Source: a virus
Strand: one strand, 5' to 3'
Virus record (IMG/VR): IMGVR_UViG_3300029448_000257
Location: 1-30,194 of that record
DNA: 30,194 nt
Shown: positions 1-30,194 of the stretch, in pieces
Layout: every line of letters starts with the position of its first letter
Numbering within the stretch: the stretch's first letter is position 1
Notes under the pieces: generated by a model
Seen by the model: only the letters and a program-made list of their open reading frames with translations
What the model was told of the DNA's origin: nothing
The model's database searches: none
Translations under genes and position numbers: made by a program

Positions 1-87
1 GTTAAGTATCTCATCTTCTATGTGTTCTAGATGAAGGTTCTTTCCACCTTTATCTTCAAACAATAATTGTTCTGCTAAATTATTCAT
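1..87 (-). CDS. N-terminal fragment of a phage protein, cut by the window edge
   Basis: An open frame starts with ATG at 87-85 and runs off the window at position 1, giving 29 codons (begins MNNLAEQLLFEDKGG). It starts one base after the stop of the preceding gene, so the two are surely co-transcribed. The segment LHLEHIEDEIL resembles the HLE(H)xED start of a conserved family of T4-like marine phage proteins that I recall as DUF6267, of unknown function. That family match is from memory of a short motif and is tentative. Nothing can be said about the domains that lie beyond the window. Confidence 0.55.
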   Translation of the reverse strand, partial: MNNLAEQLLFEDKGGKNLHLEHIEDEILN

Positions 88-88
88 A

Positions 89-1246
89 TCATTTAAATAC
101 CACATGAGGAGCCGAATCATTTGATTCAGACATAGCATATGCTGCTATATTATCACATATCTTATTTCCAGAAAGTTTATTTGCCTCTAAATGTGCGACA
201 TAAAACATACTTCTAAATTTAGAAAATCTCCAATCTGCCCCACTTACCTTTCCAATTTTATTTGCTTTTGCTTTTTTAATAAAATTATTTTTAGATTCTT
301 TACCACCACAAGAAAGATGTAACTCATATAATTCATTTAAAAATATTGGTGTTGGTTTTAATGCAAGTGTTTTTAATTCTATATTAGTATATTTAAATTT
401 TGTTAATGTACTATTTTTAATCATAATTGATTCTAACACACCCCCACCTATTTTACCAGCAGCAGCACTCTTTCCTTTAATCTCACCTTGCCAACCACCA
501 ACATGTCTAGAAAAAGTTCTTAGTTGCATTTTTATATCACCCAAATAAATGTACATATCTTTTGAACTAAAAAAATCTTTTGGTTTATCGTACCCCTTAT
601 ACTTTACAGGTCTACGAACAAAACCAGTTGTGTTATTTTCTTTTACTGTTACATTGCCTTTTGCTTTTTTTAAAGAAATACCAACTAGTGTTTTTTTATC
701 ATATAGTTCTTTTAACTCGTTAGTGAACTCACCTAAATTTGAATATTGAGAAAAATCAAATGTTGCACTATCTTTTACAGCATAAATATCTGCTGGGCTC
801 CATTTGTTAACATTTGAAAATGGTTTTGGTTTTTGTGCTTTATTTAATTCATTAAATTTACTTTCTATTTCAGATACTAGAGGTGAACCTCTATGAAAAG
901 TATACTTTGTTCCTTTTAATAATTTTTTCATCGCTGTTGCGATTAATATACTTGATTCTACCCAACTATCAGTCAAATCTGTTTCTATTTTTTCTAATGA
1001 TTCATCAATTTCAAATTTGCTAGCATAGTTACCAAATAAAGTTGGGTCTAACTTATCACCTACTTTTAATTTTTCACCATTGAACATGGCAGCAGCGTAA
1101 ACGCATTGAGCACACTCTGTTGTTTTCGTACCCTCAGCACCACCACCAGAGCCACGAGATTCTAAGAGATGTTGTACTTTATCTACATAGTTTGTTGATT
1201 CTATACGAGCAGGTCTTAACTGCTCCATTGAGCGTCTGAATGACAT
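89..1246 (-). CDS. Conserved phage protein of unknown function, 385 residues
   Basis: I do not recognise this protein with confidence. An upstream in-frame ATG exists at 1258, but a GGAG sits five to six bases before the ATG at 1246, which makes that the better start (MSFRRSMEQLRP). The protein is soluble-looking and basic, with no signal peptide or membrane segment. Near the middle it has a WSPADIYAVK segment and then LVGISLKKAKGNVTVK; the second resembles the core strand of some nuclease folds but no full catalytic set is evident. A glycine-rich patch lies near residue 32 (GSGGGAEG). A CxxC (CAQC) occurs near residue 46. It sits alone after gp41, possibly behind a weak late promoter, and is followed one base later by the fragment at 1-87, so it may be a virion or late protein. 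That role is inference only. Confidence 0.6.
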   Translation of the reverse strand: MSFRRSMEQLRPARIESTNYVDKVQHLLESRGSGGGAEGTKTTECAQCVYAAAMFNGEKLKVGDKLDPTLFGNYASKFEIDESLEKIETDLTDSWVESSILIATAMKKLLKGTKYTFHRGSPLVSEIESKFNELNKAQKPKPFSNVNKWSPADIYAVKDSATFDFSQYSNLGEFTNELKELYDKKTLVGISLKKAKGNVTVKENNTTGFVRRPVKYKGYDKPKDFFSSKDMYIYLGDIKMQLRTFSRHVGGWQGEIKGKSAAAGKIGGGVLESIMIKNSTLTKFKYTNIELKTLALKPTPIFLNELYELHLSCGGKESKNNFIKKAKANKIGKVSGADWRFSKFRSMFYVAHLEANKLSGNKICDNIAAYAMSESNDSAPHVVFK

Positions 1247-1278
1247 CAATTTCTCCATTTAAATATAGTTATATGTGT

Positions 1279-1286
1279 TATTTATC
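1279..1286 (-). promoter_or_regulatory. Weak candidate late promoter
   Basis: On the minus strand the octamer GATAAATA differs from the T4 late element TATAAATA at one base. It overlaps the gp41 stop and lies about 33 bases before the start at 1246, a sensible leader length. The mismatch at the first base makes this weaker than the three exact late elements in the window. Confidence 0.3.
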
Positions 1287-2694
1287 AAACTTTTAACTTA
1301 GAGAACTTGTCGTACAGGTCTTTTTCCTCTCCCTTACCGAACCCTTGTCCATTATCAGCGACAGGAACTTCACTTTGGCCATGGTCTACAAGTTCATCTT
1401 GTGCTTTGAGTTCTACATCAAATAATTTCATCTTGTTTCTATCAATCCCTATAATAAATCTCTTGTTCATGGTAGGGTCATTATATCTATTTTTCAACTG
1501 TTTAACACAGATTTGATTGAGTTCTTCTAGTTCCTCTGTAGATATTAATGCAAACATCAAGTCAGCAGTTGCTGGTAGTCCAAAACTTTCTGAGGTATCT
1601 TCAAGTCCAACATCTGTATTAGAGAAACCACTTCTGGTTGTCTGAGTTGCCGACATAATAGGAACATTAGTTTCTACTGCAAGTCCACGAAGTTCTTCTG
1701 CAATAGACTTGATGATAGTATAAGAGTTCATAGAACTTCCTGCTTTGAATCTACTTGATGCACAAATGTTTAGATAATCAATAAAGATAATATCTGGTTT
1801 AAAAGATTTCTTAACTGCAAGTTCTTTGAGTAATCCTCTAAAGTGTCCACTATGGGCAGATGCAGTTGGATATTCTTTAATGATTAATTTACCTTTTGCT
1901 TTCTTTTGCAATCTTGTAATCTTATCATCAAACATTTTCTTAGGTAAATCATGTAAATCTGGAATACTAATATTCATCATATTAGCATCTATTCTTTCTG
2001 CGATTCTTTCTTCTGCCATCTCTAACGAAATATATAATACATTCTTTCCTTGTGATAAACAATTTGCAGCTTGATGACACATGAATAATGATTTACCAAC
2101 ACCTGTTCCAGCAAGTGCAATATTCAAAGTCTTTGGTGGAAGTCCACCCTTAGTAATCTTATTAAAGAATTCTAAATCAAAAGGAATCCTTTCTTCTTTA
2201 TGATGATAATAATCAAATCTAGATTCTGAATCTTCTAGATAATCATGACCTACAGAATTATCAAATGATACTGCAAGAGCATCTGTTAAAATACTTGGAA
2301 TAGAATCTGGTGTCTTATCTTTTGACCTACCATCTATGATACCAACACCCTCTACGATTGCATTATAGATTGCTTTGTCTTTAACAAACTTTTCTGTAGT
2401 ATCTACTAACCAATCAAAATCTATAACTTCTTTGTTAAGAGTTTTAATTATCTCAACAATCTTTTTATGTTCAGTATCATTTAAATCTTTTCTTGCACCA
2501 ACTTCAATCTCTAATGATGTTTGAGTTGGCATCTTATTATATTTGTCTACAAATTTTTGTATCTCATCAAAAATTATTCTTTCTTCTTTAACATCAAAGT
2601 ATTCTGGTTTTATAAATGGTAAAACCTTTCTTGTATATTCTTCGTTGTTTAAAAGATTAGTTAGAGTTGTCCTTTCTATTGTCTGGTTCTGCAT
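1285..2694 (-). CDS. gp41: Replicative DNA helicase gp41 (DnaB family)
   Basis: This is the hexameric 5'-3' replicative helicase that unwinds the fork and works with primase. The N-terminal half is the primase-interaction region. The RecA-like motor follows: Walker A AGTGVGKS at about residues 195-202, then ISLEMAEERIAERI, the DnaB-family segment after it, and a Walker B ending in IFIDYLN. Length (469 residues) fits T4 gp41 (475). The longest frame begins at a TTG (2706), but GAGGAG five bases before the ATG at 2694 decides for ATG (MQNQTIERT). Its start overlaps the end of the 99-residue gene by 38 bases, suggesting coupled translation. It is the last gene of the gp43-uvsX transcription unit. 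The gp61 primase is not in the window. Confidence 0.95.
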   Translation of the reverse strand: MQNQTIERTTLTNLLNNEEYTRKVLPFIKPEYFDVKEERIIFDEIQKFVDKYNKMPTQTSLEIEVGARKDLNDTEHKKIVEIIKTLNKEVIDFDWLVDTTEKFVKDKAIYNAIVEGVGIIDGRSKDKTPDSIPSILTDALAVSFDNSVGHDYLEDSESRFDYYHHKEERIPFDLEFFNKITKGGLPPKTLNIALAGTGVGKSLFMCHQAANCLSQGKNVLYISLEMAEERIAERIDANMMNISIPDLHDLPKKMFDDKITRLQKKAKGKLIIKEYPTASAHSGHFRGLLKELAVKKSFKPDIIFIDYLNICASSRFKAGSSMNSYTIIKSIAEELRGLAVETNVPIMSATQTTRSGFSNTDVGLEDTSESFGLPATADLMFALISTEELEELNQICVKQLKNRYNDPTMNKRFIIGIDRNKMKLFDVELKAQDELVDHGQSEVPVADNGQGFGKGEEKDLYDKFSKLKV

Positions 2695-2956
2695 ATTGCT
2701 CCTCAATTATATCTACCAAAATATCACCTATAAGATTCATAAAATCATCTCCAAAGTCCTCTTTCGGTACTGCATTATTATCTACGATATCAAATTCAAA
2801 TTTAAATGGCATATTACCATCTTTTGTTTCTTCACCTAGTGAAACATTTCCATACTTATAAATGACACCAGCAAACTTACCACCCTTGATACCAATACAA
2901 GTTTGGTCTTGTGTTTCACTTTCTACATAAACATATGATTCTTTAATATTAGACAT
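2657..2956 (-). CDS. Hypothetical acidic phage protein, 99 residues
   Basis: Not recognised. It overlaps the upstream oxygenase gene by 8 bases and the downstream gp41 start by 38 bases, so it is embedded in the replication operon and is likely translated by coupling. The first half looks beta-rich (YVYVESETQ, GIKGGKFAGVIYKYG). The second half is strongly acidic (EDFGDDFMNLIGDILVDIIEEQ) and could form an amphipathic helix. There is no metal or nucleotide motif and no membrane segment. Position next to gp41 hints at a replication accessory role, which is only a guess. Confidence 0.7.
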   Translation of the reverse strand: MSNIKESYVYVESETQDQTCIGIKGGKFAGVIYKYGNVSLGEETKDGNMPFKFEFDIVDNNAVPKEDFGDDFMNLIGDILVDIIEEQYAEPDNRKDNSN

Positions 2957-3494
2957 AGTGTAAATAAGTTTGCATTATATATTTTGGTTCATTTATTGGT
3001 TTTGTTCCAGCATGTAACCAAGGCCACAATGGTGGGAACATTAACATACTACCTTTTTTACACTCAGCATATTTGTCTAGTTGTGGAAAAGTAGTTTTAC
3101 CTTCTTCATTATCTGAAAGATAAATAAAGAAAACTAAAAACCTAGTAGATGTTGGTTTTGAATTTACATCTACATGTGGTTTAAATTCATCATGGTCGTT
3201 TGGCATATATCTTTTCAAACGAATAGGCTCCCAGATATATTTATTTGGCATTTGTTGTGGGGTAACACCTGTGTCTTTTAAGTAAGTTAAAAGAGATGAT
3301 TCAAAAATACTTGTAAATTGTTCTATCTCTTTACTCCATATCTGAGGTGATTTTGCCATATTCAATTGTGTAAATACCATTCCTCTAACATCAAATGATT
3401 CGTGTTGTGTTTCAAACTGTTCAAATTTATCTATAACATTCTTGCAAGTTTGACTATCAAGTACATTATCATATGTTTTAATTAAATTATCCAT
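2949..3494 (-). CDS. 2OG-Fe(II) oxygenase, prolyl-4-hydroxylase type
   Basis: A predicted 2-oxoglutarate- and Fe(II)-dependent dioxygenase (181 residues). The metal triad is visible: H107-V-D109 in FKPHVDVNS, distal H161 in WLHAGTKP, and K171 in PKYIMQTYL as the likely 2-oxoglutarate binder, the usual lysine of prolyl 4-hydroxylases. The jelly-roll strands RFLVFFIYLSD and GSMLMFPPLWPW lie between and fit the family. Substrate is unknown; P4H relatives hydroxylate proline in proteins, but phage members are uncharacterised. The start overlaps the end of the next-upstream oxygenase (3487-4017) by 8 bases. These are two different subfamilies side by side, not a recent duplication. Confidence 0.88.
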   Translation of the reverse strand: MDNLIKTYDNVLDSQTCKNVIDKFEQFETQHESFDVRGMVFTQLNMAKSPQIWSKEIEQFTSIFESSLLTYLKDTGVTPQQMPNKYIWEPIRLKRYMPNDHDEFKPHVDVNSKPTSTRFLVFFIYLSDNEEGKTTFPQLDKYAECKKGSMLMFPPLWPWLHAGTKPINEPKYIMQTYLHYV

Positions 3495-4017
3495 TTCTTA
3501 TTGTCCAATCTATTGCTATTCTTTTTTTGTCTGTCATAATATCCTCTGCTTTGTGTGGTAGTCTAGGATTGAAAACTATAAAATCGCCAGGCATTAACTT
3601 GTGTGTAATTCCATTGTGTATGAATCCACCACCATCACTATCTTGCCAGTCTGAATTTAATATCCCTAATACCTTAATGATTGGTGTATCTTGCAGTTCA
3701 TCTTTTTCATGGTCTGTATGCAGATTATCTTCTCTATGTTTATCTTTCATAGAGATACCACAAAACAAAAGGTCTAGGGGAACATCAACATTACTTTGTT
3801 TTGCTTTCTCATGAATCATCATTAACAAACTCATAGATACACCAGCCAAAAAATCATCATGTATAGTTGTGCCTTGTATGACATCAATCTTTGCATGTTT
3901 ATCTTCAAATGGTTTACCCATTGGATAATTAAAATTCCACTTAGTAGATTTCGTAACTTGATGTTTAATGAAATCTAAAAATAATGGTGTACAACAATTC
4001 TTAACTATCGTTGCCAT
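3487..4017 (-). CDS. 2OG-Fe(II) oxygenase, short phage type
   Basis: A 176-residue predicted Fe(II)/2-oxoglutarate oxygenase. H100-T-D102 (NLHTDHE) and distal H155 (LPHKAED) form the facial triad, and R166 (KKRIAIDW) is placed to bind the 2-oxoglutarate carboxylate. The GGGFIHNG strand and the [13 protein letters not shown] turn are typical of the double-stranded beta helix. It is one of nine such genes in the window. It overlaps the end of uvsX by 17 bases and the start of the next oxygenase by 8 bases, so it is part of the gp43-uvsX-gp41 operon. Substrate unknown. Confidence 0.88.
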
Positions 4018-5023
4018 ACATAAACTCTTTCTTCACAGCTTCTTCTAATTGTTTCATTACATCTTCTGTAAAGTATTTTTCTGGGTCATTGTTAATTGTC
4101 TTACCATACTGTTTAGTTCCATCTGGTAATTCAATACGAGTTGATACTTGTTTAAATATTCCATGTGCAACTGCTAATTCAAGTAATCCATAATACTTAT
4201 CAAGTCCTTTGTCATAAGTTAATAACACATCAACCATTTTATTTTCCATAGTCAATCTTGATTTATGATTCTTACAATGAATGATATTACCAACAACCTC
4301 TGTACCCTCTTTAAATTTTTTCTTTGATAGATAGATGATACTTGAAGCGGCATATTTTAATCCAGAACCACCACCCATTTCTTTTGTTGGGAACATAGAA
4401 CCGACAACATCATAAGTATGGTTTGTTACTACCATTGGTACTTTTGCTTTTCCAAGTTTCAAAGTTAAAACTCTAAATGCAGCTTTTAGTATTTGTGCTC
4501 TAGTCATATCTCTAGTTTCTTTTCCTGCCTCTGTATCTTCTACTTCTTTTGTAGTTGATAACATACCAAGTGAATCTAAACATATAAACAATGGTCTGCG
4601 TATATCTACATCTTGTTGCATATATCTATCTAATACTTTGAGTGCTTGGTGTCTAAACTCTTGTACAGTTGTTACAGGAAGTATTACCATTCTTTCTGCA
4701 TCTATTCCTCTATCAATAACCATTTGTTTTGTTATTGCACTTTCTGATTCAAAGTAGACAACACCAGCATTTGGATTTTGGTCTAGGAAGTTTTTAACCA
4801 TTCCCATAAGAAAGAAAGTTTTCCCTGTTGCACTTTCTCCTGCCAATGCAGTAATTTTATTTTGTGGAAGTCCACCATACATTGAACCAGAAATCAGTCC
4901 ATTGAATATGTAAGAACCTGTATCAATAAAATTTGATACATCTCCTGCCTCTACACCTTCTGAAACGACAGCGGCATATTCATTTCCTGTTTCCTTAATC
5001 ACATCTTTTAAAAAGTCATTCAT
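4001..5023 (-). CDS. uvsX: UvsX, RecA-like strand-exchange recombinase
   Basis: UvsX coats single-stranded DNA and drives strand invasion for recombination-dependent replication and repair. Walker A GESATGKT is at residues 62-69 and Walker B LFICLD at about 145-150. The DNA-binding loop region ([14 protein letters not shown]) and [11 protein letters not shown], the segment with the catalytic glutamate, are present. Length 340 is shorter than T4 UvsX (391) but usual for marine T4-like phages. The ATG at 5023 has AGGAG upstream and overlaps the 62-residue gene by 8 bases. Its partners UvsY (28745) and UvsW (25666) are also in the window, in a different, late-promoter unit. Confidence 0.95.
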
Positions 5024-5204
5024 TATTATCTCCTGTTTCCCTAGTATTTTTTAAATTTAAATCATCAAACATATTTTCATTTGGTTTTGAATCAGAAAAT
5101 GGTAAAGGATTTTCTTTTTTCTTTTTGAATATCCTATCCCAATTATCTTCAAAAGTTTTTTCATCAACTTCTCTCGGTCTTCTTTTATCTCCTTTTCCTG
5201 CCAT
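5016..5204 (-). CDS. Small conserved phage protein ([10 protein letters not shown] type), 62 residues
   Basis: A short, charged protein with the opening [13 protein letters not shown] and the segment [13 protein letters not shown]. This pattern (GKGxxRRP followed by a NWDxIF helix) is widespread as a small hypothetical protein in many phages. Function is not known to me. It is squeezed between gp43 and uvsX: its ATG abuts the gp43 stop (sharing one base) and its end overlaps uvsX by 8 bases. The basic patch and the location suggest a nucleic-acid or replisome accessory role, unproven. Confidence 0.8.
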
Positions 5205-7699
5205 TAGAAAAACCCCTCTAGTGTTCCTTGTGTTCCATAACTATCATCTATCTGCCACTTTATAATATTAGTAATAAATTTTAAAGGTTCTACAAAAGAC
5301 TTTTCAAACTGCATATCATAATCAATAAAATTATGTAAGTTTAATTCATTAGGCAACTTAGTCATAAATGATATAGAAGTTGATTGATAGACATTTGGTG
5401 TTTTCATATGTAAGAACTTAATCTTATCACCTTCTTGTATATATGGATATTTACCCTGTAATTTTTTATCTTGCAAAAGGTGATTATACAGTATCGCACC
5501 TTTACAATGTATCGGTGCTCCTTTCTTAAATAGATTATGTGATTCAGTCCACTTGTTTAATCCATTTACAGAACGAGGATATGCAATCAACTCTGGTTTC
5601 AAATCCATAAAGTCTTTTCTAAAATCTTGTATAAAACTATTTAACTCTTGATTATCTTTAGTCATAATAATAGTTAATGCTTCTTTAATCTTTTCACGAC
5701 ATGCAGCTGGTGTAGATGACTTGACTGCCTCAACACCCATGATTTTTAATTTAGGTTCTTTATAACGAACACCTTCAACATCATGTGCATTTAAAATATA
5801 TCTTTTCTTTGCAACCCAAATACCTTTGTCTGCAATCACTTCTCTTTTCATTTGCATCTTTTGTTCATACGCATTTACATACTCAGCGAGGTCTTGATAA
5901 CTTTTATCAATAAAAGGTTCAATTTTCTCTTTAGCAACTCTGTCCAAAAACTCCACGATTTTATTGTCGTCTGTGTCTGATACGAAGACTTTGCTAACCA
6001 ACTTATCAAATGTGATATAGACCGAATCCGTATCACTCGCAATGATGTAGTCCTCTCCTCTGGTATTAAGTATTTTATTAAGATACTGATTAAGACTATG
6101 TTCAATATAGCGAATAGCAAGTTGCCCACTTGTAGTAATCGCTTCGGCAACCAAAATATTGTAATACCTAAACCATACATTACCGATAGCACCATATGCA
6201 CTATTGAGAGAAATCTTTTTAGCCATCTGGATATTATTGAACTTAGATATATCCCTAAGTAGTTTTGGGTCTTTTGTTTTTTCATAATCTTTTTGTGCCT
6301 CAATCATTAATTGTTTGAACTTAACTCTATCATCATACATCTTTTGCATAAGTTCTGGTAAGAAACCTTTTTGTGTTGTTTTAAACAAAGCACCATTTGG
6401 TGTCATTGTTGCATCTTTTAATATTGATGTATCCACTTCTTTATTTAACATCTTTTCAACTGACATATTTTTAACTGCTTTATCTGCAACTAATGTTTCT
6501 GGTGAAATATTATATTGCATAATTAGATGTGGATACAAAGAGTTTAAATCAAATGACATTACCCACTTATGTAATCCTACGATTGGGTCTTTGACATATG
6601 CACCTTCAAACTTTTCACTCTTTTCTCTTTGAATCTTTTGTGGTATAACAATATTCTTTTTTCTTAGTTCATTGTAAATAAGTATATCCCAATACTTAAC
6701 TGAACCAAGCACATCCATATAATTAACTTTTGCATCATAAGCCATAGTTAGACACAACTCAATCAATCTCATTTTATCTTCTAGTCTATCAACAATCTCC
6801 ACATCTTGTATGTTATAATCAATAAACGATTGAAAGTCTTTTAGATACCATTCTCTAAATGTTTCATATGGATTGTCATCTTTACTCTCACCGAGTTCAA
6901 CATGTGCTATATGGTCAAGTCTGTAACTCTCACGATTGGTATAGGTAAACTTCCTATACAAATCATAATAATCTAAATGTGATACACCGAGTATATCATA
7001 AACTTGTTGTTTTTTACCCATCTTGTAAACTTGTCTATCTGATACATTGCCCCAAGGCGAAAGTCTATTAATTTCTTTTGCATCATATAAATTTTTAATA
7101 CGATTACAGATATATGGTATATCAAAAAACTCTGTATTCCAACCTGTAATAATGTCTGGTTGATTCTTTTCCCAAAAAGTTAAAAACTCTTGGATTAACA
7201 TTTTTTCTGAATCACATTTTACATAAGTTACATCATCTCTTGTATTGTTATAATCACCTATACCCCAAACTAATATTTGTTTGTTTTGATGATTCTTAAT
7301 TGTAATTGATAGTAATGGTTCTATTGCTTCTTCTGGATTTGGGAATCCATTTTCACACGCAACTTCTATATCAATTGTTACTACAAGAATTTTATCTATA
7401 TCCCATTTTACATAAGTAGGATATTCATCTGCAATATAATTATATTGAAATGTAGTATTACCAAAAATTAAATGTGGTTGGTCTTCATAAGACTTTAACC
7501 ATTCTTTTGCTTCTTTGATTGTATCGTGTTTTACAGGTGTAACGAATTGTCCATCAAGGGTCTTGTGTTTAGTTTCTTTGATGACCTTACAGAATAGGGT
7601 AGGCGAATACTTGACTTTACGATTAAGTCTTTCACCATTCACATATTCCCTGACAAGCAAGGTGTTGCCCCAAGGCGTTACATTCGTATAAAATTGCAT
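5204..7699 (-). CDS. gp43: DNA polymerase gp43 (family B)
   Basis: The replicative polymerase with 3'-5' proofreading. Exonuclease motifs: Exo I DIE at 110-112, Exo II GWNTEFFDIPY at 186-196, Exo III YNIQDVEIV at 295-303. Polymerase motifs: A SFDLNSLYP at 382-390, B KISLNSAYGAIGN at 495-507, C DTDS at 556-559. The C-terminus ends GTLEGFF, a plausible clamp-binding tail that would dock on gp45. Length 831 is typical for marine T4-like phages (T4 gp43 is 898). All catalytic residues look intact. The start lies only six bases after the -10 box of a consensus sigma-70 promoter and has no Shine-Dalgarno, so its mRNA may be leaderless. It heads the operon that ends at gp41. Confidence 0.97.
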   Translation of the reverse strand: MQFYTNVTPWGNTLLVREYVNGERLNRKVKYSPTLFCKVIKETKHKTLDGQFVTPVKHDTIKEAKEWLKSYEDQPHLIFGNTTFQYNYIADEYPTYVKWDIDKILVVTIDIEVACENGFPNPEEAIEPLLSITIKNHQNKQILVWGIGDYNNTRDDVTYVKCDSEKMLIQEFLTFWEKNQPDIITGWNTEFFDIPYICNRIKNLYDAKEINRLSPWGNVSDRQVYKMGKKQQVYDILGVSHLDYYDLYRKFTYTNRESYRLDHIAHVELGESKDDNPYETFREWYLKDFQSFIDYNIQDVEIVDRLEDKMRLIELCLTMAYDAKVNYMDVLGSVKYWDILIYNELRKKNIVIPQKIQREKSEKFEGAYVKDPIVGLHKWVMSFDLNSLYPHLIMQYNISPETLVADKAVKNMSVEKMLNKEVDTSILKDATMTPNGALFKTTQKGFLPELMQKMYDDRVKFKQLMIEAQKDYEKTKDPKLLRDISKFNNIQMAKKISLNSAYGAIGNVWFRYYNILVAEAITTSGQLAIRYIEHSLNQYLNKILNTRGEDYIIASDTDSVYITFDKLVSKVFVSDTDDNKIVEFLDRVAKEKIEPFIDKSYQDLAEYVNAYEQKMQMKREVIADKGIWVAKKRYILNAHDVEGVRYKEPKLKIMGVEAVKSSTPAACREKIKEALTIIMTKDNQELNSFIQDFRKDFMDLKPELIAYPRSVNGLNKWTESHNLFKKGAPIHCKGAILYNHLLQDKKLQGKYPYIQEGDKIKFLHMKTPNVYQSTSISFMTKLPNELNLHNFIDYDMQFEKSFVEPLKFITNIIKWQIDDSYGTQGTLEGFF

Positions 7700-7705
7700 G
7701 ATATA

Positions 7706-7735
7706 ATTATACTCGCTTTAAACAAGTTTTGTCAA
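7706..7735 (-). promoter_or_regulatory. Sigma-70 promoter of gp43
   Basis: On the minus strand TTGACA (7735-7730) and TATAAT (7711-7706) are both perfect, with an 18-bp spacer. The predicted transcription start falls on or within a base or two of the gp43 ATG (7699). Confidence 0.85.
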
Positions 7736-7740
7736 TATTT

Positions 7741-7953
7741 TTATGTTAATAAATCTGGTTGATTACCATAGTGTTTATTCAATGTGTTTAACTTATCTTC
7801 GGCATCGGCAAGTTTAACCATCTCTGTATCAACTGCTTGAACTAGGTCTGGGTGTTCACCAATACCAGCAGGGTTTCTATTATAAACATCTATGTTAGCT
7901 TTGGCAGCAGCAATCTCTGCCTCATATTTTTTTCTTAGTGCATCAATTATCAT
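7741..7953 (-). CDS. Small conserved phage protein, 70 residues, helical
   Basis: A 70-residue protein, largely alpha-helical by composition (LRKKYEAEIAAAKANI and VQAVDTEMVKLADAEDKLNTL), with a central NPAGIGEHPD turn. Such a helical hairpin looks like a short coiled coil. I recall similar conserved hypotheticals in ocean T4-like phages but no function. It overlaps the ATP-grasp/retropepsin gene by an ATGA junction, so it is co-translated with it and could be its partner or substrate (inference). It is the last gene before the gp43 promoter. Confidence 0.8.
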   Translation of the reverse strand: MIIDALRKKYEAEIAAAKANIDVYNRNPAGIGEHPDLVQAVDTEMVKLADAEDKLNTLNKHYGNQPDLLT

Positions 7954-9365
7954 TTCGGTGTCCTATAGTCTTCATCATTGTTATCCCCTCTTTCTATATA
8001 ACTAGAAAGAACAAATTTTCTATCTGGGTTTACTGCAACTTTAAATCTAGTTAACAGTTCCCTGTTTATCAAAAATGTACTTCTAGAATCTCTTGTGGTT
8101 AATCCTATTGGCACATCTTTATAAAGTGTGTTGTTAAACTTAATATCTACTAATACGATTGGTCTTTTGTCTATTGTATCTACATGTACAGGATGAGATA
8201 CTCCAATTATATTATTAGTAAATTTCTTACCATCTCTTTCCCATTTAGCAATCTTACCTTTTATTTCTAATTTGTCTACATGAAACATAGATGCTTTAGT
8301 TCCATTTCCTGTATCAAACTTAGCACGATATGGGCCAAGACCTACTATATCTAATCTTTCTACAAATCCAGCAGTTTGTGTAGAACCCACAAATCTACTT
8401 TTCACTTTTCCAACATGGTCTAATACTTTTTCAATTAATCTTTCATTGGTTGTTGTTTTACCATTACCATTTCCAAAGTTAGAACCAATTCCAGGCGAAC
8501 CATTACATTCTAAAATGTATGCTTTACCATCTACGATTGTGTGGTCTACACCAACCATATATGCACCTGTTGTTCTATATGCATCTAGTATTAATTTTTT
8601 TTCATCATCTGATAATACATATGGTTCTGAATCAGCACCTCTATGTATATTAGACCTAAAATCTTCTTTTGGTTTTATTCTTTTTGTGGAAGCTATGATT
8701 ACACCATCAACAACAATAGTCCTAATATCAAAATCCATTTCTAAAAATTCTTGTATCAATAAGTCTGCGTTGAACTTCCATAGTGATTGTATGACAGATA
8801 TCATACTTTTATAATCATTTACGATTGATACACCAATACCTTGTGTACCTGTAATGGTTTTTACGATTACAGGAAACTTGCCACCTATTCTTTTATGTGC
8901 ATCTTGTACAGATTCTTCGTTGTTAATAATAGATGTTTTAGGTGTTCGTATTCCATTTTGATTAAATGTAATATAGGTTGACATTTTATTATCACAAGTT
9001 AACATACCATCACGATTGTTAATCATAAATGCACCTGCCTTCTCAAAAGTAGAAAGTAATGCAAGTCCCACTTCATCATCTAAAACTCCAGCACGAACAA
9101 ATACAACTGTTTTAGGTATCTCAAAATCTACTTTATTACCTTCTTTATCTGATATACTTATTAAACCTTTCTCTATATCATTTGTAGATACCCACGCCTT
9201 TTTTGTATTAACTATATGACAAGGTATTTTATTTTTGTCTGCGTATTCTTTTATTTGATTAGAAACAATCTCTTTCTCTTTAGATGATACTTTAGTTAAG
9301 ATGGCGATTTGTATATCACCATCATTCACATTTTCTTCTGTGATGAATGACTGAAAGTTTTTCAT
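7950..9365 (-). CDS. RimK-like ATP-grasp ligase fused to a RimB-like retropepsin domain
   Basis: A two-domain protein of 471 residues. Residues about 125-315 are an ATP-grasp ligase close to RimK: KFPVIVKTITGTQGIGV (163-179, nucleotide-binding loop), IQEFLEMDFDIR, DFRSNIHRG (235-243) and the metal site ECNGSPG (286-292). RimK adds glutamates to the C-terminus of ribosomal protein S6. Residues about 333-457 match the RimB-type retropepsin family once called ATP-dependent zinc protease: active-site DTG at 351-353, then TKASMFHVDKLEI, and STFLINRELLTRF near the end. RimB removes glutamate tails made by RimK in Pseudomonas. A fusion of the two in a phage would be a writer and eraser of peptide tails in one chain. 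It starts three bases after the IscU stop and overlaps the 70-residue gene. Substrate unknown. Confidence 0.88.
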   Translation of the reverse strand: MKNFQSFITEENVNDGDIQIAILTKVSSKEKEIVSNQIKEYADKNKIPCHIVNTKKAWVSTNDIEKGLISISDKEGNKVDFEIPKTVVFVRAGVLDDEVGLALLSTFEKAGAFMINNRDGMLTCDNKMSTYITFNQNGIRTPKTSIINNEESVQDAHKRIGGKFPVIVKTITGTQGIGVSIVNDYKSMISVIQSLWKFNADLLIQEFLEMDFDIRTIVVDGVIIASTKRIKPKEDFRSNIHRGADSEPYVLSDDEKKLILDAYRTTGAYMVGVDHTIVDGKAYILECNGSPGIGSNFGNGNGKTTTNERLIEKVLDHVGKVKSRFVGSTQTAGFVERLDIVGLGPYRAKFDTGNGTKASMFHVDKLEIKGKIAKWERDGKKFTNNIIGVSHPVHVDTIDKRPIVLVDIKFNNTLYKDVPIGLTTRDSRSTFLINRELLTRFKVAVNPDRKFVLSSYIERGDNNDEDYRTPK

Positions 9366-9368
9366 AAT

Positions 9369-9773
9369 TTACTCTGGTTGCCATTTACCCATTGTTTCTT
9401 GTTTACCTTTATAGTCAGCGATTGCACTTTTAATTGCATCTTCTGCTAAGACTGAACAATGGATTTTTACAGGTGGTAGTGCAAGTTCATTTGCAATATC
9501 ACTATTTTTAATTTTTTCTACTTCTTCTACAGTTTGACCTCGCACCCATTCGGTCAATAAACTTGATGATGCGATTGCAGAACCACAACCATAAGTTTTA
9601 AATTTTGCATCTGTTATAATACCATCATCATCAACTTGAATTTGAAGTTTCATAACATCACCACATGCAGGCGCTCCCACCATACCTGTGCCGACATTTG
9701 GGTCATCTTTATCAAGTGAACCTACATTTCTAGGATTCTCATAATGGTCTAAAACTTTATCTGAATATGCCAT
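9369..9773 (-). CDS. iscU: IscU/NifU-type Fe-S cluster scaffold
   Basis: A complete IscU scaffold (134 residues; E. coli IscU is 128). The cluster ligands C37, D39, C63, H105 and C106 are present at the same numbers as in E. coli IscU: GAPACGDVM, YGCGSAIASS and KIHCSVLAEDA. The HscA chaperone recognition motif LPPVK is at 99-103. It should therefore accept sulfur from host IscS and pass clusters through host HscA/HscB, supporting iron proteins during infection. No phage cysteine desulfurase is in the window. The gene starts on the last base of the regA stop and is followed by the ATP-grasp fusion; it sits in the operon with gp45, gp44, gp62 and three oxygenases. IscU/NifU scaffolds are known in some marine phages. 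Confidence 0.95.
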   Translation of the reverse strand: MAYSDKVLDHYENPRNVGSLDKDDPNVGTGMVGAPACGDVMKLQIQVDDDGIITDAKFKTYGCGSAIASSSLLTEWVRGQTVEEVEKIKNSDIANELALPPVKIHCSVLAEDAIKSAIADYKGKQETMGKWQPE

Positions 9774-10183
9774 TACTCTACCTCTTTCTTTTTCCCTATG
9801 TTATATTTAGTTTCCAACAACCAATCATCTTTCTCTTTGAAAGAAATAATTTTAATTTGACTTAATGGTGCGATAGGTTCTGGTGTAGCTTTCATCTCTA
9901 CCAATCCCCAATCACTTAGAAGTTTAACTATTGTGTTTCTTCTTGCAATATCATTTTCTGACAAGTTGGTGTCTTTACCATCAAGTGCAAATAATTCTTT
10001 GAAGTGAACAATATAATACTTACCCTGTTTATGAAGTATATGGCAAGATTGATATAACTTTTTTTCTTTTCGTGAAGCAACTCCGATACGAGATAATGTT
10101 TCTCTTATCTTGAGAAAGTCATCTGGTTCTTTTAGTAGAACCTCAAACATCTGCTCCTGTTTCCAATTTACATTATTTTCCAT
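9773..10183 (-). CDS. regA: RegA, translational repressor
   Basis: RegA binds the start regions of early phage mRNAs and blocks their translation. The match to T4 RegA is clear over the whole length: DDFLKIRETLSRIGVA, LYQSCHILHKQGKYYIVHFKELF, ARRNTIVKLLSDWGLVE and the end KIISFKEKDDWLLETKYNIG. The frame opens with a GTG at 10192, but AAGGTGG followed by five bases places the start at ATG 10183 (MENNVNWKQ), giving 136 residues against 122 in T4. The gp62-regA order is the same as in T4 (44-62-regA-43), but here iscU, the ATP-grasp fusion and a small gene separate regA from gp43. The C-terminus has an added lysine-rich tail (KKKEVE). Confidence 0.95.
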   Translation of the reverse strand: MENNVNWKQEQMFEVLLKEPDDFLKIRETLSRIGVASRKEKKLYQSCHILHKQGKYYIVHFKELFALDGKDTNLSENDIARRNTIVKLLSDWGLVEMKATPEPIAPLSQIKIISFKEKDDWLLETKYNIGKKKEVE

Positions 10184-10565
10184 GTTTACCACCTTTATTC
10201 AAACTATCCTTTATAGTTTTTATTTGTTCATTATTCAGTATATTAAGAGCAGATTTAGCTTTCTCATTACCATATCCATAATACTCTTTTACACATTCTA
10301 AATCTTTTTCCTTCTTTGCTTTGAGCCAAGGCGTGTATCTGTTCCTTGTTCTTAGAGTATTTAGTAAAAAATCAAACTGTAATTTCTTATCTATCTGATG
10401 ATTCATATTCATCTCATTGACTAGGAATATAGTATCTTGAAAGGGTGCTAGACACTTATTTACAATGTATGCTGGATACTTCTTTTCCCATTGTTCATCT
10501 TCACTATCCATAAGTCTTTCTTTGGAAGTATTAATTGCTTTCAGATATTCTTTTAGTTCATACAT
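10173..10565 (-). CDS. gp62: Clamp loader small subunit gp62
   Basis: gp62 joins four gp44 subunits in the complex that loads the gp45 sliding clamp. The protein (130 residues) matches marine-phage gp62: EQWEKKYPAYIVNKCLAPFQDTIFLVNEMN, DKKLQFDFLLNTLR and VKEYYGYGNEKAKSALNIL. It is shorter than T4 gp62 (187), which is usual outside the close T4 relatives. It overlaps the preceding oxygenase by 8 bases and the regA start by 11 bases. An oxygenase gene separates it from gp44, breaking the usual adjacent 44-62 pair. Confidence 0.92.
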   Translation of the reverse strand: MYELKEYLKAINTSKERLMDSEDEQWEKKYPAYIVNKCLAPFQDTIFLVNEMNMNHQIDKKLQFDFLLNTLRTRNRYTPWLKAKKEKDLECVKEYYGYGNEKAKSALNILNNEQIKTIKDSLNKGGKHGK

Positions 10566-11280
10566 TATCTAATCTCACATATGGGATACTATCTTCATAA
10601 TTAGTTTCATTATATAAATTTACACTATCACCAGCAATCTGTATTCCATTGACTTTATCAAATGCTTTATATGACATATTAAATGCAATACTTCTTCTTT
10701 CACCAAAACCTTGAAATGGATATACTTGATGATACAAAGAATTTGGAAAAAGTAATAAAGTTCCAACTTTTGGATTTACCACAAAAGAACCTGTAGTAAA
10801 AATACTATCAGTATTACAAAAAGTAAATTCTATCTTACCATCTAAATTACTTTTACCAACTATATTTCTAGGTGTCATAGATGGTATCTTTAAATATAAC
10901 ACAGCACTTATTTGACAATTAGAATGATTATGTTGTGGGTTATATTCATTTTCATATTGTGATACTGACCAGATAGACCTCATTTGAGTTGTAATGTTTA
11001 CAGCATCATGTAAATCTTTTTTACCAGCATTTAAATAAGCTTGTGTTACATAACTTTTACCTACTGTATGAAGAACACTCATAACATTTTTTTGTTCTAA
11101 CATAGAGTGTGGTATTTCACTTTCAGATTTAATCTGACCAGCAAGTCTAGAACCCATATCTTTTTTATCTTTAATCACATCAACTATTTCGTTAAGTGAT
11201 TTAACAACAGTTTCTGGTAACTCTGCCATCATTACCAAAGGCCCAAATGGTTTTACTAATTTTACATTACTTATTTCCAT
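10558..11280 (-). CDS. 2OG-Fe(II) oxygenase-like protein (HxH type) between gp44 and gp62
   Basis: A 240-residue protein of the putative 2OG-Fe(II) oxygenase class, paralogous to the genes at 12910 and 13683. Shared features: LAGQI near residue 46, YNPQHNHSN with H117 and H119, YLKIP, distal H184 in LYHQVYPF, and ERRSIAFN (R195/R196) for the co-substrate. The first metal pair reads HxH, with no acidic residue in the usual HxD position. The ATG at 11280 has GAGGTGAA upstream and lies inside the gp44 end. Its insertion between the two clamp-loader genes keeps overlaps on both sides, so it shares their mRNA. Substrate unknown. Confidence 0.85.
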   Translation of the reverse strand: MEISNVKLVKPFGPLVMMAELPETVVKSLNEIVDVIKDKKDMGSRLAGQIKSESEIPHSMLEQKNVMSVLHTVGKSYVTQAYLNAGKKDLHDAVNITTQMRSIWSVSQYENEYNPQHNHSNCQISAVLYLKIPSMTPRNIVGKSNLDGKIEFTFCNTDSIFTTGSFVVNPKVGTLLLFPNSLYHQVYPFQGFGERRSIAFNMSYKAFDKVNGIQIAGDSVNLYNETNYEDSIPYVRLDNV

Positions 11281-12206
11281 TTCACCTCAACCATAATTTC
11301 TGTTAGACAAGCAAGTAAATTTATTTCTTGGTCGGCAACAAACGCTGACTGATATTGATACTTAGCCAAGATAAGAACTGCATGAGGTATCGTACCACCA
11401 TCAACATGATTATAGAGATTGTCGTATATCCTACGATAAATACGCACAGGGTCATTGTCCAAATTGTGGACAATCCACTTTCTGACATTTGTGAATTCTT
11501 TTTCTTTGAGTGCAACCATAAGTTCATTGATATTTACCTCGCTAATGTTTACAAGAATACCAGAATCTATTTCACCAGATGTAGAGTATCTTTGTAATTC
11601 ATTTAAAGTTCTTCGCCAATCTGGAAAATATTTAGTCAATACTTCCATTACAACTCTAGGTTCGTATTTTATATTTTCTGTTTCCAGAATATTCTTTACA
11701 CGACCAAAGAAGTCTTTGGCAAGTTTTGGTTTATCATCTTTTGCAATAATAAAATCAATCACACTACATCTTGAATGTAATGGTTCTATTAGTCTGTTCT
11801 TATAATTACAAGTAAGAATGAACCCACAATTCTTATGGAATTCTTCCATAAACCCACGCAGAGCAGGTTGAGTAGATTGTGGATTTAGATAATCTGCTTC
11901 ATCAAGTATCACATATTTACGACCACCTTCAAGTGATACAGTAGAGGCAAAGTTTTTAATTTTATTTCTGAGAACATCAATACCAGATTCTTCTGAACCA
12001 TTTATTAGTAATGATGTTGCACCAATTTCATCAAGCATTGCCTTGGCAACAGTAGTCTTACCGACACCAGGCCCACCTGATAAAATTAGATTTGGTATAT
12101 GTTTGTCTTCTACAAATTCTCTAAAAGTTTTTTTTAGGTTATCTGGTAGAATACAATCATTGATAGTGCTTGGGCGATGTTTCTCAACCCATAAAAAAGT
12201 TTCCAT
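11271..12206 (-). CDS. gp44: Clamp loader large subunit gp44 (AAA+)
   Basis: The ATPase of the clamp loader, which opens and places gp45 on primed DNA. Walker A GGPGVGKT at 44-51, Walker B LDEAD at 101-105 and the arginine-finger motif SRC at 145-147 are all present. The opening WVEKHRPSTINDCILP is the conserved clamp-loader start. Length 311 compares with 319 in T4. Its ATG is 18 bases after the gp45 stop. The end overlaps the oxygenase gene by 10 bases. Confidence 0.96.
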   Translation of the reverse strand: METFLWVEKHRPSTINDCILPDNLKKTFREFVEDKHIPNLILSGGPGVGKTTVAKAMLDEIGATSLLINGSEESGIDVLRNKIKNFASTVSLEGGRKYVILDEADYLNPQSTQPALRGFMEEFHKNCGFILTCNYKNRLIEPLHSRCSVIDFIIAKDDKPKLAKDFFGRVKNILETENIKYEPRVVMEVLTKYFPDWRRTLNELQRYSTSGEIDSGILVNISEVNINELMVALKEKEFTNVRKWIVHNLDNDPVRIYRRIYDNLYNHVDGGTIPHAVLILAKYQYQSAFVADQEINLLACLTEIMVEVKWK

Positions 12207-12224
12207 AATATAAAGTCCAATTTG

Positions 12225-12899
12225 TTATTCATAACTTGATTCTGGTTCAAGTGCAACCCAATACTCAACATCTTTGTTTGTAGATTTTAGATGACTGATA
12301 TTCTTTGATGATATCTCTACATCATAGTTACCTTCCATCACTTTTAAATTTTCTACTTTATAGAAAAACTTAAAGTTGCTACCTTCTGTTTTTGTATCAA
12401 CATCTATAGAGAAAGTGTTTGCAGTATCATTCTTTTTATCTTTAACTGTTAGAAAGACATCAGTATCTTTTTTCTCTAAGACTAAATCTGGTGCTTGAAT
12501 TACACCAGCAGCTCTTTTCAGTTTGTTTAAGTTCTCACCATTCAATGTAAACTCTACTTCTTTACTTGGCATAGTAATCGTTTTGTTTGGTGAAGTAACA
12601 ACTGATGGGTCTGAATAAAAATATTTCAGAGAGTTCTTTGGACTATTTTCTTCTTTGATAGTTACAAATCCATCATTGAATTCTAGAATAGGACTTGTAA
12701 ATAAAGATATAGAAGCAAGAAATTCATTCAAGTCATAGATTGCAACTTCCTTATCAAATGATTCTTCTACATCTGCTTTTGCAACTATATTTTTCATAGC
12801 AGACATTGTTGTCAATGTACTACCTTCCTTGATAACAAGGTTTTGATTTATAGTCGCAAAGTTTTTTAACACTTCAATAGTGTGTTCACTTAGTTTCAT
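12225..12899 (-). CDS. gp45: Sliding clamp gp45
   Basis: The trimeric processivity clamp for gp43, which in T4 is also the mobile activator of late transcription with gp55 and gp33. The protein has 224 residues (T4 gp45: 228). Sequence similarity is recognised from the start KLSEHTIEVLKNFATINQNLVIKEG and from the beta-strand-rich two-domain layout. Context makes it certain: gp44 follows directly. AAGGAG lies seven bases before the ATG. The C-terminus ends in PESSYE. Confidence 0.92.
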   Translation of the reverse strand: MKLSEHTIEVLKNFATINQNLVIKEGSTLTTMSAMKNIVAKADVEESFDKEVAIYDLNEFLASISLFTSPILEFNDGFVTIKEENSPKNSLKYFYSDPSVVTSPNKTITMPSKEVEFTLNGENLNKLKRAAGVIQAPDLVLEKKDTDVFLTVKDKKNDTANTFSIDVDTKTEGSNFKFFYKVENLKVMEGNYDVEISSKNISHLKSTNKDVEYWVALEPESSYE

Positions 12900-12909
12900 A
12901 ATATACTCC

Positions 12910-13686
12910 TTACGATTTTATTTCTTTTGTTAATGTTGGTGATTTAAATTGTGCGATAGTTTCTTTACTATCTGTAATATTAAAGTTAGCAGACATTGTT
13001 CTTCGTTCACCATCACCAAAGAATGGCATGACACAATGTTGTAACCAATTAGGAAATATTATACAAAATCCTTTTTTAGGTTTTATATATTCCTGTGCAT
13101 CTAACTTTAATCTATAAACATCATTGATTGTGTTCGTTGATGTTATTAAACCTGTAAAACCATCAATGTCGCCAGATGCATTATGCAATGATGGAAATGA
13201 TGGTTTATCTTCAATACATTTTGGTACTTTTAAATACATTATCATAGATAACCCAGATGGTGTTTGACAACCATGTGCATGTAAAGGATTATAATCTCCA
13301 GCATAACTATGCACAGTCCAAGCTTCAAATGCTGATGCAATACTATCACGACTATATCCAATTTTATCTTTTAATAAACTAGTCGCACAATTATCTACTA
13401 CAGTCTTAAAATCTTTTCCCATTTTACTATCTAAAGGGAAAGTCCATTGAGCAGATTTTTCGTTCTGATTAATTTGTCCAACTAACTGACTTTCATGTGA
13501 TACATTACTTGGTATAATTACATTATCAATATGGTCATTTATATCATCTACAAATTCATCTGGAAACTGTATTGCCAATAATTTATAAGCAGGAATAGTT
13601 TTTATCTGTGCTTTAGTATCAAAAGTTTTTGGTTCTTGTTTAACTTGTTGACTACCTAAAGAACTTGAAAGGTCTTTCAAGCTCAT
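12910..13686 (-). CDS. 2OG-Fe(II) oxygenase-like protein (HxH type), tandem copy 2
   Basis: A 258-residue paralogue of its upstream neighbour (13683-14702). Shared blocks: VIIPSNV, QLVGQINQ, AQWTFP, YNPLHAHG (H136, H138), TPSGLSMIMYLKVPKCI, FPNWLQHCVMPFFGDGERRT (distal H217, R228/R229). The pattern fits the TIGR02466/2OG-FeII_Oxy_5 class of putative oxygenases. The first metal pair is HxH. The gene is joined to its neighbour by an ATGA overlap and precedes gp45 by 10 bases. The N-terminal 30 residues form a low-complexity polar tail not shared with the third paralogue. Substrate unknown. Confidence 0.85.
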   Translation of the reverse strand: MSLKDLSSSLGSQQVKQEPKTFDTKAQIKTIPAYKLLAIQFPDEFVDDINDHIDNVIIPSNVSHESQLVGQINQNEKSAQWTFPLDSKMGKDFKTVVDNCATSLLKDKIGYSRDSIASAFEAWTVHSYAGDYNPLHAHGCQTPSGLSMIMYLKVPKCIEDKPSFPSLHNASGDIDGFTGLITSTNTINDVYRLKLDAQEYIKPKKGFCIIFPNWLQHCVMPFFGDGERRTMSANFNITDSKETIAQFKSPTLTKEIKS

Positions 13687-14702
13687 GACCTATCCTTTCT
13701 ATAATGGTCGCCAGTTAATTTATCTTTTAAATTAATATTAATGTTTGCAGAGAATGTTCTTCTTTCATCATCTTGCACATCACTAAAGAATGGCATAACA
13801 CCATGTCTTAACCAACTAGGGAACATAATCAATGTACCAACTTCTGGTTTTATATATTCCTCTGTAATAGGTCGTAACATATTTATATCTCTCATTCCAT
13901 TTACACCCCATTGTAAATATGTAAATCCATCTACATTACCAGATGATTCATTTAGTCCACCAAATTCTTCTGATGGGTTTCCTAATCTTGCAATACATCT
14001 AGGAACTTTTAAATAGTAAATACAAGATACACCCATTGGTGTTCTAGTGCCGTGGTCGTGTACAGGATTGTAATCACCATTGTAACTATGTACAGTCCAC
14101 ATACTTTCCATTGAGGTTTCACACTCAATACCAATTGACCTGTCAACAAATTCTTTGGCAAGTCTTTGTAACACACCACTAAACATTTCACCAACTTCAT
14201 CACCTTCATGTGGGAAAGTTAATTGAGCTGACCTTTCGTGTTGTGATATTTGTCCAACTAAACCTTTTGAATGGTCAACATTGTTTGGTATGACTACACT
14301 ATCAATGTGTTCGTTTATTTCTGTGGTAACTTCAGCAGGAAACTGACAACGCATCATATTGACTGCAACTTTTGGTCGCATTGCAATTTGAATTCCGCCA
14401 GGATTTTCTGGTAGTTTTTCACCTGTGTCTGTTTGTTGTTTGTTTGAAACTTCATTTTGAGCATTTATCATATCTGCTCTTTTCACTTGTTTTACATCAT
14501 CACTCATATTATTCTCACTTTGTTTTTTTTGTAGTTCGTTTGCTTCTTGCAACGCTTGATTATAATCTTCAATGGTAAAAGGTTTACCCTCACCTAACTC
14601 ACTTGGTCTAATGACTTCGGTTTTGCCTGTTTCAGAATTAAATCTATCAATACCACCGACACCGATATCTACATCACCATCAATCTTTATATCATCAGTC
14701 AT
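13683..14702 (-). CDS. 2OG-Fe(II) oxygenase-like protein (HxH type), tandem copy 1 with N-terminal extension
   Basis: A 339-residue protein. The last 230 residues are a putative 2OG-Fe(II) oxygenase like its tandem neighbour: SVVIPNNV, GLVGQISQHERSAQLTFP, YNPVHDHGTRTP (H215, H217), YLKVPRCIA, FPSWLRHGVMPFF (distal H300), ERRTFSANI (R314/R315). The first 105 residues are an extra polar extension (acidic start DIKIDGDVDIGVGG, then a helical Q/E/N-rich stretch) with no recognised domain; it might bind a partner. GGAG lies nine bases before the ATG, and a sigma-70 promoter lies just upstream, so this is the first gene of the clamp-clamp loader-RegA-IscU operon. Being first suggests early and abundant synthesis. 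Confidence 0.85.
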   Translation of the reverse strand: MTDDIKIDGDVDIGVGGIDRFNSETGKTEVIRPSELGEGKPFTIEDYNQALQEANELQKKQSENNMSDDVKQVKRADMINAQNEVSNKQQTDTGEKLPENPGGIQIAMRPKVAVNMMRCQFPAEVTTEINEHIDSVVIPNNVDHSKGLVGQISQHERSAQLTFPHEGDEVGEMFSGVLQRLAKEFVDRSIGIECETSMESMWTVHSYNGDYNPVHDHGTRTPMGVSCIYYLKVPRCIARLGNPSEEFGGLNESSGNVDGFTYLQWGVNGMRDINMLRPITEEYIKPEVGTLIMFPSWLRHGVMPFFSDVQDDERRTFSANININLKDKLTGDHYRKDRS

Positions 14703-14727
14703 AATATATTCTCCAAATTTATTAAGT

Positions 14728-14757
14728 ATTATATATGAAAGGAACAGGTATTGTCAA
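14728..14757 (-). promoter_or_regulatory. Sigma-70 promoter of the oxygenase-gp45-gp44 operon
   Basis: Minus-strand TTGACA (14757-14752), an 18-bp spacer and TATAAT (14733-14728). Both boxes are perfect. The -35 box lies in the loop of the preceding terminator-like hairpin. Predicted leader to the ATG at 14702 is about 20 bases. Confidence 0.85.
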
Positions 14758-14766
14758 CCTGTTCCT
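14740..14766 (-). terminator. Terminator-like hairpin after hsp20
   Basis: A perfect 10-bp inverted repeat, AGGAACAGGT and ACCTGTTCCT, with a 7-base loop. It lies 15 bases after the hsp20 stop. The T-run after it is weak (TTTC), so it may end transcription inefficiently or be an operator. It overlaps the promoter of the next operon. Confidence 0.65.
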
Positions 14767-14781
14767 AACACTTTTTTCAAA

Positions 14782-15213
14782 TTATTTTACTTTAATAGTT
14801 CTTGGTTTTTTGTGTTCTGGCACAATCTGTTCCAATTCTATTTCAAGTAAACCATTTTTTAGTTTCGCATCTTTGATTTCAATATCATCTGCAAGTGTGA
14901 ACTTTCTAGTGAATGCTCTTTTTGCAATTCCTTTATGAACCAAACCTTCGTTTGGGTCTTTATCAGTCATTACATCTGCCGATTTAATCACTAGAACGCC
15001 ATCAGTTAAGACAACTTCTATTTCGTCTTTACTGAATCCTGCTAATGCGATTTCAATTACATGTCTGAAATCATCTGTCTTTCTGATATTGTATGGTGGG
15101 AATCCACCTGTTTCGTAGGTTGTTCCATAATCTACTAGTCTATCAAAGACCCTATCAAATCCAACCGAAAAAGGTGTAATTTGATTTATATCAAAATGTG
15201 TTAGTTTAACCAT
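14782..15213 (-). CDS. hsp20: Small heat-shock protein Hsp20 (IbpA-like)
   Basis: An alpha-crystallin-domain chaperone of 143 residues that would hold unfolding proteins during infection. The domain runs from about residue 39 (PPYNIRKTDDFRHVIEIALAGFSKDEIEV) through the GVLVIKS strand to the conserved NGLLEIELE near residues 124-132. The N-terminal segment ITPFSVGFDRVFDRL and the C-terminal tail follow the IbpA pattern. AAGGAGG lies six bases before the ATG, a very strong ribosome binding site. It is a single-gene unit with a late promoter before it and hairpins on both sides, so it is probably made with virion proteins. Hsp20 genes are common in T4-like cyanophages. Confidence 0.95.
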   Translation of the reverse strand: MVKLTHFDINQITPFSVGFDRVFDRLVDYGTTYETGGFPPYNIRKTDDFRHVIEIALAGFSKDEIEVVLTDGVLVIKSADVMTDKDPNEGLVHKGIAKRAFTRKFTLADDIEIKDAKLKNGLLEIELEQIVPEHKKPRTIKVK

Positions 15214-15275
15214 ATTAAGCCTCCTTAATTAAGCAAAGTTTAAATTATTGTGAACCCATTAGGCATTCACATCAT

Positions 15276-15283
15276 TATTTATA
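15276..15283 (-). promoter_or_regulatory. Late promoter of hsp20
   Basis: An exact TATAAATA on the minus strand, the T4-type late element read by gp55. It lies in the 152-base gap between CobS and hsp20 and leaves a leader of about 55-60 bases. That leader holds a small hairpin (GTGAAT/GTTCAC, 15254-15270 region). Confidence 0.75.
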
Positions 15284-15303
15284 CAAACAAAACTATAGTT
15301 TGT

Positions 15304-15334
15304 AAAAAAAGTGTACCAGATTTCTCTGGCACAC
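15304..15334 (-). terminator. Rho-independent terminator of the CobS-like gene
   Basis: On the minus strand a 10-bp stem GTGTGCCAGA/TCTGGTACAC (one G-T pair) with a GAAA tetraloop is followed by seven T. It lies about 30 bases after the stop at 15366. This is one of the two best terminators in the window. Confidence 0.9.
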
Positions 15335-15365
15335 TCTGAGGTATCAAACATGAAGTTTGAATTCC

Positions 15366-16580
15366 TTAGTAGTTTACAGGATTCTCAACTATATCTTCAT
15401 CATCTTCATAGTCATTATCACTAGATAGATTCTGAATATCTTCACCAGCGTCTATCTTAGTGTATAAGTCTATGAATGAATCCTTAGTATCATCATCAAA
15501 TCTTGATACACACAACTCAATTGATTTCATTTTATCTTTGAAGATTGAGTGTGCCTTAACAATGTGGTCAAGTCTTCTAGTAGAAATGATTTCATCAACT
15601 CCACCATCATAGAATGTTTTTCTAATAACTTCTGCCCAAACTGTTAAGTTTTCTGCAAACTTTTCATCCATGTTACCATACTTAGTCATACTACCGAGAA
15701 TAATTTTTTTCTCAACACTAGAACTAGGATATGGTTGTTCAATTGTAACAGCGAATCTTTCTAAGAACGCCTCGTTAAGAACATTAGTACCAACAAATCT
15801 GCCGTCATCAGAACCTTGACCTTTAGTGTTTGCAGTTGCAATCACATTGAAACCTGGCTTTGGTGTAACCCACTTGTTAATCTTTTTAAGGAAAACACCT
15901 TTACCTTCTAGAACAGGTTGTAATGCAAGTAACTTGTTAGAACCTAAATCACATTCGTCTAACAATAAAGTACAACCTCTTTCCATTGCCTGAATAACAG
16001 GACCTGGCACAAACTTAGTTTCACCATTAATCAATCTGAAACCACCTAGTAAATCATCTTCATCTGTTTCAATGGTAATGTTTACTCTAATCAATTCTCT
16101 TTTTAATTGAGCGTGTAATTCTTCAACCATTAATGTTTTACCATTTCCAGATAACCCTGTAATAAAAACAGGATAAAACATTTTAGATTGAATTACTTTT
16201 TTGATTGTAGGACAATGACCCCACGAAACAAATCCCTCAAAATGACTAGGAATTAAATTTTGTGTTTCAGTATTTGCCATAAGATTGACTACTGCCTCTT
16301 TTGGTTCATTATCTGTCTTAACAGTTTTTGTTACTACAGTTTTTTTAGTCTTAGCGACTTTAGTAGTTTTTGTAGAACCACTATTTGGTAATTGATATTT
16401 ACCATAACCAACTTTTTCAAAACCACTCTGACCTAAAAATCTTGTCATCGCCCCTGCCGAAGCAACAGGTTCTAACACACCTTTAGAATCTAAGCAGTTT
16501 ATGATTTCTTTTCTGGTAAGAATGGCGTCTTTACCAAACTCCTCAGAAAGAATCATAATTAACTCATTTTTTGTTTCCAT
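15366..16580 (-). CDS. cobS: CobS-like (MoxR-type) AAA+ ATPase
   Basis: A 404-residue AAA+ ATPase of the type annotated CobS in T4-like cyanophages. Walker A GLSGNGKT is at 142-149, Walker B LLLDE at 205-209, and the sensor-1 stretch NVIATANTKGQGSDDGRF follows, all as in the MoxR/CobS group. Residues 1-65 form a small helical domain (LTRKEIINCLDSKGV, MTRFLGQSGF) like a winged helix, then a Lys/Thr-rich linker. True CobS inserts cobalt in B12 synthesis together with CobN and CobT. No CobN is here, and the partner next door carries protease-like and VWA features, so a MoxR-VWA remodelling machine is at least as likely. GAGG precedes the ATG. It has its own promoter and terminator. The C-terminus is acidic. 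Confidence 0.9.
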   Translation of the reverse strand: METKNELIMILSEEFGKDAILTRKEIINCLDSKGVLEPVASAGAMTRFLGQSGFEKVGYGKYQLPNSGSTKTTKVAKTKKTVVTKTVKTDNEPKEAVVNLMANTETQNLIPSHFEGFVSWGHCPTIKKVIQSKMFYPVFITGLSGNGKTLMVEELHAQLKRELIRVNITIETDEDDLLGGFRLINGETKFVPGPVIQAMERGCTLLLDECDLGSNKLLALQPVLEGKGVFLKKINKWVTPKPGFNVIATANTKGQGSDDGRFVGTNVLNEAFLERFAVTIEQPYPSSSVEKKIILGSMTKYGNMDEKFAENLTVWAEVIRKTFYDGGVDEIISTRRLDHIVKAHSIFKDKMKSIELCVSRFDDDTKDSFIDLYTKIDAGEDIQNLSSDNDYEDDEDIVENPVNY

Positions 16581-16614
16581 ATTGATACCTCACATATCTC
16601 ATAATTTATTACCC

Positions 16615-16644
16615 ATTATAACAGCCCCAAACATCTTTTGTCAA
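16615..16644 (-). promoter_or_regulatory. Sigma-70 promoter of the CobS-like gene
   Basis: Minus-strand TTGACA (16644-16639), 18-bp spacer, TATAAT (16620-16615). The spacer is nearly the same as in the CobT promoter (19041-19070): 26 of 30 positions agree. Confidence 0.88.
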
Positions 16645-16660
16645 CTATTATTTTATAAAT

Positions 16661-16690
16661 AGGAATGATTCTCATTAAGCAATCATTCCT
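16661..16690 (-). terminator. Hairpin spanning the CobT stop codon
   Basis: A perfect 10-bp inverted repeat, AGGAATGATT and AATCATTCCT, with a 10-base loop that contains the TAA stop of the CobT-like gene. It is followed by AT-rich sequence without a clean T-run. It may be a weak terminator or protect the 3' end of the mRNA. Confidence 0.55.
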
Positions 16691-19014
16691 ATGAATTTAT
16701 TGAGCAATGGTCTTTGGTTTTTTCTACCAGAAGTCATTTTTCCAAATGCTCTTTTTAATTCACCTTTCTTTGCACCGACTTGAACATCTGATAAATCCTC
16801 TGTAGATGTATCAAGTTTAACACCACCTGGCAGAACATACATCTCAGTCCAAGCTTGGTTAGTAACTACTGCAACATTTTTTGTTCTCAATTCTTTTTGT
16901 ATCTTTTTAATTTTTTCGTGGTCATTCCAATTAATATCAAAAATTGCTTCAATATCTGCTTTTGGAATAGTTCCTTTTCTATTTTTACCAGCAATAAAAA
17001 AGTTTACTACATTCATTCCTGGCACTCTATTCTTTAAAAATTCTATCAGTACAGGTGTTTGTGTACTATAAAGAAACTTCTTACTCCTACTGTATTCACC
17101 TTTTTTATTTTCACCTTGCCAAACTTTTTTAGTAACAGGGTCTGTAAGTTTTGTTATAACACTATCGTCATAACCAAAATCTTTATACATATCTTCTCTT
17201 TGAACTCCTTCTTCAATTAAATCACCATACATATCTTTATGTTGTTTTCTAAAAGTATATTTGTCGTTTAGTGAGTTACTATATCCATCTGTTAAAAATA
17301 CTGTATGAACTTTTTGTAATCCATTATCTTTTTTAAATTTTGGCATTATATCCATAGCAGCAATAATAGAATGATTCAATGGTGTACTATTTAATGAATA
17401 ATTTTCTTGTGGATATATTTCTGTTCCAACTTTTTCTCTTTCTTCCCAACTGTATCTTCTATTATAACTATCATAGTAATTAGCGATTAAATATAGATTA
17501 TTTAATCCATTAATCATTTCTTTTTTGTTTGCCCTACTTGATAACATATTAATTAATGTTAATTCATTTATTATTATGTCATTATGTTTTCTATCTTGTA
17601 TGAATAAGTTTTTGTTGGTATCATCTCTCCTACCATATCCATTTGTAAATCCATAAACTTCAAAAGGAATATTTACTCTCTCACAAAACCAAACTAAATT
17701 TAAAGCTTGTTTGATTGTGTTCTTAAAGTTATCTGACATAGAACCACTCCAATCTATAAACATAACTAAACCATGATTTGTAGCACTAGGTTCAACATTC
17801 ATTTTTAAGAATATGTCTTCATTGTAAGCATAACTATGTAGTTTATCCATATTTAAACTACCTGTTTTTGATACTGTACTTCTTTTGTATAAGTCAGCTG
17901 ACTTTTTCATTTCAAATTCTTTTACCATATATGATATGGTTGCTTTTTGGTCATTCTTATATTTAGCAAGGTCTTTTTTATTCCACTCAATATGCTTTGC
18001 ATAATCTGGGGAAAGTTTTGCTTTTTTAAGATAATGTTCATTTAATTCAGCATTGATTTCTTTATAATCTACAATAGCATTTTTTAAATTAACTTTTGGA
18101 ATATTAAGATAATTAATCCCTGTAGCATTTTTATCTACTGCCTCATATTGTTTTTTCTGATAGTTATTATCAGTTGTAGCTTGAATACTTTCATCATCAT
18201 TACCCTCAGCACCTTTAGAGAAACCTTTTTGTTCTGTTTCTTCTGTAGGTTTTTTATCTGCTTCTACTTGTTCAGATGATGTGTTATTACCTTTTGGTGT
18301 TTCATCTTCTTTTTCTTCTACATCTATTTCAATGTCAGCAGATTTTTGTTCTGTATTATCTTCTTTATTATCATCTTCTGTTTTTTCATCTGATGGCATA
18401 TTAATTTGTACTACAAATTCTTCGTCTGATTCATTTTCTTTTTCTGAATCTTTCATATAATCTTGCATTTCAACAGCAAGATTTACAACATCATCTGATG
18501 TTTTTGTTTGATTAGCTTTTTTAACCCACTCTAATTCATCATCATCAAAAGGTACATTCGGTACATTTTTGTAATGCATATTAATTCTATCTATTAGATT
18601 AAGTTTTGATAAGTCTTTGTCTTTAACACCAAAGAAATCTTTTGAGATTAACTCTTTATATGCTTTCTTAAATACTTTTCTAGAACCTAGATATTTGTCT
18701 TGAATCATTTTCTCAATTCTAACATCTTCTAAAACATTTAAGAAAGAATGTGATACTTTTTTTTCTTTACCTTTTTCCATTAAATCCATAGGTGTATATA
18801 AAGCGTGCCCAACTTCGTGAAGCGACATCATATCCATAACATCTTCTGATTTGTCTTTCCATATTGGTAAAGTAACTTCTCTTGTTTCAACATTGAAACT
18901 AGCAGTAGGAACACTTTGATAAGATACAGTAACATCTTCCTCAGCCAATAATTTGACTAAAGTAGATTTATCTTTCATAGTTTCTAATTTAATATTATTT
19001 GAATGTCTTCTCAT
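16675..19014 (-). CDS. cobT: CobT-like protein: HExxH metallopeptidase-like region plus VWA domain
   Basis: A 779-residue protein annotated CobT-like by analogy. Near the N-terminus it has LHEVGHALYT, an HExxH zinc motif at about 66-70, followed by LNVLEDVRIEKM (about 92-103), where such families place a third ligand. A long acidic low-complexity linker covers about 190-285. The C-terminal half is a von Willebrand A domain with MIDAS motif DWSGSMS (about 421-427) and FLTDGYSNS. VWA proteins of this class pair with a MoxR/CobS AAA+ ATPase, which is the next gene. The frame also opens at ATG 19026, but AGAGGG just before the ATG at 19014 favours the latter. It has its own sigma-70 promoter. Confidence 0.88.
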   Translation of the reverse strand: MRRHSNNIKLETMKDKSTLVKLLAEEDVTVSYQSVPTASFNVETREVTLPIWKDKSEDVMDMMSLHEVGHALYTPMDLMEKGKEKKVSHSFLNVLEDVRIEKMIQDKYLGSRKVFKKAYKELISKDFFGVKDKDLSKLNLIDRINMHYKNVPNVPFDDDELEWVKKANQTKTSDDVVNLAVEMQDYMKDSEKENESDEEFVVQINMPSDEKTEDDNKEDNTEQKSADIEIDVEEKEDETPKGNNTSSEQVEADKKPTEETEQKGFSKGAEGNDDESIQATTDNNYQKKQYEAVDKNATGINYLNIPKVNLKNAIVDYKEINAELNEHYLKKAKLSPDYAKHIEWNKKDLAKYKNDQKATISYMVKEFEMKKSADLYKRSTVSKTGSLNMDKLHSYAYNEDIFLKMNVEPSATNHGLVMFIDWSGSMSDNFKNTIKQALNLVWFCERVNIPFEVYGFTNGYGRRDDTNKNLFIQDRKHNDIIINELTLINMLSSRANKKEMINGLNNLYLIANYYDSYNRRYSWEEREKVGTEIYPQENYSLNSTPLNHSIIAAMDIMPKFKKDNGLQKVHTVFLTDGYSNSLNDKYTFRKQHKDMYGDLIEEGVQREDMYKDFGYDDSVITKLTDPVTKKVWQGENKKGEYSRSKKFLYSTQTPVLIEFLKNRVPGMNVVNFFIAGKNRKGTIPKADIEAIFDINWNDHEKIKKIQKELRTKNVAVVTNQAWTEMYVLPGGVKLDTSTEDLSDVQVGAKKGELKRAFGKMTSGRKNQRPLLNKFIGMIA

Positions 19015-19040
19015 AATCCCTCTCATTTGATTATGTAACC

Positions 19041-19070
19041 ATTATACAGGCCCCATACATCTTTTGTCAA
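19041..19070 (-). promoter_or_regulatory. Sigma-70 promoter of the CobT-like gene
   Basis: Minus-strand TTGACA (19070-19065), 18-bp spacer, TATAAT (19046-19041). The spacer is nearly identical to the CobS promoter, including the core GGGGC. Leader to 19014 is about 20 bases. Confidence 0.88.
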
Positions 19071-19102
19071 GTGTATAACCTGTTGATTTAATTAAGAAAA
19101 GT

Positions 19103-19122
19103 AAATTAGTTTGGACTAATTT
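19103..19122 (-). terminator. Hairpin spanning the deformylase stop codon
   Basis: An 8-bp perfect stem AAATTAGT/ACTAATTT with a CCAA loop on the minus strand contains the end of the deformylase gene. It is AT-rich and followed by ACTTTTC, so it is a weak terminator at best. It closes the gp55-to-deformylase unit just before the CobT promoter. Confidence 0.45.
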
Positions 19123-19624
19123 TGAGTTTTTTGACTGTTTTATTGAGTTTTTTCATCGCTCTTTCTATTTTTAACCTAGAAACTTTTTGAGTAAAATCAG
19201 TACCTTGCATATGGTCATACTCATGTTGAAAGATTCTAGATGTTAATCCTTGAAATTCTCTTTCGTGTTTCTCACCTTTTTCATCTTCAAACTCAACCTT
19301 GATTGCAATTGGTCTTTTTACTTTAAGCCACACGCCAGGATAAGTTAAGCAACCTTCATCTATTAATATTTCTTCTTTAGATGTTTCTACTATCTTAGGA
19401 TTAAAACAAGTAAGTATTTTTCTAGTGTTAACATCTTCATACATAATGAAAACTCTTTCTGCAATACCTATTTGATTGGCAGATAAACCAACACCTTGAT
19501 AGTGTTCCATAGAATCTATTAAATCTTGTCTAACCTTTTCTCTATCACAATTATCACTCACAGATTCCATAGTTGTTCGTAATAGTATATTGTTTGGTTC
19601 TAATAATTTTGATACTTCACTCAT
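19106..19624 (-). CDS. def: Peptide deformylase
   Basis: Removes the N-formyl group from new proteins. All three catalytic motifs are present: GVGLSANQ (44-51), EGCLTYPG (90-97, metal ligand C92) and QHEYDH (133-138, ligands H134 and H138 with catalytic E135). Length 172 is near the bacterial norm (about 168), and it keeps a C-terminal basic helix that many cyanophage deformylases lack. Marine phages are known to carry active deformylases. It overlaps the membrane protein gene by 8 bases and is the last gene of the gp55 unit. Confidence 0.95.
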   Translation of the reverse strand: MSEVSKLLEPNNILLRTTMESVSDNCDREKVRQDLIDSMEHYQGVGLSANQIGIAERVFIMYEDVNTRKILTCFNPKIVETSKEEILIDEGCLTYPGVWLKVKRPIAIKVEFEDEKGEKHEREFQGLTSRIFQHEYDHMQGTDFTQKVSRLKIERAMKKLNKTVKKLKISPN

Positions 19625-19895
19625 TTGTGTAATCTTTTACTCCTAGATTTTCTTCTTTCCATTTTTGTTTTATACTTTCACTTTTAGATTCAGACTTATA
19701 CTTAAATACATACTTTGACCATAAGTAACTTCTTAAAATACCTATGACTGTAAATATTAATGCTAAATGTATCATTTCAGATACATCAATGTATATATCA
19801 AAAAAAGGGAAAACAATGTACTGTATAAGAATGGATAATAAAAATCCACTTCCAATGTCTAATGTTCTATGTATTAAATGTTTTATGTTTGTCAT
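19617..19895 (-). CDS. Small membrane protein, DUF7220-like
   Basis: A 92-residue protein with two hydrophobic segments (SGFLLSILIQYIVFPFF, about 16-32, and IHLALIFTVIGILRSYLW, about 42-59) and a charged C-terminal tail rich in Lys, Ser and Glu. The layout TLDIGSGF...QYIVFP...FTVxxxxRSYLWxKxVF resembles a small phage membrane family that I recall as DUF7220; function unknown. Two membrane helices and a charged tail would also fit a holin-like protein, but there is no lysis neighbour. GGAG precedes the ATG, and the start overlaps the methyltransferase end by 4 bases. Confidence 0.75.
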   Translation of the reverse strand: MTNIKHLIHRTLDIGSGFLLSILIQYIVFPFFDIYIDVSEMIHLALIFTVIGILRSYLWSKYVFKYKSESKSESIKQKWKEENLGVKDYTNE

Positions 19896-21058
19896 TCCAT
19901 AAACTCCTGTAATGTTGATTTTATTTCTACTGATTCTATTCTTGCCTCTGCAATTTTAAAATATTCTTTTTCTTTTTCAATACCAATAAAATCAAAACCC
20001 TCATCTTTAGCAGCCATACCTGTAGAACCACTACCCATAAACATATCAAGAATTATACCACCTTTTGGTGTAACCATTCTACATAGATACTGCATTAATT
20101 TTTGTGGTTTAACTGTTGGGTGTATATTCTTACTCGGTGCTTTTTCACTACCAAACTTTCCTGAAGCAGCGTTCACATCATCTTCATACCATGTATTATT
20201 TGATGTCCCACCACCACCTTTTGTTTTTTCAATTTTAAAATTATCTAGTCCTTTATTTCTTTCTGCCTTTGATACTTTTGGACAATAGAAATATCTAGAC
20301 CATTCTGTATCTAATCCATCATGCATTACATTTGCTGGAAATCTACCTTTAGGGTCTGCATCTGCGTATTGAGTTCCCTCTGCTTTCATACCAGAGTTGC
20401 CATCAGTCCAAACTCCACTTTCATTTCTAGGTTTACGAACCACCTTTTTTCTTTTTGCATTTTCTGTTTGACCAAAACTTAATTTATCAATACCAATTGC
20501 TTCTTTTGATTGTCTACCAATATCTTTAAAGTCTGGATTAGTATCTGGATACTTTGCATCATTACCTTCTATTCTACACTCATCAATATTGATTGCACCT
20601 GTTCCATGTTTTAAAACATTATCTACAATAGACTTTTCTGATAATGGTTTTCTTGCCATAACAATTGGTTCGTGTGCTGGTTTGAGTGCAGTTCCCCAAC
20701 CTTCCCATTCAGAATTACCTAATTTTTTATCAAATGCTTTACCAACATTCATACTTTTTGGAAACCCACTTCCATACAGCCACATCATCTGGTCACGAAT
20801 CTCAAAACCAACATCTTCAATTGCAACTGCCATTCTATGATAATTTCTTGATGCAGAAAAAGCAAGTAGATGACCGCCTGGCTTTAAAAGTTTATATGCA
20901 AGTTCCCATGTTTCTTTTTGAAAAGCAATTCCTGTTGAATCCCAACTCCTACCCATAAACCCAAGTTCATATGGGGGGTCAGTAACAACTGAATCTACTT
21001 GCACTCCATCATCAATTAACTTCTGCATTTCTTCAATGCAATCACCATTTAAAATCAT
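19892..21058 (-). CDS. Orphan DNA methyltransferase, beta-class amino-methylase
   Basis: An S-adenosylmethionine-dependent DNA methyltransferase of 388 residues. Catalytic motif IV DPPY is at 27-30 and the cofactor motif DMFMGSGSTG at about 338-347. Catalytic motif first and cofactor motif last is the beta-class order of N6-adenine and N4-cytosine enzymes (CcrM/HinfI-like); DPPY most often means N6-adenine. The long middle part (about 100-300) is the likely target recognition region and has low-complexity Lys/Asn patches. No restriction nuclease lies nearby, so it probably protects or marks phage DNA, or regulates. It overlaps gp46 by 4 bases (ATGA) and is co-transcribed with the gp46/gp47 nuclease. 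Confidence 0.92.
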   Translation of the reverse strand: MILNGDCIEEMQKLIDDGVQVDSVVTDPPYELGFMGRSWDSTGIAFQKETWELAYKLLKPGGHLLAFSASRNYHRMAVAIEDVGFEIRDQMMWLYGSGFPKSMNVGKAFDKKLGNSEWEGWGTALKPAHEPIVMARKPLSEKSIVDNVLKHGTGAINIDECRIEGNDAKYPDTNPDFKDIGRQSKEAIGIDKLSFGQTENAKRKKVVRKPRNESGVWTDGNSGMKAEGTQYADADPKGRFPANVMHDGLDTEWSRYFYCPKVSKAERNKGLDNFKIEKTKGGGGTSNNTWYEDDVNAASGKFGSEKAPSKNIHPTVKPQKLMQYLCRMVTPKGGIILDMFMGSGSTGMAAKDEGFDFIGIEKEKEYFKIAEARIESVEIKSTLQEFME

Positions 21059-22767
21059 ACTACTACCATTTTACTAAAGTTTTTATTCTTCTCAAATTTA
21101 AGTGTGTGTTTAAATTTATCAACTAACACATCTTGTTTATGACTAATTACAAATACATTCTCACCCTCAAGTGTATTCAGTATTTTGAGAAACTCATCTG
21201 TTCCAGCACTATCTAATGAACTATCAAATATTTCATCTAGTATTAATAGATTCGTATTGGTGCTGTTTTTCATTTTAGCAATCGCTCTCCATGTAAAGAG
21301 TAATGCTAAATCTATTCTCATTTTTTCACCCTCACTAAATGAGGCATAATTAAAGTTATCACGAAATCTTGACTTGATTGTTTCGTCAAAGTTTTCATCT
21401 AAACTAAAGTTTACATAGAACTCCATAGATGCTAGATACTTATTAATCAACTGATTCATAATAGGTAGATACTGTTTAATAATTTTAGTCTTAATACCTG
21501 TATCTTGTAACATAGCTTTAGATGCTTCTTTGTAAACCTTTTCTTCTTTTAAATCTTTTCTATTCTTTTCTATACCCTCAAATTCTTCTTGAAGTATTTT
21601 TAGTTGTTCTTCGTCAGAATTATCAATCGTGCTTTTTTCTAAGTCTTTAATTTCTTCTGATAACTTTACTTGATACTTTTCTAACTCCTGTATAGATGTA
21701 TTTAAACTTGCTATCTGTATTGAGTTATCTTGTATTTCATTTGTAACTTTAGATATTTCATTTAATCTTACTTTTGTTTTATTCAATTCATCTTCCATTT
21801 TAGTAAGACCATCTACAATTTCTTTCTTTTCTGTTTCTTTAGTAGATATCATTTGTGATTTAAATTCTGTATCAATGTGTTGTTCACAAGCAGGACAATC
21901 TTCATTCTCTGATAAGAACTTAATCATTCTATCTTTTTCTTTTTGTTTTTCTGTAAGTGTAGAACGCAAGTCTTTTAGTTTTACATCTTTTGATTCTATT
22001 TTAATCTGGTCTTCAACTGAGGTAAACAATCCCTTTTGATTTTCTTCTAGTAATTTTTTATTGTTTACTTTCTTATCTAATTCTATTGAATTATTATCAT
22101 AGTTATTTTGTTTTTCTTTAATAATAATGTCGGCATTGTTTTTAATATTCTCAATATGTGTAGACTGCATACTTATTTTTTCACTACATAACTTATGATT
22201 GTATTCTACCTCTTGTAATTCAGTAACTAAATCTTTCAATCTTTGTTTAAGTAATACATTCATGGTAGAGAATATCTTAATGTCTAATAAGTCTTCAACT
22301 ACTTCTCTCCTAAATCTAGCTTTCAATTGCATGAATGGTATAAATGTAGAACTACCTAAGATTACTACTTGAGTAAATGAACGATAGTTTAATTTAAGTA
22401 TTTGTTGTTCTAATATCTTTTGATAGTCACGATTGTTTGCTTCTTGATTTAACATCTTATCATTTTGCCAGATTTCAAACTTATTTGGTTTAATACTACG
22501 AACAACTTTATAATTACGACTTGCAATACTAAACTCAATCTCTACTACAGTTTCCATAGCATTGACTGTATTAATTAATTGAGATTTACTGATTGTTCTA
22601 AATGGTTTACCAAACAATGCAAAACATAATGCATCAAGCACAGTAGATTTACCAGCACCATTCTCACCTATGATAAGTGTAGTTTCATTACGATTTAAAT
22701 CTATTTCTGTAAATTGGTTTCCTGTAGAAAGAAAATTCTTCCAACGAACCTTTTCAAATATTATCAT
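21055..22767 (-). CDS. gp46: gp46, SbcC/Rad50-like recombination ATPase
   Basis: The ATPase subunit of the gp46/gp47 end-resection nuclease, which also helps degrade host DNA. Walker A GENGAGKS at 34-41, a long coiled coil with the zinc hook CPAC at 291-294, the ABC signature SFSEGE at about 476-481, and Walker B LLILDE at 507-512 are all intact. Length 570 is close to T4 gp46 (560). It overlaps gp47 by an ATGA junction. Confidence 0.96.
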   Translation of the reverse strand: MIIFEKVRWKNFLSTGNQFTEIDLNRNETTLIIGENGAGKSTVLDALCFALFGKPFRTISKSQLINTVNAMETVVEIEFSIASRNYKVVRSIKPNKFEIWQNDKMLNQEANNRDYQKILEQQILKLNYRSFTQVVILGSSTFIPFMQLKARFRREVVEDLLDIKIFSTMNVLLKQRLKDLVTELQEVEYNHKLCSEKISMQSTHIENIKNNADIIIKEKQNNYDNNSIELDKKVNNKKLLEENQKGLFTSVEDQIKIESKDVKLKDLRSTLTEKQKEKDRMIKFLSENEDCPACEQHIDTEFKSQMISTKETEKKEIVDGLTKMEDELNKTKVRLNEISKVTNEIQDNSIQIASLNTSIQELEKYQVKLSEEIKDLEKSTIDNSDEEQLKILQEEFEGIEKNRKDLKEEKVYKEASKAMLQDTGIKTKIIKQYLPIMNQLINKYLASMEFYVNFSLDENFDETIKSRFRDNFNYASFSEGEKMRIDLALLFTWRAIAKMKNSTNTNLLILDEIFDSSLDSAGTDEFLKILNTLEGENVFVISHKQDVLVDKFKHTLKFEKNKNFSKMVVV

Positions 22768-23831
22768 TCTAAGTCTAAGTCTTGTGCCTCTGTATATAAA
22801 GATTTCATTTGATTCTTTAATCTATCTTTACTTAAATCAATAGATAAGTCATCAATGTATTTGTTCAATAGTGTTACTGTGTCTTCTGTGTTCTCTACAA
22901 TATCATCTGATACTGAACTTGCATCTAAGTCTGAAAAGTCTTCAACAATTTTTATATCGTATGCATCTGCTGAATACATTTTATCTAAGAATTGGTCAAA
23001 CTGATACAGGTCTTTTTTATTAACCACAATAAGTTTAACATACTTGTTCGCATATTTTGATGTATCATGTTCTAAATAATTTTCTTTGGTATCATCATAA
23101 TATATTTTTTCGTATATACTATATGGATTAACTATTCTTTCTAACTCTCTGGTTTCTGTATCATAGATATGAAAACCTTTTGGGTCTTGCCAGTCATTCC
23201 AATATATTTCATATGGTGTGCCTAGATAATATATCTGACCATCATCTGACTTGTGATGAAAATGTCCACTCATAACTGTATCAAACTTTCTAAAAAATTC
23301 TTTGTCTTTACCACCTTGTGATATGATAACATTCTTGTTCATTTGAAAACCATTAATTTCTAAATGACCTAAACATATATCAGCTTTAGTTTCATCTATC
23401 ATACCCTCTGCATATAATTCGTTTGATTGGGTAATCCACGGCATTAATAATATAGGTAAACCATCAAAGTCTACTTCTGTTGCATCTTCATAGATGTGAA
23501 TATTATTATGTTTAGTACCTATTAATTCTCTAAGTGAGTTTACATCACTAATGTTTTTGTAGTAGATATCGTGATTACCAACTAACATATGTAAGTCAAT
23601 ACCTAAAGTATTAAATGGTATTATAAATCTTTCTCTAAAATCTTTTGCAGTTCTATATGATACATACTTACGCCTGTCAAAACAATCACCTAAATGTATA
23701 CAGGTTTTAATATTGTTTTGTTGTAGATATGGAAAGAATACACCCTCATAAAATTGATAGAAGTATTCATTAAAATTTAAGTTATCATTTCTTGCACCGA
23801 AATGAGTATCAGTAATAAGTGCTATTTTCAT
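22764..23831 (-). CDS. gp47: gp47, SbcD/Mre11-like nuclease
   Basis: The nuclease partner of gp46. Calcineurin-type metal motifs are complete: DTHFG (8-12), GDCFDRR (48-54), GNHD (85-88), GHLE (155-158) and SGHFHH (188-193). Length 355 compares with 339 in T4. The start overlaps the last base of the gp55 stop, and the end overlaps gp46. It is the second gene after the gp55 promoter, so nuclease and late sigma are made together. Confidence 0.96.
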   Translation of the reverse strand: MKIALITDTHFGARNDNLNFNEYFYQFYEGVFFPYLQQNNIKTCIHLGDCFDRRKYVSYRTAKDFRERFIIPFNTLGIDLHMLVGNHDIYYKNISDVNSLRELIGTKHNNIHIYEDATEVDFDGLPILLMPWITQSNELYAEGMIDETKADICLGHLEINGFQMNKNVIISQGGKDKEFFRKFDTVMSGHFHHKSDDGQIYYLGTPYEIYWNDWQDPKGFHIYDTETRELERIVNPYSIYEKIYYDDTKENYLEHDTSKYANKYVKLIVVNKKDLYQFDQFLDKMYSADAYDIKIVEDFSDLDASSVSDDIVENTEDTVTLLNKYIDDLSIDLSKDRLKNQMKSLYTEAQDLDLE

Positions 23832-24385
23832 TATGTATCTTTATCAGTTTCCATAAAGGTTTCTAAACCTTCTGATTCTTCTTCTTTCTTTTCTTTCTTT
23901 TTGACAACATAAACATCTTCGTCTGGTAACATAATGTCTGGGTCAAAACCTTGTACATCATAGATTGTATCATCGCCTTCATTTACAGTAAAGGTTTCGT
24001 ATTGTCTATTCTCAATAATTTTGTTTTTGATATGTGTTTGTTTCTTTTCTTTTTGTATTCTTCTTAGAAACGCATAGTATATGATTTGAGTAAAATAAGC
24101 AAAAGGATTCTTTGATTTATCTGGGTCAAAGTTATGTATGTATTGTAAACAGTTTTCAATACCATCTGATACCATTTCTGAACGATAGGTATAGTTTATG
24201 AAGTTAGGTCTATAAGATAAACCATTTGCAATCTTGAGAAAACATTCACCTATGTAATTAGTTACTTGTGGTCTTTCCTCACCAGCTTCTTCTGCTTCAT
24301 CACACTTTTGTTTCCACTCTTTCATTGCCTCTAGAAACTTTTTGTTATCTATGTAATGAGCATTCTTTTTTTTGTCTTTTGCCAC
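23831..24385 (-). CDS. gp55: gp55, late-transcription sigma factor
   Basis: The small sigma factor that directs host RNA polymerase to TATAAATA late promoters; in T4 it works with gp33 and the gp45 clamp. The protein (184 residues; T4 gp55 is 185) has the sigma region-2-like core KNPFAYFTQIIYYAFLRRIQ with flanking YRSEMVSDGIENCLQYIHNF. The start is a GTG at 24385 with AAGGAAAG upstream; no better ATG is present. It has its own sigma-70 promoter. Exact late elements occur before gp19, uvsY and hsp20 in this window, so enzyme and targets are seen together. No gp33 was recognised here. Confidence 0.93.
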   Translation of the reverse strand: MAKDKKKNAHYIDNKKFLEAMKEWKQKCDEAEEAGEERPQVTNYIGECFLKIANGLSYRPNFINYTYRSEMVSDGIENCLQYIHNFDPDKSKNPFAYFTQIIYYAFLRRIQKEKKQTHIKNKIIENRQYETFTVNEGDDTIYDVQGFDPDIMLPDEDVYVVKKKEKKEEESEGLETFMETDKDT

Positions 24386-24414
24386 TTTCTTTCCTTAAAA
24401 AATAATATGATGTA

Positions 24415-24444
24415 ACTATACCAAATTCAGGCACATTATGTCAA
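24415..24444 (-). promoter_or_regulatory. Sigma-70 promoter of the gp55-gp47-gp46 operon
   Basis: Minus-strand TTGACA (24444-24439), 18-bp spacer, TATAGT (24420-24415). One mismatch in the -10 box. Predicted leader to the GTG start is about 20-25 bases. Confidence 0.78.
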
Positions 24445-24498
24445 GAAATATCTGTGTTTTTTTATAAAAACTTTTTTTACTTTTTTGTTAAAAAAGAC

Positions 24499-24528
24499 TT
24501 GACAATGTTTGTATAAAGCTATTATAAT
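24499..24528 (+). promoter_or_regulatory. Consensus promoter on the plus strand
   Basis: Plus-strand TTGACA (24499-24504), 18-bp spacer and TATAAT (24523-24528), both perfect. No plus-strand gene follows; transcription would enter the gene at 24571-25089 in antisense. Confidence 0.6.
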
Positions 24529-24529
24529 C

Positions 24530-24553
24530 GCTGTGTTCCGCCGAGAATACAGC
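24530..24553. other. Imperfect hairpin, 9-bp stem
   Basis: GCTGTGTTC pairs with GAATACAGC (one G-T pair) around a 6-base loop. It lies 18 bases past the stop of the minus-strand gene and overlaps the predicted start of the plus-strand transcript. No T-run follows on either strand, so it is not a standard terminator. Confidence 0.5.
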
Positions 24554-24570
24554 TATACTCTAAAGGCATG

Positions 24571-25089
24571 TTAATGTTTAGTATCACTACAAGGTAGACT
24601 ATCTAATTCTTCTTCTGTTAAATCTTCTTCTTTACTTTCACCATTATTTGTTAAAGCAGATATGTATTGTTTAAATAATCTTTTTACTTCCTCTGTTGTT
24701 TCTTCTTGGTCTTCTATTGCAACATCTTCGGTAAATCTTGGTTGTATACTTGGTGTCATTTCTTTACCTTCCATATTAGCCTCTGCTTCATTATATGTAT
24801 CCACCATAAAGTTATAATAATTATTTAACGCATAAGATGCTGGAGCATTAGTAATGATAGTAGATTTTTCAATATCTAATTCATCTACTTCTGTAAATGG
24901 TTGTAACCAACGAGATAAAGTTAATGCTTCAACAATACCTTTCTTAGTTACTTTGTTTTTTAATTCCATTTTAAGTGGGTGTATCACATGCAAAGTAGGT
25001 GAGGCTTCATCTATTCTTGTAGGAATACAAGTACAAACGATACTCTCGCCGTTAGCTAATTTTAATATCCTAGTCGTATTATCTTCCAT
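24571..25089 (-). CDS. Conserved phage protein of unknown function, possibly Sm-like
   Basis: A 172-residue protein. The first part (RILKLANGESIVCTCIPTR, then HVIHPLKMEL) resembles the opening of small Sm/LSm-like beta-barrel proteins found in marine phages, where a LxNGExI strand is common; this is a weak, remembered similarity. The middle has SRWLQPFTEVDELDIEKSTI. The C-terminal third is acidic (EDQEETTEEVKRLFKQY, EEDLTEEELDSL). AAAGGAG precedes the ATG. It is the last gene of the late unit that includes uvsY and uvsW, one base after the neighbouring oxygenase. Function unknown. Confidence 0.75.
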   Translation of the reverse strand: MEDNTTRILKLANGESIVCTCIPTRIDEASPTLHVIHPLKMELKNKVTKKGIVEALTLSRWLQPFTEVDELDIEKSTIITNAPASYALNNYYNFMVDTYNEAEANMEGKEMTPSIQPRFTEDVAIEDQEETTEEVKRLFKQYISALTNNGESKEEDLTEEELDSLPCSDTKH

Positions 25090-25090
25090 A

Positions 25091-25669
25091 TTATACTCCT
25101 TTAAATATTTTGATTACTTCATCTATGGATAAACTTGAATGTATACAAATAAGAATTCTATTATCTTTATCCTTTGTAACACTATGTAATATATTTGTAT
25201 TTACAATATATACATCACCTATTTCTGCTACAAAAGAACAAATATCCTCAACATCAGTAAAATCAATAAACTCTGATTTACTATCTTTATTGTATTCCCC
25301 ACCAAATCTACCAATTACATTTTTTATATCTTTAACATCATCTGATTTCTTTTTATGAAATGTTGTCCTTCCACCATTCACTTTAACATAGATGTTTATA
25401 CTACTATTTATGTTATCATCAATATGTGGATACACAGTATGATTAGCAAACATATATGATTGATTAAAATACTTTTTTTTATTTTCAGGTATGATATTGA
25501 GTAAGTTGTCAAAACTTTGTTTAGATTTTCTATCTTGGATAAAAAATTTACCATATTCAACACCTATAAATTTTCCATTTTCCTCAACACCATAACTATC
25601 ATAAACCTTACCTTTTATAATATTTATATTAGGCATTTTTATATTTAATTTTTTATAATACTCTATCAT
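25091..25669 (-). CDS. Divergent 2OG-Fe(II) oxygenase-like protein
   Basis: A 192-residue, lysine- and asparagine-rich protein with the oxygenase skeleton: H82-I-D84 (VYPHIDDN), strand INIYVKVNGGRTTFH, EIGDVYIVNTNILHSV with distal H162, and R171 (DNRILICIHSS) as co-substrate arginine. The spacing fits the jelly-roll fold, so activity is plausible. The N-terminal 75 residues (NIIPENKKKYF) have no recognised domain. It starts within the uvsW stop (ATGA). Composition is more AT-biased than its neighbours. Substrate unknown. Confidence 0.75.
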   Translation of the reverse strand: MIEYYKKLNIKMPNINIIKGKVYDSYGVEENGKFIGVEYGKFFIQDRKSKQSFDNLLNIIPENKKKYFNQSYMFANHTVYPHIDDNINSSINIYVKVNGGRTTFHKKKSDDVKDIKNVIGRFGGEYNKDSKSEFIDFTDVEDICSFVAEIGDVYIVNTNILHSVTKDKDNRILICIHSSLSIDEVIKIFKGV

Positions 25670-27153
25670 AATCTAACCTTATCAATTTCGTAATCAAATT
25701 CTTCTTCATTATAAATGTTTATTCTTTCTAAAAAGTGATTAAGTGTAAAATTCTTTCTATCATTATAGGTAAAGTCATCAGCAATATCTAAAAGGGTTGT
25801 GTGTACCTCACCCATATTCGGTCTACGCAATCCACGACCAATGGATTGTAACACTCTAATTCTACTTTTACTTGGACTTGCGAACACGACATTGTGCAAG
25901 TTCCTAATATTAATGCCAGTGCTAAATGTACCATAAGACGCCACGATAATTGCATTTGTTTCTTTCTCTGTGATTTCTCTTATCTGTTCTCTTGTTTCTG
26001 TATCTGTTCCACCATGTATAAAAAATACTTTTCTATCAAAGTCTTTCATTGCGTTATATAACCCTACGCCGTGTTTTTCCACTAGTTGATACAAACAGAG
26101 GGTGTTACCCCTCAACTTATCGCAAAGTCTTGTTATAAACTGATTACGAGTGTTGTGAGCCACTATATACTGTAACTCCTCGCTATATTTTAAATCTTTT
26201 ACTACTTTACAGTCTTCTTGTTTATGCTTTAAAACAATACACTTAATTTTTAAATTAGCAAGTGTATCTTTGTCCATCAATTCTTTTGTGGTTGTTACCT
26301 TTTCAACTTTACCAAACAATCCTTCTAAAACTAATCTATGGGTTTGTGTACCATCTAAAGTTCCTGTCATACCAAAACGATATTTACAATCTATCAGTTT
26401 TGTCATAATCGTGGTTAACGACTTTGATTTAAATAGATGAGCTTCATCTCCTACGACACATCCAAACTTTTCAAAATACTTTTTATCTAATTTAAAAAGT
26501 GATTGCCAAGTAGAAATAATTACAGGTTTATTTGTTTCCTTTTCATGACCTTGATATATTCTATGCAAGTATTTATCACTCCAACCATAGTCAATAAAAT
26601 CAGAATACATCTGTTCTACTAATGATGTGGTTGGCACAAGTATTAATATCTTTTTATCTTTGAGTAGGTAGTGATAAAATCTTATAAGTGCATATATGAT
26701 AAGTGATTTTCCACTTGCAGTTGGTGATACCAACATACCTCTATGATTACTTAACGCATATTGTATTGCATTAAGTTGATAATCTCTAACCTCTAATATT
26801 TTTCCTTTTGATTTTGGTTTTAAAGATTTTACAAAGTCTGATACTTTTTTGATATCTAAAATATCTGTATCGTTTACATCATCAGCAATAACACAATGTA
26901 TATTATTCCTTTCACAAAATTCTTTGATGTATGATAAAAGACCAACATAGATTTGACCTGTCTTTTGTGAAAACAATCTTATTTTACCATCCCACATTTT
27001 ATTTCTATACGCTGGCATAAATTTGTGGCCTGGCACTTCAAAAGTAAAATACTGAACTAACTCATGACAGATACCAGAGTTATCACATTCAATGTGCAAG
27101 TAAACTTCATTTAATTTAAATACTTGAATTTTGTAATGTGTTTGGTTGTCCAT
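25666..27153 (-). CDS. uvsW: UvsW, DEAH-type recombination helicase
   Basis: A superfamily 2 helicase of 495 residues (T4 UvsW: 503) that unwinds R-loops and branched DNA and helps switch phage replication from origin-dependent to recombination-dependent mode. The N-terminal domain (1-110) ends at the Q-motif-like RDYQLNAI. Motor motifs: PTASGKS (144-150), GDEAH (235-239), GMTGTL (261-266) and QSIGRGLRRP (about 438-447). In T4 uvsW is late-expressed; here too it lies downstream of late promoters. The start overlaps the preceding oxygenase by 38 bases. Confidence 0.95.
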   Translation of the reverse strand: MDNQTHYKIQVFKLNEVYLHIECDNSGICHELVQYFTFEVPGHKFMPAYRNKMWDGKIRLFSQKTGQIYVGLLSYIKEFCERNNIHCVIADDVNDTDILDIKKVSDFVKSLKPKSKGKILEVRDYQLNAIQYALSNHRGMLVSPTASGKSLIIYALIRFYHYLLKDKKILILVPTTSLVEQMYSDFIDYGWSDKYLHRIYQGHEKETNKPVIISTWQSLFKLDKKYFEKFGCVVGDEAHLFKSKSLTTIMTKLIDCKYRFGMTGTLDGTQTHRLVLEGLFGKVEKVTTTKELMDKDTLANLKIKCIVLKHKQEDCKVVKDLKYSEELQYIVAHNTRNQFITRLCDKLRGNTLCLYQLVEKHGVGLYNAMKDFDRKVFFIHGGTDTETREQIREITEKETNAIIVASYGTFSTGINIRNLHNVVFASPSKSRIRVLQSIGRGLRRPNMGEVHTTLLDIADDFTYNDRKNFTLNHFLERINIYNEEEFDYEIDKVRL

Positions 27154-27697
27154 AGTCGCCCCTTAATATTATATTCCATGAAATACTAATTCTATCTTTT
27201 TGTGTGGTCGGCACCCAATGTTGTAACCAACTTGGGAATATCAATCCTATTCCTTTTTGAGAATCAAATTGCATCATACTTGAATTATCAAATGTGGTAT
27301 ATTCTAAGTTAGGGTGTAACACACTTGCTTGTGGTCGTGGGTCAAAAAATTGTATTGGAGCACCATTTTCTAAATAATATACTCCAGAAAATACATTATT
27401 AGAATGTGTGTGTGGTGGGTGCGAATCACCTTTCTTTAACATGTTTGCCCACATTCCTGTAATCTCTAATGTATCATATAAGTATTTAGATTCTCTACAA
27501 ATCTTCTCTGTTGTTTCAAAAACTTTTGTTTTAAACGAAGGTAACTTTTTATGTAAGTCATCTTTAGTTTGTAGAATACCATTTGTTTTAGATGAGCGTA
27601 ACTCTTTTAAAACAATACCATGTTCTTCACTACTCATATCGTGTTTAAACTCTGATACGACTGTGGGAAATATTTTATGTTGTATTACATCAACCAT
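27116..27697 (-). CDS. 2OG-Fe(II) oxygenase, TIGR02466 type (HxH)
   Basis: A 193-residue protein with the hallmark of the TIGR02466/2OG-FeII_Oxy_5 class: WANMLKKGDSHPPHTHSN, then SGVYYLENG, FFDPRP, and near the end GLIFPSWLQHWVP with DRISISWN. Candidate ligands are H96 and/or H98 and the distal H160; R169 would bind 2-oxoglutarate. The first pair is HxH, which is usual for this class as I recall it. It is more canonical than the three paralogues near gp45/gp44. Overlaps uvsW and the next oxygenase. Substrate unknown. Confidence 0.88.
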   Translation of the reverse strand: MVDVIQHKIFPTVVSEFKHDMSSEEHGIVLKELRSSKTNGILQTKDDLHKKLPSFKTKVFETTEKICRESKYLYDTLEITGMWANMLKKGDSHPPHTHSNNVFSGVYYLENGAPIQFFDPRPQASVLHPNLEYTTFDNSSMMQFDSQKGIGLIFPSWLQHWVPTTQKDRISISWNIILRGDYGQPNTLQNSSI

Positions 27698-28239
27698 GAT
27701 ACAATACTCCAGCGTGTTCCTTGTGTAACTTCTTTAACTTCATGTGGAAACATAAAGTTTGATGGAAAGATTAATGCTTCACCTGTTTTAATAGTTGGTT
27801 GTTCTTCTGAAACCAAAAATTCACCACCCTCAAAGTTTTCATTTAAAAATAATAAAACTGTAGCTTGTGGATATCCAAATGTTTGTCCATGACTGTGATG
27901 TATATTATCACAATGTTTTGACATATATCCACCAACATCATATTTGTTTAATCTAAAATCTGTTGTTTTATGCACGACAAAATCTCTGTCGTGGAAACTT
28001 TTCATTTTGATTGCATATTTTTCTGCAACTTTAGATACAACATCATTTAAGTCTTTGTAAAATTTATGGTCTTTTCGTATCCATATCTCATCCATTTCAA
28101 CTCTGTTTTTTTTTGATGATAAACCATTGTGTGTAGAGTAAGTTGATTTGACATAATCAAACTTATAATCAATTATCTGATTACATAATTCATCACTTAA
28201 TATATTTTTATAATGTCCTACCCAATCAATCCACTTCAT
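27685..28239 (-). CDS. 2OG-Fe(II) oxygenase, prolyl-4-hydroxylase type
   Basis: A 184-residue predicted dioxygenase. The motif GGYMSKHCDNI gives H109-C-D111; FPHEVKEV gives the distal H166; R176 in GTRWSIVSW is the co-substrate arginine. The strands TVLLFLNENFEGGEFLV and IKTGEALIFPS are typical of the P4H/PKHD group, as is the N-terminal ILSDELCNQIID helix. Here the co-substrate residue is arginine, as in PKHD-type enzymes, while the gene at 2949 has lysine. It overlaps both neighbours, which are also oxygenases, making a run of three. Confidence 0.9.
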   Translation of the reverse strand: MKWIDWVGHYKNILSDELCNQIIDYKFDYVKSTYSTHNGLSSKKNRVEMDEIWIRKDHKFYKDLNDVVSKVAEKYAIKMKSFHDRDFVVHKTTDFRLNKYDVGGYMSKHCDNIHHSHGQTFGYPQATVLLFLNENFEGGEFLVSEEQPTIKTGEALIFPSNFMFPHEVKEVTQGTRWSIVSWLM

Positions 28240-28745
28240 TTTAATTTAGTCTTGAACACTACGCATGTTCTTAGTTGAAAACATAATCTATTTACAGGTT
28301 GTGCTTGATGTGGTAAATGTGCATCAAACATAATTAATCTATTACCTTTATTGACAAGGTGTCTGTCTATTTCTGTTACTTTATCATTGTATATAGCAGT
28401 TCCACCACCCCATTCTATTTTCCAATCTAGTCTAGGATAATATATCATAGTAATATCACCATCATCTGTGTGTATGTGTGGTTCTATACCAAATGTGTGT
28501 GCGTTTAGATATACTCGTTCTAATTCTACATCTACAACATTTTTAATTTTTTCCCATATAGGAACAATGAATTCATATCCATTTTGATTACACTCATCCA
28601 TATTGTGTCCACAAAATACATGCCAATGTTTTTGCGTTCCATTTGGTTTACTGTCATAATCATACTTCCACGATACCTCTTTCATTTGCATATCAATGAG
28701 TTGTGCAATATGACTTTCTAAAAAATCGTCATAGTAATTTATCAT
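28236..28745 (-). CDS. 2OG-Fe(II) oxygenase, cyanophage type
   Basis: A 169-residue predicted oxygenase. EPHIHTDDGDIT gives H92-T-D94, followed by MIYYPRLDWKIEWGGGTAIYN, a pattern I know from many T4-like cyanophage oxygenases. LPHQAQPV gives distal H146, and R153 or R159 would bind 2-oxoglutarate. The start overlaps the uvsY stop by one base. First of three consecutive oxygenase genes downstream of uvsY. Substrate unknown. Confidence 0.9.
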   Translation of the reverse strand: MINYYDDFLESHIAQLIDMQMKEVSWKYDYDSKPNGTQKHWHVFCGHNMDECNQNGYEFIVPIWEKIKNVVDVELERVYLNAHTFGIEPHIHTDDGDITMIYYPRLDWKIEWGGGTAIYNDKVTEIDRHLVNKGNRLIMFDAHLPHQAQPVNRLCFQLRTCVVFKTKLK

Positions 28746-29173
28746 TACATCAATCCAGCTTCAAAGTTTTTCCATTGTATCGCATTTTTAATATCCCAAC
28801 CTCTACCAGCAATAGATTTAAGAACACCATCTAGATATTTAATTACAGTTTCTAGATATACGATTTTATTTTCTATAGTAATTATTTCTTCGTCTGATTC
28901 AATATAAATTGACAAGTCTGATTTAAGAACTTTTAAATCAAAAGGTTTTGTTTCATAAATCTTTGCATCAGATTTACCACCATAATATTCCCACTTATCA
29001 CGATACAATATTTTGTAATCACCTTTTGCTTTGTACATCAATAGTTCAAAGTTACTTTTTATATCTAAGTATTTGGAATATAGTTCTTGGTTTTTTAAAG
29101 ATTCGGTATCAAGTCTTTCATCATTTACTTTCAAGTCATTTGCGACTTGAACTTTTAATTCATCTAAGGTCAT
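28745..29173 (-). CDS. uvsY: UvsY, recombination mediator
   Basis: UvsY loads UvsX on single-stranded DNA covered by gp32. The protein (142 residues; T4 UvsY 137) has the marine-phage pattern: an opening helix TLDELKVQVANDLKV, then ESLKNQELYSKYLDI, DKWEYYGGKSDAKIYETKPFDLKVLKSDL and the end IKNAIQWKNFEAGLM. The frame extends to a GTG at 29179, but GGAG with five-base spacing selects the ATG at 29173. A late promoter overlaps the preceding gp19 stop. Confidence 0.93.
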   Translation of the reverse strand: MTLDELKVQVANDLKVNDERLDTESLKNQELYSKYLDIKSNFELLMYKAKGDYKILYRDKWEYYGGKSDAKIYETKPFDLKVLKSDLSIYIESDEEIITIENKIVYLETVIKYLDGVLKSIAGRGWDIKNAIQWKNFEAGLM

Positions 29174-29200
29174 TTTCACTCCACAATAATTATATAATTA

Positions 29201-29208
29201 TATTTATA
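29201..29208 (-). promoter_or_regulatory. Late promoter of uvsY
   Basis: An exact TATAAATA on the minus strand that overlaps the TAA stop of gp19. It leaves a leader of about 20-25 bases before the uvsY ATG. Confidence 0.7.
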
Positions 29209-29794
29209 AGGTTTTTATTTCGTATATTTGATATTTAAATGTAACCTCTGCTGTTAGATAATCAACATCTGTTATGTTTTGATTATATGTTAGTCCACTT
29301 AAACTTATAGGAAAAACATCTGCAAAACGACACTCTACAACAGGATTATTTTTATTTGATAGTATAGTCATAATAGCATCACTATACATCGCTCTTTCAG
29401 GTGTTGATGCTCCTACATCACCTATGTCTGTGCTCTCACCAAAAGTAGATGTTTTAACATTTGAAGTTTCACTTCTAAACTCTCTAAATTGACTTCTATC
29501 TTTTGGAAATCCAATCGCAGTTAACCATGTATGGATTTCAATATAGTTTTCTAAATTTTCATCTACAATAAATGTTAATGTTAAATCATCATATGTTAGT
29601 TTCTCGCCAGGATATGGAATATCTTTTAATGGGGTAGCATATGTTGCAGAGCCTAAAGTTATGCCTGGAATATTAGCAGCAACAGTAAAATATTCTACTT
29701 TGGGTAATTGATTAATTAAAAAACGAAACTGAGTAGGACTTGTATAGTCTAACTTAGATGGTTGTCTGTTTAGTGGTGATGTTGATGTTGTCAT
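29204..29794 (-). CDS. gp19: Tail tube protein gp19
   Basis: The subunit of the inner tail tube. The protein (196 residues from the chosen start; T4 gp19 163) shows the family features: NRQPSKLDYTSPTQFRFLI, PGITLGSATYATPLKDIPYPGEKLTYDDLTLTFIVDE and the ending TYNQNITDVDYLTAEVTFKYQIYEI. The longest frame begins at a GTG inside the preceding terminator hairpin (29833), which cannot be the real start; the ATG at 29794 (MTTSTSPLNR) follows the late promoter. An extra region around residues 100-140 is polar and variable. In T4 gp18 sheath precedes gp19; here gp23 does. Confidence 0.9.
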   Translation of the reverse strand: MTTSTSPLNRQPSKLDYTSPTQFRFLINQLPKVEYFTVAANIPGITLGSATYATPLKDIPYPGEKLTYDDLTLTFIVDENLENYIEIHTWLTAIGFPKDRSQFREFRSETSNVKTSTFGESTDIGDVGASTPERAMYSDAIMTILSNKNNPVVECRFADVFPISLSGLTYNQNITDVDYLTAEVTFKYQIYEIKTL

Positions 29795-29799
29795 ACTAG

Positions 29800-29807
29800 T
29801 ATTTATA
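29800..29807 (-). promoter_or_regulatory. Late promoter of gp19
   Basis: An exact TATAAATA followed by CTAGT on the minus strand, only five bases before the gp19 ATG. The expected start of transcription falls on or next to the ATG, and there is no ribosome binding site, so the mRNA from this promoter could be leaderless. It follows the gp23 terminator directly. Confidence 0.75.
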
Positions 29808-29821
29808 AGAGTTCCAGAAAC

Positions 29822-29844
29822 AAAAAAGGACACCGAAGTGTCCT
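29822..29844 (-). terminator. Rho-independent terminator after gp23
   Basis: On the minus strand a perfect 7-bp stem AGGACAC/GTGTCCT with a TTCG tetraloop is followed by a run of six T (counting the last stem base). It lies about 30 bases after the gp23 stop. A smaller hairpin (GGTTA/TAACC) precedes it. Confidence 0.92.
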
Positions 29845-29872
29845 AATTCGTTTGGTTATAGTAACCTTAATT

Positions 29873-30194
29873 TTACATTAAGTTTGTTACTTTAACTCGT
29901 CTGTAATACTTATTAGTATTTGCTGTGATACTTGTGTTCTCAGCAGTACCAGCACTAATCACTCCTGTGTGGAATGGGTTAGCAGCGATACCATAACGAG
30001 TTTTAAATCCAATTTTTGGTTGGAAAGTATTCTCGCCTACTGCACGAACCATTTGTAGTGGTACATATGGGCAGTAGAAGACACCAGCGTCATAAGGTGA
30101 AGTACCTTTATAACCTACAACATAGTATTGTGAAGCAGCGACATTAGCAGCATATGGGTCAACATACACTTTAAATCTGCCGTTCATAACACCA
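29873..30194 (-). CDS. gp23: Major capsid protein gp23, C-terminal part
   Basis: The C-terminal 106 residues or so of the major capsid protein; the gene continues beyond the window. The frame is open to position 30194, and the ATG at 30187 is internal (preceded by codons for Gly-Val). The match to T4 gp23 is clear: GRFKVYVDPYA, VGYKGTSPYDAGVFYCPYVPLQ, FQPKIGFKTRYGIAANPF and the end YYRRVKVTNLM. In T4 the precursor is cleaved by gp21 near the N-terminus, which is not visible here. It is the last gene of its unit, closed by a strong terminator. Confidence 0.96.
   Translation of the reverse strand, partial: GVMNGRFKVYVDPYAANVAASQYYVVGYKGTSPYDAGVFYCPYVPLQMVRAVGENTFQPKIGFKTRYGIAANPFHTGVISAGTAENTSITANTNKYYRRVKVTNLM

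What the first reader, a model, noticed from the sequence alone, without database searches (positions are those of the whole stretch)
7950..9365. RimK-type glutamate ligase fused to a RimB-type retropepsin in a phage
The sequence shows a full RimK-like ATP-grasp domain (GTQGIG, DFRSNIHRG, ECNGSPG) followed by a DTG aspartic-protease domain of the RimB class with its later FLINRELL motif. In Pseudomonas, separate RimK and RimB add and remove glutamate tails on ribosomal protein S6 and so tune the ribosome. One phage chain with both activities would be a self-contained writer and eraser, possibly acting on host ribosomes or on phage proteins. I cannot tell from here whether this fusion has been described. 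Near the DTG the spacing to the next conserved Thr/Ser-His looks one residue longer than in RimB as I recall it.
Basis: partly seen in the sequence, partly recalled or inferred. Interest (0 to 1): 0.8.

Follow-up and report, generated by a model that had tools for sequence, protein, structure and literature searches.

The report
Phage-head-tagged RimK–retropepsin fusion enzyme
Many marine T4-like phages carry one protein that joins an enzyme predicted to add glutamate tails to proteins with a protease predicted to cut them off, and its first ten residues look like the address label that sends proteins into a phage head, so the phage may inject it with its DNA and act on the host (perhaps its ribosomes) at once.

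Summary
The 471-aa protein is a complete RimK-type glutamate ligase followed by a RimB/RloA-type retropepsin. Fold and profile searches and 160/160 conservation of the ATP, metal and DTG residues support both domains. It is common in marine T4-like phages (355 and 221 IMG/VR loci for two clades). A RimB-RimK hybrid is already published in bacteria, but in the opposite order and in another branch of the RimK tree, so this is a separate phage fusion, not the first one.

The N-terminus MKNFQSFITE matches the T4 internal-head-protein capsid-targeting propeptide MKTYQEFIAE at the four positions that drive targeting (4, 7) and gp21 cleavage (8, 10). That motif is kept in 157 of 160 full-length phage ORFs while its neighbours vary. 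The distant YerA41 homologue was found in virions by mass spectrometry. Best reading: an enzyme packaged in the head and injected with the DNA, which adds and trims polyglutamate. The substrate is unproven: S6 is plausible, but the one tested bacterial RimBK did not glutamylate S6. New variant of a known kind.

The parts
7950..9365 (-). Whole gene, 471 aa: propeptide-like N-terminus + RimK ATP-grasp ligase + RimB/RloA-type retropepsin
9336..9365 (-). Residues 1-10, MKNFQSFITE: capsid-targeting-like propeptide; predicted gp21 cut after E10
   Evidence: T4 IPII propeptide MKTYQEFIAE; roles of residues 4, 7, 8, 10; conservation; chance estimate
8388..9314 (-). Residues 18-326: RimK-type ATP-grasp ligase domain
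8001..8366 (-). Residues about 334-455: RimB/RloA-type retropepsin domain
8307..8315 (-). D351-T352-G353, predicted catalytic DTG (followed by invariant N354)
   Evidence: 160/160 conserved, synonymous codons
9773..10192 (-). regA translation repressor, conserved neighbour
   Evidence: PF01818 1.2e-42; same neighbour in Mosig, Melnitz, L166
5204..7699 (-). Gene 43 DNA polymerase, conserved downstream neighbour

Best explanation
The gene encodes a bifunctional polyglutamate enzyme that is loaded into the phage head. Proposed steps: (1) the N-terminal 10 residues act as a T4-type capsid-targeting propeptide and bring the protein into the prohead core; (2) the gp21-type prohead protease cuts after E10; (3) the mature enzyme is ejected with the DNA into the next host; (4) the RimK domain uses ATP to add alpha-linked glutamates to a protein C-terminus, and the retropepsin domain, active as a dimer, trims these tails and/or stimulates the RimK domain, as free RimB does. 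The most plausible but unproven target is a host protein, with ribosomal protein S6 the leading candidate. Shown here: domain identity, conserved catalytic residues, conservation of the N-terminal motif, an annotated gp21 in a relative (Mosig). Shown by others: virion association of the distant YerA41 homologue. Inferred: packaging and injection in this phage, enzymatic activity, substrate.
For: Domains. RimK catalytic residues and DTGN invariant in 160/160 full-length homologues. Positions 4, 7, 8 and 10 of the N-terminus kept in 157-159 of 160 while positions 3, 5, 6, 9 and 11-16 vary, with synonymous codon changes at the kept positions. Match to the T4 IPII propeptide; in T4 residues 4 and 7 target, 8 and 10 are processed (PMC9026906). 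Mosig encodes the prohead protease (as annotated). YerA41 g112 'Ribosomal protein modification protein' is marked as found in virions by LC-MS/MS (PMC7354516), and the GenBank record calls the homologue YerA41_066 'structural protein'. RimB and RloA cleave polyglutamate, and RimB stimulates RimK (PMC11957791, PMC12239564).
Against: No virion proteomics exists here for any phage of the window's clade. The YerA41 protein lacks the motif, and its virion list also holds NrdA, DNA polymerases and helicases, so carry-over is possible. The gene sits in the replication cluster next to regA and gene 43, not with head genes, and no TATAAATA late-promoter-like site lies just upstream. S6 as substrate has no direct support: S6-ligase equivalog not met; D. 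psychrophila RimBK did not glutamylate S6. The K/R after DTGA that contacts glutamate in RloA is not kept.
Confidence: 0.6

Rival explanations
1. A cytoplasmic auxiliary enzyme made after infection; the N-terminal motif has another role (for example docking to a phage or host partner) and the protein is not packaged.
For: Location in the replication cluster between regA and gene 43 in several lineages; the YerA41 homologue is transcribed in the middle period; cyanophage S-RIM12 has a RimK of separate origin without the motif.
Against: Exact T4 register and conservation of just the targeting and cleavage positions; enrichment of such N-termini in these phages over chance; virion detection of the YerA41 homologue.
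Confidence: 0.22
2. The protein is packaged in the prohead but acts there on phage head or core proteins (glutamylation or trimming during head assembly) rather than on the host.
For: Same targeting evidence; retropepsins often act in particle maturation in retroviruses (general knowledge).
Against: No phage ORF of 60 aa or more in Mosig, the L018 virus or the window has a run of five Glu, and few end in acidic residues; ATP and glutamate supply within a closed head is doubtful; YerA41 mixes it with proteins thought to be injected.
Confidence: 0.1
3. The ligase adds something else or acts on a small molecule or peptide (ATP-grasp enzymes vary), and the retropepsin is only a regulatory domain.
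For: The RimK family includes MptN, CofF and LysX, and equivalog cut-offs for all of these and for S6 ligase are missed; D. psychrophila RimBK has no shown ligase target.
Against: The best family match is the RimK alpha-L-glutamate ligase family above its cut-off, RimK catalytic residues are kept, and it is fused to a protease of the polyglutamate-cutting family.
Confidence: 0.15

Closest known systems
Bacterial RimBK hybrid (Desulfotalea psychrophila; homologues in Thioclava and Aureibacter read here)
   Same: One chain with a RimB-type retropepsin and a RimK ligase; published as most common in two largely aquatic bacterial orders
   Different: Order is RimB-RimK, here RimK-RimB; the RimK parts fall in different clades; the bacterial ones have no capsid-targeting-like N-terminus
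Separate RimK + RimB operon of Pseudomonas (here Salinivibrio, Vibrio, Phaeobacter plasmids)
   Same: Same two activities predicted, side by side in one operon
   Different: Two genes, usually with a third gene for a succinylglutamate desuccinylase/aspartoacylase-like protein; cellular
RloA periplasmic retropepsins (9g58, 9g59) and Lpg0085 (2pma)
   Same: Closest solved folds to the C-terminal domain; RloA cuts polyglutamate
   Different: Secreted, disulfide-linked, not fused to a ligase
T4 internal head proteins IPI-III and Alt
   Same: N-terminal propeptide of the same register; packaged, trimmed by gp21, injected
   Different: Unrelated proteins; Alt is an ADP-ribosyltransferase; packaging of the present protein not tested
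Melnitz RimK-only protein and cyanophage 'S6 glutaminyl transferase'
   Same: Phage RimK; Melnitz has the same locus and the N-terminal motif
   Different: No retropepsin domain; the cyanophage one is of separate origin and lacks the motif

Membership tests
RimK family alpha-L-glutamate ligase (TIGR00768) | Score above the curated family cut-off | tested here: met
   151.9 vs 143.4 bits
RimK family alpha-L-glutamate ligase (TIGR00768) | ATP and metal residues of E. coli RimK | tested here: met
   K100, K141, E178, D248, E260, N262 positions kept and invariant in 160/160
Ribosomal protein S6-L-glutamate ligase (PRK10446 equivalog) | Score above the equivalog cut-off | tested here: not met
   101 vs 331 bits; not filed as an S6 ligase
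Ribosomal protein S6-L-glutamate ligase (PRK10446 equivalog) | Adds Glu to S6 | not testable with these tools
   needs the enzyme assay
RimB / PF05618 retropepsin | Pfam gathering cut-off | tested here: inconclusive
   Window sequence not reported; homologues Mosig 28.0 and YerA41 29.0 bits pass 27; profile match to RimB E 1.9e-10
RimB / PF05618 retropepsin | Retropepsin fold | tested here: met
   Z 12.6 to 2pma, 12.2 to 9g58, 9.1 to FIV protease
RimB / PF05618 retropepsin | Catalytic DTG/DSG | tested here: met
   DTGN in 160/160
RimB / PF05618 retropepsin | DTGA[KR]TSxLH stretch with a glutamate-contacting K/R | tested here: not met
   Here DTGNGTKASMFH, 1-2 residues longer, basic residue not conserved; the other two shared Arg positions appear kept as R401 (160/160) and R435 (158/160). 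The claim is a relative of RimB, not RimB proper
RimBK hybrid (Little et al. 2025) | RimB domain N-terminal to RimK | tested here: not met
   Order is RimK then retropepsin in the full-length phage ORFs
T4-type capsid-targeted internal protein | N-terminal propeptide with key residues at 4, 7, 8, 10 | tested here: met
   F4, F7, I8, E10
T4-type capsid-targeted internal protein | Phage encodes a gp21-type prohead protease | tested here: inconclusive
   Annotated in Mosig; head genes lie outside the window
T4-type capsid-targeted internal protein | Present, trimmed, in the virion and ejected | not testable with these tools
   Only a distant homologue, YerA41 g112, has virion mass-spectrometry evidence

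The most novel reading that the evidence does not exclude
A virion-delivered ribosome editor: common marine phages inject a pre-made writer-eraser of polyglutamate tails that changes S6 and host translation before any phage gene is expressed, a translational counterpart of T4 Alt.
Probability: 0.28. Interest if true: 0.87.

Novelty: new variant of a known kind. Interest (0 to 1): 0.7.

Why it matters
If packaging is confirmed, it gives a concrete case of an injected protein-modifying enzyme that could act on the host ribosome, in very common marine phages. It also gives a single-chain, naturally coupled ligase and retropepsin for studying how RimB controls RimK, from a fusion separate from the bacterial one and with the order reversed. 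The capsid-targeting-like N-terminus offers a simple sequence handle for finding other injected proteins in marine T4-like phages, whose internal head proteins are poorly known.

Tried and rejected
Chance or annotation artefact: rejected, hundreds of intact homologues. First description of any RimK/RimB fusion: rejected, PMC11957791 describes bacterial RimBK. Cellular genome with the same order: a genome-contig scan gave one hit (L166), but its neighbours (gp62, regA, gene 43) show a phage contig binned in an archaeal MAG; that scan was by short patterns and is not exhaustive. RegA, the upstream neighbour, as RimK substrate: C-termini are not conserved and mostly do not end in Glu. Phage polyglutamate targets: no run of five Glu in ORFs of 60 aa or more in Mosig, the L018 virus or the window. 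TATAAATA late-promoter-like site near the gene: none close; hits elsewhere are about what the A+T content gives (own estimate). Stand-alone retropepsin in Melnitz or S-RIM12: none found. The whole-protein model gave no retropepsin row because the RimK domain filled the list; the domain folded alone did. YerA41 protein as query in IMG/VR: no relatives. Host rimK and the S6 C-terminus: no Pelagibacter or Methylophilales genome handle could be reached.

Full report
What is there. The finding's coordinates hold one ORF on the minus strand, 471 aa, with regA and iscU upstream and a 70-aa ORF and gene 43 downstream. The window is a 30,194-base IMG/VR virus record of a T4-like phage; its DNA polymerase is nearest to that of the Methylophilales phage Melnitz (64%), then to cyanophages. 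The host is not known.

The ligase domain. Residues 18-326 match RimK: PF08443 E 3e-35, TIGR00768 above its cut-off, Z 27.4 to Pseudomonas RimK and 26.8 to the RimK-RpsF complex (whole-chain model mean pLDDT 73). Aligned with E. coli RimK, K100, K141, E178, D187, R189, R203, R211, N213, D248, E260 and N262 are all kept, and the corresponding residues are the same in all 160 full-length phage homologues (the 160 include a few duplicate copies of one record). It does not reach the S6-ligase equivalog cut-off (101 vs 331), so it is a RimK-family member but not shown to be an S6 ligase.

The retropepsin domain. Residues about 334-455 match bacterial RimB by profile-profile comparison (E 1.9e-10, DTG on DTG), solved RloA, RloA2 and Lpg0085 by sequence profile, and by fold with Z 12.6 to 2pma and 12.2 to 9g58, followed by retroviral proteases at about 9 (domain model pLDDT 70). 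PF05618 passes its cut-off in two homologues but not in the window sequence itself. DTGN is invariant (160/160) with synonymous codon changes. The RloA study names glutamate-contacting basic residues shared with RimB (PMC12239564); by alignment two appear kept (R401, R435) and the one after DTGA is not.

Known precedent. Little et al. 2025 (PMC11957791) described RimBK hybrids in bacteria: RimB at the N-terminus, protease active on glutamylated S6, no glutamylation of S6 seen. Two plasmid-borne examples read here show the same order. The phage proteins have the reverse order in the full-length ORFs collected here. In a RimK-domain tree (30 rows) window-like fusions, Mosig-like fusions, the YerA41 fusion and the Melnitz RimK-only protein fall together (100/98), apart from bacterial RimK and RimBK; Melnitz sits beside the Mosig clade (98/97), so it most likely lost the protease domain. 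Cyanophage S-RIM12 RimK groups with a Pseudoalteromonas protein. The phage fusion is therefore most simply separate from the bacterial one. Long branches, YerA41 in particular, make exact places unsure.

Distribution. 355 and 221 stretches of IMG/VR encode relatives of the window and Mosig proteins. Among annotated phage records only Mosig and two Yersinia ruckeri phages were found to hold the fusion. The place regA - fusion - gene 43 is shared, with small insertions, by the window, Mosig, L166 and, with RimK alone, Melnitz.

The N-terminus. The first ten residues, MKNFQSFITE, line up with the T4 internal protein IPII propeptide MKTYQEFIAE, whose GenBank annotation gives a 10-residue leader. 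For T4 IPIII, which has the same propeptide, targeting to the head depends mainly on residues 4 and 7, and processing by gp21 (motif L/I-X-E) on residues 8 and 10 (PMC9026906). In the phage family position 4 is F in 159/160, position 7 F/Y in 157, position 8 I/L in 157 and position 10 E in 157, while residues 3, 5, 6, 9 and 11-16 vary; the exceptions are one contig-edge fragment and two copies of YerA41. No longer N-terminus is possible in the window. In 761 proteins of four relatives, 0.04 matches in exact T4 register are expected from shuffled N-termini and 4 are seen, so these phages appear to use such tags on a few proteins. The motif was noticed first and counted afterwards, so this enrichment figure is descriptive rather than a planned test; conservation across clades that are only about 30% identical is the stronger evidence. 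Mosig has an annotated prohead protease gene.

Virion evidence from a homologue. YerA41 gene g112, 'Ribosomal protein modification protein', middle expression, carries the asterisk for proteins found by LC-MS/MS in purified particles (PMC7354516). By position, two genes after NrdA (g110), it corresponds to YerA41_066, the fusion homologue, whose record product is 'structural protein'. The mapping g112 = 066 is inferred from gene order and name. The same list includes replication enzymes, so carry-over cannot be excluded, and YerA41 lacks the T4-like motif.

Mechanism. Best supported: packaged with the core, trimmed, injected, then adds and trims polyglutamate on a target. Domain identity and residue conservation are shown; packaging is inferred with good support; activity follows from the families; the target is open. 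S6 fits RimK's best-known role and the translational neighbourhood (regA and peptide deformylase here and in Mosig; an S21 homologue in Mosig), but nothing here tests it. A mainly activating role of the retropepsin, action within the head, other ATP-grasp chemistry, or a purely cytoplasmic enzyme remain open.

Verdict. The new parts are the phage setting, the reversed order and separate place in the tree, and the capsid-targeting-like N-terminus. No supplementary files could be read and the literature library lacks subscription papers, so an earlier mention of the phage form cannot be excluded.

Noticed in passing
L198 12203-13288 (Melnitz); L220 5859-7016 (S-RIM12); L209 19336-19791 (L018 virus): Other proteins with capsid-targeting-like N-termini: MQGFKTFLSEAK (361 aa, unknown), MKKFSAFLTEAEK (cytidyltransferase-like, phrog_395/455), MKTFKKYIKEAS (151 aa, unknown): candidate injected proteins of Kyanoviridae.
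   Followed up: partly
window 9369-9773: IscU-type Fe-S cluster scaffold inserted between regA and the fusion gene; not at that place in Mosig or Melnitz.
   Followed up: no
L166 (CALCXY010000050.1): Phage contig (regA, fusion gene, gene 43, and a DnaJ-like ORF at 1244-2149) binned into a Woesearchaeota MAG.
   Followed up: partly
window 2949-3494, 3487-4017, 10558-11280, 12910-13686, 13683-14702, 25091-25669, 27116-27697, 27685-28239, 28236-28745: Many ORFs that look like 2OG-Fe(II) oxygenases in 30 kb (only 2949-3494 was tested by profile); role unknown.
   Followed up: no
window 19106-19624: Peptide deformylase, another enzyme that acts on nascent proteins.
   Followed up: no
L195 9932-10141 (Mosig): Annotated ribosomal protein S21 homologue in the relative Mosig, close to the fusion gene.
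   Followed up: no
window 15366-16580 and 16675-19026: AAA_5-type ATPase next to a 783-aa protein with a DWSGSMS (VWA-like) stretch; a similar pair is annotated in Mosig (AAA protein and putative peptidase). Function unknown.
   Followed up: no
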